Positions 1-64,000 of a stretch of DNA of 64,000 bases are shown here, piece by piece; within the stretch, counting starts at the first letter, position 1; every line of letters starts with the position of its first letter. The position numbers and the translations under genes are program-made. Under the pieces are notes generated by a model. That model saw nothing but the letters and a program-made list of their open reading frames with translations, did no database searches and was not told the DNA's origin. This DNA comes from Bacillus nitratireducens (GTDB lineage Bacteria > Bacillota > Bacilli > Bacillales > Bacillaceae_G): contig NZ_MAOC01000084.1 in NCBI RefSeq assembly GCF_001884135.1, positions 1 to 64,000 of the forward strand, written 5' to 3'.

Positions 1-1093
1 AAGCTTCTAATTCAGGAACAACAAAACGTCCGTCTTTACGGATTAGTACGTCGTCGAAGTAAATTTCGCCGCCGCCGTATTCAGGGCGCTGGATGCATAC
101 TAAATCCCAATGGATGTTAGAGTTGTTGCCGTTCCATGCATCGTCGTAAGCTTGTCCAGGAGTGAAGTGGAAGCTGCCATCGATTTTTTCATCGAATAGA
201 ATGTCTCCCATTGGATGCAAGATGTATGGGTTTACGCCGATTGCGAACTCACCAACGTAGCGTGCGCCTTCGTCTGTATCGAAGATTTTGTTAATGCGTT
301 CTGAATCGTTTGCAGTTGCTTCAACGATTTGGCCGTTCTCAAACTTAAGTTGTACATTTTCAAATGTATAACCGTTGTAAGGAGATGGTGTATTGTAAGA
401 AACTGTACCGTTAACAGAATCGCGAACTGGTGCAGAGTATACTTCACCATCTGGAATGTTTAAATGACCTGAGCATTTAATAGCTGGAATGTCTTTAATA
501 GAGAATGTTAAGTCAGTTCCAGGACCAGTTAAGCGAACTTTATCTGTTTTATTCATTAATGTAACAAGGCTATCCATCGCCTTATCCATTTTACCGTAGT
601 CTAAGTTACAAACTTCGAAGTAGAAGTCTTCGAAAGCTTCTGTGCTCATTTTAGCAAGCTGCGCCATAGAAGCATTTGGGTAGCGAAGAACAACCCAGCG
701 TGTTTTTGGAACGCGGATGTCTCTATGAACTTTTTTGCCAACTGTTTGGCCATGAACTTTCATACGTTCACTTGGAACGTCAGCTTGTTCGTTAATGTTA
801 TCACCAGAGCGAAGGCCGATATAAGCGTCCATATCTTTCATTACGCTCGCTTCATATGCAGCGATTTGTTCGAAATGTTCTTCAGTAGCACCCATTAATA
901 AAGAGCGATCTACTTGATGATCTTTTAAAGAAACGAATGGGAAACCACCAGCTGCATATGCTTCTTTTACAAGTGCAGTTACAAGTTCTTTTTGTAAGCC
1001 AAAGTTTTCAATTAATACTTTTTCGCCTTTTTGTAAGCGGATAGAGTAGTTAATTAAATTGTATGCTAACTTTTCAATGCGTGGATCTTTCAT
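1..1093 (-). CDS. ampS: M29-family metallo-aminopeptidase, C-terminus beyond window
   Basis: Open from the ATG at 1093 (AGGGAGGC just upstream) to the window edge, 364 codons of about 410 expected. Seen: after an N-terminal alpha/beta region, a C-terminal block with the family's metal and catalytic residues, namely Glu in IPDGEVYSAP, Glu in VGEFAIGVNP, His in GSFHFTPG followed by Tyr, and the His and Asp in NIHWDLV. Family knowledge: M29 enzymes (AmpS, PepS, aminopeptidase T) are cytoplasmic dinuclear-metal exopeptidases that remove N-terminal residues from peptides. The last 45 or so residues lie outside the window. Transcribed away from ytxG. Confidence 0.9.
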   Translation of the reverse strand, partial: MKDPRIEKLAYNLINYSIRLQKGEKVLIENFGLQKELVTALVKEAYAAGGFPFVSLKDHQVDRSLLMGATEEHFEQIAAYEASVMKDMDAYIGLRSGDNINEQADVPSERMKVHGQTVGKKVHRDIRVPKTRWVVLRYPNASMAQLAKMSTEAFEDFYFEVCNLDYGKMDKAMDSLVTLMNKTDKVRLTGPGTDLTFSIKDIPAIKCSGHLNIPDGEVYSAPVRDSVNGTVSYNTPSPYNGYTFENVQLKFENGQIVEATANDSERINKIFDTDEGARYVGEFAIGVNPYILHPMGDILFDEKIDGSFHFTPGQAYDDAWNGNNSNIHWDLVCIQRPEYGGGEIYFDDVLIRKDGRFVVPELEA

Positions 1094-1280
1094 ATGTAAA
1101 GCCTCCCTACTAATTATGTATCCTTTCCTATTGTAACCTACTTAGTGGAATTTGTTGAATCATTTATGTTAAAGTTAACGAATAAGTATGAAAATTCTAA
1201 TGAAAAGATAGGGATTAGAACGAAACGGAAAATGATTGTATAATGAGAGAAAGTATGAAAAAGATAAAGGAAGTGATGAA

Positions 1281-1790
1281 ATGCAAGTTCTTCTATATGT
1301 AAGTGCGGCTATTATCGCGGTTGCTTTCGCTGTATTAGTAGTGTATGTATGCAGAACATTGTTATCGGTTCAGAAAACGTTAGAAAACGTTGCGAGCACG
1401 TTAGAAGGTTTAGAAAAGCAAATGCAAGGAATAAGCGTAGAGACGGAGCAATTATTACATAAGACAAATGCGTTAGCTGATGATATTCAACAGAAGTCAC
1501 AGTCGTTAAATAAAGTAGTAGAAGGTGTGGATGGAATCGGAACGACGATTCACTCTTTAAATACGAAGCTTCGCAATGTATCAGAGTCTGTTACGGACGA
1601 AATTGAAAATAATGCAGATAAAGTAGCACAAGTTGTGCAATGGAGCAGTGCAGCAATTGAAGTATACAACCATTACCGTGCTACGAGACAAGAAAAAAAG
1701 ATTGAAAAAGAAGAGCGTAAACTTGAGAAAGCTGAGCAGAAGGCTGAAAAGAGAGAGAAACGCTCTAGACTTCGCATGAGAGGTGAGTAA
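1281..1790 (+). CDS. ytxG: DUF948 membrane-anchored protein YtxG
   Basis: 169 aa. Start chosen at ATG 1281 (MQVLLYVSAA) behind AAAGGAAG; the upstream ATG at 1236 would put charged residues in front of the membrane anchor. Seen: one N-terminal TM segment (about residues 3-25), then a long heptad-rich coiled coil to about residue 130, and a C-terminal tail made almost only of K, E and R. This is the DUF948/YtxG layout, a general-stress-associated membrane protein in Bacillus of unknown biochemical role. Its stop overlaps the start region of ytxJ. In Bacillus subtilis a ytxH gene sits between the two; here it is absent. Confidence 0.8.
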   Translation: MQVLLYVSAAIIAVAFAVLVVYVCRTLLSVQKTLENVASTLEGLEKQMQGISVETEQLLHKTNALADDIQQKSQSLNKVVEGVDGIGTTIHSLNTKLRNVSESVTDEIENNADKVAQVVQWSSAAIEVYNHYRATRQEKKIEKEERKLEKAEQKAEKREKRSRLRMRGE

Positions 1791-1792
1791 TG

Positions 1793-2119
1793 ATGAGTAT
1801 GATGAAGATTGAAACAATTGAAGAACTTGAAGCGTTAGTAGAAAAGAACGAGCCTTACGTTCTTTTTAAACATAGTACGACATGCCCAATTAGTCACGGT
1901 GCATATACAGAGTTTCAAGCGTATTGTGGTGAAGAAAGAGAAGTGCCAGCATATTACTTATACGTACAAGAAGCGAGGGATGTTTCGAACCATGTTGCAG
2001 AGCAGTACAGCATTAAGCATGAATCTCCGCAAGTGCTATACATAAAAGATGGAATGGTAGTATGGCATACATCGCACTGGAATATTAAAAAAGAAGCTTT
2101 AGAAGAGAATGTAAAATAG
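1793..2119 (+). CDS. ytxJ: Monothiol bacilliredoxin BrxC/YtxJ
   Basis: 108 aa thioredoxin-fold protein (DUF2847). Seen: the motif TTCPISHGA near residue 30, where Cys is the single redox Cys of the TCPIS class, and the cis-Pro region ESPQVLYIKDG near residue 75. Known: BrxC/YtxJ proteins act in the cytoplasm on bacillithiol-mixed disulfides. Four ATG codons are possible (1790, 1793, 1799, 1802); 1793 has the best spacing from GAGGTGAG at 1780-1787, and that site lies inside the end of ytxG, so the two genes are translationally coupled. A terminator follows directly. Confidence 0.85.
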   Translation: MSMMKIETIEELEALVEKNEPYVLFKHSTTCPISHGAYTEFQAYCGEEREVPAYYLYVQEARDVSNHVAEQYSIKHESPQVLYIKDGMVVWHTSHWNIKKEALEENVK

Positions 2120-2121
2120 GG

Positions 2122-2153
2122 GGAGGCAAGCGAAGGGCTTGCTTCTTTTTTAT
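2122..2153 (+). terminator. Intrinsic terminator of ytxG-ytxJ
   Basis: Stem GAGGCAAGC / GCTTGCTTC with a short loop, followed by a run of T. Confidence 0.8.
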
Positions 2154-2231
2154 TTTGTTGCAATATATTTATGGTACACTATAGATACATTAAAACTAAG
2201 TAAATTGAATTTTGAAAGTGGGTTTGAAGCA

Positions 2232-3248
2232 ATGAAGAAAATGGCGTTATTCATCGCAAGCTTAAGTTTATTACTGGGGGCTTGCAGCAATAATACTATT
2301 GAGAAGAAAGATGAAGTTGTACAGAAAGATACGAAAGAAAAAAGTATGATTCCAAGAACTGCTGTTTCTAAGGATTACTATAGAACGGTTATTCCTTTAA
2401 AAGAACAAAAGGTAATTAATACAGTTAATGTTAAAACTAATTCTAAACTAGATTTAGCAGAATATGAAAATGGTTTAATGAATATTGCTTCAAAACAATT
2501 CGATACAGAAAATTACGTATTACAATTAAATCAATATATTCCAGAGAAAACAATTGATGAATTAGTTACGAAACAAGAAGCACCGGTTTTGACTAATATT
2601 ATAGAACAGGACTACTTCGGCAAACAGAATTCAAATGAACTAAGCTTATCTGGTGTTGTTATTGGTTTAGCCATGTCTTCAAGTGTATCTAATGAAGAAG
2701 CTATTTCTAAAGGTACTGCAGTTGCCAAGCAACTTATAGAAGCTATTAATAAAAATGATAAATATAACAAATCTTCAATTACGTTTGCTATATTTAAGCA
2801 AGAAAGCACAAGCTCTTTAAAGAATGGTACTTATATTTCAAGCGCTACTGTTCAAAAGAACGAGACTAACCTTGGAAATTGGGATACTATTGATGAAAAG
2901 TCGTATTCGTATCCTTCTCAAGAATTTGAGGCGGCACATGGAGAAGATAATGATAAGCTAAAGGATTTTTCTAAAGCAATGAAGGCATTTTCTCCAGGAG
3001 ATTATATCCCTGTTAATGCTAAGATTTCTTATAAGCAAAATAAGATGGATAAATTAAAGATGGATATTGTCGTTAAATATAATGGTAAGTCAGAATTAAT
3101 GGCGCTTTCTCAAATGGCTGCTCAAAGTATGTTAGAAAAATTCCCTAAAGATGCTAAAGTTCAATTACAGATAAAGTCTGAGAATAAAATCGAGGCTGTT
3201 ATTATAAAAGAGAAGAACAGCGATAAACCGTTCGTTTCTTTCCTATAA
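2232..3248 (+). CDS. CamS-family sex-pheromone lipoprotein
   Basis: 338 aa. Start at ATG 2232, because a lipoprotein signal begins there: MKKMALFIASLSLLLGACSNN, with lipobox LLGAC (lipidated Cys at about residue 18). The body (PRTAVSKDYYRTVIPLK..., ISKGTAVAKQLIEAINK) matches the CamS family, whose staphylococcal and enterococcal members release peptide pheromones from the signal peptide; the function of the mature protein is unknown. It should be anchored on the outer face of the cytoplasmic membrane. Single gene with its own terminator. Whether the signal peptide here acts as a pheromone cannot be judged. Confidence 0.85.
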   Translation: MKKMALFIASLSLLLGACSNNTIEKKDEVVQKDTKEKSMIPRTAVSKDYYRTVIPLKEQKVINTVNVKTNSKLDLAEYENGLMNIASKQFDTENYVLQLNQYIPEKTIDELVTKQEAPVLTNIIEQDYFGKQNSNELSLSGVVIGLAMSSSVSNEEAISKGTAVAKQLIEAINKNDKYNKSSITFAIFKQESTSSLKNGTYISSATVQKNETNLGNWDTIDEKSYSYPSQEFEAAHGEDNDKLKDFSKAMKAFSPGDYIPVNAKISYKQNKMDKLKMDIVVKYNGKSELMALSQMAAQSMLEKFPKDAKVQLQIKSENKIEAVIIKEKNSDKPFVSFL

Positions 3249-3251
3249 AAT

Positions 3252-3285
3252 AAAAAAAGACAGTTTTTAAGCTGTCTTTTTTTAT
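3252..3285 (+). terminator. Terminator of camS-like gene
   Basis: A-rich lead, stem GACAG/CTGTC flanked by A and T tracts, then T7. Confidence 0.75.
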
Positions 3286-3485
3286 TTTATAAATTTTCCG
3301 GAATACAGTAATTTAAATTTACACTACGGATTTTCTGCTTTCTTATGATGCTATTTCCACGTCTTTTTTCTATCTTTTTCATACATTATTCTATGTTGTA
3401 TATCGTGTGACAACCTCGTATGTATCAGCTATAATAAGTTATCTTAAAAAAGTTAATGAAGAAATTTAAAAGAGGTGGCTTTCTT

Positions 3486-4559
3486 ATGGCATCACAAGAA
3501 TTAGATCGATTACGTTCTAGCATCGATCAAATCAACCTACAATTATTAGAATTATTGAATGAAAGAGGCCGTCTCGTACAAGAGGTTGGAAACTTAAAAG
3601 AAGTACAAGGTGTGAAAAGTTTTGACCCTGTACGTGAAAGAGAAATGCTGAATTTAATTGCGGAGAATAATAATGGTCCATTTGAAACATCGACCTTACA
3701 ACATATTTTTAAACAAATTTTTCAAGCTGGTTTAGAACTACAAGAAGACGATCATCGCAAAGCGCTACTTGTTTCTCGTAAGAAAAAAGCAGAAGATACG
3801 ATCGTGGAGATTAATGGAGAGAAAATAGGAGATGGAAACCAACATTTTATTATGGGACCATGTGCTGTAGAAAGCTATGAACAAGTAAGCCAAGTTGCAG
3901 AAGCAATGAAAGAGCAAGGTCTGAAACTAATGCGTGGTGGTGCTTTCAAGCCTCGTACATCTCCATATGATTTTCAAGGTCTTGGATTAGAAGGATTGCA
4001 AATTTTACGCCAAGTTGCAGATGAATATGATTTAGCTGTTATTAGTGAAATTTTAAATCCGAATGATATTGAAATGGCATTAGATTATGTTGATGTTATT
4101 CAAATTGGCGCTCGCAACATGCAAAACTTCGAGCTATTAAAAGCAGCTGGTGCTGTAAATAAGCCGATATTATTAAAGCGTGGTTTATCCGCAACAATTG
4201 AAGAATTTATTAATGCGGCAGAATATATTATGGCAGAGGGGAATGGTAATATCATTTTGTGTGAACGAGGTATTCGCACATATGAAACAGCAACGCGTAA
4301 TACGCTTGATATTTCCGCTGTGCCAATTTTAAAGAAAGAAACACATTTACCCGTCGTTGTCGATGTAACGCATTCTACAGGGCGACGTGACCTTCTATTA
4401 CCAGCTGCAAAAGCGGCTATGGCAATTGGTGCTGATGCTATTATGGCTGAAGTACATCCGGACCCAGCGGTTGCATTATCAGATGCAGCACAACAAATGG
4501 ATATTCCAGAATTCAATGAGTTTATGAAAGAATTAAAAGCATTCGGAAGTAAATTATAA
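3486..4559 (+). CDS. aroA: Bifunctional DAHP synthase / chorismate mutase
   Basis: 357 aa; start ATG 3486 behind AGGTGG, giving the B. subtilis AroA length (about 358). Seen: an N-terminal chorismate-mutase domain of the AroQ type (residues 1-90, [24 protein letters not shown]) fused to a class I-beta DAHP synthase barrel (about 100-357) with [24 protein letters not shown] and [11 protein letters not shown]. Known role: condenses phosphoenolpyruvate and erythrose-4-phosphate, the first step of aromatic amino acid synthesis; the mutase domain senses chorismate/prephenate for feedback control. Monocistronic. Confidence 0.95.
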
Positions 4560-4567
4560 AAAGATTT

Positions 4568-4605
4568 TTTAGTCTATGTAGCCCTTGTTACATAGACTTT
4601 TTACA
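4568..4605 (+). terminator. Terminator of aroA
   Basis: Perfect 10-bp stem AGTCTATGTA / TACATAGACT, then T-rich tract. Confidence 0.85.
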
Positions 4606-4684
4606 AAAATTGCCCTTTTTTGCATAAAAAATACGAAAATACGAGAAAAGAAGCGAATTTTTTCGAAACTTTTGCGGGAAAATA

Positions 4685-4776
4685 TTGTATGAGCCTGCGT
4701 TTTTATCGTATCATTAGTAAAAGGAAGAACTCGGGACGATTGTTGGCATCTGCAAATAGAGTTGATGTCTTTTTTT
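4685..4776 (+). promoter_or_regulatory. ccpA promoter and leader with a possible attenuator
   Basis: TTGTAT (4685-4690), 18-bp spacer, TATCAT (4709-4714) form a plausible sigma-A promoter. About 30 nt downstream, GGCATC (4745-4750) can pair with GATGTC (4764-4769; one G-U), and seven T follow at once (4770-4776), the form of an intrinsic terminator. It sits 60 bp before the ccpA start, so transcripts from this promoter would have to read through it. No known riboswitch is recognisable in the short leader. Confidence 0.45.
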
Positions 4777-4835
4777 CATTCAAGTGAACCGATACATAAA
4801 AATAGATAACATAAATAGAAGGAGTGTGCGAAAAG

Positions 4836-5834
4836 ATGAACGTAACAATCTATGATGTAGCTCGTGAAGCAAATGTTTCAATGGCTACCGTATCACGTGT
4901 TGTGAACGGTAACCCAAATGTAAAGCCTACAACAAGAAAGAAAGTATTAGAAGCAATTGATCGTTTAGGATACCGCCCAAATGCGGTAGCACGTGGACTA
5001 GCAAGTAAGAAGACAACTACAGTGGGTGTTATTATTCCTGATATCTCAAATACGTTTTATGCAGAACTTGCTCGTGGAATTGAAGATATCGCAACAATGT
5101 ACAAATATAACATCATTTTAAGTAACTCTGACCAAAACAAAGAGAAAGAGTTCCATTTATTAAATACGATGCTTGGAAAACAAGTGGACGGAATTGTTTT
5201 CATGGGTGAAGATATTACAGACATTCACATTGAAGAATTCAAAAAGTCTCCAGTACCAATTGTATTAGCAGCGTCATTTGATGATCAAAATGAAACGCCA
5301 TCAGTGAACATTGATTATACACAAGCAGCTTACGATGCGATGAAGCACTTTATTGAGCAAGGACATAAGCGTATCGGTTTCGTCTCTGGTCCTTTCATTG
5401 ATAAAGCGGGAAGCGCGAAGAAGTTACAAGGTTATAAAAAAGCTTTAGAAGAAGCAAGTATTTCATATGATGAAAATCTTGTAATCGATGGAGATTACAC
5501 ATATGATTCAGGTATCGAAGCATTCGAAAAGCTTTGGAGCAGTGATGAAAAGCCAACAGCAATCTTCGTATCTTCTGATGAAATGGCACTAGGTGTAATC
5601 CACGCAGCACAAGACGCTGGATTAAACGTACCAACTGATGTAGAAGTGCTTGGCTTTGATAACACACGCCTTGCATTAATGGTACGCCCGCAGCTTTCAA
5701 CAGTTGTACAACCAATGTATGATATCGGTGCAGTAGCAATGCGTCTATTAACAAAGTATATGAACAAAGAAAAAGTGGAAGATCACACTGTTATCTTACC
5801 TCACCGTATCCAATTTAGAGATTCAACGAAGTAA
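4836..5834 (+). CDS. ccpA: Catabolite control protein A
   Basis: 332 aa LacI-family regulator, the usual CcpA length. Start ATG 4836; AGAAGGAG lies 11 nt upstream, a little far, and GTG 4824 would overlap that site. Seen: HTH at residues 2-25 ([23 protein letters not shown]), the hinge helix [14 protein letters not shown], then the periplasmic-binding-like core. Known: with phosphorylated HPr (Ser46) or Crh it binds cre sites and controls carbon catabolite repression, for example repressing acsA and activating ackA in Bacillus. Both of those genes are in this window. Confidence 0.95.
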
Positions 5835-5838
5835 GAAT

Positions 5839-5872
5839 AAAAAAGCTCACAGCAATTGCTGTGAGCTTTTAT
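5839..5872. terminator. Bidirectional terminator between ccpA and the convergent gene
   Basis: AAAAAGCTCACAGCAATT with its exact complement GCTGTGAGCTTTT; A and T tracts on both sides serve both strands. Confidence 0.85.
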
Positions 5873-6231
5873 TCATATTCAGGGTAGTATTTTTTTACTA
5901 CTGTATCTACAGTTTCATTTTTCTTAACATGTAAAAATCTTGCGTACAATTCTTTTCCTGTATCAAATGGCGTATCGTCTAACTCGAAAACATGAAGCAC
6001 TTTTCGAAATTTCCACGTTACTTGCTGAGCGTACATATTATCGTACGTATCTACAGATTGTATAGCTACCTTTTCCCCTAGTTCATGAGCCTCTTCTAAA
6101 CTGTTTGCTTTAACGAGAATAATACTTTCTTCAAAAAGCGTATCGTGATTCTCTTCATAATGCTCATCCATTTTACTAGGATTAGGCTCACCTGAATGAA
6201 CAGATTCAAACAATAATTTTACAGCGTACAT
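5869..6231 (-). CDS. Small cytoplasmic protein, DUF4288-like
   Basis: 120 aa, starting MYAVKLLFESVHSGEPNPSK. Seen: no signal or TM segment; an alpha/beta pattern with ESIILVKANSLEEAHELGEKVA and VTWKFRKVLHVFEL. This resembles the DUF4288 family of small firmicute proteins, which have no known function; the family assignment is from memory of the motif and is only moderately sure. The stop codon lies inside the terminator it shares with ccpA. It starts 15 bp after the end of the upstream gene on the same strand, so the two are probably co-transcribed. Confidence 0.7.
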   Translation of the reverse strand: MYAVKLLFESVHSGEPNPSKMDEHYEENHDTLFEESIILVKANSLEEAHELGEKVAIQSVDTYDNMYAQQVTWKFRKVLHVFELDDTPFDTGKELYARFLHVKKNETVDTVVKKYYPEYE

Positions 6232-6246
6232 ATGAGAGTGTTCTCC

Positions 6247-6483
6247 TTATGCTTGATGTTTTACTCTATAAACAATACTTGCTACAAGTGAGGCTGGTAT
6301 TGTAAATATATTACTTTGATAATGATAATGTATTTGGGACTCTTCATAAGACATTTTGTCGTAAAGTTCATCTTGCGAAACGTTCATTTTCTCCTGCTTT
6401 GTCTTAAGTATCTTAATATAGTTGTACTGTATTGGAACGAGAATGATGAAATAGGCTAATACAATTAGTGAAATCCAGATCAT
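6247..6483 (-). CDS. Small single-TM membrane protein
   Basis: 78 aa from ATG 6483, which has AAGGGAGT at good spacing; the in-frame ATG at 6519 lacks a site. Seen: N-terminal TM segment MIWISLIVLAYFIILVPIQY, a charged middle (KTKQEKMNVSQDELYDKMSYEE) and a second weaker hydrophobic stretch SNIFTIPASLVASIVYRV, ending in basic residues. I do not recognise the family. It precedes the DUF4288-like gene by 15 bp, which suggests an operon. Confidence 0.65.
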   Translation of the reverse strand: MIWISLIVLAYFIILVPIQYNYIKILKTKQEKMNVSQDELYDKMSYEESQIHYHYQSNIFTIPASLVASIVYRVKHQA

Positions 6484-6565
6484 TATGAACACTCCCTTAA
6501 AAAGAAAATTTGCATGCACTAATCATATCAATTTATAGAAAAAATAACCAATTTTTCAAAGTGGA

Positions 6566-6861
6566 TTAATTCTCTTCCCAAAAAGCGAAAAGTTCTTCGG
6601 GATTTCGTAAATTATGTTCGAGGCATGTTTGTGCAGTGCGTTTAAAACTTTGTACTAAATGCTCTAACCTAGAAGGATCATATTGCTTTACATTGCCAGC
6701 TACAATCGTTTCACCCTTATCCAAGTTAAGTGATATTTTTAGCAAAACTATATTTGTTGCTACTTGTACAACTTCGATATAAAAAACGTTTTGTCTAAGT
6801 CGATTGTAATATAATCGAATCGCTCTACTTGTTTAAAATATCCCACAATATTATCTTCCAA
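6566..6861 (-). pseudogene. Small hypothetical gene broken by a homopolymer frameshift
   Basis: A strong AAGGAGG with 6-nt spacing precedes TTG 6861. The frame reads MEDNIVGYFKQVERFDYITI then DLDKT, and goes out of frame at a run of six T. The other frame continues without a break (FYIEVVQVATNIVLLKISLN... to FAFWEEN) to a stop at 6566. Total length is 296 nt, one base short of 99 codons, so a single T insertion (T7) would restore a 98-aa protein. Either a real inactivating deletion or a base-calling error in the homopolymer. The family is unknown to me. Confidence 0.6.
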
Positions 6862-7012
6862 ATGAAACCTCCTTATTTTATTGGATTATATTGTAAGGTG
6901 TTCGCTATAGATGGGGTTATTCCTTGTTATATGTCACACAAGTGCAAATTCACCTATTATAGGGCAATGTCATGTATAATAGAAAGAAAAGGCTTGTGAG
7001 GGGGGAGAAGAG

Positions 7013-7285
7013 ATGATCGTTCTTTGGATAATTACGCTTTGTATGACTGCTATTTTTGCATATATGACGTTAAAACAAAATGGCTTAAAGCGATTTGTTC
7101 CAGGAAGTATTCTTGCAGGAATCGCCCTTATCACGTATGTAATTTCAATTTTTACTGAAATTATTTCGATAGATTTAAGTACGAGCTTAATGTTTATTGG
7201 TATTACACTATTTGCAGGTAGCATTATGGTACTGATGGTTGCAGGTATTATTATATTTATTCATATGAATTCGGAAACGTTATAG
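7013..7285 (+). CDS. Small integral membrane protein, three TM segments
   Basis: 90 aa, ATG 7013 behind GAGGGGGGAGAAGAG. Seen: TM segments at about residues 2-18 (VLWIITLCMTAIFAYMT), 32-50 (GSILAGIALITYVISIFTE) and 58-83 (SLMFIGITLFAGSIMVLMVAG), with a short cytoplasmic basic loop KQNGLKRF between the first two. No charged residues inside the membrane that would suggest transport. Family not recognised. Faces mscL across a shared terminator. Confidence 0.7.
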   Translation: MIVLWIITLCMTAIFAYMTLKQNGLKRFVPGSILAGIALITYVISIFTEIISIDLSTSLMFIGITLFAGSIMVLMVAGIIIFIHMNSETL

Positions 7286-7288
7286 CAT

Positions 7289-7323
7289 AAAAAAAGGCAT
7301 GTCCCTAAGGGGCATGCCTTTTG
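7289..7323. terminator. Bidirectional terminator, 7013 gene / mscL
   Basis: AAAAGGCATG(T)CCC with GGGGCATGCCTTTT, tight 4-nt loop. Confidence 0.85.
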
Positions 7324-7332
7324 TCCGTTCAA

Positions 7333-7734
7333 TTATGCTCTATCTTTAGAAGAATTTTGTTGTTTTAGTAAATCGCGAATTTCGCCAAGAAGTTCTTCTT
7401 CTTTTGTTGGTTCTGGAAGTTCTTCTTTCTTTTCTTCTTCTTCTCTTTTAGATGTTAGTTTGTTGAAAACTTTAACAAACATAAAGATAGCAGCTGCAAT
7501 AATTAAGAAATCAAAAATAGTTTGGATGAAGTTACCATACATAATAGATGATTTACCGAATGAAATTTTTAAATCTGTAAAGTCAACGCCGCCTAATACC
7601 ATACCAAGTAATGGTGTGATGATATCTTTTACTAAAGAACTAACGATTTTACCGAATGCAGCACCGATTACAACCCCGACAGCTAAATCAATTACATTCC
7701 CTTTGAACGCGAATTTTTTAAACTCGTTCCACAT
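7333..7734 (-). CDS. mscL: Large-conductance mechanosensitive channel
   Basis: 133 aa. Seen: N-terminal amphipathic helix [15 protein letters not shown]1 [22 protein letters not shown] with the pore-lining glycine/alanine pattern, periplasmic loop [12 protein letters not shown]2 [20 protein letters not shown], and a charged cytoplasmic helix ([28 protein letters not shown]). Known: homopentameric emergency valve opened by membrane tension in osmotic downshock. Full length for the family. Weak but usable AAAGGA site about 10 nt before the ATG. Confidence 0.95.
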
Positions 7735-7862
7735 GTGTCAATCCCATCCTTTCCACGATTCATTATGAAATTTATAATTCCTATCAACATATTCTATAGA
7801 AATTTGGAAGAGAAATAAAGAGGAAATGGGAATGAAAGTAAATTCTGAAAAATGTATCCGTT

Positions 7863-8789
7863 TTAATTTTTATTTACATTCTCCAGTAGAGATTGCAACA
7901 GTTGCTGCGTTTTTAATGCTTCTAATCCATCTACAACAGGCTTTGTATTTCCATGTACACATTCGATAAAATGATGAACAGCATCTTCAAAACCACGTTG
8001 TTTTAACGTCGTATCCCATGACGGGGAACCGCTTTGTGAAAACGAGTTTTCCTGTTCAATTTCAAATGTATTCATATTTTTTACACGAATGATTTTCCCT
8101 GTCGTTACAAGTTCAATTTGCTCTAAATTTGTACCTGCATGGCGATGCATCGCTGTAGAAAGTAATAGTCCATTTGAAGTTGTATATGTATGATGCCCGT
8201 AAAGAAGTTCATTTTTTTCATTGATTTGCATCATATTGTGAACGACATTAAGGTCATCATTAGCTAACCAGCGAGCAGTATCTACAATATGTAAGTAATC
8301 ATCTAACATAGTAAAGTCATACGTATATGGCCCCACTTTATTTGTGCGGTGCTTTTCAATTCGAATCCATGAAATATCATGAGCTTGCTCTTTGGCAGCA
8401 ACGTACATAGGAACGAATCGGCGATTAAATCCGACCATTAACTTTCGGTTATACTTCTCGCTCAACTCGACTAGTTTCTCAGCTTGTTCAATAGTAGCAG
8501 CTAGCGGCTTATCAACATAAACGTCGATTCCTTTTTTCAGAAGTTCAGAAACGATTTCATAATGTGTAGCAGTTGAACTATGAACGAAGATTGCATCGCA
8601 TTCCGAAGCTAACGTTTCAATAGAATGAAAGTCTTGAATACGGTATTGCTGGCAAACTTGTTTCCTTTTCTCCGCGTTAGGTGTAAACGCCCCTACAAAA
8701 TCCCAATCTGTTTCTTTTGTAAGTGTTGGAAGATAGGCTTTTTGTGCAATACTTCCAAGTCCAATCATCCCAATTTTAGGTTTGTTCAT
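7863..8789 (-). CDS. Gfo/Idh/MocA-family NAD(P)-dependent oxidoreductase
   Basis: 308 aa from ATG 8789 (MNKPKIGMIGLGSIAQKAYL); the longer in-frame start adds residues that are not part of the Rossmann fold. Seen: dinucleotide-binding GLGSIA at residues 8-13, VHSSTATHYE, then DKPLAATIEQA with the family's EKP-type Lys (here DKP), and LMVGFNRRFVP leading into the C-terminal substrate domain. Known: the family oxidises or reduces sugars and inositols; the substrate cannot be read from the sequence. Close to MviM/YceM-type members. Monocistronic. Confidence 0.85.
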   Translation of the reverse strand: MNKPKIGMIGLGSIAQKAYLPTLTKETDWDFVGAFTPNAEKRKQVCQQYRIQDFHSIETLASECDAIFVHSSTATHYEIVSELLKKGIDVYVDKPLAATIEQAEKLVELSEKYNRKLMVGFNRRFVPMYVAAKEQAHDISWIRIEKHRTNKVGPYTYDFTMLDDYLHIVDTARWLANDDLNVVHNMMQINEKNELLYGHHTYTTSNGLLLSTAMHRHAGTNLEQIELVTTGKIIRVKNMNTFEIEQENSFSQSGSPSWDTTLKQRGFEDAVHHFIECVHGNTKPVVDGLEALKTQQLLQSLLENVNKN

Positions 8790-8868
8790 GTTTATTCCCA
8801 CCCTATTAATATTAATGTAACGGGTTAAATGTAGCATAGGGTGGGGGAGGAAGGCAAAAAATAGCTTT

Positions 8869-9549
8869 TTATTTACGTCCGTCTAACAAAATCTTCTCTA
8901 TCTCTTCAAAGTTATGAGCGCGAGCGTGCTCTAGTGGGGTAACACCATCGTTGTCTGGAATATTTACATCAGCACCGTGCTCGATAAGAAGGCGAATGAC
9001 TTGTTGCTGTGTTTCGTTTCCGTTACTTAGTACGATGGCTTCCATTAAAGCGGTCCACCCGAGATTATTTACATGGTTAACATCAATAGTTGTTCGCGTA
9101 AGGAGTTCTTTAATAACATCAATATAGCCATGTTCTGAGGCGGGGATAAGGGCTGTTCCACCGTAACGATTCGTAAGCGATGGATCTGCGCCGGCATCAA
9201 TCGTTAGTTTTAAAATATCGAAGTAACCTTCTGCACCGGCGTATAGAAAGGGATTGTTTTTCATATCGTCTTGGATATTTACGTCAGCCCCTGCTTCAAT
9301 AAGCGCTTTTGCAGTTTTTACATCATTTTTGTATGTAGCAATCATAAGAGGGGTACGTCCTTTATTGTCTTTTATATTCATATCAGCCCCTTTTTTGAGT
9401 AACGATATAACAGTATTCGTTTCTTGTTTTTCAGTAGCTGCTAGTAGCGCTGTCTCCATGTTTGTCATCTCCTTTTTAACTTCTTGTTCTTGCGAGCAAC
9501 CTTGCAAAAAAATTACGCAACAGATCATGCTTAATGTTTTTTTGAACAT
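8869..9549 (-). CDS. Ankyrin-repeat lipoprotein
   Basis: 226 aa. Seen: lipoprotein signal MFKKTLSMICCVIFLQGC with lipobox LQGC (Cys 18), then about five ankyrin repeats of 33 residues (for example GADMNIKDNKGRTPLMIAT, GADVNIQDDMKNNPFLYAG, GADVNIPDNDGVTPLEHAR). AAGGAGG precedes the ATG. An exported, membrane-anchored protein-binding scaffold; the partner is unknown. Ankyrin lipoproteins occur in Bacillus but few are characterised. Lies back to back with the sensor kinase at 9699, which may be coincidence. Confidence 0.85.
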   Translation of the reverse strand: MFKKTLSMICCVIFLQGCSQEQEVKKEMTNMETALLAATEKQETNTVISLLKKGADMNIKDNKGRTPLMIATYKNDVKTAKALIEAGADVNIQDDMKNNPFLYAGAEGYFDILKLTIDAGADPSLTNRYGGTALIPASEHGYIDVIKELLTRTTIDVNHVNNLGWTALMEAIVLSNGNETQQQVIRLLIEHGADVNIPDNDGVTPLEHARAHNFEEIEKILLDGRK

Positions 9550-9698
9550 GGAATTTCAACCTCCTTATTTCAACTGTAAAAGAAGAACATTAAATTTTTA
9601 TAAACTGACGCTAAAATTACTATAAAATCGCTTGAGTATTTGAACATATATTTTTATGCTTATGGGAAAGAAGGTTTGTTAAAGTGAGGATGTAAGAA

Positions 9699-11153
9699 AT
9701 GTCTATTAAAACAAGATTTTTATTCTCTTATATTGCTGTTATTCTCGTTTCCATTATGCTCATATTAGTCGCGGGATTTTTAATTGTTTTTTCCATAACA
9801 GGAGACTTGGAATCAGTGAAAAATTTCTATAAAAGTTCCTATATTCAAAAGCCGCTTACGCCCGAAGAAGAGAATACGTATATTGAATTGAAATTAGCGG
9901 CAAAGAAAAATCAATCTCAACTATTAGATGAATCGTTCGTTTCATCACTTGAAAAAGAAGGTGTGAAAATAGTTGTAAGAAAGGGAGAAACCATTTCTTA
10001 TGCTACAAAAATATTTGAAAGTGTATCTTTAAAAGAAGCCCTTCCGAAATTTGAATCAGCAAATATTAATAGTCGTGGTACAACGGAACTAGGCGATACA
10101 TTTTATCGATATGTAAAATTTGATTTTTATTTTCCTGGGGATGAAGAAGGGAGTATATTTGTACTAAAAAGGCAAAGTTCATTTGTCGATCTTACACAAA
10201 AGTTATTTCCGATTTTGTTCGGAGCGCTTTTACTGTTAGCCATTTTACTCATAGGGCTATTAAGTTATTTCGTCTCAAGAAGTGTGATAAAACCAATTTT
10301 TGTACTGAAAGATGCGACTGGGAGAATTAAAGAAGGGGATTTGGATTTTCAAATTCCAGTTACATCCCATGATGAAATCGGGCAATTAAATCAAGGGTTT
10401 GAGGAAATGAGGAAGAGATTAAAAGAGTCGATTGAGGTGCAAACGCAGTATGAAGAAAATCGAAAAGAGCTCATTTCAAACATATCTCATGATTTAAAAA
10501 CACCGATTACATCTATTATTGGATATGTAGAAGGTATAAAAGATGGAGTCGCAAATACGCCAGAAAAAATGGATAAATATTTAACGACCATTCATACGAA
10601 GGCAAAGCATATGGATACACTCATTGATGAGCTCTTTTTGTTTTCAAAGCTTGATTTGAATCGAGTTCCTTTTCAGTTTGAAACGATAGAGTTAAACGTG
10701 TTTATGCAAGAATTATTAGAAGAGATGCAGATGGATTTAAGTGAGGAAGGTATAGAAGTACATTTACAATTACATTCATCACCACTATATGTAACGGCTG
10801 ATTGCGAAAAGATAAATAGAGTGATATCAAATTTAATTCATAATAGTGTGAAATACATGGATAAAGAAGAGAAGAAAATTACTGTAACGGTATTGAGTGA
10901 TAACAATAAAGTTATTGTAAAAGTGATGGACAATGGATCAGGTATAGAAGCTGATACGCTGCCGTATATATTTGAGCGGTTTTATCGTGCAGAGCAATCG
11001 CGAAATTCTAGCACAGGTGGAAGTGGACTTGGCTTAGCGATAGCGAAGCAAATTGTTGAAGAACATGGCGGAGAAATTTGGGCGGAAAGTAAGCTTGGGG
11101 AAGGTACAAGTATTTTCTTCTCATTGAAAAAAGTACAGGAATGTGGTGAGTAG
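9699..11153 (+). CDS. Sensor histidine kinase with HAMP domain
   Basis: 484 aa. Seen: TM1 about residues 8-30, an extracellular sensor region of about 130 residues, TM2 about 170-190, HAMP 190-245 (SVIKPIFVLKDATGRIKEGD), HisKA with ISHDLKTPITS (phospho-His about 264), and HATPase_c with N box HNSVKYM, G1 DNGSGIEAD, F box YIFERFYR and G2 GGSGLGLAI. Autophosphorylates and passes phosphate to the regulator encoded directly downstream. Signal unknown. The kinase-first gene order is less common in Bacillus than regulator-first. Confidence 0.9.
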   Translation: MSIKTRFLFSYIAVILVSIMLILVAGFLIVFSITGDLESVKNFYKSSYIQKPLTPEEENTYIELKLAAKKNQSQLLDESFVSSLEKEGVKIVVRKGETISYATKIFESVSLKEALPKFESANINSRGTTELGDTFYRYVKFDFYFPGDEEGSIFVLKRQSSFVDLTQKLFPILFGALLLLAILLIGLLSYFVSRSVIKPIFVLKDATGRIKEGDLDFQIPVTSHDEIGQLNQGFEEMRKRLKESIEVQTQYEENRKELISNISHDLKTPITSIIGYVEGIKDGVANTPEKMDKYLTTIHTKAKHMDTLIDELFLFSKLDLNRVPFQFETIELNVFMQELLEEMQMDLSEEGIEVHLQLHSSPLYVTADCEKINRVISNLIHNSVKYMDKEEKKITVTVLSDNNKVIVKVMDNGSGIEADTLPYIFERFYRAEQSRNSSTGGSGLGLAIAKQIVEEHGGEIWAESKLGEGTSIFFSLKKVQECGE

Positions 11154-11154
11154 A

Positions 11155-11844
11155 ATGAAGAGAATTTTACTAGTAGAAGATGAAATAAGTATTGCAGAAT
11201 TACAGCGAGATTATTTAGAAATTAGTGATTTTCAAGTCGATGTAGAGCATTCAGGAGAAATAGGTCTACAAATGGCTCTTCAGGAAGACTATGATTTAAT
11301 TATTTTAGATATTATGCTTCCGAAAATGAACGGTTTTGAAATTTGTAAACAAATACGTGCTATCAAAGATATTCCAATTTTACTTGTTTCAGCAAAGAAG
11401 GAAGATATAGATAAAATTCGCGGACTTGGTTTAGGGGCGGATGATTATATAACGAAACCGTTTAGCCCGAGTGAATTAGTAGCAAGAGTAAAGGCGCATA
11501 TTTCTCGTTATGAAAGATTATCAGGAAATGTGAGTAAGCAACGCGATACGTTGTATATCCATGGGATTTCTATCGATCAGCGAGCGAGAAAAGTTTTTAT
11601 AAACAATGAAGAAATCGCGTTCACAACGAAGGAATTTGATTTACTAACATTCTTTGTAACGCATCCAAACCAAGTATTAAATAAAGAACAGTTATTTGAA
11701 CGTATTTGGGGACTAGACTCAGCTGGCGATTTAGCCACTGTCGTTGTTCACATTAGAAAGCTACGTGAAAAAATTGAAAGAGATCCTGCTCACCCGCAAT
11801 ATATTGAAACAGTATGGGGAGCTGGTTATCGCTTTAACGTGTAA
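11155..11844 (+). CDS. OmpR-family response regulator
   Basis: 229 aa from ATG 11155, one base after the kinase stop, with GGTGAG upstream; the GTG at 11143 is less likely. Seen: receiver domain with acidic pair VEDE, phospho-Asp in LIILDIMLP (about residue 52), conserved Thr/Ser LLVSAK and Lys ITKPF, then a winged-helix DNA-binding domain (FTTKEFDLLTFFVTHPNQVLNKEQL, TVVVHIRKLREKIE, VWGAGYRF). Partner of the 9699 kinase; targets unknown. Confidence 0.9.
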   Translation: MKRILLVEDEISIAELQRDYLEISDFQVDVEHSGEIGLQMALQEDYDLIILDIMLPKMNGFEICKQIRAIKDIPILLVSAKKEDIDKIRGLGLGADDYITKPFSPSELVARVKAHISRYERLSGNVSKQRDTLYIHGISIDQRARKVFINNEEIAFTTKEFDLLTFFVTHPNQVLNKEQLFERIWGLDSAGDLATVVVHIRKLREKIERDPAHPQYIETVWGAGYRFNV

Positions 11845-11846
11845 TG

Positions 11847-11876
11847 TACCTGCCGAGTAATTGGCAGGTTTTTTGT
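11847..11876 (+). terminator. Terminator of the two-component operon
   Basis: CCTGCC / GGCAGG stem followed by T6. Confidence 0.8.
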
Positions 11877-11968
11877 TGTTATCTGGACTAAAAGGGGTAA
11901 ATAGGTAATTTATGTTAAAATATAAAGAGAGATAGAACATAGGAGAGTATGAGAGGGCGTGCTACATT

Positions 11969-12256
11969 TTGGGAGATACATTAAAAGATAATAAATTAAA
12001 CAAGGCTTTAAAGATTGGAACGAATATCGTACTTATTTTATTAATTATCGGTGCAATACAAATGTTTTACGATAAAGATAATACAAATGATCATTTCGGT
12101 TGGTTCTTTTTTGCGATCTTTTGGGTAATTAAAAGTATTTCTAGCTCTAAGGTAAGCTTAAAAGATAGAGATAAAAAGTCAGTATTACTTGATGTAGGTT
12201 TAGTTGTTATTTCTTGTGTTCTTTTAGTTGTTTTTAGTGTGAAATATTTCTTTTGA
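11969..12256 (+). CDS. Small membrane protein, three TM segments
   Basis: 95 aa from TTG 11969; AGAGGG lies about 11 nt upstream, so the start is a little uncertain. Seen: basic N-terminus, TM about 16-34 (IGTNIVLILLIIGAIQMFY), a loop with DKDNTNDH, TM about 43-57 (GWFFFAIFWVIKSIS) and TM about 75-93 (LLDVGLVVISCVLLVVFSV). No family recognised and no obvious functional partner nearby. Confidence 0.55.
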   Translation: MGDTLKDNKLNKALKIGTNIVLILLIIGAIQMFYDKDNTNDHFGWFFFAIFWVIKSISSSKVSLKDRDKKSVLLDVGLVVISCVLLVVFSVKYFF

Positions 12257-12272
12257 AGGTTAATATATTCAT

Positions 12273-12302
12273 TAACGAGGCTTTAATGGAATAAGCCTCG
12301 TA
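12273..12302. terminator. Terminator after 11969 gene
   Basis: ACGAGGCTT / AAGCCTCGT stem with modest T tract. Confidence 0.55.
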
Positions 12303-12348
12303 TCTTTCTATGTTATTTAATACTTACGTTTGATTGTAAAAAATCACT

Positions 12349-12762
12349 CTATATTAGGTATTTTTCTTTGAAAATAGGACTTAATTCACTCCAAACATCA
12401 AATTTATTACCATCTAAATCATAAAAAACAAAATTCTTCCCAACATGCCCTCTGTTTTCAATCTCCCCAACTAGAATTTCCTTTTCAATAAATTCACTAT
12501 GAATTGATTCTAGTGCATGTAATCCGTTAACTTCGAATGTTATAGAAAAGCGTTCTTCACCGTGAAAATCAAAAAAATTTAAGGTTTGATTATCTTGGGA
12601 TTTAACTAGAAAAAAGCTTTGATTTGCAAAGTTAATAATAGCTTTGTCTTCGTCTTTAAAGTGCAACTCTGCTCCCAATTTGTTCACATACCAATTTGAA
12701 GAAAGTTCTACGTTGGTAACTGGAATATAAGTCGTTCCAACTCTTAATAATTTTTCTTTCAT
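12349..12762 (-). CDS. VOC-superfamily (glyoxalase/bleomycin-resistance-like) protein
   Basis: 137 aa from ATG 12762 with AAGGAGG at ideal spacing. Seen: two beta-alpha-beta-beta-beta modules; N-terminal TYIPVTNVELSSNWYVNKLGAEL and C-terminal KNFVFYDLDGNKFDVWSEL, with possible metal ligands in the DLDGN/FDVW strand. Known fold families include glyoxalases, dioxygenases and antibiotic-binding proteins, and the substrate is not evident. Starts 56 bp after the upstream hydrolase on the same strand. Confidence 0.75.
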   Translation of the reverse strand: MKEKLLRVGTTYIPVTNVELSSNWYVNKLGAELHFKDEDKAIINFANQSFFLVKSQDNQTLNFFDFHGEERFSITFEVNGLHALESIHSEFIEKEILVGEIENRGHVGKNFVFYDLDGNKFDVWSELSPIFKEKYLI

Positions 12763-12818
12763 CCTATTTTCCTCCTTTAGCAAAACAGCACTAATAAACT
12801 TGTTCTCTCTTCCTAGAC

Positions 12819-13682
12819 TTATTGCCTTTGTGAGTCCTTAATTTTCTTTTTAATCCCAAAAAATTCTTGAGTAATAGAAGTAAACCGACTGGCTTCTTCT
12901 AAAAAAGGATAATGGTTACTGTCCTCAAACGGCACAAAAATAGAATTAAGAATGCCCTCATGCATTTCGATAGAATATTGAATTGGGCACTGCACATCGT
13001 GTCTTCCGCAAATAATTAGCATTTTTATGTTGATAGAAGGTAAGTACTTTCTTAAATCAAATGAAGGATATTCTTGAGAGAAAGCGTTCATCCGGCTAAC
13101 AGACATTGTTTTTTTGATTGGTTTACAAAAATAAGAGTTGTAGTTTTCAGGTTTATACAATGATAATTTTGTTCTCTTAGTAGATAGTTCTTTTCGTTCT
13201 TCATTTGTAAGATGAGGGTCCTTCAAGTTTTCGATGAGTTTTTGCATATAATGAAACTGAGGATGTTCTGGATGATAAATACAAAATGGTGTTTCGGTAT
13301 AGTTACTTGCTGCGGCTCCGACAACGACTAATGATTGTAAGGAATTTGGATATGTAATCGCGTATAAAAGCCCAAGCATACCGCCTGTTGAATGACCAGC
13401 GAAATGCCATGTAGGAAGTTGTGAAGCTTCTCTTATTGCTTCTAAGTCGTGAATCGTTTCAATCATACTTAATTCGTTTTCTACTTTGGCTTTTACAGAG
13501 TTACCAGCATCTCGTAAATTAATGAGGAATACACGATGTGTAGAAGTGAAAACATCTGCAAAGTAATCGCCAGTTTCATTAAATTGTGAATAGTGATGTG
13601 TAATACAAAGCGTTTCGCCATTTCCTTTTGTAAAGAGTTCAAATGTGCCACGTTTCGTGTGGATCATTTGTTGTGTCCACAT
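12819..13682 (-). CDS. Alpha/beta-fold hydrolase
   Basis: 287 aa. Seen: nucleophile elbow FAGHSTGGMLG (GHSTG; Ser about residue 97), catalytic Asp in CGRHDVQCP and His in DSNHYPFLEE, all in the proper order, plus the oxyanion region THHYSQFNETGDYF. Lid region of about 80 residues in the middle. Cytoplasmic, no signal peptide. Esterase, peptidase or lactonase activity cannot be distinguished. Possibly co-transcribed with the VOC gene that follows. Confidence 0.8.
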   Translation of the reverse strand: MWTQQMIHTKRGTFELFTKGNGETLCITHHYSQFNETGDYFADVFTSTHRVFLINLRDAGNSVKAKVENELSMIETIHDLEAIREASQLPTWHFAGHSTGGMLGLLYAITYPNSLQSLVVVGAAASNYTETPFCIYHPEHPQFHYMQKLIENLKDPHLTNEERKELSTKRTKLSLYKPENYNSYFCKPIKKTMSVSRMNAFSQEYPSFDLRKYLPSINIKMLIICGRHDVQCPIQYSIEMHEGILNSIFVPFEDSNHYPFLEEASRFTSITQEFFGIKKKIKDSQRQ

Positions 13683-13766
13683 AATATCACTACCTTTTCT
13701 TATACGAGTTGGGCCAGTCCGTTAGTAACTGAAATATATCGACTTACCAACAAAAACCGACAATAA

Positions 13767-13802
13767 ATAAAAGGAGGCTATTCAAAAACGAGCCTCCTTT
13801 TC
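13767..13802 (-). terminator. Terminator of acuABC
   Basis: AAAAGGAGGCT / AGCCTCCTTTT stem next to the acuC stop; T-rich on the minus-strand side. Confidence 0.8.
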
Positions 13803-13804
13803 GT

Positions 13805-14971
13805 TTAGTACAAAGATTTTGTCATATTATTCCGAATAATTTCAAGAGATTTCGCTACAGTTAATGCATTCTTTTCTTCAATTTCTGGTTTACGGGGGAT
13901 AGGTTTATACATGTTGTCTGGATCTTCCCATGTGAGGGGAAGTTCTGTTTCGGCTTGTCCTTTCCAAGCGTCAATCCATTCTGGAGGGAGATAACCTGAG
14001 ATGTTTTGGATGTTGTTCATTTCGAGCCAAATAAGTGCCCAAGCTCTTGGGACGACGCGCCAGTGGTCATAGCCACCGCCGCCGACAGCGATCCAGCGAC
14101 CATCGCAATATTCATTAGCGATTTCGCGAGCGAGCTTCGGTATTTCACGGTAAATGTTCATCGTTGCGCAAAGGTGTGTAAGTGGGTCGTAATAATGTGC
14201 GTCAGCGCCATTTTGCGTTAAAATAATATCCGGTTTAAAGTATGCTGCAACTTCTTTTACAACCGTTCGATATGAATCTAAAAACGATTCGTCTTCTGTA
14301 AAAGCGTCGAGTGGAACGTTAAAAGAATAATTATATCCATTTCCTTGTCCACGTTCATTTACTGCGCCAGTTCCAGGAAATAAATAACGCCCAGTTTCAT
14401 GTAATGAAATGGTGCATACGTTAGGATCGTCGTAAAAAGACCATTGTACCCCGTCACCGTGATGAGCATCTGTATCAATATATAAAACGCGTAAACCGTA
14501 TTTCTTCTGAATATATTTCATTGCGATAGAGCTATCGTTATAAATACAAAAGCCAGATGCTTTACCACGGAAGCCATGATGTAAGCCGCCGCCTAAATTG
14601 AGGGCGTGCTTTACTTTTCCAGAAAGAACAGCATCGACAGCTGTTAATGTACCGCCAACGAGTAATGCACTTGCTTCGTGCATATTTGGAAACATCGGTG
14701 TATCTTCTGTTCCGAGTCCATATGTCATCGCAATTGATTTTTCTAACTTACCTTCTCCAGCACGTTTTACCGCATTTATGTACTCCTCTGTATGAACGTA
14801 GGCAATCTCTTCATCTGTAGCCATCCGTGGCGCGATGACTTGAGAGGGAGAGATAAAACCGCTCTTTTGTAATAAATCATACGTGAGTGTGACGCGCAGT
14901 TGGTTAAAAGGATGATCAGGGCTAAATGAATAGCCCCGAAAGTCATCCGAATAAATGAAGGCGCTACTCAT
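13805..14971 (-). CDS. acuC: Acetoin utilization protein AcuC (protein deacetylase)
   Basis: 388 aa. Start at ATG 14971, overlapping the acuB TGA by four bases (ATGA) with GGGGATG upstream; the longer start is unlikely. Seen: class I histone-deacetylase fold with DTDAHHGDGVQWSFYDDP (metal and catalytic His/Asp), ISLHETGRYLFPGTG, TQNGADAHYYDP and GGGGYDHWRV. Known: AcuC removes the acetyl group that AcuA puts on acetyl-CoA synthetase and so reactivates it. Last gene of acuABC, divergent from its target acsA. Confidence 0.95.
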   Translation of the reverse strand: MSSAFIYSDDFRGYSFSPDHPFNQLRVTLTYDLLQKSGFISPSQVIAPRMATDEEIAYVHTEEYINAVKRAGEGKLEKSIAMTYGLGTEDTPMFPNMHEASALLVGGTLTAVDAVLSGKVKHALNLGGGLHHGFRGKASGFCIYNDSSIAMKYIQKKYGLRVLYIDTDAHHGDGVQWSFYDDPNVCTISLHETGRYLFPGTGAVNERGQGNGYNYSFNVPLDAFTEDESFLDSYRTVVKEVAAYFKPDIILTQNGADAHYYDPLTHLCATMNIYREIPKLAREIANEYCDGRWIAVGGGGYDHWRVVPRAWALIWLEMNNIQNISGYLPPEWIDAWKGQAETELPLTWEDPDNMYKPIPRKPEIEEKNALTVAKSLEIIRNNMTKSLY

Positions 14972-15612
14972 GCTTGCATCCCCATTATGTTCGGCCATAA
15001 AACACGATAGCCTTCTGTTTCAAGTGCTTCAATCACCCTTAAAGGATTCATCGTTTGAATGCGGAAAACGAGTACTTTATCATTCTCATCTTTTGCTGGG
15101 TAGACGAGAACGCTCACGATATTGATTTGTAAATCACTAAAAATAGCAACAACTTTTCCGAGAATACCAGGTTCATTTTTTACTTGAATTTCAATTTGTG
15201 AACTTGGTTGATGTGCTCCTGTTAATTTCACTAACGTGTGCAGTACCGTAGATTCAGAAATGATTCCAACTAACTTTCCAGCCTTTGTAACAGGGAGACA
15301 GCCAATTTTATTTTCAAAAAATAAAGTAGCAATTTCCTCAACGAAATCAAGAGGATGGCAAGTCATAACAGGATGTTTCATAATAAGTTCAAGTGGTTGC
15401 TTCAGCATATCGAGTGAAACTTGTTCATCTAAAATAGACGGACTTGCATCTCTTACATCCCGATCAGAAATAATGCCTACGACATGATTATTTTGATCGA
15501 CAATTGGAATGTGCCGAATGCCTTTCGTGCGTATTGTTCGGATTGCTGTTTCAATTGTATCGTTTGGATGCAGTGTCACTACATCTTGATTCATAATTTC
15601 TTCTACAATCAT
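14968..15612 (-). CDS. acuB: AcuB, CBS-ACT domain protein
   Basis: 214 aa. Seen: two CBS domains (about 1-60, MIVEEIMNQDVVTLHPNDTIETAI, and 75-135, IMKHPVMTCHPLDFVEEIA) followed by an ACT-like domain (140-214, IEIQVKNEPGILGKVVAIFSD). The pair of CBS domains suggests binding of an adenosyl ligand; the precise role in acetyl-CoA synthetase control is not known. Middle gene of the operon, translationally coupled to acuC by a four-base overlap, 17 bp after acuA. Confidence 0.9.
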   Translation of the reverse strand: MIVEEIMNQDVVTLHPNDTIETAIRTIRTKGIRHIPIVDQNNHVVGIISDRDVRDASPSILDEQVSLDMLKQPLELIMKHPVMTCHPLDFVEEIATLFFENKIGCLPVTKAGKLVGIISESTVLHTLVKLTGAHQPSSQIEIQVKNEPGILGKVVAIFSDLQINIVSVLVYPAKDENDKVLVFRIQTMNPLRVIEALETEGYRVLWPNIMGMQA

Positions 15613-15629
15613 TCCAGTTGCCCCCTTTA

Positions 15630-16262
15630 TTAATACATAAAACGATTGTGAAAACGTAGACGATCAAATGCTTGAATAGAATCCGTATCAACACGTTTAC
15701 CGATGCGGACCATTAAACAGTTAGCAGGATGTGAACAAATTTCAGGATCATCTGTAGCCATCCATTGTAAGCCACCAGCATTCATCATTTTTTCCATTAC
15801 TTTTCGGTATTCCCAAACATTTAAGCCTGTTTGTTTTAAGTCCCAGTGCCAATAATATTCAGTCGTTAATATAATGTAATCCTCCATATGATCGTCCATC
15901 ATTGAAACTTCTAATAAGTTTTTTCCGACAGCGCAACCGCGAAAGGCTGGGACAACTTCAATCGCCCCAAGTTCAATTAAGTTTTCAATCTTTCCTTCTG
16001 ACCATCGCTCGAGCGGATCAGGATACAAGTATGTAACATATCCAACGATCGTTTGGTCATGTCTAGCAATAATGAGACGAGCTTCTGGTAATTTAGAAAT
16101 TTCGACAATTGCTTTATATTGCTGCTCGGCAGGACGAAACGCAATTAAGTCTGGATGAAATTCATACATTTCAAGATTATGTGTAGAGACAGGGCCTTCA
16201 ATAATTAAAGTGCCTTTCGCTGTTTTTAAGCTTCTGGCATTATATATTTTTTTATGAATCAA
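15630..16262 (-). CDS. acuA: AcuA, GNAT protein acetyltransferase
   Basis: Start assigned to TTG 16262, because AAGGTGGTG (minus strand, just upstream) is then a ribosome site at normal spacing and the protein is 210 aa, the B. subtilis AcuA length; GTG 16277 would use the site itself as codons. Seen: GNAT core YLYPDPLERWSEGKIENLIELGAIEVVPAFRGCAVGKNLLEV, with the acetyl-CoA loop RGCAVGK. Known: acetylates the active-site Lys of AcsA and switches it off. First gene of acuABC, divergent from acsA. Confidence 0.93.
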   Translation of the reverse strand: MIHKKIYNARSLKTAKGTLIIEGPVSTHNLEMYEFHPDLIAFRPAEQQYKAIVEISKLPEARLIIARHDQTIVGYVTYLYPDPLERWSEGKIENLIELGAIEVVPAFRGCAVGKNLLEVSMMDDHMEDYIILTTEYYWHWDLKQTGLNVWEYRKVMEKMMNAGGLQWMATDDPEICSHPANCLMVRIGKRVDTDSIQAFDRLRFHNRFMY

Positions 16263-16398
16263 TTTATTGCTCACCACCTTGAGGGTTTGTGAATCTATTA
16301 ATATCGTACTTTATAATATATGCGATGTGAATCGAATTTTGTCATTAAAAATTTGTCTAAAAATCAACAAATATACTGAAAATTTTAAATAATATCAT

Positions 16399-16404
16399 TA
16401 TAAT
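16399..16404 (+). promoter_or_regulatory. Probable acsA -10 element
   Basis: TATAAT at 16399-16404, with CTGAAA 17 bp upstream as a weak -35, inside the 176-bp acuA/acsA divergent gap. I could not find a convincing cre site in this gap, although CcpA control would be expected from B. subtilis. Confidence 0.45.
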
Positions 16405-16438
16405 AGATAATAGAATACATAGGAGGGGGATGTAAAGT

Positions 16439-18157
16439 ATGAAAGTGGAAACGCTTCCTGTCATTAAAGGAGAAAATAATTTGCCGAATTATGAAGAGGC
16501 ATACGCGAATTTTAGCTGGGAAGAGGTTAATAAAAATTTTACTTGGAATGAAACAGGCCGAGTGAATATGGCGTATGAGGCAATTGATAAGCATGCGAAA
16601 TCCGATCGAAAGAATAAAGTGGCACTTTATTATCAAGATGGATCGCGAAAAGAGAAATATACATTTAAGGAAATGAAGGATTTTTCTAATAAAGCAGGAA
16701 ATGTCCTGAAAAACTATGGCGATGTTGAGAAAGGCGATCGCGTTTTTATTTTTATGCCGCGTTCCCCAGAATTATATTTCGCACTTCTAGGTGCAGTGAA
16801 ATTAGGGGCAATTGTTGGACCGTTATTTGAAGCATTTATGGAAGGCGCAGTTCGCGATCGTTTAGAAGATAGCGAAGCAAAGGTGTTAATTACAACTCCT
16901 GAATTGTTAGAGCGCATACCATTAAATGATTTACCAGCTTTAAAAACTGTCTTCCTTGTTGGAGACAATGCAGAAGAAGGCGGTAAACTTGTAGCGTTTA
17001 ATCCTTTATTTGAACAAGCTTCAAAAGAATTACATATCGAATGGTTAGGCCGTGAAGACGGTTTAATCCTTCATTACACATCTGGCTCTACTGGTAAGCC
17101 AAAAGGCGTCCTTCATGCACAAAATGCAATGGTTCAGCACTATCAAACTGCGAAATGGGTACTGGACTTAAAAGAAGATGATGTATATTGGTGTACAGCT
17201 GACCCAGGCTGGGTAACTGGAACAGCTTACGGTATTTTCGCACCGTGGTTAGTAGGGGCATCAAATGTTATTTTAGGCGGGAGATTTAGTCCAGAAGCGT
17301 GGTATGAAGCACTGCAAGATTACGGTGTAACAGTTTGGTATAGCGCACCAACAGCGTTCCGTATGTTAATGGGAGCTGGACAAGAAGCAATAAAAAAATA
17401 TGATTTATCACAAGTTCGTCACGTATTAAGCGTTGGTGAACCGTTAAATCCAGAAGTAATTCGCTGGGGTATGAACGCATTTGGACTTCGTATTCATGAT
17501 ACGTGGTGGATGACAGAAACAGGTGGACAAGTTATTTGTAACTACCCTTGTATGGAAATCCGTCCAGGTTCAATGGGTAAACCAATTCCAGGTGTGAAAG
17601 CAGCGATTGTTGATAATGAAGGAAATGAAGTTCCTCCATACACAATGGGTAACTTAGCAATTGGTAAAGGTTGGCCAGCTATGATGCGTGGAATCTGGAA
17701 TAACCAGCAAAAGTATGAATCTTACTTTATGCCAGGAGATTGGTACGTATCAGGTGATTCAGCTTATATGGATGAAGACGGATACTTCTGGTTCCAAGGG
17801 CGCATTGATGATGTAATTATGACGTCAGGTGAGCGCGTTGGTCCATTTGAAGTAGAAAGTAAATTAATCGAGCACGCTGCTGTTGCAGAAGCTGGTGTAA
17901 TTGGTATTCCTGATCCAGTGCGCGGGGAAATCATTAAAGCTTTTATCGCGCTTCGTGCAGGATATGAACCATCTGATGAATTAAAAGAAGAGATTCGTCA
18001 ATTTGTAAAAAAAGGCCTAGCAGCTCATGCAGCGCCAAGACAAATTGAATTTAGAGATAAATTACCGAAAACGAGAAGCGGTAAAATTATGCGCCGCGTA
18101 TTAAAAGCGTGGGAATTAAACTTACCGACAGGTGACTTATCAACGATGGAAGATTAA
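16439..18157 (+). CDS. acsA: Acetyl-CoA synthetase
   Basis: 572 aa, exactly the B. subtilis AcsA length; AGGAGGGGG precedes the ATG. Seen: ATP/AMP motif HYTSGSTGKPKGVLH (about 213-227), TWWMTETGG, the YVSGDSAYMDEDGYFWFQGRIDD hinge, and C-terminal LPKTRSGKIMRR with the catalytic, acetylatable Lys at 549. Activates acetate to acetyl-CoA through acetyl-AMP in the cytoplasm, for growth on acetate and acetoin. The acuABC operon that acetylates and deacetylates Lys549 is directly divergent. Confidence 0.95.
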   Translation: MKVETLPVIKGENNLPNYEEAYANFSWEEVNKNFTWNETGRVNMAYEAIDKHAKSDRKNKVALYYQDGSRKEKYTFKEMKDFSNKAGNVLKNYGDVEKGDRVFIFMPRSPELYFALLGAVKLGAIVGPLFEAFMEGAVRDRLEDSEAKVLITTPELLERIPLNDLPALKTVFLVGDNAEEGGKLVAFNPLFEQASKELHIEWLGREDGLILHYTSGSTGKPKGVLHAQNAMVQHYQTAKWVLDLKEDDVYWCTADPGWVTGTAYGIFAPWLVGASNVILGGRFSPEAWYEALQDYGVTVWYSAPTAFRMLMGAGQEAIKKYDLSQVRHVLSVGEPLNPEVIRWGMNAFGLRIHDTWWMTETGGQVICNYPCMEIRPGSMGKPIPGVKAAIVDNEGNEVPPYTMGNLAIGKGWPAMMRGIWNNQQKYESYFMPGDWYVSGDSAYMDEDGYFWFQGRIDDVIMTSGERVGPFEVESKLIEHAAVAEAGVIGIPDPVRGEIIKAFIALRAGYEPSDELKEEIRQFVKKGLAAHAAPRQIEFRDKLPKTRSGKIMRRVLKAWELNLPTGDLSTMED

Positions 18158-18165
18158 GAAAGGAA

Positions 18166-18198
18166 GGTCTGAACGAAATAACGTTCAGACCTTTTTTT
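18166..18198 (+). terminator. Terminator of acsA
   Basis: GGTCTGAAC / GTTCAGACC perfect stem, then T7. Confidence 0.9.
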
Positions 18199-18242
18199 AT
18201 GTTATTATAAACTTATATATATAAGTCGGAGGGGGTAGTATG

Positions 18243-18800
18243 ATGAAAACAGAAAAAGAAAAGATGATACAAGGGGAAATGTACATACCAGCTGATCCAG
18301 TTTTAGTACAAGAGAGGGAGCAGGCTCGTATATTAACGAGAAAATTAAATGATACGCCAGAAGTACAATTAAAAGAGCGTAGCGAAATCGTAAAAGAACT
18401 ATTCGGAACGACTGGAGATAACATTCATCTTGAATCTTCTTTTAGATGTGATTACGGTTATAACATTCACGTTGGCGAAAATTTTTACGCAAACTTTGAC
18501 TGTACAATTTTAGACGTATGCCCGGTGACAATCGGAGTGAACTGCATGTTAGCTCCAGGTGTTCACATTTATACAGCAACGCACCCGCTTGATCCAGTAG
18601 AGCGCATAAGCGGATCAGAATACGGAAAACCAGTTACAATTGGCGATAACGTATGGATTGGTGGAAGAGCAATTATTAATCCAGGTGTAACGATTGGAGA
18701 CAATGCGGTTATCGCATCTGGTGCTGTTGTAACGAAAGATGTGCCGGACAATGTAGTAGTTGGCGGAAATCCTGCAAAGATTATTAAAAAAATAAAATAA
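18243..18800 (+). CDS. maa: Maltose/galactoside O-acetyltransferase
   Basis: 185 aa, ATG 18243 (ATG 18240 also possible), GGAGGGGG upstream. Seen: N-terminal mac domain ([24 protein letters not shown]), then a left-handed parallel beta helix of hexapeptide repeats ([22 protein letters not shown] ... [19 protein letters not shown]), His in TATHPLD as catalytic base, and the terminal GNPAKIIK. Trimeric cytoplasmic enzyme that acetylates sugars with acetyl-CoA; probably a detoxification role. Natural substrate uncertain. Confidence 0.9.
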
Positions 18801-18866
18801 TATTTGAACGAAGCGCCTTCCTCGTCTGTATACATTTATGAAAGAATAGATGAGGGAGGCTTTTTT

Positions 18867-19322
18867 ATGTCTAATAAATTACTTCTTGCTTTTGCTTTAA
18901 TTGGAATTATAGTTGTGTTTTCTTGTGGTTCGCTATTACCGATGCCAATCGGATTTAAAGTATCAATGATTACAGCTGGGGTCATGATGAGTGTTATGTT
19001 TTTAATCATTATTCCATTTGATAGAAAACATATAGTAAGGAAAAATGGATATAAAATTGATTTTACAAAAACAAAAGTGTATTTTCGCTGGAATGTATTT
19101 GATACGATTTCGGCTTGTCTGGCAGTGTATGCATGCATATGTGTGCAAGCATTAAACTTGTTAGTTTCAACCGGTCATACAATACAAAACCCGTATGTTC
19201 AATTTTTTACGAATCAATCGCAAGTATGGATTATTGTCGCAAGTGCATATTTAATTTCCCGCATTTCGTTAACGTTAAAAGGAATAAAGGAGATCAAAAA
19301 TCATGGCGCAGATTGGGATTGA
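18867..19322 (+). CDS. Four-TM membrane protein upstream of ECF sigma
   Basis: 151 aa from ATG 18867 (MSNKLLLAFALIG) with GAGGGAGG upstream. Seen: TM segments at about 4-22, 29-50, 77-99 and 113-134, with a positively charged loop KKxxVRKNGYKIDFTKTK between TM2 and TM3. Family not recognised. Its end overlaps the sigma-factor start by 20 bp, so it is translationally linked to a regulatory unit and could take part in signal sensing, but this is inference. Confidence 0.65.
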   Translation: MSNKLLLAFALIGIIVVFSCGSLLPMPIGFKVSMITAGVMMSVMFLIIIPFDRKHIVRKNGYKIDFTKTKVYFRWNVFDTISACLAVYACICVQALNLLVSTGHTIQNPYVQFFTNQSQVWIIVASAYLISRISLTLKGIKEIKNHGADWD

Positions 19323-19848
19323 GGAGGAGCTCATGCTTGCGTATCAAAGTGGAGATAGACAGGCGGGAGAAAAACTATATGTTTTGATCAAACCAGCGCT
19401 ATACACATTTTTATATCGATTTAACCGAGATGAACAATTAAGTATCGATCTCGTGCAAGATACGTTTTTGACGCTAGAACGTAAGAAACATATGTATGAA
19501 CCTGAAAAAGGCAAAATAAAAACGTATTTATTTCAAATTGGTTATCGTCTTATGATTAATAAATTAAATAGAAGAAAAAAGTGGCGTACGCTTTTGCCGT
19601 TTTTAGTGCCGATTCAGGAAAAAGAATTTTCTATCGAAGACCGGCTCACGGTAAGAGAGGCAATTTTGAAAGTTCCTGAAGAACAGCGGGCTGTCCTTAT
19701 TCTTTCTTATTATCATGATATGCAGCAAAAAGATATTGCAGAGATATTAAACATTCCGATTGGAACAGTGAAATCGAGACTCCATAACGGAATAAAGAAA
19801 TTGAAACAATTGCTGGAGGTGGATGAAATTGAGCGAAAATCCCTTTAA
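19303..19848 (+). CDS. ECF-type RNA polymerase sigma factor
   Basis: 181 aa. Seen: sigma region 2 (FLYRFNRDEQLSIDLVQDTFLTLE, core-binding and -10 recognition; about 36-60), a linker, and region 4 (VPEEQRAVLILSYYHDMQQKDIAEILNIPIGTVKSRLHNGIKKLK; about 125-170) with the -35 helix. No region 1 or 3, as in group IV factors. In Bacillus such factors respond to envelope stress and are held by a co-encoded membrane anti-sigma; the short gene that follows is the only candidate here. Confidence 0.9.
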   Translation: MAQIGIEEELMLAYQSGDRQAGEKLYVLIKPALYTFLYRFNRDEQLSIDLVQDTFLTLERKKHMYEPEKGKIKTYLFQIGYRLMINKLNRRKKWRTLLPFLVPIQEKEFSIEDRLTVREAILKVPEEQRAVLILSYYHDMQQKDIAEILNIPIGTVKSRLHNGIKKLKQLLEVDEIERKSL

Positions 19849-20074
19849 GAGTGAATACAAATTAAAACAGCATTTAGATAGTGATCATGTAGAAATACCA
19901 GATTTTCCAAAAACGGTAAGTCGCTTCGATCGATTAATCGGATTTCTTGGTTCTCCAGCGAAAGATCCTGTGGAGGCGACGATTGGGAATGATTTATCGG
20001 TTGTGTTTCATGTATCGTTATTAGTTGGGGTTCCAATTCTTTCTCTTATTACGATACTCTTTGCGACGTTGTAA
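19829..20074 (+). CDS. Putative very short anti-sigma factor, single C-terminal TM
   Basis: 81 aa. TTG 19829 has GGAGG at good spacing (ATG 19823 is only three bases from it). Seen: a soluble polar part of about 55 residues (SEYKLKQHLDSDHVEIPDFP, FDRLIGFLG) and one C-terminal TM segment VVFHVSLLVGVPILSLITILFATL with no extracytoplasmic domain. The overlap with the sigma gene and the topology (cytoplasmic N-terminus, TM) point to an anti-sigma factor, but it is far shorter than the usual RsgI or RsiW type and has no ZAS motif. Confidence 0.6.
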   Translation: MSENPFKSEYKLKQHLDSDHVEIPDFPKTVSRFDRLIGFLGSPAKDPVEATIGNDLSVVFHVSLLVGVPILSLITILFATL

Positions 20075-20106
20075 AGGATTGGAAAGGAGAGAAACCCGAC
20101 CTCTAT

Positions 20107-20136
20107 TTGACACGCCTATATAAATGATGGTATAAA
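20107..20136 (+). promoter_or_regulatory. tyrS promoter
   Basis: Consensus TTGACA (20107-20112), 18-bp spacer, TATAAA (20131-20136), directly upstream of the T-box leader. Confidence 0.8.
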
Positions 20137-20142
20137 GAAAAG

Positions 20143-20401
20143 TATATGAATAATTGAGCGTGGAAAGGGAGAAGTAGTGATCATTTCCCTGTTTTAGAGA
20201 GCTGATGGTCGGTGAAAATCAGCACATAGATGATCGCGAATTACGCCCCTAGAGCATCTTTTTTCGATTGAATTGTATTCAAAAGGGAAAAGACGGTGCT
20301 AAGCCGTTATGTAAATAAGGTGGTAGGCTTTTTTTTGCCTGCAACTAGGGTGGTAACGCGATAATCAAAATCGTCCCTTATTTAAAGGGGCGATTTTTTT
20401 A
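20143..20401 (+). ncRNA. T-box riboswitch, tyrosine class
   Basis: The signature AGGGTGGTAACGCG lies at 20347-20360. It is followed by the terminator, whose stem is formed by TCGTCCCTT and AGGGGCGA with a T7 tail (ends about 20401). Stem I begins near 20143. A TAC codon in the specifier position (20242-20244, within GAATACG-type internal loop context CGAATTACGCC) fits tRNA-Tyr. Uncharged tRNA-Tyr pairs with specifier and T-box and favours the antiterminator, raising tyrS expression in tyrosine shortage. Confidence 0.93.
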
Positions 20402-20448
20402 TGTTTTCAACCTTCACGCCAGTAATGAACTTAAAGGAGAGTATGTAG

Positions 20449-21708
<1,260 letters not shown>

Positions 21709-21734
21709 TCAGAAACGAATATAAAACAAATAGT

Positions 21735-21776
21735 ACCCCGAATTGTAGGATGAAAAGTCTATGATTCGGGGTTTTT
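21735..21776 (+). terminator. Terminator of tyrS
   Basis: ACCCCGAAT-type arm and ATTCGGGGT arm separated by about 22 nt, followed by T5. Confidence 0.75.
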
Positions 21777-21786
21777 ATGTATGAAT

Positions 21787-22089
21787 TTAGATTACCTCAT
21801 GAGTTCTTTTAAATAGAATATGAAGAATTAATACGATCATATAAAGTAAGCTAATGAGCATAACAATAAATGCTGTTGGATAAAATTTTGCTGCATATAT
21901 AAAGAAATCGATTTGATAAATATCTTGGTAATTTGAAACGGTGCCTTTAAAGTAATTCGTAAACTTAGCGCTATATTTCCATTCATCAGGATAATCTATC
22001 AAATTACTCCCCTGATACCAATTAATAAGCGCGGAAGTAATAAACAGCATACATGCACTACCCAATTGAACCATTTGGTTTATTGTCAA
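21787..22089 (-). CDS. Two-TM membrane protein, DUF4306/YjdJ-like
   Basis: 100 aa from TTG 22089 with GGGAG about 11 nt upstream; ATG 22074 is possible but has no site. Seen: TM1 QLGSACMLFITSALINWYQGS (about 8-28), an extracytoplasmic loop rich in Tyr, Lys and Asp (DYPDEWKYSAKFTNYFKG), TM2 YPTAFIVMLISLLYMIVLILHILF (about 69-93). This resembles the DUF4306 family (B. subtilis YjdJ), function unknown; assignment moderate. Confidence 0.6.
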   Translation of the reverse strand: MTINQMVQLGSACMLFITSALINWYQGSNLIDYPDEWKYSAKFTNYFKGTVSNYQDIYQIDFFIYAAKFYPTAFIVMLISLLYMIVLILHILFKRTHEVI

Positions 22090-22276
22090 AATGAATCACA
22101 CTCCCATTTTTTGGTATTATATCGTAAGAATTTACTTTAATAAACCATTTCAGCAATAAAATACAGTTAGCAGTTCTGTAACTTTTTTGTTTTAATCTCC
22201 TTTTCGAGTTCATACGGAAATCACATGTAAGCGGTATGATAAACGTATAACAAATAGAAAGGAGTGGTAAAACAAA

Positions 22277-22405
22277 ATGTCACTAGAAGCGCTCATTATT
22301 TTTTCTTTGCTAAATGCGGGTCAGCTTGCAGAGCATTCGAAGGTTGATGTACATAAAGAGCAGAAAGATGCTTATGTATATGTTCAAAAAGAGGAAAATA
22401 AATAA
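22277..22405 (+). CDS. Small 42-aa protein
   Basis: ATG 22277 behind GAAAGGAGTGG, own terminator at 22423. Begins MSLEALIIFSLLNAGQLAEH and ends in a charged tail (KVDVHKEQKDAYVYVQKEENK). The hydrophobic first half is too short for a clear TM helix, so perhaps amphipathic. Good ribosome site and terminator support a real gene. Unknown function. Confidence 0.5.
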   Translation: MSLEALIIFSLLNAGQLAEHSKVDVHKEQKDAYVYVQKEENK

Positions 22406-22422
22406 CTTTAATATATAAATAA

Positions 22423-22465
22423 AGGCTACCAGAGAGAACGTTTTAGTTTCTTTGGTAGCTTTTTC
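22423..22465 (+). terminator. Terminator after the 42-aa ORF
   Basis: GGCTACCAGAGA with TCTTTGGTAGC and T5. Confidence 0.75.
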
Positions 22466-22528
22466 TATTGAGATATAATGTGGAAGTAATGAAAAAAGGG
22501 GTAGTCTGGAAACGAAATGATTATATGT

Positions 22529-22684
22529 TTAAGGGCATAAGTATAACAGCATGTAATGAAGATGAATTATAAAATTTTGTACAATAAACGGAGCTAGTAT
22601 TAAAGAGAATCCAATCGTTGGAATGAATAAAAGAGAAGTAAGGACGATTATCCATACTTCATGAAAAAAATTTCTTGAAGTATC
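22529..22684 (-). pseudogene. Fragment of a hydrophobic protein gene (decayed)
   Basis: Minus-strand frame without a start codon, bounded by stops: NFFHEVWIIVLTSLLFIPTI, then GFSLILAPFIVQNFIIHLHY and a stop at 22529. It looks like the end of a membrane protein whose front has been lost. It lies just outside the attL side of the island, so the decay is chromosomal and not part of the element. The rest of 22406-22851 holds only terminators and attL. Confidence 0.35.
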
Positions 22685-22713
22685 TTACTATACATAAGGC
22701 ATTTATATAAATA

Positions 22714-22758
22714 AAAAAAGCCCAGGCCCCTTGATAAACAAGGTTCCTAAGGCTTTTA
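22714..22758 (-). terminator. Displaced original rpsD terminator
   Basis: On the minus strand: AGCC(TT)AGG..CCTTG / CAAGG..CCT..GGCT and then T7. It is about 80% identical to the hairpin at 36253-36298. Before integration it would have lain right after rpsD; it is now 13.5 kb away on the other side of the island. Confidence 0.7.
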
Positions 22759-22771
22759 ATAATACTCTTTT

Positions 22772-22802
22772 CAGAGTACCGAGATTAACGAGAGTAGAAC
22801 TC
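22772..22802. repeat. attL core, 31-bp direct repeat
   Basis: Identical over 31 bp to 36313-36343, starting CAGAGTACCGAG and ending GTAGAACTC. The copy matches the last five codons plus stop of rpsD and the 13 bp after it. Left outer boundary of the island, next to the integrase gene. Confidence 0.9.
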
Positions 22803-22851
22803 GATAGTATTAAAAAGCCTTATTATATCAGTGTTTATAGCATATTTATTA

Positions 22852-24036
22852 TTAACTAGCCCCAAAATTAGCCCCACTTTCTGCTAAGCTTTGACTAAAT
22901 AACTCTACTGACATAGATTCCATTTCCTTTAATACATGGCCATAAATTTCATAGATCATTTGTGGAGTATTCCCTAAACGTTCGGCAATTACTTTTACAT
23001 TTAAACCTTGATTTAATAATATAGTACAGTGTGTATGACGTAAGCCATGTATTGTTATAGAAGGAAGGGTTGTTTTATTTAATACTCTTCTAAAGGCATA
23101 AAGGACACTGCTATCTGTTATAGGTTTCCCAGTTTGATATGATGTAAATACAAAAGATTCATCATGTAGTTTATATCCAAAAGACAGCATTGTTTCCATG
23201 CACCATTTCCGATAGACCTTCAATTGATTTACTAATACATCATCTATTAGAATTGTTCTATAGCTATTTTTTGTTTTGGGTGATCGTACACCTTTATTAT
23301 CCCTGGTACGTTCAATAGTAATTGTTTTTTTATCAAAATCGATGTTTTTCCATTGCAAACCACAGGTTTCGCCTCTACGAATTCCTGTGTATGCAACGGT
23401 TAATAAAAATGTGTAGTTTGTAGTGTTTTCTCCTTGTTTCGCTACTTTTAAAAATTCAACTAATTGCTCAGGTGTGAAATAATTGTTGTTTTCGTCTTTA
23501 ACAGTTTCTTGGCTTGAAAGTTTAATTTTTGTGAAGCGATTACGAGACAATATTTCATCTTCTACAGCTGCGTTAATAGCGATCTTGAATAGGGTGTGAA
23601 ATAAATGAACTGTACTTGGCTTATATTTCTTTTCAAGTACATTCAAAAATTCTCTCTTATATGTGGTTCTATCCAATGTATGCAACTTGTAACGGCCAAG
23701 TAATGGTTTCATTTGTAAGCGAATAGCCATTTCACGTTGCGCTCGAGAGGTTGGTTTCCAACTATTTTTATGAGTGTTATACCAAATATCTAACCATTCC
23801 CCAATGGTCATTTGATCATGTTCGACTTGTTTAGATTCGCCACGTAGTGTTGCAGCCTTCACTTCTAATAGTGATTTTAGGGCTGCTTTTTCTGTTTTAA
23901 ACCCACTTTTTTTCTTCTCTTTACGCTTTCCAATGTTGTCATAATACTTATGACGGTACATCCATAGTTTTTCATTCTTTGTATTGAAATAATAGTATAT
24001 TTCGGGTTCTTTTGCTGATTTGTGTAACTTCACCAT
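22852..24036 (-). CDS. int: Tyrosine-recombinase integrase
   Basis: 394 aa; start at ATG 24036 (MVKLHKSAKEPEIYYYFNTK), which has AAAGGA with 6-nt spacing. Seen: N-terminal AP2-like arm-binding domain (YRHKYYDNIGKRKEKKKSGF), SAM-like core-binding domain (ATIGEWL-type region MTIGEWLDIWYNTHKNSWK), and a C-terminal catalytic domain with Arg in YTGIRRGETCGL, HGLRHTH and nucleophile Tyr in IYEIYGHV. Catalyses site-specific recombination between the 31-bp cores. Convergent toward attL, as is usual for this integrase class. Confidence 0.95.
   Translation of the reverse strand: MVKLHKSAKEPEIYYYFNTKNEKLWMYRHKYYDNIGKRKEKKKSGFKTEKAALKSLLEVKAATLRGESKQVEHDQMTIGEWLDIWYNTHKNSWKPTSRAQREMAIRLQMKPLLGRYKLHTLDRTTYKREFLNVLEKKYKPSTVHLFHTLFKIAINAAVEDEILSRNRFTKIKLSSQETVKDENNNYFTPEQLVEFLKVAKQGENTTNYTFLLTVAYTGIRRGETCGLQWKNIDFDKKTITIERTRDNKGVRSPKTKNSYRTILIDDVLVNQLKVYRKWCMETMLSFGYKLHDESFVFTSYQTGKPITDSSVLYAFRRVLNKTTLPSITIHGLRHTHCTILLNQGLNVKVIAERLGNTPQMIYEIYGHVLKEMESMSVELFSQSLAESGANFGAS
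22857..22876. repeat. Putative integrase arm-type sites, left
   Basis: Two copies of TAGCCCCA (22857-22864, 22869-22876), 12 bp apart, 55 bp inside the attL core, overlapping the end of int. The same octamer occurs in the right arm. Confidence 0.55.
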
Positions 24037-24053
24037 TACCATTCCTTTCGTTG

Positions 24054-24083
24054 CTTTGGCTGGCGTATGCATAGGAATGGATA
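24054..24083 (+). repeat. Dispersed 30-bp island repeat, copy 1
   Basis: CTTTGGCTGGCGTATGCATA then GGAATGGATA, upstream of int. Related copies at 25213-25236 (direct) and 36141-36170 (inverted). Confidence 0.6.
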
Positions 24084-24115
24084 GGTATTGGATTTATTCA
24101 AAAACATGTGTAAAT

Positions 24116-24586
24116 TTAGTTTTGTGCTTTAAGCATGATATTTGCCATTTCGTTTAGGAGGCGTAGATTGGAGTCGTTCAATTTATTTAATGTATCTATC
24201 ATTTGTTTTTCAAACTTTATTTTTTTTTCTAACTCTTCCCAGTGTTGTTCCCATTTTCGTTGAGTTTCTTCCTCTATTTCTTTATATTCCTCTGTTTTCT
24301 TCCATTCCTCCTCTGCTTTTTCCCATTCCTCTGCACTCATTGCATTATTTTCATCGAAATGAAAAAAGTATCCAGCCTTCTTTATTAGTGTTTCACAATC
24401 ATAGTTGTAAGCTTTGGCTAGCTTTTTTATTGTTTCAATGGATGGGCGATTGATTTTCCCTGTCCGAGGATCAACACCCTTTTCTAGATTACTTAATTGT
24501 ACATGACTAATTCCTATTAAATTTGCCATTTCCCTTAAAGAATGATTACCTCTAAGTTCTCTTAAAAGTTGTCCGAAATCATCCAT
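24116..24586 (-). CDS. CI-like XRE repressor with charged helical C-terminus
   Basis: 156 aa, ATG 24586 behind GGAGGTAA. Seen: XRE helix-turn-helix at residues 5-60 (LLRELRGNHSLREMANLIGISHVQLSNLEKG), then a long Glu/Lys/Trp-rich coiled coil (about 90-140) in place of a LexA-type peptidase domain. So it is not autocleavable; derepression would need a protein antirepressor, as in SaPI Stl control. Divergent from the Cro-like gene at 24668 across a 80-bp operator region. Confidence 0.8.
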   Translation of the reverse strand: MDDFGQLLRELRGNHSLREMANLIGISHVQLSNLEKGVDPRTGKINRPSIETIKKLAKAYNYDCETLIKKAGYFFHFDENNAMSAEEWEKAEEEWKKTEEYKEIEEETQRKWEQHWEELEKKIKFEKQMIDTLNKLNDSNLRLLNEMANIMLKAQN

Positions 24587-24667
24587 TGGATTACCTCCTC
24601 ATTTTTTGTTAATCGTGCTTTACATAAGTTTAACACCATGATATATTATTAGCAAGAGGTGGTAAAC

Positions 24668-24859
24668 GTGATTAACAAACTTAGAGAAGTTAGAGAAAAA
24701 AAGAAAATATCGCAGATTGAATTGGCGAAACGCTCTGGTGTGAGCAGAACTACTCTTTATAATATTGAAAAGGGTGGTGATACACGTGTTTCCATTGCAC
24801 TCTCAATAGCCCGTTCACTTGAAGAGGATGTGGAAAAAATTTTTTATAATCCTTGTTAA
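24668..24859 (+). CDS. Cro-like XRE regulator
   Basis: 63 aa from GTG 24668 (AGAGGTGG at 5-nt spacing). Seen: a single HTH_3 domain covering the whole protein (LREVREKKKISQIELAKRSGVSRTTLYNIEKGGDTRV). GTTAA half-sites occur on both sides (near 24608, 24630, 24849, 24860) and may be operators for this protein or the divergent repressor. First gene of the rightward replication operon. Confidence 0.8.
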   Translation: MINKLREVREKKKISQIELAKRSGVSRTTLYNIEKGGDTRVSIALSIARSLEEDVEKIFYNPC

Positions 24860-24932
24860 CCTTGTTTAACTATTTGCAGAAAGGTAAATAAGAATTGTTT
24901 ATATAAAGAAATTATTGAGATGAGGTAATTAT

Positions 24933-25202
24933 ATGATTCCTGCAAATGTGCAAGTAAATATTGATGAAAAAGCCATTAAGGAATACATACTGCAGCAAAT
25001 AGATCAACAACTTCACGAAACCTTATTGATGGTTGATCTTGAAAAATTAGCAGTAATTACATCAATGAGTAAGAGATTCCTAGAAGATGAGATTTTATCT
25101 GATCCACGTATGAGATTAATAGAGCGACGTCGCAACAGAAAACGTTGGTGGTTCTATAAGCGAGCTCTTGAAGTAATAACAGAAATTGTAGATGAATGGT
25201 AA
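24933..25202 (+). CDS. DUF771-type phage protein (excisionase-like candidate)
   Basis: 89 aa, ATG 24933. Seen: N-terminal beta strands VQVNIDEKAIKEYILQQI followed by a MerR-like winged helix (DLEKLAVITSMSKRFLEDEILSDPRM, RRRNRKRWWFYKRALEVI). This is the layout of DUF771 proteins found in the early region of Gram-positive phages and satellites; they are small DNA-binding proteins, and an Xis role is possible but unproven. Confidence 0.7.
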   Translation: MIPANVQVNIDEKAIKEYILQQIDQQLHETLLMVDLEKLAVITSMSKRFLEDEILSDPRMRLIERRRNRKRWWFYKRALEVITEIVDEW

Positions 25203-25212
25203 GCAACAACGC

Positions 25213-25236
25213 TTTGGCTGGCGTGTGCATAGGAAA
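25213..25236 (+). repeat. Dispersed island repeat, copy 2
   Basis: CTTTGGCTGGCGTGTGCATA then GGAA; same orientation as copy 1. Confidence 0.6.
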
Positions 25237-25335
25237 CAAAGTCCATAAAAGATTAGGTGGATAATACTTATTAATTCAAATTGCTTGATATTTTATAGCA
25301 ACGTCGATTTGGAAACGATTGAGGTGAATAGTTTA

Positions 25336-25455
25336 ATGACAACTGCTGAAATACGTGAAGACAAGTTACATATGATTTTAGAAAAAGCGGAAAACGGTGA
25401 TCCAAAAGCAATCAAAGCTTTAAAAGGAATTAATCGAATATTGAAGCAAGTATGA
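25336..25455 (+). CDS. Small 39-aa island protein
   Basis: ATG 25336 behind GAGGTGAATAG. Sequence starts MTTAEIREDKLHMILEKAEN, is helical and acidic/basic, and ends GINRILKQV. Immediately upstream of the primase gene, overlapping the alternative start of that ORF. Unknown role. Confidence 0.5.
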   Translation: MTTAEIREDKLHMILEKAENGDPKAIKALKGINRILKQV

Positions 25456-25499
25456 TATTTGCTTTTAAAAACATTATTCAGCAACAAGGAGGTGAGAAA

Positions 25500-27704
25500 G
25501 TGTTATCTACTATAACATCACATAAAGAAAAAATAGAGCTTAAATATGACAGGTTAATAGATATAACTAATTTTAAATCACTTACCAACACAAATGCTAT
25601 TAACCAAAAGGTAGCATACGGAGAGTTTTTAAATAGGATAAGCGAGCCTATGATAACCAATGAGAAAGGCAATGCAGGTGGTTTTATAGGTGGATATGTT
25701 CAAAATCGTAGGAATAAAGCCAATGTAAAAAGCAGAAGCATTATATTAATCGATATAGATGAAGTGCCGGAAGGTGTAAATGTATGGGAGAACATTGAGG
25801 GTTTCACAAATTTTGCGATTGCTATGTATTCAACACACAATCATACAAAAGAGAATCCACGTTACAGGGTTATCATACCTTTGCATCATGATATTGAGCC
25901 GGAGCACTACAAAGAAGTCACACGATATTTAGTGGATATTCTTCAAGTGTGGATAGATGAGACTTCATGTGAATTTGAGCGACACATGCACTATCCGACT
26001 TGTAGTAACCCTGATAATTATGAATTTTATTATCAAGACTTCCCTTTCTTTGATGCTAGCTTCATTACAAAACAACATGAAGAAATCAAGACCTTTAAAA
26101 ATAATGAAAAAGCGGATCCACGCACAAAACAAAACTGGATTGGGGCATGGACAAATATTTATTCGATAATGGACGTTTTGGACAACTTCTTGTCAGATAA
26201 ATATGAGCCATTTAGAAACAATAGATATACCTATGTTGAAGGAAGCTCTAAAGGTGGATTAATTGTTTATGACGATGGTACGCATGCGCATAGCAATCAT
26301 TCAACAGATCCGATAAGCGGTAAGAATGTAAACAGTTTTGACTTATATAGGCTACATAAATTTTCCCACCTAGATAACGGCACAGAGGATATGAAGGACA
26401 AGCCTAGTTATAAAGCCATGATTGAGCATTGTAAGAAAGACGAAAAAGTGAGGGCGTATTACGAGGAACATATAAGTGGTGGACAAGGCATTCGTAAACA
26501 AGAAGAACCAAAAGTACAAAATGAAATAGATTTTAAAAGAAATAGCAGAAACAAAATCCTTGTTAAAGCTGAAAATACTAAGAAGTTATTAGATTCAATG
26601 GGCATAGAGGTTTATTACGATGTTATAAGAAAACGTGAATACTTATCATCCCTAATTTTATATTTTTATGGTGAAATAGCAGATCATCATGCGCAAGGGA
26701 TTATAGAAGAAGCTATTGATATGGATTATTTCATAACAAAGGATAAACTAATTGACCATCTTTTATATTTAGCTAGCTGTAATAAGAAGAACAAAGTAGC
26801 TGAATATTTCTTAAACGTATCTAAGAAATGGGACGGAAAGAGTCGTATCGAGGAAATCTTTACCACATTAAACGCTAGATCAGATAGAGAATTAGGAATT
26901 GCATATTTAAAAAAATGGGCGATCCAAGCTGTTAAACTTGCATTTAACGAAAATGGGAAAATGAATCAAGAATTTGTACTTGTCCTTCAAGGTTCTCAAG
27001 GTTGTGGGAAAACATTCTGGTTCAAGTTGTTATTTAACTCACTAGGTGATGATTATTTTAAAACAGGTAAAAGACTTAACCCAGAGAACAAAGACAGTGT
27101 AATCGAAGCAGTAAGCAACTTTGCTGTTGAGTTAGGTGAGTTAGATTCCACAATGAAATTTGAACAGGCGGCACTAAAAGCATTCTTTACAGAGAATGTT
27201 GACGAGTTTAGACGACCATATCAGAGGTTATCAGTTAAATATCCGAGGATGACAGTATTTTTTGCAACTGTTAATGACGATGAATTTTTGAAAGATAAGA
27301 CAGGAAATAGAAGATACGCTGTAATAAACGTAGGCGATAAGATAAGTGACTTAAAAGCAATTGATATTGACCAGTTTTGGGGAGAAATCGCCACAATGGC
27401 GTTAAAAAATGCTTCCCACCTTCTTACTAGTGAAGAAGCGCAGAAACAAAAAGAACACAACGAAGAAAGTGAACTCCAGACACATGAGGAAATTGAAATT
27501 TTAAGTGGATTTTCTTGGGGGGCATCTAAAGAACTGTGGACGTGGAAGAGCAGTAAAGTTATTTTCAAGGAATTGGATTTAACTAAGAATACGAAAAATG
27601 CAGCTATAGCACTTAAGAAGTACGGTGCAGTAAGAAAACAAAAGGGTAAAGACAGAGAAAGAGGATGGATAACACCGCCTTTTGCTGGTAAACCTTCATG
27701 TTAA
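25500..27704 (+). CDS. Primase-helicase with VapE-family ATPase domain (island replication initiator)
   Basis: 734 aa from GTG 25500, which has AAGGAGGTGA; ATG 25452 is in frame but has no site. Seen: an N-terminal AEP-like primase region with the acidic LIDIDEVP (about 83-90) and NPRYRVIIPL, then a VapE/SF3-like ATPase with Walker A GSQGCGKT (about 498-505), VELGELDST (Walker B region), and FFATVNDDEFLKDKTGNRRYAVINV (arginine finger TGNRR). Known: such proteins bind their own iterons and open the origin in SaPI-type islands. The iteron region follows directly. Confidence 0.85.
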   Translation: MLSTITSHKEKIELKYDRLIDITNFKSLTNTNAINQKVAYGEFLNRISEPMITNEKGNAGGFIGGYVQNRRNKANVKSRSIILIDIDEVPEGVNVWENIEGFTNFAIAMYSTHNHTKENPRYRVIIPLHHDIEPEHYKEVTRYLVDILQVWIDETSCEFERHMHYPTCSNPDNYEFYYQDFPFFDASFITKQHEEIKTFKNNEKADPRTKQNWIGAWTNIYSIMDVLDNFLSDKYEPFRNNRYTYVEGSSKGGLIVYDDGTHAHSNHSTDPISGKNVNSFDLYRLHKFSHLDNGTEDMKDKPSYKAMIEHCKKDEKVRAYYEEHISGGQGIRKQEEPKVQNEIDFKRNSRNKILVKAENTKKLLDSMGIEVYYDVIRKREYLSSLILYFYGEIADHHAQGIIEEAIDMDYFITKDKLIDHLLYLASCNKKNKVAEYFLNVSKKWDGKSRIEEIFTTLNARSDRELGIAYLKKWAIQAVKLAFNENGKMNQEFVLVLQGSQGCGKTFWFKLLFNSLGDDYFKTGKRLNPENKDSVIEAVSNFAVELGELDSTMKFEQAALKAFFTENVDEFRRPYQRLSVKYPRMTVFFATVNDDEFLKDKTGNRRYAVINVGDKISDLKAIDIDQFWGEIATMALKNASHLLTSEEAQKQKEHNEESELQTHEEIEILSGFSWGASKELWTWKSSKVIFKELDLTKNTKNAAIALKKYGAVRKQKGKDRERGWITPPFAGKPSC

Positions 27705-27708
27705 TAGA

Positions 27709-28043
27709 GTGAACAGGTAATTGTTATGGTGAACACAAGCGAACACGTAGGTGAACAGGTAAAACACAAGTCGCTGTTCTACCTTTAAACCCAATCATAC
27801 CAATGGATAGAAGGAAAAGCGAACACCATGAACACCATAATCTATATAAAAGTGTAAAAGTAAGAATATAGAGAAGTAGGTAGAGAGAGTAGCAGAAGAA
27901 TTCATAGTTTGTTACTTTTGCCGATTTCTGTTGTTCATAGTGTTCACCTTGCCGTAAACCTAGTCATATCAAGGTTTTGGGGTAGAACGTTTACATTAAA
28001 TATGCGTTCACCTTGGTGTTCACTGTTAATCTAGATGCTGTTC
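27709..28043. other. Candidate island replication origin with iterons
   Basis: A 405-bp gap without a gene (27705-28109). Left arm: GTGAACA-type words (core GAACA at 27711, 27731, 27741, 27753, 27821, 27830). Right arm: the inverted words (TGTTC at 27932, 27941, 28017, 28039; GCGTTC at 28004). Between them 27840-27930 is very AT-rich (TATATAAAAGTGTAAAAGT). Two iteron clusters flanking an AT-rich box, next to the initiator gene, is the SaPI origin layout. Confidence 0.65.
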
Positions 28044-28109
28044 ACCCAGTGTGAAGGTGCGTGTGAGGTTAATTTTCCGGATACAAACTAAAAAAATGGA
28101 GGTAAGTCA

Positions 28110-28331
28110 ATGGCAACTAAAAAAGCTCCAATCGTATTAGCAATTGAACGTGATGAAAAAGGAAATCTTAGTACATGGTGTCAATACTGTAGAAAGTTTC
28201 ATCATCACGGAACAGGTGAAGGACACAGAGATGCACATTGTTTTGAGGAAGATAGCCCTTATATCTATACAGGCTATGTTCTAAAGAAAATGAAACTATC
28301 AGGTAAAGAGATTGTTAGGAAAGAAAATTGA
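28110..28331 (+). CDS. Small Cys/His-rich island protein
   Basis: 73 aa, ATG 28110 behind GGAGG. Seen: WCQYCRKFHHHGTGEGHRDAHC, with Cys-x2-Cys and several His plus a distal Cys, suggesting a zinc-binding knuckle near residues 23-45. Present in early or middle regions of many Bacillus phages; function not known. Part of the rightward operon. Confidence 0.6.
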   Translation: MATKKAPIVLAIERDEKGNLSTWCQYCRKFHHHGTGEGHRDAHCFEEDSPYIYTGYVLKKMKLSGKEIVRKEN

Positions 28332-28352
28332 ATCTAAGTAGGTGATGGATAA

Positions 28353-28748
28353 TTGACTTGTTTAAATGATTATAAAAAATTAGAAGAAGAAATTATGTAT
28401 TTAGAATACAAATTAGAAAGAACAAGCTTTGAATTAAAACGTCAGATCAGCTGCGATTTACCTGAAGATAAATTAACCGGTGATTTAGGTAATGTGGAAA
28501 TGGAAGAAGTTATTAAGCAAGTCAAACAAGAGTTACTTTTGAAAAAACAAAAATTACAAATGTTAATTGATTTGATGAGCAAATTTGAAGGAGTAGAAAA
28601 TAAAATACTTAAGATGAAATATAGAGATGGAATGACATTAGATGCTATAGAAAGTGAACTAAACTACAATCCAGATTACATAAAGCATAAACATGCTGAA
28701 ATTATGAAAAGGATTAAGTTTGCTAAAGTATTAGGGGGAAAAGAATAG
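28353..28748 (+). CDS. Sigma-70 region-4-like late regulator (ArpU/RinA/DUF1492-like)
   Basis: 131 aa from TTG 28353 (AGGTGATGG upstream). Seen: N-terminal coiled coil (DYKKLEEEIMYLEYKLERTS), then a C-terminal HTH resembling sigma region 4 (VENKILKMKYRDGMTLDAIE, YIKHKHAEIMKRI; about 85-125). Proteins of this kind sit just before small terminase genes in Gram-positive phages and satellites and activate the late or packaging operon. The exact family is uncertain. Confidence 0.65.
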   Translation: MTCLNDYKKLEEEIMYLEYKLERTSFELKRQISCDLPEDKLTGDLGNVEMEEVIKQVKQELLLKKQKLQMLIDLMSKFEGVENKILKMKYRDGMTLDAIESELNYNPDYIKHKHAEIMKRIKFAKVLGGKE

Positions 28749-28753
28749 GACAT

Positions 28754-28853
28754 CCCCCCGGGGTAAAAGTTTTAGCCTTTTTGAGAAACTGGGGCACCGG
28801 AGGAAGGGGTCGATTCTCCAATTTTTTGAGTATCCCGCATAGGACCCCTCCCT
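28754..28853. other. GC-rich packaging-site (cos/pac) candidate
   Basis: A sharply GC-rich block in AT-rich DNA between the late regulator and the TerS-like gene. It holds CCCCCCGGGG (28754-28763), the GGGGCACCGG block (28791-28800), and an imperfect inverted repeat: GAGGAAGGGGTC-type arm (28800-28811) with GGACCCCTCCCTC (28841-28853). Position and composition are those expected of a cos or pac site. Confidence 0.45.
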
Positions 28854-28887
28854 CTAATTAGAAATATGATTGAATCGAGGTGATAAT

Positions 28888-29244
28888 ATGGCGAATGTTG
28901 CGGAGCGTGAGGCGCAAGTAAATAAAGAAAAAAATCGTTTGAGAGGATTATTTAAAGATATCCCGCACAGCAAATTGAAAGTGGTGGAGGGATTAATTGT
29001 TCAGGCAGCAAGGTTACGTGTTTTATTAAATGAGATGTGGGTAGATATATCTGAAAATGGTGATTATGAAATGTTTTCACAATCCGATAAAACGGATCCG
29101 TATGAAAGAGAGCGACCAGTTGCTAGATTATATAATACTCGTGATCAGTCCTATCAACGAATAATAAAACAACTTACGGATTTAATACCAGAAGAAAGTA
29201 AACAAAGGGATGCTAAGACTTATTCGATAAGGGATTTAGTGTAA
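28888..29244 (+). CDS. TerS-like small terminase protein (P27/Terminase_4-like)
   Basis: 118 aa from ATG 28888 with GAGGTGAT upstream. Seen: helical N-terminus (EREAQVNKEKNRLRGLFKDI), LIVQAARLRVLLNEMWVDI, and the C-terminal RPVARLYNTRDQSYQRIIKQ then LTDLIPEE, the pattern of P27-type small terminases. Known: PICIs often keep only the small subunit, which redirects the helper's large terminase to island DNA. No large subunit follows. Family placement is by motif and moderately sure. Confidence 0.65.
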   Translation: MANVAEREAQVNKEKNRLRGLFKDIPHSKLKVVEGLIVQAARLRVLLNEMWVDISENGDYEMFSQSDKTDPYERERPVARLYNTRDQSYQRIIKQLTDLIPEESKQRDAKTYSIRDLV

Positions 29245-29476
29245 TTATTAAAAAGTATGTTAATACTTTTTTGCAAACCTCGATGAAAGTTATAAGTGAA
29301 TTTACAGTAATTAATATATTTAGAGGTAGAACCAACTGTGTATCGTTTAGAGATTAAATGGTTTGACTATATTTGCAAGTATGGTGTGTTTTTTAGGGAT
29401 ATTGATGTGAAGTTGATATCCATTTTAATTGGAAAAAGAATGTTATTGACTATTTTCAAAAATATAAGTTTATAGG

Positions 29477-29504
29477 TTGACGTTTTTTAAATAAAATGTA
29501 AAAA
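29477..29504 (+). promoter_or_regulatory. Possible promoter of the DUF5986/IrrE pair
   Basis: TTGACG (29477-29482), 16-bp spacer, TAAAAA (29499-29504). The 280-bp gap before it has a weak hairpin (AAAAGTAT/ATACTTTT near 29250) that may end the packaging operon. Confidence 0.35.
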
Positions 29505-29541
29505 TAAGAGGACAAAATATTGAAGAATGGGAGTGTCGTCT

Positions 29542-30243
29542 TTGCCTTTTAAACTGAATGTTGACGGAGATAGTATCAGACAAATCATTCAAAGGGTTCA
29601 AGCATCGTTGTCTAAGGCTAGCGATAGATTAGCAAATGATTATGGATTTAACAATGGTCATGGGATGGCAAAATGGAGTTTTATATATTCTCATCAACTT
29701 GGGAATGACGCAGAAGAGCTTGTTTCGTTCAAAACAAAGAGAAATGGCTGGAAAGTTACAGGGCTTGTTGATACAACAAGTAAGACTTTATTTTTCCTTT
29801 TGTCTCAAGACAATCTTGATGCTAGGCAGACAGGAAAGATAAAGCCTAAAGTAATGCATTACATTTCTGCCATTTCAGGGGTATGTAATGCGGATTTTGA
29901 GGAGAAATTAGATTTGAGTCAGAGAAGAGCGATACAGATATCATTTGGCTTGGATTTCGATGAAGAGGAAGCTCGTCAGATATATAAGGAAATGCTTCAA
30001 GCAAGTCCTTGTGAGATTGAACAGTTTTGTGTGATTAGTCTTGATATGAAAGGCTATGAATTAAAATCCGTTAAAGCTAATATGTTAAATGAAAATTTGG
30101 ATACGCTTTATGAAGAGGATTGGAGTGACTTTATTACTGTTGCTTCTAATGATGATAGTGATAAGGACGACAAACAACAAGAGCAAGAACAGCATGATAT
30201 GGCGGTTTCACTTAAAAGAAAGCACAAGAAAACATCTGAATAA
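29542..30243 (+). CDS. DUF5986-like protein, partner of the ImmA/IrrE regulator
   Basis: 233 aa from TTG 29542 (GGGAGTG at 6 nt); ATG 29527 in frame is possible but lacks a site. Seen: DRLANDYGFNNGHGMAKWSF, GNDAEELVSFKTKRNGWK and LFFLLSQDNLDARQ in an alpha/beta domain, ending in an acidic then basic tail (DDSDKDDKQQEQEQHDMA). No TM segments. Resembles DUF5986 proteins, which are often found beside HTH-ImmA/IrrE genes in mobile elements. Biochemical role unknown; a toxin or target of the protease is possible. Confidence 0.6.
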   Translation: MPFKLNVDGDSIRQIIQRVQASLSKASDRLANDYGFNNGHGMAKWSFIYSHQLGNDAEELVSFKTKRNGWKVTGLVDTTSKTLFFLLSQDNLDARQTGKIKPKVMHYISAISGVCNADFEEKLDLSQRRAIQISFGLDFDEEEARQIYKEMLQASPCEIEQFCVISLDMKGYELKSVKANMLNENLDTLYEEDWSDFITVASNDDSDKDDKQQEQEQHDMAVSLKRKHKKTSE

Positions 30244-30278
30244 AATCGCGCTCTTCTCATAGAAAGGGATTTTTTAAG

Positions 30279-31436
30279 ATGATTACATCTAAATTTAATG
30301 GTGAAAGATTGAAATTAGCTAGGCGCTTTAATGCAATGAGTTTATTGGATTTAGCGGAAAAGCTTTCAATATCTAAACAAATGATTTCTAAGTATGAAAA
30401 AAATATCAGTCCACCTAGTGGAGAAATCATGCTTCAATTGGAGGGAGTTCTAGGCTTCCCAAGAAAGTTCTATTTTGAAGATGATACTGTTACAGATAAA
30501 GTAGGGAATGCTTATTTTAGAGCGCTTGCAAAAACTTTGAAGAAAGATCTTGAGGCTCAGAAGTTGAGACTAGATTTTCTTTCAATTATTTATCAGCTTA
30601 TTAATGAGTATATTGAATTGCCTAAAGAGAATTTACCTACTTTAGATATAGATCATATGAGCATAGAAGAAATGGCGGTACAAGCAAGAGAGTTTTGGGG
30701 ATTAGGTGATAAACCAATTAAAAATATGGTCGAGCTCTTAGAAGTAAATGGAATAATTGTTTCCACCTCAAGAATTAATGTTGCAGAAATCGATGCTTAT
30801 ACACAGACAAGGAAAATAGATGGTTCAGACGTTTATTTTGTGGTATTAGGCAATGATAAAGGGAGTAAGTATAGAAGGCAGTTTGATGCGGCGCACGAGC
30901 TTGCTCATATATTGATTCATGAACCTTATCTTGACTTATCTACATTGTCTAAAGAGGAAGAAAGAGAAATGGAACAGCAAGCCAATGATTTTGCTAGTGC
31001 GTTTCTATTACCCAAAGAACCTTTTATTAGAGACGTTAGTATGTTTCCTATTGATCTAGACCATTATGTTTTCATGAAGAAGAAGTGGCATGTTTCTGTA
31101 GGAGTAATGGTTAGAAGGGCATACAATTTAGGGGTAATCACTTTCAATCAATATTCGTATTTGCAAAGACAAATGAGTAAAAATGGTTGGAGAAGAAAAG
31201 AACCATTAGATGGACAATCTAAGCCTACAAGCCCAGTTTTAATTAAAAAATCAATTCTTGCATTACTTGAAAATGATGTTTTTGATGGTAGTAGTATTTT
31301 AGAAGAACTTTCGAATCAGTATCAATTAAGCCTACGTGAAGATATGTTTGAGGCATTGACTGGTTTAGAAGAAGGTACACTTGCTGAATTTAGAAATGAT
31401 AGTTCTAACGTTGTGTTAGCACTTAGAAGAAATTAG
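30279..31436 (+). CDS. XRE-HTH fused to ImmA/IrrE zinc metallopeptidase
   Basis: 385 aa. Seen: N-terminal XRE HTH (about 5-60; LKLARRFNAMSLLDLAEKLSISKQMISKYE) and a gluzincin domain with HEXXH motif AAHELAHILIHEP (about 205-215) and downstream EQQANDFASAFLLP supplying the third ligand Glu. Family knowledge: ImmA-type proteases cleave or inactivate repressors, as ImmA does in ICEBs1; HTH-fused forms act as stress-responsive regulators or antitoxin-like controllers. Starts 35 bp after the DUF5986-like gene and shares a terminator. Confidence 0.85.
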   Translation: MITSKFNGERLKLARRFNAMSLLDLAEKLSISKQMISKYEKNISPPSGEIMLQLEGVLGFPRKFYFEDDTVTDKVGNAYFRALAKTLKKDLEAQKLRLDFLSIIYQLINEYIELPKENLPTLDIDHMSIEEMAVQAREFWGLGDKPIKNMVELLEVNGIIVSTSRINVAEIDAYTQTRKIDGSDVYFVVLGNDKGSKYRRQFDAAHELAHILIHEPYLDLSTLSKEEEREMEQQANDFASAFLLPKEPFIRDVSMFPIDLDHYVFMKKKWHVSVGVMVRRAYNLGVITFNQYSYLQRQMSKNGWRRKEPLDGQSKPTSPVLIKKSILALLENDVFDGSSILEELSNQYQLSLREDMFEALTGLEEGTLAEFRNDSSNVVLALRRN

Positions 31437-31484
31437 ATCCGATAAGACCGTATAAATGGACTATGCTAACATAGCTGTAGTTTT

Positions 31485-31529
31485 AAAGAACACTGAATGA
31501 TTGATTAAAATTATTCAGTGTTCTTTTTG
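31485..31529 (+). terminator. Terminator of the DUF5986/IrrE operon
   Basis: AAAGAACACTGAAT / ATTCAGTGTTCTTT, 14-bp perfect stem, then T. Confidence 0.9.
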
Positions 31530-31533
31530 TTAA

Positions 31534-31561
31534 TTTGTATATTTTGTATAAAAAATACAAA
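31534..31561. promoter_or_regulatory. Operator-like palindrome upstream of the two-gene cassette
   Basis: TTTGTAT (31543-31549), five A-rich bases, ATACAAA (31555-31561), plus an extra TTTGTAT half-site (31534-31540) ten bases away. A candidate binding site for the HTH-IrrE protein or another regulator. Confidence 0.4.
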
Positions 31562-31636
31562 TATCTACATTTTATGTTATTAAGGTGATATCATGGTCCT
31601 AGATTAAGTAATAATGAAAATGGGGGATATGTTTAA

Positions 31637-32575
31637 ATGATAGAAAGAAAGAGTTTGTATATTGCTAATTTTAATTGTACGTTTGGAAAAGAAAATAAAC
31701 CAATGTTAGATTATTTTGAAGAAATTGTTATGCCGGCATTTCAACAGTCTCAAGTAAGAGAAAGTGACGGTAATAAATACTTCTTTGACAATGTAAAGTT
31801 AATCATGGTTAAAGGGGAATTTATGTTAGGGGGATTGTTAATAAAACGTACAAAATTAGAAGTGAAGTCGTTATATACTGAAGGAAAATTAACATTAACT
31901 AATGAAATTCATCCTTCAGATCCATATTCTTATTTTCTAATAAATTTAAAGAATCATAGAATGGTACTTGTGAAAAATCAAAAAGGAAGCCCTAATCTTG
32001 GAAACTTTTCTGCAACTGCAAAATATGTATTAAAAGATTATGTTAGTAAAATTAATAGAGATATTGAGGATAAAGAGGAGAGGTTACCTGCGGCAAACCT
32101 TAACATTGTAGCAATTCCATTTAAAGATGCCATTAGGAAAGAAATGAAAAATGTTAAAAAAATCCAAAATGTAATTCTTCGTTTTTACCCGTTGAATGGA
32201 GATATTGATGGGAACGAAGTCTTTACTTATATGAGAGAGATGTTAGAAGAAGTAGATAGTAAAAGTGGGCATACTCAAATAAATACGCCTGATAGTAGAG
32301 AAAATGTAATAAATCTCCTTGATGATACAAATGGTTTGGTAAGACCGACTCTTAGGGTTGTATATAATAATGGTTCAGCTAGAACTTTAAGGGACGATTC
32401 TTTTACGGAAGAAATGCAAATTCAGTTAGAAGATACAGAGGATCTTTATGAGAATCTAGATAGCATAGCTGGTAGGGTTATAAATGAAGAACAATTTACT
32501 GATACTAGTGAGGAAAATCAGAATATATACGAAAGATGGTTTGGAAAATTGATGAGTATATTTGAGGGTAGATAG
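31637..32575 (+). CDS. Unknown soluble protein of a two-gene cargo cassette (DUF4747-like pattern)
   Basis: 312 aa, ATG 31637 behind GGGGGAT. Seen: beta-rich N-terminus SLYIANFNCTFGKENKPMLD, SYFLINLKNHRMVLVKNQKG, a middle KKIQNVILRFYPLNGDIDG and a long acidic C-terminus. No TM. The arrangement (NHR strand, LRFYPLNGD strand, then a repeat of small beta-alpha units) recalls DUF4747 proteins of defence islands, but this is a weak resemblance. Co-directional with a four-TM protein 9 bp downstream, which suggests a sensor-effector pair. Confidence 0.6.
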   Translation: MIERKSLYIANFNCTFGKENKPMLDYFEEIVMPAFQQSQVRESDGNKYFFDNVKLIMVKGEFMLGGLLIKRTKLEVKSLYTEGKLTLTNEIHPSDPYSYFLINLKNHRMVLVKNQKGSPNLGNFSATAKYVLKDYVSKINRDIEDKEERLPAANLNIVAIPFKDAIRKEMKNVKKIQNVILRFYPLNGDIDGNEVFTYMREMLEEVDSKSGHTQINTPDSRENVINLLDDTNGLVRPTLRVVYNNGSARTLRDDSFTEEMQIQLEDTEDLYENLDSIAGRVINEEQFTDTSEENQNIYERWFGKLMSIFEGR

Positions 32576-32584
32576 GAGGTAAAG

Positions 32585-33247
32585 ATGAACCAAGAGAAAA
32601 AGGACCAGTTAATTGAAAGTATAAGAAGATTAACTGACCCAAATGTTAAGTCGGATCAGTTCGTGAAGAAGAGCTTAGCTCTACAAATTCCTTCAATGCG
32701 GAGATTCTTATTTTTGGTCGTAGTATCATTAGCTTTTTTCGCAATACATTATTTTCTATTAGTACATTCTGAAAGTTACATTGAGAATTTTACTGACCTT
32801 TTAGGAAATATTAATGATATCATTGTCCCTACTTTTGCAGTAATTATTACAGGTTATGCGATTTTTCAGGCTCTTGTAAATGGATCAACACTAATTAATC
32901 TAATGGCAGTAAGTGAAGCTGAGAAAAGTAAGTTTGAAGAATATAACTTATATTTCTTTGGGCTTAGTCTATTATATTTAGGGATAATAATTTTAAATTT
33001 ATTATTAATGTTATTTTTTAAGAATGTACCTGCTGATTGGAGTTTACCGTTTGTCTCGCACCAAGTAAATGAGATAATTGCATCGGTATTAATGACGTTA
33101 TATTTAGGGATATTAATGCATTCTTTAATTGAATTAAAAAGCTTTGTTTATAATTTATTCCAATGTTTCACAATTAATGCAGTTTCAAGTGGCATTGAGT
33201 TTTTAAAAGAGCATAAGGAGAGAGAACAAGAGGAAGTGGACAAATAG
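32585..33247 (+). CDS. Four-TM membrane protein, second gene of the cassette
   Basis: 220 aa; the AGGAGG of this gene overlaps the end of the first (ATG 32585). Seen: TM segments at about residues 39-58 (FLFLVVVSLAFFAIHYFLLV), 76-98 (DIIVPTFAVIITGYAIFQAL), 121-144 (LYFFGLSLLYLGIIILNLLLMLFF) and 160-182 (IIASVLMTLYLGILMHSLIE), with charged cytoplasmic ends. Two-gene soluble plus membrane units are common among abortive-infection systems, where the membrane protein kills by depolarisation. That role is inference here. Confidence 0.65.
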   Translation: MNQEKKDQLIESIRRLTDPNVKSDQFVKKSLALQIPSMRRFLFLVVVSLAFFAIHYFLLVHSESYIENFTDLLGNINDIIVPTFAVIITGYAIFQALVNGSTLINLMAVSEAEKSKFEEYNLYFFGLSLLYLGIIILNLLLMLFFKNVPADWSLPFVSHQVNEIIASVLMTLYLGILMHSLIELKSFVYNLFQCFTINAVSSGIEFLKEHKEREQEEVDK

Positions 33248-33325
33248 GCTCATATATGGTGGTAAATAATTAACGGCGATATGAGAATTTTTAAATAAAG
33301 CATATTGATCAGATTTTATTGAATA

Positions 33326-33358
33326 GGGCTGTACTCCCATTAGGAATACAGCTTTTTC
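33326..33358 (+). terminator. Terminator of the two-gene cassette
   Basis: GCTGTA / TACAGC arms with inner CC/GG pairs, then T5. A further hairpin CTCATAT/ATATGAG lies just before it (33250-33290). Confidence 0.7.
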
Positions 33359-33494
33359 GTTTTTCTTTTGATTTTTTAATCCCTAAATTTTTTGGTAGTA
33401 TAAGTTTAACGCGAATATGCGCTCTCCGAGATAAAGATACAAGGGAGCTTATCCATATTCAATATGAAAGGATTGGTTGCTTTTTTTTGATTAG

Positions 33495-34280
33495 TTACTT
33501 TTTGTGTGAAGAAGCTTTTCTTGTTTTCATCTTTGAGTATTTTAAATATACATTGGATGAAAAATCGCATACATAAAAAGGTCCCTCTTCTTCTTTGTAC
33601 TTTTCGTGGAATACACTTCTTTTATCATCGATAATAAAATTATGTATTAATTGTAACTCTTTTATTTTTTCTTCGCTTAAGCTTTCTACAAGATATTGTG
33701 TTTGATGTCTATCCCTTAATTGTTGATTTAAATATTTATAAAAGAAGCTCATAAATAATGGGAGAAAGATGGCGATTAATACCAAAGTATTCTTTGAAGT
33801 TTGAAAGAGATTAATATCAATTTTGATATTGAAAAGGATCCAATAAATGAACATAAAATTAATCATATTAAGTAGGCCAACATATCTAGTAATTCTACAG
33901 AATAGACTATTTCTATTAGTTTTAATGAAGGGAAGGGTAGCTGCTATTATTAAAAGTATTAAAAATATCAAAGAAAATAAGAGCGCACTTACTTGATATA
34001 ATTTTTTTAAAATGAAAGAATAGTCAATTGGTACACTAGGTATAAAAAATTTAAAATAAAGTGCAGGGAGAATAAATACACATATTGCAGCAAGGATTAT
34101 ATCTTGCCAAAACATAAAAATATCCATCTGCTTACGTTTAGTTTTGTCCTTAAATAATTGATCGAATTCATTGGTAATGGAAGATTCCATGTAAAATGAA
34201 CCGAATCCTTTTATGATTCCCCACACCCCTACAGCTGCACCTACAATTTTAGCGATATCAGCAATTTCGGTAAATGACAT
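33495..34280 (-). CDS. Multi-TM island membrane protein
   Basis: 261 aa, ATG 34280 with AAGGAGG upstream (spacing a little long). Seen: hydrophobic segments at about 10-30, 54-78, 93-118, 131-153 and 164-184, then a cytoplasmic helical C-terminus (SLSEEKIKELQLIHNFIIDD). No recognised family. Transcribed opposite to the neighbouring cassette, so independently controlled. In satellites, lone membrane proteins at this place may serve in superinfection exclusion; this is only a possibility. Confidence 0.6.
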   Translation of the reverse strand: MSFTEIADIAKIVGAAVGVWGIIKGFGSFYMESSITNEFDQLFKDKTKRKQMDIFMFWQDIILAAICVFILPALYFKFFIPSVPIDYSFILKKLYQVSALLFSLIFLILLIIAATLPFIKTNRNSLFCRITRYVGLLNMINFMFIYWILFNIKIDINLFQTSKNTLVLIAIFLPLFMSFFYKYLNQQLRDRHQTQYLVESLSEEKIKELQLIHNFIIDDKRSVFHEKYKEEEGPFYVCDFSSNVYLKYSKMKTRKASSHKK

Positions 34281-34495
34281 ATAACTTATATATCCTCCTT
34301 TTTAAAAAATAGGTTTAATATTCCAACTGAACCATTATATCACAATTGGATTATGTTATAGATGCTCGCCATACATTCATTTTTTATCGAAATGAAATTT
34401 GTCCAATAAGTTATTTGCGTAGCTTATTATTTTTATAAAGGTATCAACACATCTCAAATCGAACTTATCCATAACCAAAATGAAAGGGTGATTTG

Positions 34496-34687
34496 ATGAT
34501 TATTAGAGAAGGAATTGAGGTAACTAGAATAACCTTAGATGGTTATGAATTGCCGATTCCAGAAGGTTTTTCTGAGTTTTTACTTCGTGCTGGATATTGG
34601 TAAATTGGTGAGAAAGTAGAAATGATTAATCGTGAAGAAATTTTATCGCAATATGATAGAGAAGTTTTTGTTGTAGCTTTGAAATAA
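34496..34687 (+). pseudogene. Small gene interrupted by one in-frame stop
   Basis: ATG 34496 with AAAGGGTGA. The frame reads MIIREGIEVTRITLDGYELP, continues IPEGFSEFLLRAGYW, meets TAA (34601-34603), and goes on in the same frame IGEKVEMINREEILSQYDRE then VFVVALK to a stop at 34687. A 63-codon gene with one nonsense codon (for example AAA to TAA) is the simplest reading. Alternatively the first 35 codons alone are the gene. Family unknown. Confidence 0.5.
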
Positions 34688-34734
34688 AGTTTGATCAAAA
34701 GCACCTCACAAACCGGTATTTTACGATAAATAAA

Positions 34735-34775
34735 AAGAATCCATTTTGAAAAAAGATTGATTAAAATGGATTCTT
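34735..34775. terminator. Bidirectional hairpin terminator
   Basis: AAGAATCCATTTT / AAAATGGATTCTT, 13-bp perfect stem, loop 15 nt. Confidence 0.7.
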
Positions 34776-34903
34776 ATCAAGTAGATTTAAATCTTGTTTT
34801 TATAAAAAAGTTTGATTATTTCTGTGATCCTTATTCTATTAAAGCGCCCTATAATTGAATAAGAATGTTTGGGACCTCAATCATATAATCAATCCTACAA
34901 ATT

Positions 34904-35308
34904 CTAATTGGCTTTCTTCATTGCTTCTATTAAGTTCTCCGCAAAAATACGTGGTGAATTAGCGACATACTGGCCTTTTAAAATATCAATAATTACTTTT
35001 CCTGTTGAATCCAGTGTAAGGCTCAAACTATAATTATGTTTCCCAGAAGCAGACTTATACCAATACTCCAATTTGTCACCATTAATTACTGCTTTCAAAC
35101 CTCTAGATGTATTTGAAACTATCTCATCTATCGTACTTTGCTTGAGTCCACCAAACGTCTTTTCTGCAGCATTAACTGTTGCATCAGAAGCAAATTTGGC
35201 TATTTCAGAAATCGTCTTAGATGATTTTCTAGAATTTTTCCTCCTTGCTGCAAAGCATCCAAAAACTGTTGTTACTACTAGAGGTATAATCGCTTTTGAT
35301 ATTTTCAT
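34904..35308 (-). CDS. Unknown small protein with N-terminal membrane/signal segment
   Basis: 134 aa, ATG 35308 with AGGAGAT. Seen: MKISKAIIPLVVTTVFGCFA, a short hydrophobic signal or anchor with a Cys at 18 that could be a poor lipobox, followed by a basic patch RRKNSRKSSK, a helical region, and a beta-rich C-terminus (LEYWYKSASGKHNYSLSLTL). No family recognised. Island cargo. Confidence 0.55.
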   Translation of the reverse strand: MKISKAIIPLVVTTVFGCFAARRKNSRKSSKTISEIAKFASDATVNAAEKTFGGLKQSTIDEIVSNTSRGLKAVINGDKLEYWYKSASGKHNYSLSLTLDSTGKVIIDILKGQYVANSPRIFAENLIEAMKKAN

Positions 35309-35330
35309 ATCGCCATATCTCCTAATTTAA

Positions 35331-35661
35331 TTAAATTTCTGTGTCATCAGATCTACTTTTCTTCACATCCCCCTAAATATTAACATAAATATCTATTTTG
35401 TTAATTAATATTATTTGAGAAAATGGCCCGATTGTTGAATAAAGAAATACTCTACAAAATAGGTCTTTTTATCAATCTTTATTATAAATTATTGAAGAAG
35501 AAAATAAATTAATTGAAGAATTAATGTAGTCACATTCAATGGAGTGTGGCTTTTTATTATTCAATGGATGTGCTTGTATGTGGAAAGGATAAGATAGGTG
35601 ATATTAGGTAATCCATTGAGTAAAAAAGTGAACGTCTATGGAGAGTATTCGTTCACTTTTC
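35331..35661. other. Intergenic stretch in the island
   Basis: About 340 bp without a recognised gene. It holds a plus-strand hairpin with T5 near 35528-35556 and a strong hairpin at 35622-35661 (AGTGAACG/CGTTCACT, T-rich on the minus strand) that should terminate the acetyltransferase gene. A short start-less frame (ENKLIEELM, near 35500-35530) may be the tail of a lost gene. Confidence 0.5.
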
Positions 35662-35672
35662 ATCTTAATTCT

Positions 35673-36104
35673 TTACGTTAAATGCAGTTCGTAATTTCCT
35701 TCAAAACGGTTTTCTTTTTCAAACATTTCTTCATATAGACTAACATTTTTTGAAAATCCATGTTTTAATGCAAAGTGGTAACCTTCTTCAGTTATAACTT
35801 CCTGTAATACTAAGCGTTTGAAGCCTTTTTCTTTCGCAAATGTTTTAAACCAATCAAGGACAATACTTCCCTTTCCTTGATTGCTTGGAGTAATACTTAT
35901 AGCAGTTATTGCTAAGTGTGGATCGGGGAAAAATTCACTTCTAAGATTAATTGTGACCAAAGATTCTTTAGAAGAAATAATTAAAGCATATTTAGAAAAA
36001 CTTTCAATGAAATCTATTTCATCTTGTACCACTTCTTCTAATAACGATTTTAATGTTTGAAAGTCATGAACATGAAGAGGGATCTTGGTGAATTTCTCTT
36101 TCAA
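35673..36104 (-). CDS. GNAT-family N-acetyltransferase
   Basis: 143 aa from TTG 36104 (AAAAGGAG at 10 nt). Seen: GNAT core with ITAISITPSNQGKGSIVLDWFKTFA, where the QGKG loop binds acetyl-CoA, and EKGFKRLVLQEVITEEGYHFALKHGF (motif B). Substrate unknown. Last gene before attR; cargo of the island. Codon and base usage are AT-rich like the rest of the island. Confidence 0.8.
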   Translation of the reverse strand: MKEKFTKIPLHVHDFQTLKSLLEEVVQDEIDFIESFSKYALIISSKESLVTINLRSEFFPDPHLAITAISITPSNQGKGSIVLDWFKTFAKEKGFKRLVLQEVITEEGYHFALKHGFSKNVSLYEEMFEKENRFEGNYELHLT

Positions 36105-36140
36105 AACAATTAACTCCTTTTATCATTTGTTTTTTTGCAC

Positions 36141-36170
36141 TTATCCATTCCTATACACACGCCAGCCTTT
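36141..36170 (-). repeat. Dispersed island repeat, copy 3 (inverted)
   Basis: Reverse complement reads AAAGGCTGGCGTGTGTATAG then GAATGGATAA; matches copies 1 and 2, opposite orientation. Confidence 0.6.
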
Positions 36171-36179
36171 AGATTTTTA

Positions 36180-36207
36180 AGCCCCAAACTAGCCCCACTT
36201 AGCCCCA
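36180..36207. repeat. Putative integrase arm-type sites, right
   Basis: Three copies of (T)AGCCCCA (36180-36186, 36190-36197, 36200-36207) about 10 bp apart, same orientation as the two copies at attL. Confidence 0.55.
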
Positions 36208-36252
36208 GTAGTATTCTTATTTATGCTCTATCTTGCAGTATAAATGATAAAT

Positions 36253-36298
36253 AAAAAAAGCCCAGAAACCTTGAATTAACAAGGGTTCTAAGGCTTTT
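36253..36298 (-). terminator. Island-supplied rpsD terminator
   Basis: Minus strand: AGCCTTAGAA.CCTTG / CAAGG.TTCTGGGCT with T7. It is a near copy of the displaced terminator at 22714 and lies just downstream of the rpsD stop, so the element replaces what it separated. Confidence 0.75.
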
Positions 36299-36312
36299 AA
36301 TACTACTCTTTG

Positions 36313-36343
36313 CAGAGTACCGAGATTAACGAGAGTAGAACTC
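36313..36343. repeat. attR core, 31-bp direct repeat
   Basis: Identical to 22772-22802. Covers rpsD codons for EFYSR plus stop and 13 bp downstream, so rpsD stays complete after integration. Confidence 0.9.
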
Positions 36344-36928
36344 TACGATTAATGCTTCGTTGATTTCAGCTGCTAACTCAGAACGCTCAGCGTGACGAGT
36401 GTAAGTAGCTTCTAACTTATCAGCATCGAAAGTTAAGTATTCTGGTACGAAGTTGTTAACTTCGATCGCTTCTTTAACAACAACAAGGCTGTTAGATTTT
36501 TCGCGAACGCTGATAGTTTGACCAGGTTTTACACGGTAAGATGGGATATCTACGCGAGATCCATCAACTGTGATGTGACCGTGGTTTACTAATTGGCGAG
36601 CTGCACGACGAGTGCGAGCTAAGCCCATACGGTAAACTAAGTTGTCAAGACGAGCTTCAAGAAGGATCATGAAGTTTTCGCCGTGCTTACCAGGCATTTT
36701 ACCTGCTTGGTCAAATGTGCGACGGAATTGACGCTCAGTCATGCCGTACATGTGACGAAGTTTTTGTTTCTCTTGTAATTGTAAACCGTATTCTGAAAGT
36801 TTCTTACGTTGGTTAGGACCGTGAGGACCTGGTGCGTAAGGGCGTTTTTCTAATTCTTTTCCTGTGCCGCTTAGAGAGATTCCAAGACGACGAGACAGTT
36901 TCCAAGCTGGACCTGTATAACGAGCCAT
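36326..36928 (-). CDS. rpsD: 30S ribosomal protein S4
   Basis: 200 aa, ATG 36928 behind AAAGGAGGAG. Seen: N-terminal [20 protein letters not shown], the helical domain with [20 protein letters not shown], and the S4 RNA-binding motif ([31 protein letters not shown]), ending [10 protein letters not shown]. Primary 16S rRNA binder and, in Bacillus, autogenous repressor of its own mRNA through the leader. Its last codons are the integration target of the island. Confidence 0.97.
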
Positions 36929-36944
36929 AGTTGACTCCTCCTTT

Positions 36945-37113
36945 AAAAATGTTTTTATTTACGTAAAATAAAAACAGACGTAATCGATATTTACGGGCAT
37001 TTTGTTTTCATGTACCTTCGCTCCAGCAGCAGGGAGTTACGAGATACACCTCCGTAGAGGAACAAAATACAAACGATAAACTCACATTACAAGGCTGCCT
37101 TTTTATTTTACAC
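36945..37113 (-). promoter_or_regulatory. rpsD leader, probable S4 autoregulatory RNA
   Basis: About 185 nt between the promoter and rpsD with several pairable segments: GGCAGCC near the 5' end, TCCTCTACGGAGG and CCCTGCTGCTGGAGC, then ACGTAAATA-type repeats near the start. B. subtilis rpsD is repressed by S4 binding its leader; here the structure is inferred by position and pairing only. Confidence 0.5.
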
Positions 37114-37120
37114 AAACGCT

Positions 37121-37149
37121 ATTATATCTTTTACCCAGAGTTTCGTCAA
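37121..37149 (-). promoter_or_regulatory. rpsD sigma-A promoter
   Basis: Minus strand TTGACG (37149-37144), 17-bp spacer, TATAAT (37126-37121). Confidence 0.85.
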
Positions 37150-37317
37150 GCGACTCCCTTTTTGTTTTATGCATATAAATTTTGGAAATTAACAAGAAGG
37201 AATTTAAAACAATATAAAAGAAGAGATAGAAACACAAATAAAACGCTTACATAAAATGTAGTAAAAAATGTTCATTAATTTTTTGTTGATGAATATGCGG
37301 CGATAAAGTGAAACTTT

Positions 37318-37461
37318 ACTCAGTGGTGGGGGCATCCCCCACCACTGAGTATTAGTTGAACGAATCGGGCTTTTACGGGCAGTTGATCCCCACGCCTAAC
37401 TTTTTTGCTTTCGCTGAATTTTGATGTGGGGGTCTTACTGCCCGGCCAATAGCGGGATAAA
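37318..37461 (+). repeat. bcr1-like B. cereus-group interspersed repeat
   Basis: Starts with the perfect inverted repeat ACTCAGTGGTGGGGG / CCCCCACCACTGAGT, followed by ATTAGTTGAACGAATCGGGC, GGGCAG pairing with CTGCCC, and GATCCCCAC pairing with GTGGGGGTC, ending AATAGCGGGATAAA. This matches what I remember of the roughly 155-bp mobile, structured bcr1 repeat. No clear target duplication seen. It ends about 20 bp before the megL start, inside its 5' untranslated region. Confidence 0.65.
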
Positions 37462-37482
37462 AACATAAAAGGGGATGTTTTT

Positions 37483-38658
37483 ATGAAAAAGAAGCATATG
37501 GAGACAGCGTTAATTCATCACGGTTATACATCAGAGGAACATAAGGGAAGTTTAACACCACCTTTATTTCAAACATCTACATTTACATTTGAGACTGCGC
37601 AGCAAGGAGAGGCGAGTTTCGCAGGAGTGGATCCATCGTATATTTACTCAAGACTTGGAAATCCAACTGTGAAATTATTTGAAGAACGTATGGCGGTGTT
37701 AGAAGGGGGAGAAGAAGCGCTTGCTTTCGGATCTGGCATGGCGGCTATTTCAGCAACCTTGATTGGCTTTCTAAAGGCTGGAGATCATATTATTTGTTCA
37801 AATGGATTATATGGGTGTACGTACGGTTTTTTAGAAGTGTTAGAAGAGAAGTTTATGATTACGCATTCGTTTTGTGATATGGAGACAGAGACTGATATTG
37901 AAAATAAAATTCGTCCAAATACAAAGCTCATTTTCGTTGAAACACCGATTAATCCAACGATGAAATTAATTGATTTAGAAAAGGTGATTGGGGTAGCGAA
38001 GCGCAATGACTTGCTTGTTATTGTCGATAATACATTTTGTTCACCTTATTTACAAAGACCTCTTGAACTCGGTTGTGACGCTGTTGTTCATAGTGCGACA
38101 AAATATATTGGTGGTCACGGTGATGTTGTAGCCGGTGTAACGATTTGTAAAACGAAAGCGCTAGCTGAAAAAATCCGTCCGATGCGAAAAGATATCGGTG
38201 GTATTATGGCGCCGTTTGATGCGTGGTTATTGTTACGCGGGTTAAAGACGTTAGCGGTAAGAATGGATCGTCATTGTGATAATGCAGAAAAAATTGTATC
38301 GTTCCTGAAAAATCATGACGCGGTAGAAGGTGTTTGGTACCCAGAAGGGGAATTAGCATCTCGCCAAATGAAACGTGGCGGCGGTGTTATTTCTTTTTCA
38401 ATAAAAGGCGGAAAAGAAGAGACGCAAGCGTTTATCAATGACCTTTACTTTATTACGATTGCGGTAAGTTTAGGTGATACAGAAACATTAATTCAGCATC
38501 CAGCGACGATGACGCACGCTGCGATTCCAGCTGATTTAAGAAAAGAAATGGGCATTTATGATAATTTAATACGTCTATCTGTCGGTTTAGAATCATGGGA
38601 AGATATCGTTTCTGATTTAGAGCAAGCGTTAAAGAAAATATCTACTGTGAATCAATAA
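37483..38658 (+). CDS. megL: Methionine gamma-lyase (Cys/Met-metabolism PLP enzyme)
   Basis: 391 aa. ATG 37483 behind AAAAGGGGATG. Seen: SRLGNPTVKLFEERMAVLEGG, phosphate-binding GSGMAAISA, SNGLYGCTYGFL with the Cys typical of methionine gamma-lyases (equivalent of Cys116), VDNTFCSPYLQRPLELG, and the PLP Lys in SATKYIGGHGD (about residue 208). Cleaves methionine to methanethiol, ammonia and 2-oxobutyrate. Cystathionine gamma-lyase activity cannot be fully excluded. Not in an operon; a bcr1-like repeat lies in its leader. Confidence 0.88.
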   Translation: MKKKHMETALIHHGYTSEEHKGSLTPPLFQTSTFTFETAQQGEASFAGVDPSYIYSRLGNPTVKLFEERMAVLEGGEEALAFGSGMAAISATLIGFLKAGDHIICSNGLYGCTYGFLEVLEEKFMITHSFCDMETETDIENKIRPNTKLIFVETPINPTMKLIDLEKVIGVAKRNDLLVIVDNTFCSPYLQRPLELGCDAVVHSATKYIGGHGDVVAGVTICKTKALAEKIRPMRKDIGGIMAPFDAWLLLRGLKTLAVRMDRHCDNAEKIVSFLKNHDAVEGVWYPEGELASRQMKRGGGVISFSIKGGKEETQAFINDLYFITIAVSLGDTETLIQHPATMTHAAIPADLRKEMGIYDNLIRLSVGLESWEDIVSDLEQALKKISTVNQ

Positions 38659-38660
38659 AA

Positions 38661-38713
38661 AAGAGTGAGTTATCGGTTTCGTACATGACGTACTAAATCG
38701 ACAACTCACTCTT
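38661..38713. terminator. Terminator between megL and the convergent fRMsr gene
   Basis: AAGAGTGAGTT / AACTCACTCTT outer stem with inner TCG/CGA pairs. Confidence 0.8.
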
Positions 38714-38721
38714 TTCTTTTT

Positions 38722-39201
38722 TTAAATATGTTTTAGGAGTGTTTCCACAAACTTTTCTAAATAGTGCTGATCTACTTCGTCAAAACGATTTTTTTCAGGA
38801 CTATCAATATCAAGTACACCAATGACATTTCCTTCTTTCAGAATCGGTACAACGATTTCTGAATTAGAAGCACTATCGCAAGCGATATGTCCTGGGAATT
38901 GATGAACGTCCGCCACAAGCTGCGTTGTTTTCGTTTCAGCTGCAACGCCGCAAACGCCTCGTCCAAATGGAATACGTACGCAAGCAGGCATTCCTTGGAA
39001 TGGTCCAAGAACAAGCTGATTTCCTTCTGTTACATAAAAGCCAACCCAATTCACACGATCTAAAAATTGGTTTAATAGTGCGGACGCATTTGATAAGTTT
39101 GCGACTACGTTTGGTTCGCCAGTTAATAATGCATCCAGTTGTTTAATTACTGTCTCATATTGCTCTTCACGAGATCCTGCATAACTTTCTTTTGTAAACA
39201 T
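38722..39201 (-). CDS. Free methionine-(R)-sulfoxide reductase (GAF domain)
   Basis: 159 aa from ATG 39201 with AGGGAG. Seen: single GAF domain with LVLGPFQGMPACVRIPFGRG, VCGVAAETKTTQLVADVHQF, then HIACDSASNSEIVVPI and GVLDIDSPEKNRF, including the three conserved Cys of fRMsr enzymes (YebR/YtsP). Reduces free Met-R-O with thioredoxin-type electron donors in the cytoplasm. Divergent from refZ, as in B. subtilis (ytsP/yttP). Confidence 0.9.
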   Translation of the reverse strand: MFTKESYAGSREEQYETVIKQLDALLTGEPNVVANLSNASALLNQFLDRVNWVGFYVTEGNQLVLGPFQGMPACVRIPFGRGVCGVAAETKTTQLVADVHQFPGHIACDSASNSEIVVPILKEGNVIGVLDIDSPEKNRFDEVDQHYLEKFVETLLKHI

Positions 39202-39348
39202 GGAAACAACTCCCTTTTTAGCGAGATATGTAAAACGATAGCAAAATACGATGTATTTCACATGACTTTGTCGATAGAAAATTAAAGGAATTTGTCTTAA
39301 AAGTCAAGAAATTTAAACTATAGCTGTTCAGTGAGAGGAAGTGAGCGC

Positions 39349-39987
39349 ATGAAACAGACGAAACAAAAAGTAATTGATGCGGCAATATCGTTGTTTAACA
39401 CGAAAGGTTATGATGGAACGTCGGTGCGAGAAATTGCAAAGCGAGCGGATGTGAATGTAGCGAATATTTCATATTATTTTGCTGGAAAGCAAGGTTTATT
39501 AGAACAGCTTATTACTGACTTTTTAGAAGGATATATTCATGTAATTGAAACGTCATTTGAACAGAGAGAATATTTATCGGCCAAAGATGTGATGGCGCAA
39601 ATGGTGCGCGGAATTTTACGATATCAATTTGATAATAGAGAACTGACACGTTTTTTTTATAGAGAGCTTTCGCTTGATACGACATTAATTCGTGAAGTGA
39701 TGACCGTTTATTTTTCTAGAGAAAGATATTATATAGAGCAAATCATTAAAAAGGGACAAATGAAACAAGAGTTTAAAAAGGTATCTTTTACAATGTTTAT
39801 GACGCAATTAAAAGGCATGATAAATATGCCGTTTTTATATCCGCAATATATATCAGAAGTGTTGCATTCTTTTCCGTCCGAGACATTTTTCCTAGAAATG
39901 TACACGAAAGAAATTGAGCAATGGATGGAACAGACATTATATAAAGCGAATATGTACTATGAATTGCCAAGAGCTGTTCATATGTGA
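39349..39987 (+). CDS. refZ: TetR-family regulator RefZ
   Basis: 212 aa from ATG 39349 (AGAGGAAGTG). Seen: TetR HTH at residues 1-50 (VIDAAISLFNTKGYDGTSVR, EIAKRADVNVANISYYFAGK) and a ligand/dimer domain with ELTRFFYRELSLDTTLIREV, close to B. subtilis RefZ (YttP). Known: RefZ binds motifs near the origin and affects FtsZ positioning during sporulation. Gene order ytsP-refZ-ezrA is conserved apart from two inserted genes, the EamA and LysR genes. Confidence 0.85.
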   Translation: MKQTKQKVIDAAISLFNTKGYDGTSVREIAKRADVNVANISYYFAGKQGLLEQLITDFLEGYIHVIETSFEQREYLSAKDVMAQMVRGILRYQFDNRELTRFFYRELSLDTTLIREVMTVYFSRERYYIEQIIKKGQMKQEFKKVSFTMFMTQLKGMINMPFLYPQYISEVLHSFPSETFFLEMYTKEIEQWMEQTLYKANMYYELPRAVHM

Positions 39988-40024
39988 AAAATCCCCACCT
40001 AACGAACTGAGGTGGGGATTTTTA
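39986..40024. terminator. Bidirectional terminator, refZ / EamA gene
   Basis: AAAAATCCCCACCT / AGGTGGGGATTTTT. Confidence 0.9.
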
Positions 40025-40943
40025 TGTCTTGTTTTCTTTGCCATAAATTGTTGCATAATAGCGCAATAATTGTTAATGAGGCGCCGGCAATTTCAATTTT
40101 GTCGACTGTATAACCTCGAAAGATAGAACCGATAAGTGCAAGTACAGGAACTAAATTCATAAATAATATGCCGTTAATAGATGAAATATATCGATTCCCC
40201 GTGTTCCAGCAAAATACAGCGATAACGCCGGCGATAATCGACATATAAAAGAGTTCAAAACGAACGCTCATAAGTGTAGATAATGATGGTACATTAACGA
40301 CGTTTGTGTAAGTTAAGAAAGTGACAATAATGATGAGTGAAATTGAGCCGAATAAACAAGTTAGCGTCGTATACCTGAGTGGTGACCAAGATTGAAAACG
40401 AGCACCGCCGTTCGTGTAAATTACCCAGCAAGTAACGCCGCATAACATAAATATATTTGTTGATAAGTGGCTTGCTGCTCCAAATAATAAATGAATATTT
40501 CCTTTTGAAATGACAAGCATAACACCGAGTAATGCAACGAACATACAAAGAAATGTGTAATTTTGTGGGCGTTTGTTTTTTGTTATCCACTGCAATAATA
40601 AAGCGATGAGTGGCATAAGAGACTGAATCATCGCGGCATGGATGGCTCCAGAAGGCCCGGCAAGTTGTTGGCCATAAAAAATTAGAAAACCATATCCAGC
40701 GAAACCGACTGTTCCGTAAAAGAATAAAGAAAGTGTTCTTTTTTCTAAGCGGAGTGAAGTTTTTCCTTCAGTAATGAATAGCAAAATAAGAAAAATAATA
40801 GCTGCAGATCCGTATCGGATAGTTGTGAAGAAGAACGGATCGATAAATTGCAAGGCATTTGCCATTACAGGAAACATAAATCCCCAAGCAGTTACAGCAA
40901 GCAGGCATAGAAGAGAGCCGAGTAGTATTTGTTTTTTGTCCAA
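39999..40943 (-). CDS. EamA/DMT-superfamily transporter
   Basis: 314 aa from TTG 40943, since AAAGGAG is at normal spacing from it and only one base from ATG 40952. Seen: ten TM segments in two EamA repeats (LLGSLLCLLAVTAWGFMFPV ... and CGVTCWVIYTNGGARFQSW ...), with the typical GFMFP and AWGxxxP elements. Exports small metabolites or amino acids; substrate unknown. Divergent from a LysR regulator, which probably controls it. Confidence 0.85.
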   Translation of the reverse strand: MDKKQILLGSLLCLLAVTAWGFMFPVMANALQFIDPFFFTTIRYGSAAIIFLILLFITEGKTSLRLEKRTLSLFFYGTVGFAGYGFLIFYGQQLAGPSGAIHAAMIQSLMPLIALLLQWITKNKRPQNYTFLCMFVALLGVMLVISKGNIHLLFGAASHLSTNIFMLCGVTCWVIYTNGGARFQSWSPLRYTTLTCLFGSISLIIIVTFLTYTNVVNVPSLSTLMSVRFELFYMSIIAGVIAVFCWNTGNRYISSINGILFMNLVPVLALIGSIFRGYTVDKIEIAGASLTIIALLCNNLWQRKQDIKIPTSVR

Positions 40944-41067
40944 GAGTTTCATTCTCCTTTACATTTCGTTATAGTAAGTTGATGAAATAAGTATAGAGAT
41001 TGATTCTTCTTAAAAGGAAATATCGATTTTTTATGACAGTTATAACTTTTTGTTAGAGGTGTGTATG

Positions 41068-41910
41068 ATGGATTTGGAGGCAGTACGATCGTTTATTGAA
41101 GTAAAGCAAACGCGAAGTTTATCGAAGGCGAGTAAACTTTTACATATTTCACAACCAGCGCTTAGTAAACAAATTCAAAGATTAGAAGCGGATTTAGAGG
41201 TTACTTTACTCAAGCGTTCCGCGCAAGGAGTGGAGTTAACAGAGGCTGGAGAGTTATTTATAACAAGAATGTTACCGATTCTGGAACACATACATGAAGT
41301 GAAAGCCGAAATGAAGAAATTTCAAGAGAAGCGGAAAATTTCTATAGGCATATTGCCAAGTTTAGCAGCGCATTACATCTCAAAATGTAAAGATATATTA
41401 GGTGACGGATTCGAAGTAGAATGGAAAATTGAGCATACGAAAGTACTAATGGGACTCTTTAAAGAACGGAAGATTGAAGCGATGTTCGTCGATTCAGTAG
41501 TAGAAGACGTTACGTGTATAAAAGAAGTGCGAGAAGAAAAAATTGTTTGTGTAGTTTCAAATGATCATCTTTATAAAGAGAAAAAAGTGATCCGAATGGA
41601 AGATTTGCAAAATGAAAAGTTAATCGTATATCCAGAAATCTGTGATGTAAGGAAAATGATTACGAATATGTTTCAAGGGATAGGTGCGAAACCAATCATT
41701 GCATTTGAAACGTCTTATGCAGAACCGATGCTTGCGATGGTAGGAGCTGGACTTGGTATAACGTTGCTTCCGGAAACCGCTGTACAGCAAGCGGTAATGC
41801 AAGGTAACGTGCGTGCGATTTCTGTAGAACCACCACTAACACGAAAAATTTATTTCGTATCTCATCTGAAAGAGTGCTCGTTCTTGCGTTCATTTGAGGC
41901 TGGAGAATGA
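41068..41910 (+). CDS. LysR-family transcriptional regulator
   Basis: 280 aa from ATG 41068 (TAGAGGTG at 7 nt). Seen: N-terminal winged HTH (LEAVRSFIEVKQTRSLSKAS, KLLHISQPALSKQIQRLEAD) and a substrate-binding domain starting KISIGILPSLAAHY with ML AMVGAGLGITLLPE near the end. Divergent from the EamA transporter, so most likely its activator or repressor. Inducer unknown. Confidence 0.88.
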   Translation: MDLEAVRSFIEVKQTRSLSKASKLLHISQPALSKQIQRLEADLEVTLLKRSAQGVELTEAGELFITRMLPILEHIHEVKAEMKKFQEKRKISIGILPSLAAHYISKCKDILGDGFEVEWKIEHTKVLMGLFKERKIEAMFVDSVVEDVTCIKEVREEKIVCVVSNDHLYKEKKVIRMEDLQNEKLIVYPEICDVRKMITNMFQGIGAKPIIAFETSYAEPMLAMVGAGLGITLLPETAVQQAVMQGNVRAISVEPPLTRKIYFVSHLKECSFLRSFEAGE

Positions 41911-42033
41911 AATAAGCGGAATGTTGAGAAAGATTACAAGTGCATTTAAAGAAACATGAAATTTTAAAAAAAACTAGGTCAAAAACACGTCATAACATGG
42001 TATGATTAGTACATTGTTAGTTGTTAAATATAG

Positions 42034-43846
<1,813 letters not shown>

Positions 43847-43999
43847 TGTAATTTTGGAGGCGATGTTGCTATAATGAATAGCGGAATACAGTAAGGTTAT
43901 TCGTTTTAAAATATAACGGAACCTTTGAGTAGTTTTAGCGTAATTACACGTATTTATGATATGATTATACGATGTGACAGCGCTGAAAGGGGAAGAACG

Positions 44000-45142
44000 A
44001 TGATCTATTTTGATAATAGTGCGACGACAAAGCCATATCCAGAAGCTCTTCAATCTTACGTAACGGTTGCAGGGAAATATTTTGGAAATCCTTCTTCTAT
44101 TCATTCGCTTGGAGGAGAGGCAGAGCGTCTATTAACACAATCGAGAACGATTGCAGCACAGCTCCTTCACGTTAAACCTTCTGAAATTATTTTCACATCG
44201 GGTGGAACGGAAGGGAATAACCTTGCGATTAAAGGAATAGCGATGAGGAATCGTTCGCGCGGTAAACATATCATTACAACAAATATTGAACACGCGTCTG
44301 TGTTTGAGGCATATAAACAATTAGAGGATCTCGGTTTTGATGTAACATATTTACCGGTTAACGAGCACGGTGTTGTATCGGTAGAGGATGTAAAACGAGC
44401 GCTTCGTGAAGATACGATTCTTGTGTCAATTATTCACGTGAACAACGAGACTGGAGCGATTCAGCCTGTTGCTGAAATTGGAACAATGTTATCGAACTAT
44501 CCGAAAATAAGATTCCACGTGGACCATGTGCAAGGGATAGGAAAAGTACCGCTTGATTTATACGCTTCTCATATTGACCTTTGTTCAATATCTGGGCATA
44601 AATTTCATAGCGTAAAGGGGACAGGTCTTCTTTACGTACGTGATGGTGTAAGGTTAGATCCAATCTTATCAGGTGGTCAACAAGAGCTTAAGTATCGTTC
44701 AGGAACAGAAAATTTACCTGGTATTGTAGCGATGGTAAAAGCACTTCGTATGACGATGGAGCAAGTGAAAGAAAAGGTAGTTCATTTGCAAAATTTACAA
44801 GCAGAGCTTGTCCGTGTCTTTAAAGAGATGGAAGATGTAACGATTAATACGTCACTTGAATATGCGGCACCGCACATTTTAAATGTATCATTTGTTGGTT
44901 TAAAACCAGAAGTGGTCGTTCATGCTTTAGAAGAGCATGGTGTATATGTATCAACGAAGTCTGCTTGTTCTTCAAAAGCAAATGAAGTGAGCCGAGTACT
45001 AGTGTCAATGGGAATACCGCATGCCGCAGCTGCAAGCGCAATCCGCATTAGTCTAGCACCGGAAAACACGATGGAAGAAGTAAAACAATTTGAAGGTATT
45101 GTTAAAGAGACGATGCCAAAATTATATGAAGTGATGAGGTAA
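44000..45142 (+). CDS. nifZ: Cysteine desulfurase (NifZ-type, ThiI partner)
   Basis: 380 aa from ATG 44000 behind AAAGGGGA; an upstream in-frame ATG gives no homologous residues. Seen: DNSATTKPYPE, TSGGTEGNNLAIKG, PLP Lys in SISGHKFHSVKGTG (about residue 203), and active-site Cys in STKSACSSKANEVS (about 324). Supplies persulfide sulfur from cysteine. In Bacillus the nifZ-thiI pair makes 4-thiouridine in tRNA. The ribosome site of thiI overlaps its stop. Confidence 0.93.
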   Translation: MIYFDNSATTKPYPEALQSYVTVAGKYFGNPSSIHSLGGEAERLLTQSRTIAAQLLHVKPSEIIFTSGGTEGNNLAIKGIAMRNRSRGKHIITTNIEHASVFEAYKQLEDLGFDVTYLPVNEHGVVSVEDVKRALREDTILVSIIHVNNETGAIQPVAEIGTMLSNYPKIRFHVDHVQGIGKVPLDLYASHIDLCSISGHKFHSVKGTGLLYVRDGVRLDPILSGGQQELKYRSGTENLPGIVAMVKALRMTMEQVKEKVVHLQNLQAELVRVFKEMEDVTINTSLEYAAPHILNVSFVGLKPEVVVHALEEHGVYVSTKSACSSKANEVSRVLVSMGIPHAAAASAIRISLAPENTMEEVKQFEGIVKETMPKLYEVMR

Positions 45143-46363
<1,221 letters not shown>

Positions 46364-46442
46364 ACCCATAAATTACCACATTCAAATGTGTATGAAGTCA
46401 TGTTGTTTATCACACTCTATACTCACAAGGAGGTGATACAAC

Positions 46443-46637
46443 ATGGCAAGCACAAATAAATTAGCAGTGTCTGGTGCTCAAGCAGCATTAGATCAAATGA
46501 AATACGAAATCGCTCAAGAGTTTGGTGTTCAACTTGGAGCTGATGCAACATCTCGCGCTAACGGTTCTGTTGGTGGCGAAATCACTAAACGTCTAGTTTC
46601 ACTAGCTGAGCAACAATTAGGCGGTTACCAAAAATAA
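46443..46637 (+). CDS. sspA: Alpha/beta-type small acid-soluble spore protein
   Basis: 64 aa, AAGGAGGTGAT upstream. Seen: [17 protein letters not shown] with the GPR protease cleavage region (E-I/F-A) and the DNA-binding block [20 protein letters not shown]. Saturates forespore DNA, gives UV and heat resistance, and is degraded in germination. The position after thiI agrees with B. subtilis sspA. Forespore (sigma-G) expression is expected, though I did not assign a promoter. Confidence 0.93.
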
Positions 46638-46655
46638 TCCCATATACGATGGCTT

Positions 46656-46688
46656 AGAAAGAGCGGGTTCTCCCGCTCTTTCTTTTTT
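46656..46688 (+). terminator. Terminator of the SASP gene
   Basis: GAAAGAGCGGG / CCCGCTCTTTC, 4-nt loop, T run. Confidence 0.9.
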
Positions 46689-46829
46689 GTCATGGTTTAT
46701 CGATAAATCGATATAAGTTTATTCAACGGTTCGACATGGATATAAAAAAATTGTCAAAAGAAGAGGGTTCAAAATTTACTGAAAATTCTTTATTATATAA
46801 GGGAGGCATAGAAATAAAGGAGGATGTTT

Positions 46830-48416
46830 ATGAAGAGAGAGGAATTATTGGCGCCGCAGTCTTATAATTTAGTTTCGGAAATAGAGAAATATACGAATGA
46901 TAAAGAGAAGCTTGCTTTAATTTGGCAAGATGATAAAGGAAATAGACGAGAGGTTACATATTTTGAATTAATGCAAGGCGCGAATAAAATTGGAAACGCT
47001 TTTATAAAAAGTGGCTTACAAAAAGGGGACAAGCTCCTTATTATGATGCCGCGCTTAATTGAAGCTTACATGACGTATATTGCTGCGATTAAAGCAGGAT
47101 TTGTCGTTATTCCAAGCTCAGAAATGTTACGTAAAAAAGATATTGAGTACCGTATTGGGCACGGAGAAGTGAAAGCAATCGTAAGTTACGAACCGTATAT
47201 TGGACAATTCGACGGCGTAGAAGCGGTGGAATCTCTTCAGAAATTCGTCTTGAGCGAGCGTTCAGTAGATGGTTGGAAAAATTTAAAAACAGCATTAGAA
47301 ACAGAAAGTGACATGTTAGAAATGGCGAAGACAGATAAAGAAGATATGGTCTTTTTATCTTATACGTCAGGGACGACAGGAAATCCAAAAGGAGTTGTTC
47401 ATACGCATGCATGGGCATACGCTCATTTACGTACAAGCGCCCCGAACTGGCTCGGAATCGAAGAAGAGGATGTTGTATGGGCGACGGCTAGTCCAGGTTG
47501 GCAAAAGTGGATTTGGAGCCCGTTTGTAGCGACTCTCGGTTCAGGTGCAACAGGATTTGTATACAATGGTAAGTTTGAACCAAAAACGTATTTAAATTTA
47601 TTAGGCGATAACAAGGTGAATGTACTTTGTTGTACGCCGACTGAGTATAGATTAATGGCAAAGGTAGAGAACTTAAGTGAGTACAATTTAGAAGCGTTAC
47701 ATAGCGCTGTATCAGCTGGTGAGCCGTTAAACAGGGAAGTTATTGAAACGTTCCAAAGGCACTTTGATATTACGGTAAGAGACGGTTATGGGCAAACGGA
47801 AAACACATTACTCGTTGGGATAATGAAAGGGGTGGACATTAGACCAGGATCAATGGGAAAACCGACGCCAGGCAACCATGTTGATATCGTAAATGAGGAA
47901 GGTATTCCGGTGCAGGTAGGAGAAGTTGGTGATATTGCAGTTCACATTGAAACACCAGCACTCTTTAAACAATATTATAAAGACAATGAGCGTACAGCGA
48001 TGCAATTCCGCGGTGATTATTATATTACCGGCGATAAAGCGAAAAAGGATGAAGACGGCTATTTCTGGTTTGAAGGGCGCGGTGATGATATTATTATTAG
48101 CTCTGGTTATACAATCGGACCTTTTGAAGTAGAAGATGCACTTGTAAAACATCCTTACGTAAGAGAGTGTGCGGTTGTCGCAAGCCCTGATGAAATTCGT
48201 GGAAGTGTCGTGAAGGCATTTATCGTATTAAGAGAGAATATAGAGAAGAACGAAGAAACATTAATTCCAGTGCTCCAACAACACGTCAAAGAACTGACTG
48301 CACCATATAAATACCCTCGTAAAATTGAATTTGTAGATGAACTACCAAAAACGATTTCCGGAAAAATTCGCCGTATTGAACTTAGAAAACAAGAGATGGA
48401 GATTCCGTCAAAATAA
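46830..48416 (+). CDS. AMP-forming acyl-CoA synthetase (YtcI-like)
   Basis: 528 aa from ATG 46830 with AAAGGAGG at 6 nt (ATG 46824 overlaps the site). Seen: SYTSGTTGNPKGVVH P-loop, DGYGQTENTLL, the hinge ITGDKAKKDEDGYFWFEGRG, and C-terminal LPKTISGKIRR with the catalytic Lys. Medium- or short-chain acyl-CoA ligase of the acetyl-CoA synthetase type, similar to B. subtilis YtcI. Acyl chain preference unknown. The terminal PKTISGK Lys is of the AcuA-target type, but it is not known to be acetylated. Confidence 0.85.
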   Translation: MKREELLAPQSYNLVSEIEKYTNDKEKLALIWQDDKGNRREVTYFELMQGANKIGNAFIKSGLQKGDKLLIMMPRLIEAYMTYIAAIKAGFVVIPSSEMLRKKDIEYRIGHGEVKAIVSYEPYIGQFDGVEAVESLQKFVLSERSVDGWKNLKTALETESDMLEMAKTDKEDMVFLSYTSGTTGNPKGVVHTHAWAYAHLRTSAPNWLGIEEEDVVWATASPGWQKWIWSPFVATLGSGATGFVYNGKFEPKTYLNLLGDNKVNVLCCTPTEYRLMAKVENLSEYNLEALHSAVSAGEPLNREVIETFQRHFDITVRDGYGQTENTLLVGIMKGVDIRPGSMGKPTPGNHVDIVNEEGIPVQVGEVGDIAVHIETPALFKQYYKDNERTAMQFRGDYYITGDKAKKDEDGYFWFEGRGDDIIISSGYTIGPFEVEDALVKHPYVRECAVVASPDEIRGSVVKAFIVLRENIEKNEETLIPVLQQHVKELTAPYKYPRKIEFVDELPKTISGKIRRIELRKQEMEIPSK

Positions 48417-48517
48417 TTTTGAAAACAGTGAAGGAAATAGTTGAATGAAATGGCAAACAATGATAATATAAAAACGAACACAAGTTCGATTTTATAAACT
48501 TAAAAAGAGGTGTCCGT

Positions 48518-48949
48518 ATGATTGTAGGTATTAATCCGTACTTAGTTTTAGATGGTAGTGGGCAAGAGGCTGTACAGTTTTATAAAGAGGCGTTAGACGC
48601 AAAAGTAGAAGTCATGCAAACTTTTGGTGACATGCCTGAAAATCCAGAATACCCGATTCCAGCTGAAGCAAAAGAGCGCGTTTTACATGCTACTTTAAAA
48701 GTTGGTAATACGGACCTTATGATTTCTGATACATTCCCAGGCCAAGGGCATGCAATCGGATCTCAAGTAACAATTGCAATTCAAATTAGTAATGCAGAAA
48801 AAGCAAAAGAAGTATTCGAAAAGTTACAAGAAGGTGGAGAAGTTATTATGCCACTTCAAGAAACGTTCTGGAGCCCAGCATACGGACAACTAAAAGATAA
48901 ATTTAGCATTGAATGGCAAATTACAACGAATCCTACTGAACAAAATTAA
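48518..48949 (+). CDS. PhnB-like VOC-fold protein
   Basis: 143 aa, AAGAGGTG upstream of ATG 48518. Seen: NPYLVLDGSGQEAVQFYKEA, VLHATLKVGNTDLMISDTFP and FWSPAYGQLKDKFSIEWQIT, the PhnB/YjdN pattern (the 3-demethylubiquinone methyltransferase-like Pfam family, whose members are not methyltransferases here). Dimeric VOC fold, likely cytoplasmic; function unknown. Confidence 0.8.
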   Translation: MIVGINPYLVLDGSGQEAVQFYKEALDAKVEVMQTFGDMPENPEYPIPAEAKERVLHATLKVGNTDLMISDTFPGQGHAIGSQVTIAIQISNAEKAKEVFEKLQEGGEVIMPLQETFWSPAYGQLKDKFSIEWQITTNPTEQN

Positions 48950-48956
48950 TTTTTGG

Positions 48957-48993
48957 AAAAGCACCATTTTTAATCGAAATGGTGCTTTTTTTA
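48957..48993 (+). terminator. Terminator after PhnB-like gene
   Basis: AAAAGCACCATTT / AAATGGTGCTTTT and T. Confidence 0.88.
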
Positions 48994-49036
48994 TACGGAT
49001 TAATTTCGTAGACTTAAGGAAAAAGGGGATGAGTAT

Positions 49037-50605
49037 ATGGGAGAAATTTGGTATGGCGGCACCATTTACACGATGAGAGAAGAAAACGAAAAAGTGGATG
49101 CTGTTTACGTCGAAAATGGCAGGATTGTTGATATAGGGGAGAAACAAGAGTTAGAAGATCGATATTCTACGGAGAAGTTGCATGATTTAGAAGGTAAAAC
49201 GATGATTCCAGGTCTCGTTGATAGCCATATGCACCTTATTGGCCATGGGGAGAGGTTACTTCGTCTAGATTTATCAAATTGCACATCTTATAGCGAGATG
49301 CTTACTCTCGTTCAGAAGCGAGTAGAAGAAGCGCCAAAAGGCTCTTGGGTTATTGGGGAAGGATGGAATGAAAATAATTTTACAGATACAAAACAAGTTC
49401 ATGTACGTGATTTAGATGAAATCTCTAAAGAGCATCCGATTTTATTAAAGCGCGTTTGTCGTCACGTGACATGGGTGAATTCATACATATTGGAACAAGC
49501 GAAAATAACAGAAGCGGCGCAAGACCCGAAAGGCGGGAAAATTGGCCGGGACTCATTAAATAAGTTAACAGGGCTTTTATATGAACAAGGACAAGAGTTA
49601 ATTAAACATGTGCAGCCAGAAATTGATGAAGCTTACTTACAAAGAGCTTTGCAAACTGCGATAAAAGATTGCTGGCAATACGGACTCGTTGGTGGGCATA
49701 CGGAAGATTTAAATTATTACGGTGGTTTTAGAAAGACACATAATGCGTTTTCGCACGTTATAAAAGAAATGCCATTTAAAGCACATTTGCTTGTTCATCA
49801 TGAAGTAGCGAATGAGCGAAAAGAATATGAAAATGAGCACTACATTGAATTTGGAGCGATGAAGATTTTTTCTGATGGATCTTTTGGCGGAAGAACAGCT
49901 TTATTAAGTGAACCGTATGAAGATGCGAAGGAAACAAATGGGGTTGCAATTTTTTCACGTGAAGAGCTTGCGGAGTTAGTGAAGAAAGCTCGTGATTTAC
50001 ATATGCCAGTTGCGATTCATACAATCGGTGATTTATCGCTTGAATATGTTATTGATGCACTTGAATTATACCCACCAGCAGAAGGATTACGTGACCGCAT
50101 TATTCATTGTCAGCTTGCTCGTGAAGAGTTGATTGAGAGAATGAAAAACTTGCAAGCCATTATTGATATACAGCCAGTCTTTGTTTCATCGGATTTCCCG
50201 TCAGTCATTGAAAAAATAGGCGAGCATCGTCTTCGTTATGCGTACGCTTGGAAGACGTTACTGGAAGCAGGATTACACTGCAACGGTGGATCTGATGCGC
50301 CGATTGAACAAGTGAATCCGTTTTTAGGTATATATAGTGCTGTTACACGTAGAAGTTTTATTGACGGTGTATGCTATATGCCAGAGGAAAGATTAACGGT
50401 ATATGAAGCTGTCTCTTTATTTACAACAGGAAGTGCCTATGCAATCGGAAAAGAAGCGAAGCGAGGACAAATTACAAAAGGATATGAAGCAGACTTTACG
50501 ATATTAGACCACAATGTTTTTGAAATTGAGGCGGAAGAAATAAAAGAAGTACAGGCCGAAATGACCGTCATTGATGGGAAGATTGTTTATAGAAAAGACG
50601 TCTAA
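49037..50605 (+). CDS. ytcJ: YtcJ-family amidohydrolase
   Basis: 522 aa. Seen: metal-binding GLVDSHMHLIGHG (HxH, about residue 65), carboxylated-Lys region not obvious, HEVANERKEYENEHYIEFGA, AIHTIGDLSLEYVIDALE, RIIHCQLA and GSDAPIEQVNPFLGIYSAVT with the final Asp, as in YtcJ-type metal-dependent hydrolases. Probably cleaves an amide; substrate not known. Monocistronic. Confidence 0.85.
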   Translation: MGEIWYGGTIYTMREENEKVDAVYVENGRIVDIGEKQELEDRYSTEKLHDLEGKTMIPGLVDSHMHLIGHGERLLRLDLSNCTSYSEMLTLVQKRVEEAPKGSWVIGEGWNENNFTDTKQVHVRDLDEISKEHPILLKRVCRHVTWVNSYILEQAKITEAAQDPKGGKIGRDSLNKLTGLLYEQGQELIKHVQPEIDEAYLQRALQTAIKDCWQYGLVGGHTEDLNYYGGFRKTHNAFSHVIKEMPFKAHLLVHHEVANERKEYENEHYIEFGAMKIFSDGSFGGRTALLSEPYEDAKETNGVAIFSREELAELVKKARDLHMPVAIHTIGDLSLEYVIDALELYPPAEGLRDRIIHCQLAREELIERMKNLQAIIDIQPVFVSSDFPSVIEKIGEHRLRYAYAWKTLLEAGLHCNGGSDAPIEQVNPFLGIYSAVTRRSFIDGVCYMPEERLTVYEAVSLFTTGSAYAIGKEAKRGQITKGYEADFTILDHNVFEIEAEEIKEVQAEMTVIDGKIVYRKDV

Positions 50606-50676
50606 AAGTTTGAGGGAGCGGCTCCGAAAATACATGTTGGTGATGCTTCCTCTTTTTAGATAGGTTGATGATGTAG

Positions 50677-50766
50677 TCACCTTTTGTCGGTAAATCGATA
50701 TTTTGGATGGAATCGTTCATATAATTTCATATACTGTTGTCCTGGTCCGAAAAAATCGTGAAACAT
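50677..50766 (-). CDS. Possible 29-aa peptide
   Basis: ATG 50766; sequence starts MFHDFFGPGQQYMKLYERFH and ends PKYRFTDKR. Aromatic-rich and basic, it looks protein-like. However, the upstream TGAGAC is a poor ribosome site, so it may be the remnant of a lost gene. Confidence 0.3.
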   Translation of the reverse strand: MFHDFFGPGQQYMKLYERFHPKYRFTDKR

Positions 50767-50788
50767 CGTTAAGTCTCAGTTGAGAAAT

Positions 50789-50833
50789 AAATAACCGCAG
50801 AATTATGGAATCCCATAATTCTGCGGTTATTTT
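50789..50833. terminator. Bidirectional terminator, near nadK stop
   Basis: AATAACCGCAGAATTATGG and its full complement CCATAATTCTGCGGTTATT. Confidence 0.9.
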
Positions 50834-50837
50834 AATA

Positions 50838-51641
50838 CTATAAAAATGTTCTCTGTACTTTTTCCCAGAAAGAGTTGTTTTTTAATTTAACAGTTTTAAT
50901 TTGTTTATCGCTTAAACGAACAACGGCTTTCTCCACTTGCTTAATGCTAAGTGCTTCGTTATCCATTCCGATAACAGGGTAATCATTGCCATCTGGTTTA
51001 AGTGTTAAAGTTAACGTACGCTCGTGATTTAAAAGAAACGGTGATCCGAGTGTACGGTATGTGTTGTTATTTAAAGATGCTAGTTCGCTTACTTGGAAAC
51101 ATGGGATAAGTGGATCGACAACTGCACCATGTAATGATTTATTGTAAGCGGTACTTCCTGTTGGTGTGGAGATAACTAATCCATCACCTCTAAATGTTTC
51201 AAAATGTAAATTGTCGACGTGTACATCTACGACAAATGTTTTAATGATGCTAGAGCGTAATGAGAACTCATTTAAACAATGGAATGATGTACCGTGATCT
51301 ACATCAACTTTAATTGTTGGATACCTTCGCACTTCAATTTCGTTTTTTGTAATTTCTTGAAGGGCTGTATCAACGTGATCGATGTGGAAATCGCAGTAGA
51401 AAGAAATTTCATCTTTCGTAGAAATACCTGCGTATAAGCAATCTTCCCTAAAACCAGTTTTACGAACGGCTTGTAAGAAAGTTCCATCATCTCCAACGCT
51501 GACGATAGCGTTTGCATTTTTTGGATGATCTAATATGGTAAATCCATTCTCCTCTAAAATACGATATATTGGTTTCATTTTTTCAACGAGCGTTACTTTG
51601 TCATCACCATAAAAGAAAAATAAATTGCGACGATTTGCCAT
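50838..51641 (-). CDS. nadK: NAD kinase
   Basis: 267 aa from ATG 51641 with GGAGGG at 7 nt. Seen: VSVGDDGTFLQAVRKTGFR (GGDGT-type motif; here GDDGT) and GDGLVISTPTGSTAYNKSLHG, then SEAL-type DNEALSIKQ. Phosphorylates NAD to NADP with ATP or polyphosphate. Corresponds to the second Bacillus NAD kinase (YtdI). The GDDGT variant is normal for that paralogue. Confidence 0.92.
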   Translation of the reverse strand: MANRRNLFFFYGDDKVTLVEKMKPIYRILEENGFTILDHPKNANAIVSVGDDGTFLQAVRKTGFREDCLYAGISTKDEISFYCDFHIDHVDTALQEITKNEIEVRRYPTIKVDVDHGTSFHCLNEFSLRSSIIKTFVVDVHVDNLHFETFRGDGLVISTPTGSTAYNKSLHGAVVDPLIPCFQVSELASLNNNTYRTLGSPFLLNHERTLTLTLKPDGNDYPVIGMDNEALSIKQVEKAVVRLSDKQIKTVKLKNNSFWEKVQRTFL

Positions 51642-51854
51642 TATGTATCCCTCCACTGCAGTTAAATTTTCTAGTCTTAGTGCTGCATACCATCAGAGTG
51701 TGTTCTGAATGATATGCTCAAATAGTATATTTCGATATAAAATGTCAAAATCCCTTTTTATTTTTAGAAAAATTTTTATATTCAATTTTATAAAAGGTTG
51801 TTTAATGATGAATAAACTTGTCGATAATGGGTATGGAGTGAAAGGATGGTACGA

Positions 51855-52484
51855 ATGAAATGGCTCGTAATTGGAATGATAATTCTTCTACTTTTTATTT
51901 TGCTAATACTATTATCGAAAATATCGCTTAAGGTGACGTTTTTATATTCAGAAATGGAAAAGCAATGTTTATTTCAAGTGAAAATATGGATGATTCGATA
52001 TACGTTTGATGTATTGGAAAGAATTGAAAAACAACAGAAAAAAACGGGGCAGAAAATCGAAAAAGCTGAGGAAGATGGCGGAATAGACAATAAAATTATG
52101 GCACAACTTGATAGCATTGGAGAACTGATAAAAAAGCTTCAAGAAGTTCATACTATTGTTAAAGATTTTCTCAAACGTGTGAAAATCAATGGTTGGAGAT
52201 GGCACACGCAAATTGGAGCAGGCGATGCGGCTAGTACTGGAATTGTCACTGGGTATGCATGGGGGACAAAAGGAATGGCTGCTGGAGTTGTAGGACAATA
52301 TATGCATATTGTCGACGTACCAGAATTTGAAATTACACCTGTTTTTCAAGGGAAGGGATTTGCATCAAGGTGTGAATTAACAGCTTCCTTTCATATATTT
52401 CGTACTGTGAAAACAGCGGTAAAACTACTCATGTTTATGAGAAAACAAAAGTCTGGTATGACAGATAAATCTGTTCAAGCATAG
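51855..52484 (+). CDS. DUF2953 membrane protein (YtfI-like)
   Basis: 209 aa from ATG 51855 (AAAGGATGG). Seen: N-terminal TM MKWLVIGMIILLLFILLILL, a basic/acidic helical part (EKQQKKTGQKIEKAEEDGG) and the domain IGAGDAASTGIVTGYAWGTK of DUF2953. Known only as a sporulation-associated gene next to ytfJ in bacilli. 11 bp before ytfJ, so the two form an operon. Confidence 0.85.
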   Translation: MKWLVIGMIILLLFILLILLSKISLKVTFLYSEMEKQCLFQVKIWMIRYTFDVLERIEKQQKKTGQKIEKAEEDGGIDNKIMAQLDSIGELIKKLQEVHTIVKDFLKRVKINGWRWHTQIGAGDAASTGIVTGYAWGTKGMAAGVVGQYMHIVDVPEFEITPVFQGKGFASRCELTASFHIFRTVKTAVKLLMFMRKQKSGMTDKSVQA

Positions 52485-52495
52485 GGGGATATAGA

Positions 52496-52891
52496 ATGGA
52501 CCATCCAATTCAAGGTTTAATGACAACCGCAATGCAGCATTTAAAACAAATGACTGATGTAAATACAATTGTTGGTGACCCGATTAAAGCAGCAGATGGA
52601 AGTGTAATTCTTACCGTTTCGAAAGTAAGTTTTGGCTTTGCTGCTGGTGGAAGTGAATTTGGCAAGGTAGAGCATTCAGGCCGTCATCCATTTGGAGGAG
52701 GTAGCGGTGGTGGAGTTTCCATTAATCCAGTTGCCTTTCTCGTTATAAATGGAGAAGGTGTGAAAGTTTTACATTTAGATAAACAAACACATGTCATTGA
52801 CAAAATAATTGAATTAGCACCACAAGCTGTTGATAAAGTGAAAGAAATGATGGATAAACGAAAAGAAGATGATCCGGAATTTCAAATTTAA
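52496..52891 (+). CDS. ytfJ: Sporulation protein YtfJ (GerW family)
   Basis: 131 aa. Seen: VGDPIKAADGSVILTVSKVS, FGFAAGGSEFG and a glycine-rich stretch FGGGSGGGVSINPVAFLVIN. This is the GerW/YtfJ family; B. subtilis YtfJ is sporulation-induced and linked to L-alanine germination. Cytoplasmic in the forespore. Operon with the DUF2953 gene. Confidence 0.92.
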   Translation: MDHPIQGLMTTAMQHLKQMTDVNTIVGDPIKAADGSVILTVSKVSFGFAAGGSEFGKVEHSGRHPFGGGSGGGVSINPVAFLVINGEGVKVLHLDKQTHVIDKIIELAPQAVDKVKEMMDKRKEDDPEFQI

Positions 52892-52896
52892 CGAGT

Positions 52897-52927
52897 AAAA
52901 AAGCTAATCAATGGATTAGCTTTTTTA
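52897..52927 (+). terminator. Terminator of ytfI-ytfJ
   Basis: AAAAAGCTAATC / GATTAGCTTTTT. Confidence 0.9.
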
Positions 52928-53025
52928 TTTTTTTGTAAATAAAGCGATTTTATTTGCATTATCGATAGGGACAAACTATCATTTACATTGTACATATTTT
53001 GTTTAAAATAAGGGAGGATTTTTAA

Positions 53026-53526
53026 GTGGCAAATGTAACTTTTAAAGGTAACCCAATGACTTTAGTTGGAACAGAAGTTAAAGTTGGCGATCAAGCGCCT
53101 AACTTCCAAGTATTAGCAAACGACTTATCTCCAGTAAGTTTAGAAACATACAAAGGCGAAGTGAAATTAATTAGTGTTGTACCTTCAATCGACACAGGTG
53201 TTTGTGATGCACAAACACGTCGTTTTAACCAAGATGCAGCAGGTATTGAAAACGCGAAAGTATTAACAATTAGCGCTGATTTACCATTCGCTCAAAAACG
53301 CTGGTGTGCAGCAAACGGTTTAGAAAATGTTGTAACACTTTCTGATCACCGTGACCTTTCTTTCGGTGAGGCTTACGGCTTAGTAATGAAAGAACTTCGT
53401 TTACTTGCTCGTGCAGTATTCGTAGTAGATAGCAATGACAAAGTAGTTTACGCAGAATACGTAGGCGAAGGTACAAGCCATCCAAACTATGAAGCAGCAT
53501 TAGAAGCAGCTAAATCTGCGAAGTAA
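53026..53526 (+). CDS. tpx: Thiol peroxidase Tpx
   Basis: 166 aa from GTG 53026 behind GGGAGGA. Seen: atypical 2-Cys peroxiredoxin with [17 protein letters not shown] (peroxidatic Cys about 60) and resolving Cys in [11 protein letters not shown] (about 94). Reduces peroxides with thioredoxin. Full length. Followed by a double hairpin region. Confidence 0.95.
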
Positions 53527-53535
53527 TGTAAATGA

Positions 53536-53583
53536 AGACGACCTCTCATTAAAGTTTTACTTTAGAAGAGGTCGTCTTTTCTC
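53536..53583 (+). terminator. Terminator of tpx
   Basis: AAGACGACCTCT / AGAGGTCGTCTT with a long loop and T4. Confidence 0.8.
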
Positions 53584-53620
53584 ATATATTGTTAACTGAA
53601 CCAATATATGAGAAAAGACG
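53573..53620. repeat. Second hairpin, 19-bp perfect inverted repeat
   Basis: CGTCTTTTCTCATATATTG (53573-53591) and CAATATATGAGAAAAGACG (53602-53620). Its left arm shares the T-run end of the tpx terminator, so the two hairpins are mutually exclusive. Confidence 0.7.
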
Positions 53621-53737
53621 TTACATCATAAACAACTTGAAGGGGAGCTCTTTGCAAGAGGTCGCTTTTTCTTTTGGGAAAAATTTAGATTATGGTATGA
53701 TGTAAGTTATGTGTAAAAGAGAGAAGGAGGAATGTAC

Positions 53738-54724
53738 GTGAGTCAGGCAGTAGAAACATTATTTTCTATTTTTGATTCTTCTACGGTAGTTTTACGTAAA
53801 GAATTAGATGTAACATATTTAGAGGCGCTTGTAGAAACAGGTGATAACTTGTTTGAGGGAGCGATTTTACAAGAGGAATTATCCGAATCAACAATTGAAA
53901 GGTTGAATCGTGAATATAGTACGTTTAATGAAGAAACATATAAAGGGGAAGAAATTCGTAAAGCATTTCAGCTAGCCATTTTAAAAGGAATGAAAGAAGG
54001 CGTGCAAGCGAATCATGAAATGACGCCTGATGCAGTTGGAATGTTCATGAGTTATTTATTCCATAAATTTATGCAAGGGCAAAAAGAAATTACAGTTTTA
54101 GACCCTGCAATTGGAACAGGTAACTTAATGACTACAATATTTAATGGTGCCAAAGAAGAACTAGCAATGAGTGGATTTGGTGTAGAAGTGGATGAAGTAC
54201 TAATTAAACTTGCTTTAGTAAATGCGAATTTACAAAAGCATGCAATTGAATTCTTCCACCAAGATGGACTAGCACCACTTTATATCGATCCAGTTGATGC
54301 AGTCGTTTCAGATTTACCAATTGGTTACTATCCAAATGAAATCGGTGCAAGTGAATATACGTTAAAAGCAAATGAAGGAATGTCATATGCGCATCACTTA
54401 TTTATTGAACAAAGTGTGAAACATACGAAAGAAGGCGGGTATTTATTCTTCTTAGTACCAAACTTCATTTTTGAAAGTGATCAAGCGCCAAAATTACATG
54501 CATTTATTAAAGAAACATGCTTTATTCAAGGTTTGTTACAGCTACCTGTTTCCATGTTTAAAAACGAGAAAAATGCAAAAAGTATATTTGTTCTCCAAAA
54601 GAAAGGTCCTAGTGTAATAATGCCAAAACAGGCGTTATTAGTGGAGTTACCTAAATTCTCCAACATGAAGGCGATGGAGAACATTATGGATCAATTAAAT
54701 ACTTGGTTTGCAACACATAAATAA
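53738..54724 (+). CDS. ytxK: YtxK-type SAM-dependent methyltransferase
   Basis: 328 aa from GTG 53738, because AAGGAGG is 7 nt before it and only one base from ATG 53732; B. subtilis YtxK has a similar length. Seen: N-terminal helical YtxK_N-like domain (1-100), then an N6-adenine-methylase-like domain with motif I VLDPAIGTGNLMTTIF (about 131) and motif IV VVSDLPIGYYPNEI (DLPIGYY, where NPPY is usual). Family member without a known restriction partner; substrate unknown. Conserved neighbour of ackA. Confidence 0.88.
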   Translation: MSQAVETLFSIFDSSTVVLRKELDVTYLEALVETGDNLFEGAILQEELSESTIERLNREYSTFNEETYKGEEIRKAFQLAILKGMKEGVQANHEMTPDAVGMFMSYLFHKFMQGQKEITVLDPAIGTGNLMTTIFNGAKEELAMSGFGVEVDEVLIKLALVNANLQKHAIEFFHQDGLAPLYIDPVDAVVSDLPIGYYPNEIGASEYTLKANEGMSYAHHLFIEQSVKHTKEGGYLFFLVPNFIFESDQAPKLHAFIKETCFIQGLLQLPVSMFKNEKNAKSIFVLQKKGPSVIMPKQALLVELPKFSNMKAMENIMDQLNTWFATHK

Positions 54725-55023
54725 GGTAAGTTATATGTAACAGGGGTAGTGATTAATGTAGTACAGATTTATAGGATTTGTCATATTTTTTAATATATAC
54801 AAGATTTAACTGAATTTTTTTGAAATCTGTAATATATTTTTTTTCTTGGTGTTACAATTTTTTCACTTGAAATATATGTCGGACGATGTTTAAATTAAAA
54901 TCGTGAGTATAAAATTTACTGATGATGAAACGTTTTCATATTGAGTGAATTTAATTAGATAAAATCGAGCGGTTTGTGGAATGATCCACACAACTACCAA
55001 GAGAAAAAGGGGCGAAAGACTAG
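54725..55023 (+). promoter_or_regulatory. ackA upstream region with a degenerate cre-like site
   Basis: Gene-free gap of about 300 bp. TGAAACGTTTTCA at 54926-54938 is an almost symmetric word like the CcpA cre consensus but one base short. CcpA activates ackA in B. subtilis from an upstream cre, so this is a candidate; I cannot judge strength. Confidence 0.35.
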
Positions 55024-56217
55024 ATGTCAAAAATCATCGCGATTAACGCAGGAAGCTCTTCCTTAAAATTCCAATTATTTGAAATGCCAAGTGAAACAGT
55101 ATTAACAAAAGGTTTAGTAGAACGTATCGGTTTAGAAGATAGTATCTTCACTATTACTGTAGATGGCGAAAAACAAAAAGAAATTACAAATATCCCAGAT
55201 CACGCAGTAGCAGTTAATATGCTTCTTAAGAAGTTAACTGAAAACGGAATCGTAAAATCTCTTGATGAGATTGGCGGTATCGGTCACCGTGTTGTACACG
55301 GCGGCGAAAAATTTGCTGATTCTGTTTTAATTACTGATGAAGTATTAGCTGATATCGAAGAATTAAGCGATTTAGCACCACTTCACAACCCAGCAAACCT
55401 TGTTGGTATTAAAGCATTCCAAGAAGTACTACCAAACGTACCAGCAGTAGCAGTATTCGATACAGCATTCCACCAAACAATGCCGGAATCTGCATTCCTA
55501 TACAGCTTACCATATGAGTACTATGAAAAATTCGGTATCCGTAAATACGGTTTCCACGGAACTTCTCATAAATACGTAACTGAGCGTGCGGCTGAACTAT
55601 TAGGTCGTCCACTTGAAAGCTTAAGCCTACTTTCTTGTCACTTAGGTAACGGTGCAAGTATCGCAGCAGTAGAAGGCGGAAAATCAATCGATACTTCTAT
55701 GGGCTTCACTCCACTTGCTGGTGTAACAATGGGTACACGTTCTGGTAACATTGACCCTGCGTTAATTCCATACATCATGGAAAAAACAGGCCAAACAGTA
55801 GAAGAAGTAGTTAGCGTATTAAACAAGAAGAGTGGTATGTTAGGTCTTACTGGTTACTCTAGTGATCTACGTGACATCATTGCGAAAGAAGAAGAAGGCG
55901 ACCACCGTGCGAAAGTAGCACTTGATGTATTCGTAAGCCGTATCCACAAATACATCGGTTCTTACACTGCTCGTATGAAAGGTGTAGACGCAATCATCTT
56001 CACAGCTGGTGTAGGTGAAAACAGTGCAATTATTCGTGAACGCGTATTAGAAGGCCTTGAGTACATGGGCGTATACTTCGACGTAAAACGTAATAATGTA
56101 TTCGGTGAAGAAGCATTCATCAGCTTCCCACACTCTCCAGTAAAAATTATTGTAATTCCAACTGACGAAGAAGTTATGATCGCTCGTGACGTACTACGTC
56201 TTGGAGACATTGGTTAA
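55024..56217 (+). CDS. ackA: Acetate kinase
   Basis: 397 aa. Seen: phosphate 1 [13 protein letters not shown], phosphate 2 [14 protein letters not shown], adenosine-binding [20 protein letters not shown] and [18 protein letters not shown], and catalytic Arg and His of the ASKHA fold. Makes ATP and acetate from acetyl phosphate in overflow metabolism; complements AcsA, which recovers acetate. Full length. Confidence 0.97.
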
Positions 56218-56226
56218 TATATGAAA

Positions 56227-56262
56227 AGAAAGACGAGACCCTATAGGATCTCGTCTTTTTTC
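56227..56262. terminator. Terminator, ackA / convergent Nudix gene
   Basis: AAGACGAGA / TCTCGTCTT and T6; the Nudix stop codon is inside. Confidence 0.85.
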
Positions 56263-56675
56263 TTTTGTATATAGTTTAAAATGCCATCCGGATATAGTAC
56301 TTTTTCCTTCTGAGTGAATGCAGTAATGGGAACCCATTTTGCGTATGATACTGTTTTTTCATCTTGTATATTCAGTATTTCCATTTCATATAGTGATGTG
56401 TCTAGTAAACGTAAAGAATATAGTTGAATAATTTCATGACCAATTTCTCCATCAAGATGAAAGATGTTTTCTAAGCAGCCTAAATAATGGGTGATTTCTA
56501 CTTCTGTATGAAGCTCTTCTTTAAATTCACGAATAACGGTATGTGTTGATTTTTCACCAAGTTCAATTGAACCGCCAAGAGGTCGGTAAAATGTTTCATC
56601 GGCTGTATGATATTCTTGTACGAGAAGGCGATCTTGATGTGTAGCAAGACCAAAAGCTTTTGCACGTGGATACAT
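56241..56675 (-). CDS. Nudix hydrolase
   Basis: 144 aa. Seen: Nudix box GGSIELGEKSTHTVIREFKE then ELHTEV (about 35-60), matching Gx5Ex7REUxEExGU, where the REFKEEL Glu residues bind Mg. Substrate (a nucleoside diphosphate derivative) unknown; resembles MutT/YtkD-like members. Ends inside the ackA terminator. Confidence 0.85.
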   Translation of the reverse strand: MYPRAKAFGLATHQDRLLVQEYHTADETFYRPLGGSIELGEKSTHTVIREFKEELHTEVEITHYLGCLENIFHLDGEIGHEIIQLYSLRLLDTSLYEMEILNIQDEKTVSYAKWVPITAFTQKEKVLYPDGILNYIQKKKDEIL

Positions 56676-56747
56676 ATTGCAATCGCTCCTTATTTGTTTT
56701 GTATAAGGATAATTATAAGGCAGTGTGTAATAAAAAGTATCGTGTAT

Positions 56748-57392
56748 TTAACAGTGTGGTCTAATCGTGATCCCATCAAATAAGTCATTCCAAAATGCTT
56801 CATTGTACTGGTATACGTCCATAATAGGGCATTTCAGAACGCAAATATTTTGTAATCCCCAATCTTCTTCTACAACAGTTGGTACATCTTCAGGAATGAG
56901 TAATAGGACAGAGAATGTATGTTTAACTATTTGAGATAAAATGTGTTCCAAGGAACGTGCTTCTTCATATGTTCCTCCAGTTCGAATGAATAATATTGAT
57001 TCTTCCATTTCAATTGTAGTTAGAAAACGATTAATCCGATGCTCATAATTTAATTTAATATCTGTATAGGAAGGCCAAGAAGTGGGTGTATTTACATCTG
57101 TTTTAAAGTCATGACAGGAGTCGATTTCATAAAGCTTGTCTCTTAGTCGTAACTTAGCATTATCATCCCAAAATGAGATGAAAGACAAATTTTCTAATTC
57201 TAAAAAACGGTGAAAGCGATTTTGTAATAATAAATTTACTTTCTCTAATGAAGGACTTAGCATAAAATCAATAACGCCAAAAAATGGTGATAATTTGAAT
57301 TGAAATAATGCCCAAGCAGGCCAACAGTTTTGTCCTAAGCTGAATACTGCATTATAATTTTGTTTTATATTGGATAGATTCATGTGAGTCAT
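56748..57392 (-). CDS. DUF1796 putative papain-like cysteine peptidase
   Basis: 214 aa (ATG 57392; ATG 57383 also possible, AAGGATGAG upstream). Seen: AVFSLGQNCWPAWALFQF with Cys near residue 24, DFMLSPSLEKV, SCHDFKTD with His, and LFIRTGGTYEEARSLEHIL. This is the DUF1796 pattern, predicted papain-like Cys-His hydrolases of Bacilli, never characterised. Divergent from ecsC-like gene. Confidence 0.78.
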   Translation of the reverse strand: MTHMNLSNIKQNYNAVFSLGQNCWPAWALFQFKLSPFFGVIDFMLSPSLEKVNLLLQNRFHRFLELENLSFISFWDDNAKLRLRDKLYEIDSCHDFKTDVNTPTSWPSYTDIKLNYEHRINRFLTTIEMEESILFIRTGGTYEEARSLEHILSQIVKHTFSVLLLIPEDVPTVVEEDWGLQNICVLKCPIMDVYQYNEAFWNDLFDGITIRPHC

Positions 57393-57520
57393 CTCATCCT
57401 TTTTGCTAATATTTTATGTCATTAAAAAATGGTATGTGAATAAAGATAGACAAGCATATTTGCAAAGAACAAGCGGAAATATGTTACAATGGAAAAAAAT
57501 CGAACGAGGTGGTTGTTGCG

Positions 57521-58354
57521 ATGCGATCGAAGCGAGAACAAGCCATTTTAGACAATATAAAAGAGTGGGAAGGGCAATTAGTAGAGCAAGAAGCGACTGA
57601 CTTTCAAAAGATGTTTGATAAGTGGTTGCATACGACAATTGCGAAACTGCCTGAGAAAAAACGAAAAGACTTTTTTACGAAAGCAGATGGATGGCTCTTT
57701 CATTTGCATGCGCTTATTCAAAGTTCACAATCACAGCTAGATGCACGTAATCGTATTTTAGGAACGTCGAGAGTATTTGATGAATCCATTGAGCAACTTG
57801 AAGATTTGAAGGCGTTATCTATTGATCAATTAACATACATAGCAGAGCAGCAAACAGCACGTCATCGCCTATATTCATTCGTACAAGGCGGAGCAACTGG
57901 TGCTGGTGGTTTATTATTATTAACGGCTGATTTTCCGGTTATGATTGCGTTAAATGTGAAGGCTGTACAACTTGTTGCGACATCATTTGGGCATGATGTG
58001 AACAAGCCGTATGAAATGATGCTTGCATTAAAAGTATTCCATGCATCATTATTGCCGGCGAGACTTCAGCAATATGCATGGTACAATTTACTGAGGGAAC
58101 TCGAACAAGAGGATTCATTCTTCTATGAAGGAGACGAAGCGGTGTTAAAGCCAGCTTCTACTGAGGTTGTATTAAAACAAATTTTGAAGACGTTTTCGAT
58201 TTATGCTCTTCGTCGTAAATTATTCCAAGGGATTCCTGTACTCGGAATGGCAATTGGCTCTACAGTGAACTATCGCTTAACGAGGAATGTTACTGAATTT
58301 GCAAATAAGTTTTATCAAGTACGCTACATATTAGAAAAAGAAAAGAGAGCATGA
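57521..58354 (+). CDS. EcsC-family protein
   Basis: 277 aa from ATG 57521 (GAGGTGG at 8 nt). Seen: helical N-terminus, then the EcsC domain with FVQGGATGAGGLLLLTADFP then VMIALNVKAVQLVATSFG, and FQGIPVLGMAIGSTVNYRLT near the end. Glycine-rich hydrophobic helices suggest membrane association. B. subtilis EcsC belongs to the ecsABC operon, but this is a stand-alone homologue; function unknown. Confidence 0.82.
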   Translation: MRSKREQAILDNIKEWEGQLVEQEATDFQKMFDKWLHTTIAKLPEKKRKDFFTKADGWLFHLHALIQSSQSQLDARNRILGTSRVFDESIEQLEDLKALSIDQLTYIAEQQTARHRLYSFVQGGATGAGGLLLLTADFPVMIALNVKAVQLVATSFGHDVNKPYEMMLALKVFHASLLPARLQQYAWYNLLRELEQEDSFFYEGDEAVLKPASTEVVLKQILKTFSIYALRRKLFQGIPVLGMAIGSTVNYRLTRNVTEFANKFYQVRYILEKEKRA

Positions 58355-58391
58355 AAAAAAAGCGAGAGGCCGAAGCCTTTCGCTTTTTAGT
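58352..58391. terminator. Bidirectional terminator, ecsC-like / yitT-like
   Basis: AAAAAGCGA..GGC / GCC..TCGCTTTTT. Confidence 0.85.
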
Positions 58392-59049
58392 TTGTCGCAT
58401 GTTTTTTGGACATTGGAATAGATACTGGTTGCTTTGCTGCTTTCTTTTCTGTTTTTGGATAGTAAATTAAATCCAACGTTTTTGCCTGTACGGCAATCGA
58501 AAGAATAGTAAAAGCAATTTCTGTCCAATTTAAATAATATAATGAAAGCGCAAGAACAATCGCGTCAAAGACGAAGAAAATTTGCCCAATTGTAAAACGA
58601 GTTCGTTTACTTAATACAATTGTTAAAATATCGTCTCCACCGGTTGCACCGCCAAATCGCAATATAAAACCGAGTCCAATACCAGCTAACGCACCGCCAA
58701 CTACTGCAGCTATAAATAAATTATTTGATAAATCTACCGTAAAAGGAGAATAATTTTCCATAAGGGAATAAAATGCTCCGAATGAAAGTGAACCTAAGAA
58801 TGAATAGCCAACCATTTTTCTACCTAAAAATGAAGCACATAGTAAAATAATAGGGATATCCATTAATACAGTTGAAATAGATGGTGAAATATCATAAAAA
58901 TTTTGGATAAATAGTGCAATTCCTACAAAGCCACCTTCTGTTAAGTGGTTTTGGAAGTGAATGTGATATAGCGCTGCTGCTAAAATAAATGAACCGATTA
59001 AAACCATAAAAACTTCTTTAATAATTTGTCGACTTTGGATGTTCCTCAT
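58387..59049 (-). CDS. YitT-family membrane protein
   Basis: 220 aa, ATG 59049 with AAGGA just after a hairpin. Seen: five TM segments (about 12-32, 38-52, 58-77, 83-101 and 105-130, IAAVVGGALAGIGLGFILRF) with the signature FGGATGGDDILTIVLSK, a further helix about 150-190, then a basic tail. It stops before any DUF2179 domain, so it is the short form. The substrate of YitT proteins is not known. Preceded by an unusual leader with four short ORFs. Confidence 0.9.
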   Translation of the reverse strand: MRNIQSRQIIKEVFMVLIGSFILAAALYHIHFQNHLTEGGFVGIALFIQNFYDISPSISTVLMDIPIILLCASFLGRKMVGYSFLGSLSFGAFYSLMENYSPFTVDLSNNLFIAAVVGGALAGIGLGFILRFGGATGGDDILTIVLSKRTRFTIGQIFFVFDAIVLALSLYYLNWTEIAFTILSIAVQAKTLDLIYYPKTEKKAAKQPVSIPMSKKHATN

Positions 59050-59150
59050 CGTTATTCCTTCTTTCCGTAGTTAGTAGTCCTTGTTGTGTTGTAAACTAAC
59101 TACGAGCTCACATGTAGCTTTCAGTTAGTTTACGAAAAAAACTAACTACG

Positions 59151-59192
59151 CTATATGTCGCTGAAGAAATAACGAATAATCCTCTCGTCCAT
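59151..59192 (-). CDS. Leader peptide 4 (13 aa)
   Basis: MDERIIRYFFSDI, then TAG. Preceded by TAGGGAG at 5-6 nt. The word CGTAGTTAG, which can compete with HP5, starts right after its stop. Confidence 0.6.
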   Translation of the reverse strand: MDERIIRYFFSDI

Positions 59193-59233
59193 CAATTCTC
59201 CCTACCTTCGTTTTAGTTTAAGTCTTAAAACGA

Positions 59234-59263
59234 CTAAACAAAACGTGGAGTAGGATTCTTCAT
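59234..59263 (-). CDS. Leader peptide 3 (9 aa)
   Basis: MKNPTPRFV, then TAG. Site GCAGGATT upstream. Its last codons (CGT TTT GTT TAG) form the 5' arm of HP3, and the same word also follows the stop of leader 2. Confidence 0.5.
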   Translation of the reverse strand: MKNPTPRFV

Positions 59264-59324
59264 TTAGCAATCCTGCTCTTCTTTGTTTTGCTTAGCTAGT
59301 AACAATTAAGTCCTAAACAAAACG

Positions 59325-59375
59325 CTATGTGTAAGAAGAGTCTTTTTTTTGCCAAATTATCCTTCGGGCAATCAT
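59325..59375 (-). CDS. Leader peptide 2 (16 aa)
   Basis: MIARRIIWQKKDSSYT, then TAG. Preceded by GTGGGGA at normal spacing. HP2 starts one base after the stop. Paralogous to leader peptide 1. Confidence 0.7.
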   Translation of the reverse strand: MIARRIIWQKKDSSYT

Positions 59376-59433
59376 AATTTCCCCACTCTCGTATTTTTTT
59401 CGCTAGACTAAAGTATCTGAGCTGAAAAATACG

Positions 59434-59484
59434 CTACGTGTATGATTCGTCAATACGATGCCACATGCTCCTTCGAGCGATCAT
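59434..59484 (-). CDS. Leader peptide 1 (16 aa)
   Basis: MIARRSMWHRIDESYT, then TAG. GGAAGGGA lies upstream. HP1 begins on the first base after the stop. Homologous to leader peptide 2: ten of 16 residues identical, with four synonymous third-base changes (Ile, Ala, Ser, Thr). Confidence 0.7.
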   Translation of the reverse strand: MIARRSMWHRIDESYT

Positions 59485-59682
59485 GATATCAAAATCCCTT
59501 CCTTCAAGATTTATATTATTATATCATACTTTCAAAAAATGTATGCGGATGGAAACCGACAATAAACGGAGGAAATCTACAAAAATTATTATGTTTAAAT
59601 ATTTTTGTAGAAAAGCCTAAGTTATTTTGCAGAATTGGACGGTTTTTAAAAGTTTGTCCAATAAGTAAGAAAGGAATGGCGT

Positions 59683-59781
59683 TTATTCAGTTGTATCTTT
59701 CTGGTCACCTTTATCTTTAAAAAACGTATCCCAGCTAATCACACTTAAAAAAGTTAAAGCGATAATAATGAAAGCTCGCAT
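59683..59781 (-). CDS. Small 32-aa membrane peptide
   Basis: AAAGGAGG at ideal distance from ATG 59781. Sequence begins MRAFIIIALTFLSVISWDTF (a single TM helix) and ends in a charged tail FKDKGDQKDTTE. Not recognised. Strong ribosome site supports expression. It lies upstream of the leader-peptide region on the same strand; a CTACAAAAAT/ATTTTTGTAG inverted repeat (59577-59610) separates them and may terminate it. Confidence 0.65.
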   Translation of the reverse strand: MRAFIIIALTFLSVISWDTFFKDKGDQKDTTE

Positions 59782-59902
59782 GAAGTTGAGACCTCCTTTT
59801 GTACATAGTATATGAATAATTTGTTTCGGAATGTGTCATTTTTTTACAAGTCTTACTTGTTATGAGATATATCAATATAGATAGATGAAAGGGAGAGAAG
59901 AT

Positions 59903-60097
59903 ATGCTAAAAGACATGTTTAAAAGAAAAGAATTAATATGCGTTTCATGTCAGAAAAAGATTCAATATGAAGAAGAGCTCGTTGCTTTTGTAAAGTTGCC
60001 AAAGGAAAGAAGTATATTAGTTGGACCGTTTGATGTGTGTTTGGCGAAAACAGCACAAGAAATATATTGTAAATCGTGTTACGACAAAAAAGCATGA
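59903..60097 (+). CDS. Small four-Cys zinc-ribbon-like protein
   Basis: 64 aa from ATG 59903 (GGGAGAGAAG). Seen: LICVSCQKKIQYEE (CxxC at 14-17) and EIYCKSCYDKK (CxxC at 56-59), one zinc site made by two knuckles, with a further Cys in PFDVCLAKT. No known family named with confidence; similar short zinc proteins occur in Bacillus. Confidence 0.65.
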   Translation: MLKDMFKRKELICVSCQKKIQYEEELVAFVKLPKERSILVGPFDVCLAKTAQEIYCKSCYDKKA

Positions 60098-60127
60098 CCC
60101 AAAGTAATTGAGGGGCATGCTTTTTTC
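60085..60127. terminator. Bidirectional terminator
   Basis: AAAAAAGCATG.CCC / GGG.CATGCTTTTTT around the stop codons of the two convergent genes. Confidence 0.8.
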
Positions 60128-60443
60128 ATTGGTGTGCTTTTCCCTCAGATACATTTTGAGTGAGTCGATACCAAAGCCAAAGGTCATTAATGATGGAAGC
60201 GAGATCGGCAATTTCTGAATTAAGTTTGCAAGAAATTTCGAAGTTTTCTTCGTTATTTAAATGATGCTGTTTTGAATTAATAGAGTGTTCGAGTTCTTTT
60301 ATACGATCAGGAATCTTCCCGCGAACTTGCTCCCATTTTAATAAAATAGAATGCTGCGCTTGTTCAGAGATGTTTTCCCATTCGTCTTGTATGTTCGGCA
60401 CTTCAATTCCTAGATGTTCATTGTATATAAAATACTTTTTCAT
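60126..60443 (-). CDS. Unknown helical protein, 105 aa
   Basis: ATG 60443 with GGAGGG at 6 nt. Seen: N-terminal strand KKYFIYNEHLGIEVPNIQDE, then mostly alpha-helix (SEQAQHSILLKWEQVRGKIP; LNSEIADLASIINDLWLWYR), no TM, no Cys motif. Divergent from argG. Family not recognised. Confidence 0.6.
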   Translation of the reverse strand: MKKYFIYNEHLGIEVPNIQDEWENISEQAQHSILLKWEQVRGKIPDRIKELEHSINSKQHHLNNEENFEISCKLNSEIADLASIINDLWLWYRLTQNVSEGKAHQ

Positions 60444-60530
60444 AGACATCCCTCCATTTTCCTGCCTCTATTTTACATAAAAACAGAAAGAAGTTCGATG
60501 AAATTGTTTGAAAAAATTTGAAAATGACCC

Positions 60531-60594
60531 TTGATACATTTTGTAAAAGGTGTTAAAGTGTGAATTATTATAAAAGAAAATGAATATTTATTCT
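60531..60594 (+). promoter_or_regulatory. argGH promoter with two ARG boxes
   Basis: TTGATA (60531-60536), 17-bp spacer, TAAAGT (60554-60559). TGAATTATTATAAA (60561-60574) and TGAATATTTATTCT (60581-60594) resemble the ArgR/AhrC half-site consensus (TGAATWWWWATTCA), 20 bp apart, between promoter and start codon. Arginine-dependent repression is expected. Confidence 0.65.
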
Positions 60595-60609
60595 TTAGGG
60601 GGATGCAAA

Positions 60610-61815
60610 ATGGAGAAGAAAAAAGTTGTGTTAGCATATTCTGGAGGTCTTGATACTTCCGTTGCAATTAAATGGTTACAAGAGAAGAATTATGATATTA
60701 TCGCGCTTTGCTTAGATCTAGGGGAAGGTAAAGACTTAGCGTTTGTAAAAGAAAAAGCACTTTCAGTAGGTGCAATTAAATCGTATATGGTGGATGTTCA
60801 AGAAGAATTCGCGAATGAATATGCATTGATGGCGATGCAAGCACACACATTATACGAAGGGAAGTATCCTCTTGTCTCTGCATTATCTCGTCCGCTTATT
60901 GCGAAAAAGTTAGTGGAAATTGCAGAACAAGAAGGCGCAACTGCAGTTGCACATGGATGTACAGGGAAAGGGAATGACCAAGTTCGTTTTGAAGTTTCTA
61001 TTCAAGCATTAAATCCTTACTTAGAAGTGATTGCACCTGTGCGTGAATGGAAATGGTCACGTGAAGAAGAAATTGCATATGCAAAAGAAAATGATGTACC
61101 AATTCCGATTAATTTAGATAGCCCATTTTCAATTGATCAAAACTTATGGGGACGCAGCAACGAATGTGGAATTTTAGAAGATCCATGGGCAGCGCCGCCA
61201 GAAGATGCATATGAGATGACATTGGCATTAGAAGATACACCGAATAAACCAGAATTTGTAGAAATCGGCTTTGAAGCAGGCGTACCAACGACCTTAAATG
61301 GCACTGCATATCCACTTTCAGAATTAATTAAAACGTTAAATGCGCTTGCTGGAAAACACGGCGTTGGACGTATCGATCACGTAGAAAATCGTCTTGTCGG
61401 TATTAAATCTCGTGAAGTATACGAATGCCCAGCAGCAATGACGTTAATTACAGCACATAAAGAGCTAGAAGATTTAACACACGTAAAAGAAGTAGCACAT
61501 TTTAAACCGGTGATTGAGCAGAAAATAACAGAACTTATTTATAACGGTTTATGGTTCTCTCCTTTAAAACAAGCGCTCCATGCATTTTTACAAGAGACGC
61601 AAAAGAATGTAACAGGTACAGTGCGTGTGAAATTATTTAAAGGTCATGCGATTGTAGAAGGACGTAAATCTGAGTACTCTTTATACGACGAAAAGCTAGC
61701 AACATATACTGCCCAGGACGAATTTAATCATGATGCAGCAGTTGGATTCATTTCGTTATTTGGTTTACCGACGAAAGTATACAGCCAAGTGAATCAAAAG
61801 AAGGTGGAAGCGTGA
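60610..61815 (+). CDS. argG: Argininosuccinate synthase
   Basis: 401 aa from ATG 60610 (AGGGGGATG). Seen: P-loop [45 protein letters not shown] and [12 protein letters not shown]. Joins citrulline and aspartate using ATP in arginine synthesis. Its last bases overlap the GTG of argH by four, so the two are translationally coupled. Confidence 0.97.
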
Positions 61816-63200
61816 GCAAACTTTGGGGCGGACGTTTTACAGAAGAGGCGGAGGCATGGGTTGAAGAGTTTGGAGCATCCATCTCCTTCGATCAACAATT
61901 AGTAAATCAAGATATAAATGGGAGTATTGCACACGTAACGATGCTAGCAAAGCAAGGCATCGTTACGAAAGAAGAAGCCGAGAAAATAAAGATAGGTCTT
62001 CAATATTTATTAGAAGAAGCGAAACAAAATAAATTGCATTTTTCAGTTGAAGCTGAAGACATTCATTTAAATATCGAAAAGATGTTAATTGAAAAAATCG
62101 GTGAAGTAGGAGGGAAACTTCATACTGGCCGAAGCCGTAATGATCAAGTAGCGACAGATATGCATTTATATTTAAAAGAAAAAGTAGAACATATTATAAA
62201 AGCTACAAAACAATTGCAAACCGTTCTTGTTCATCAAGCGGAAAATAACATTGAAACAATTATGCCTGGCTATACGCACTTGCAGCGTGCCCAGCCGATT
62301 TCATTTGCGCATCATATTCTTGCTTACTTTTGGATGTTAGAGCGCGATGTGAATCGTTATGAAGATTCGTTAAAGCGTATTAACATTTCACCATTAGGAG
62401 CAGGAGCACTAGCTGGTACAACATTCCCGATTGACCGAGAATATAGTGCGGAGCTTCTTGGATTTAATGGAATCTATGAAAATAGTTTAGATGCGGTAAG
62501 TGATCGTGATTTCATACTGGAGTTTTTAAGTAACTCATCTATGCTTATGATGCACTTATCACGCTTTTGCGAAGAACTTATTTTGTGGAGTAGTCAAGAG
62601 TTTCAATTTATTGAAATGAGCGATCAATACGCAACAGGAAGCAGTATTATGCCGCAGAAGAAAAATCCGGATATGGCGGAACTTATTCGTGGTAAAACGG
62701 GCAGAGTATACGGTAATTTATTCAGTTTACTTACAGTAATGAAAGGATTGCCGCTCGCTTACAATAAAGACTTACAAGAAGATAAAGAAGGAATGTTTGA
62801 TACAGTGAAAACAGTAGAAGGATGCCTTCATATTATGGCAGGCATGATTGAAACGATGACTGTAAACAAAGAAAAAATGGGGCAAGCTGTGACGCAAGAC
62901 TTTTCTAACGCAACAGAAATTGCCGACTATTTAGCAAGCAAGGGACTGCCGTTCCGTCAAGCACATGAAATTGTCGGGAAACTAGTTCTTCATTGTACGC
63001 AAAAAGGAATCTATTTATTAGATGTACCACTTGAAACGTATAAAGAAATGAGTCCGTTATTTGAAGAAGATTTATATGAAGTTCTTTCACCTTATGCAGC
63101 TGTAAAGCGCCGTAACAGTGCTGGTGGGACAGGGTTTAAGCAAATTGAAAAGGCTTTGGAGAAGGCGAAGGGGTTAGTTGGAGAGTTTGTTGGAAGTTAA
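61812..63200 (+). CDS. argH: Argininosuccinate lyase
   Basis: 462 aa from GTG 61812 (GTGA overlap with argG, AAGGTGG upstream). Seen: [57 protein letters not shown] and the fumarase-superfamily loop [20 protein letters not shown]. Splits argininosuccinate to arginine and fumarate. Last gene of the operon, followed by a terminator. Confidence 0.97.
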
Positions 63201-63216
63201 ATGATGCATGATATAG

Positions 63217-63253
63217 AAGGTAAGGTGCTTTTTTAGAAGTACCTTACCTTTTT
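63217..63253 (+). terminator. Terminator of argGH
   Basis: AAGGTAAGGT / ACCTTACCTT followed by T. Confidence 0.88.
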
Positions 63254-63257
63254 GTGT

Positions 63258-63824
63258 TTAGATTTTTAGGTATGTATCTATCATTTCATAATTGTTTTTC
63301 ATAATCATAAAGTGATGCATCTCATGTATCGCTAATAGCTGAATAGATTGAATAAGGTTAGGGTAGTGAGCAATTGGATCTAAAAATACGATATGACCTG
63401 CAATATTTTCTTCTATATTTTGAACTAGTTTCTTTATTTCATCTGTTTCACGTGAGAGTAATTCTTCTAATTCGTTTACATTCATAGAGTAATAGATTTT
63501 TTTTGAAGGGATTAAAATCCAAGGAGCTTTCATTCCTTTACCGTGTTTTTCTTTATATTCGGCATAAATGTCATGTATGTCAGTTGCAAATGGGGTGTTT
63601 TTTCTTAGCTTGGCATAAGGGATAAGAGTGAAAGAGAATTTAATCGCTACTTTTAGCATCTTTGCAATTAAATATAAATGATAAAAGTGCTCACCGATAG
63701 ACCATTTTCCATCATCTTTCCTATACCATAGTTGTTCGTGTGAAAGGGAATGGAGATGAGGAAGGAACTCGTTCCTTTGTACATGTAATGTATGAAAATG
63801 TTTTGAGATATTTTCAGATTGCAT
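63258..63824 (-). CDS. DinB-family four-helix protein
   Basis: 188 aa, GGAGGATA before ATG 63824. Seen: the DinB metal-triad His positions, GEHFYHLYLIAK (His about 49) and HEMHHFMIMKNN (about 167-172), with GKWSIGEHFYHL typical of DinB/YfiT. Probably a metal-dependent bacillithiol-S-transferase-like or related enzyme; exact activity unknown. Confidence 0.8.
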   Translation of the reverse strand: MQSENISKHFHTLHVQRNEFLPHLHSLSHEQLWYRKDDGKWSIGEHFYHLYLIAKMLKVAIKFSFTLIPYAKLRKNTPFATDIHDIYAEYKEKHGKGMKAPWILIPSKKIYYSMNVNELEELLSRETDEIKKLVQNIEENIAGHIVFLDPIAHYPNLIQSIQLLAIHEMHHFMIMKNNYEMIDTYLKI

Positions 63825-63840
63825 ATTTTGGTATCCTCCA

Positions 63841-63876
63841 TTTTTCCTAATTATAACATTTTTCCTAATTATAACA
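63841..63876. repeat. 18-bp tandem duplication containing the DinB promoter -10
   Basis: Unit TTTTTCCTAATTATAACA twice. On the minus strand each copy holds TATAAT, so the -10 box of the DinB-family gene is doubled. Confidence 0.6.
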
Positions 63877-63894
63877 TTTTTCGTATGAATTTAA

Positions 63895-63931
63895 TTAAGC
63901 CTAGAACAATATGTTCTAGGCTTAAGGTTTT
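63895..63931. terminator. Terminator of the next minus-strand gene
   Basis: AAGCCTAGAACA / TGTTCTAGGCTT, perfect, with A/T tracts. Confidence 0.8.
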
Positions 63932-63936
63932 ATCGA

Positions 63937-64000
63937 TTAATCATACTTATGCCGATCTTTCGTAATTCGAATATACTCAATATCCATCAAGTCTCTAAGT
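63937..64000 (-). CDS. C-terminus of an unidentified gene running off the window
   Basis: Only the last 20 residues are present, LRDLMDIEYIRITKDRHKYD, ending at TAA 63937. Too short to name. Confidence 0.5.
   Translation of the reverse strand, partial: LRDLMDIEYIRITKDRHKYD

Follow-up and report, generated by a model that had tools for sequence, protein, structure and literature searches.

The analysed window, 64,000 nucleotides of a contig of Bacillus nitratireducens, carries on its minus strand a gene for a YitT-family membrane protein, whose 220-residue product matches PF02588 with an E value of 9.7e-43 (146.4 bits against a curated cut-off of 24.3). Between 59528 and 59050 on this strand the gene is preceded by an extended -10 element and four short ORFs, all of which end in TAG (Table 1). 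The original prediction described this region as a promoter and four serial leader peptides with interleaved hairpins. Its sequence facts hold: ORFs, stops and stems lie where it placed them, ORF1 and ORF2 have 10 of 16 residues in common, with I, A, S and T codons that differ at the third base only, and the word CGTAGTTAG occurs twice in the leader, either copy being able to pair with either complement. A stem directly follows the stops of ORF1, ORF2 and ORF4; the stop of ORF3, for which the same had been claimed, sits inside its own stem. Hereafter ORF1, ORF2 and ORF4 are referred to as ORF A, ORF A' and ORF B.

Table 1. Elements of the yitT leader and the gene that follows it; positions refer to the window.
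Feature	Positions	Strand	Remarks
Extended -10 promoter element TATGATATAAT	59518..59528	-	44 nt before ORF A
ORF A (ORF1), leader peptide MIARRSMWHRIDESYT, stop UAG	59434..59484	-	Present in 22/22 leaders
Hairpin within ORF A, codons 3-6, GCUC-GAAG-GAGC core	59466..59479	-	RNAalifold, 22 leaders, and alignment
Stem-loop separating ORF A and ORF A'	59390..59433	-	Folding
ORF A' (ORF2), second leader-peptide copy MIARRIIWQKKDSSYT, stop UAG	59325..59375	-	
A' codons 13-15 UCUUCUUAC, predicted mask of the ORF B SD	59331..59339	-	9-bp helix, MFE fold
Insertion arm, two stems containing ORF3	59206..59324	-	Without counterpart in 21 relatives
ORF3, MKNPTPRFV, stop TAG	59263-59234	-	
ORF B SD region GUAGGGAGA, partner of A' codons 13-15	59197..59205	-	
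ORF B (ORF4), MDERIIRYFFSDI, stop UAG	59151..59192	-	Present in 22/22 leaders
ORF B codons 7-10 CGUUAUUUCUUC, predicted mask of the yitT SD and spacer	59163..59174	-	
Segment 1 CGUAGUUAGUUU	59139..59150	-	
Segment 2 AAACUAACU, able to pair with segment 1 or 3	59123..59131	-	
Segment 3 CGUAGUUAGUUU, able to pair with segment 4 or 2	59093..59104	-	
Segment 4 ACUAACUACG, pairs with segment 3 or 1	59066..59075	-	Ends 4 nt before the yitT SD element
yitT SD and spacer GAAGGAAUAACG, partner of ORF B codons 7-10	59050..59061	-	
yitT-family membrane protein gene, 220 aa	58387..59049	-	PF02588; close relatives in 21 genomes

As a whole, the 486-nt leader is more stable than 100 out of 100 dinucleotide shuffles (z -6.49). 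A simple consensus scan of positions 58900-59900 yielded no terminator-like site, which favours control of translation. No Rfam family reaches its gathering score in 55000-64000, and the leader itself is without a match at E up to 1; the sole listing, RF02503 at 58359-58416, lies outside the leader (E 0.72, 16.2 bits against a gathering score of 40). Upstream of the leader (59683-59781, minus strand) we noticed by eye an ORF of 32 codons preceded by the strong SD AAAGGAGG; its product MRAFIIIALTFLSVISWDTFFKDKGDQKDTTE, with a hydrophobic N-terminus and a charged C-terminus, resembles a small membrane protein. Farther away, 59885-60097 on the plus strand encode a 70-residue protein with two CxxC pairs that is zinc-ribbon-like by eye; it has no Pfam or NCBIfam match at E 0.001.

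Homologous leaders with ORFs A and B precede yitT in all 21 close relatives, i.e. 19/19 genomes of one family and 2/2 of another genus (G389 and G401), and these together with the window make up the 22 leaders of our dataset. A genome scan yielded a single locus, from Priestia taiwanensis (L001), and each of the 19 genomes of its family has one yitT match at E up to 1e-40. At the level of the order, a yitT match at E up to 1e-45 occurs in 5 of 150 genomes, all five already in the set, and a covariance model of the A region finds 11 of 299 genomes, none of them new, at E below 1e-14, as well as weak matches, three of which were inspected. The leader model detects one place in each of the 19 family genomes, with two adjacent units in G001; otherwise its matches have E values of 0.28 or worse. 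Genes around yitT vary among several relatives, so leader and gene appear to travel together. The 22 leaders belong mostly to one tight clade, with an effective number of 1.96. Their ORF arrangement is A-A'-B in P. taiwanensis, A-A'-ORF3-B in the window, and A-B in the other 20.

The promoter that had been predicted is present, with the correction that its conserved element is the extended -10: the pattern TRTGNTANNAT lies 44-89 nt upstream of A in 22/22 leaders. Leaders L009, L011, L012 and L014-L023 have it at 86-89 nt before A, against 44-46 nt, and most of them show by eye an extra inverted repeat, GTTAGA...TCTAAC, between promoter and A.

Peptide A consists of 16 residues with the consensus M-x-A-R-R-S-I-W-x-x-x-D-x-S-Y-T, followed by UAG. 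Its copy A' is found in the window and in P. taiwanensis and is absent from the other 20 relatives; with up to 3 mismatches allowed, a conserved 18-base stretch of ORF1 occurs twice in the window, once in ORF1 and once in ORF2, where 0.03 matches were expected. The codon-level conservation in relatives on which the original prediction of a first leader peptide depends was found in three ways. When the stop is left aside, variation is concentrated in third codon positions (0.30 versus 0.14 and 0.10; permutation p 0.0075), and pN/pS is 0.32 for ten representatives. On the yitT tree, 33 of 55 inferred changes fall at third positions; for D12, S14, Y15 and T16 we count 5, 4, 4 and 3 third-base changes (16 in total) and zero residue changes. 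Finally, A and A' of P. taiwanensis were compared with one Arg codon of A omitted for the alignment: 7 of their differences are synonymous (8.0 sites) and 2 are non-synonymous (34 sites); the same comparison is weaker in the window, with 6 on 9.3 and 10 on 35.7 sites, respectively. Judged by these substitution patterns, peptide A is under purifying selection as a peptide. Furthermore, the last codon of A and its UAG are unpaired in the consensus fold; hence, pairing provides no explanation for their conservation. UAG ends 22/22 A, 2/2 A' and 22/22 B ORFs, as well as ORF3, while elsewhere it terminates 10 of the 54 window ORFs over 130 aa and 3 of the 22 yitT genes.

These results bear on the view that the small ORFs are fortuitous and RNA structure alone matters, as in a protein- or metabolite-binding leader. 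The strong fold and the conserved helices would suit such a leader; yet it would account neither for the synonymous bias of A, which persists between A and A' where the inner hairpin is lost, nor for intact UAG-ending frames in 46/46 A, A' and B ORFs, and the result at the Rfam gathering score in 55000-64000 also speaks against it. We consider this view highly improbable.

The hairpin formed by codons 3-6 of A has a stem core that is invariant in 22/22 A copies and a loop that changed once on the tree. AGG is fixed at codon 5, though it represents only 8% of the Arg codons in the window. Both A' copies are without this hairpin but retain an AGG.

ORF B encodes 13 residues with the motif -Y-[FS]-F-x-x-I before its UAG and is found in 22/22 leaders. 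What had been expected of it as a further conserved peptide is not supported: the third-position bias is non-significant (p 0.18; pN/pS 0.40), and most of the conserved residues are encoded by bases engaged in pairing with the yitT SD, so that they are no sign of conservation of B as a peptide. It is the pairing that stands out. The final stem does touch the yitT SD, as originally described, and the SD is additionally masked by codons 7-10 of ORF B, a helix which that description overlooked. It became apparent when leaders were folded individually, and in the window CGUUAUUUCUUC pairs with GAAGGAAUAACG; an alignment-free search finds 10-15 bp between the two regions in 22/22 leaders, and codon-shuffled versions of B equal the helix score in only 0-13 of 500 shuffles. 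On the alignment, 98.1% of cells are paired, and two pairs show changes on both sides. Pair 26-181 is UA in 14 leaders, CG in 7 and UG in 1, and pairing is kept when Phe9 becomes Ser9; with only two state changes on the tree, this covariation amounts to few events. Pair 19-188 is UA in 14 and CG in 3, and is broken in 5 of 22. RNAalifold recovers most of the helix unprompted. By these comparisons, the helix between B and the yitT SD is conserved across leaders. The AUAUAG tail of B can pair downstream in some leaders, so that pairing may account for the UAG of this ORF.

A second, similar contact is predicted upstream. RNAalifold pairs codons 14-15 of A with the SD of B, again unprompted, and in the window the B SD is masked by A' through a 9-bp helix in the MFE fold. 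The last codons of A may thus mask the B SD in the predicted structures. The helix between A and the B SD measures about 5 bp and is within chance by shuffling in most leaders; it is therefore weaker evidence than the helix between B and the yitT SD.

Could these helices simply couple translation, with no signal involved? Under this explanation the chain of ORFs would set a low, growth-rate-linked YitT level. The helices alone would indeed couple B to yitT and, in most cases, A to B too, and the conserved residues of B are largely paired bases. But plain coupling gives no account of the conservation of peptide A, including W8, D12 and T16, whose codons are unpaired in the consensus fold, and it leaves the invariant UAG unexplained; we consider it unlikely.

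Downstream of B, four segments could pair in both ways that the claim of competing stems implies. In one form, 1:2 (86% of cells, with a nearly complete 8-bp core) is combined with 3:4 (99%); in the alternative, 2:3 (98%) is combined with 1:4 (99%). The segments hardly vary, so their conservation is no proof of switching between the two forms. When a ribosome was placed on the stop codon of B, 7 of 10 folded leaders released segment 4, and L023, L042 and L025 kept it paired.

The effect of ribosome position was analysed by masking a ribosome footprint codon by codon, refolding the leader and recording the probability that an SD is unpaired. For the step from B to yitT the outcome is uniform: in 22/22 leaders the yitT SD is unpaired at 0.02-0.29 in the free leader and at 0.45-0.98 with the A-site between codon 5 of B and its stop. 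For the step from A to B, 18 of the 20 A-B leaders show a B SD that is more often unpaired (mean rise 0.12-0.50) when a ribosome stands between codon 12 of A and its stop than when the leader is free; the exceptions are L010, in which the mean drops from 0.49 to 0.37, and L013 (0.49 to 0.47). The corresponding step in the window starts from A', where a ribosome at codon 10 or beyond lifts the B SD from 0.07 to 0.40-0.55. Release of each SD by ribosome position, and with it the step from A to B, is thus predicted by folding. What is less convincing is the step from A to A'. The A' SD of P. taiwanensis opens at codons 12-13 of A only and is closed with the ribosome at Tyr15, Thr16 or the stop (0.12-0.22 versus 0.30 free), and that of the window is hardly masked at all (0.51 free); as modelled, coupling between A and A' is poor.

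ORF3, counted as one of four leader peptides in the original prediction, fares differently. There is no counterpart in the 21 relatives, and in the window fold that includes A' a ribosome on ORF3 leaves the B SD closed (0.07-0.08 unpaired); in a shorter fold that starts at ORF3, the B SD goes from 0.38 free to 0.46-0.66. ORF3 is probably not a functional leader peptide, and on the strength of the missing counterparts and the fold with A' it was dropped from our model. The idea of serial, ribosome-dependent refolding thus survives as the likely control for A or A' and for B, but not for ORF3.

A shortage of charged tRNA for Trp, Tyr or Arg had been suggested as a possible inducer. Of these, only Tyr is placed appropriately, Tyr15 of A and Tyr8 of B sitting within the masking helices; with a ribosome at Trp8, Arg4 or Arg5 of A, the next SD stays near its unoccupied value in most leaders. 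Control by amino-acid shortage would be one special form of the relay proposed below: a ribosome awaiting charged tRNA-Tyr at these two codons would hold both masking helices open. Tyr is invariant in 22/22 A, 2/2 A' and 22/22 B, both codons belong to masking elements, and a ribosome at Tyr15 of A brings the B SD above its free value in 18/20 A-B leaders. Against this, each peptide contains a single Tyr codon, the Tyr follows in part from SD complementarity (UCNUAY, UUAUUY), the conserved A3, R5, S6, W8, D12, T16 and UAG of A are left unexplained, and in P. taiwanensis the A' SD stays closed (0.12) when the ribosome stands at Tyr15 of A. Stalls at Trp8 and Arg4/5 fail to open the next SD in most leaders. 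Tyrosine shortage appears to us a quite unlikely trigger.

We propose that the leader acts as a translational attenuator operated by ribosomes, in the form of a relay in which A opens B and B opens yitT, and we regard this model as likely. As long as the leader is free of ribosomes, yitT would be kept closed by pairing of its SD with codons 7-10 of B, and B by pairing of its SD with codons close to the end of A or, in the window, of A'. The B SD would be uncovered by a ribosome that has reached roughly the last five codons of A or A' or the stop codon, and the yitT SD by one positioned between about codon 5 of B and its stop. Near the B stop, the ribosome would also cover segment 1, so that 2:3 pairing becomes possible and segment 4 is perhaps freed. 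Peptide A, with its conserved residues, would be the likely sensor and B mainly a coupler. We infer that arrest near the end of A acts as the trigger, and that the leader serves to induce yitT and not to couple it constitutively: a signal under which ribosomes stop or slow down between codon 12 of A and its UAG, perhaps also on B, would raise YitT.

Among known classes of attenuators, the leader resembles the erm type. Short ORFs with an SD lie upstream of the gene in 22/22 leaders, the codon pattern of A points to selection, and the SD of the gene lies in a pairing that, in the folding model, a ribosome on a leader ORF would disrupt. Attenuators of the trp type are marked by an intrinsic terminator in the leader and by a run of codons for one amino acid. 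Here, no intrinsic terminator was found in the leader (58900-59900), and neither A nor B contains a run of more than two codons for the same residue, the longest being Arg-Arg in A and Phe-Phe in some B. For a T-box or another known riboswitch, the leader has no Rfam match at E up to 1.

A more specific version of the relay would make peptide A a termination-arrest sensor: ribosomes would halt at the invariant UAG after D-x-S-Y-T and hold the B SD open, B would relay this to yitT, and the trigger would be a tunnel ligand, perhaps the YitT substrate, or impaired RF1. We put this version forward tentatively, as a possibility with the odds somewhat against it. If it is true, two or three serial ORFs would multiply the response and produce a graded or thresholded switch, and the number of sensor units would differ by lineage, with A-B in 20 leaders, A-A'-B in P. 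taiwanensis and the same in the window plus an extra arm.

The principle of serial control is already known, since a cascade model with two leader peptides has been published for ermA. According to the account in PMC8274638, one model has the second peptide activated by a stall on the first, and ermA in turn by a stall on the second. The likeness lies in the two short serial ORFs before the controlled gene (ermAL1 and ermAL2 in ermA); the gene here encodes a YitT-family membrane protein, whereas ermA encodes a methyltransferase, and in the yitT leader the SD of the target gene is paired directly with codons of ORF B, a comparison made with the published description of ermA. Two leader peptides, ermBL and ermBL2, are also described as needed for induction of ermB, but these share nucleotides, and a stall on the first is reported there not to induce the second (PMC8274638); the ORFs of the yitT leader are separated by stems. 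Within Bacillus, bmrB of the bmrCD operon of Bacillus subtilis is a leader peptide that, as described in PMC4191407, senses ribosome inhibitors and controls membrane transport proteins. It is similar in being a Bacillus leader peptide before genes for membrane proteins, but it acts by transcriptional attenuation with a terminator within its 53-aa ORF, as presented in that source, while the yitT leader is without a terminator-like site. The uORFC-6-1 motif before hflX in Bacillales likewise combines a short conserved peptide with covarying RNA structure, as described in PMC8632094; it has an R-L-R motif and precedes another gene, and the word yitT is absent from the main text of that paper. A literature search, with most subscription journals outside its reach, found no paper on a yitT leader; the terms yitT and leader peptide co-occur in PMC9782665 and PMC8215347, as unrelated mentions.

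The erm leaders lend some weight to another special case of the relay, in which ribosomes are stalled on A, on B or on both by an antibiotic that targets them, and YitT aids survival: the general architecture is the same, including the two serial leaders described for ermA (PMC8274638). But neither A nor B has the R-L-R motif reported for the Bacillales uORF before hflX (PMC8632094), and a structural search with the AlphaFold model of YitT (pLDDT 80.4) gave no informative match, so that the fold offers no link to resistance. Induction by drugs is, in our estimate, improbable. In a second look at the structural list, the ECF S components 5edl and 4dve stand at ranks 1 and 2, and 4muu, which we take to be another ECF S component, at rank 9, all at Z values too low to support an assignment.

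With the yitT leader, a second system would be available for testing the two-leader cascade proposed for ermA. It is a natural series of leader ORFs with readable wiring, in which codons of one ORF mask the SD of the next; it occurs in 21 relatives, and the number of its sensor units has changed. It also ties the YitT membrane family to an apparent ribosome-based sensor, so that the inducer of the leader could reveal the role of this YitT.
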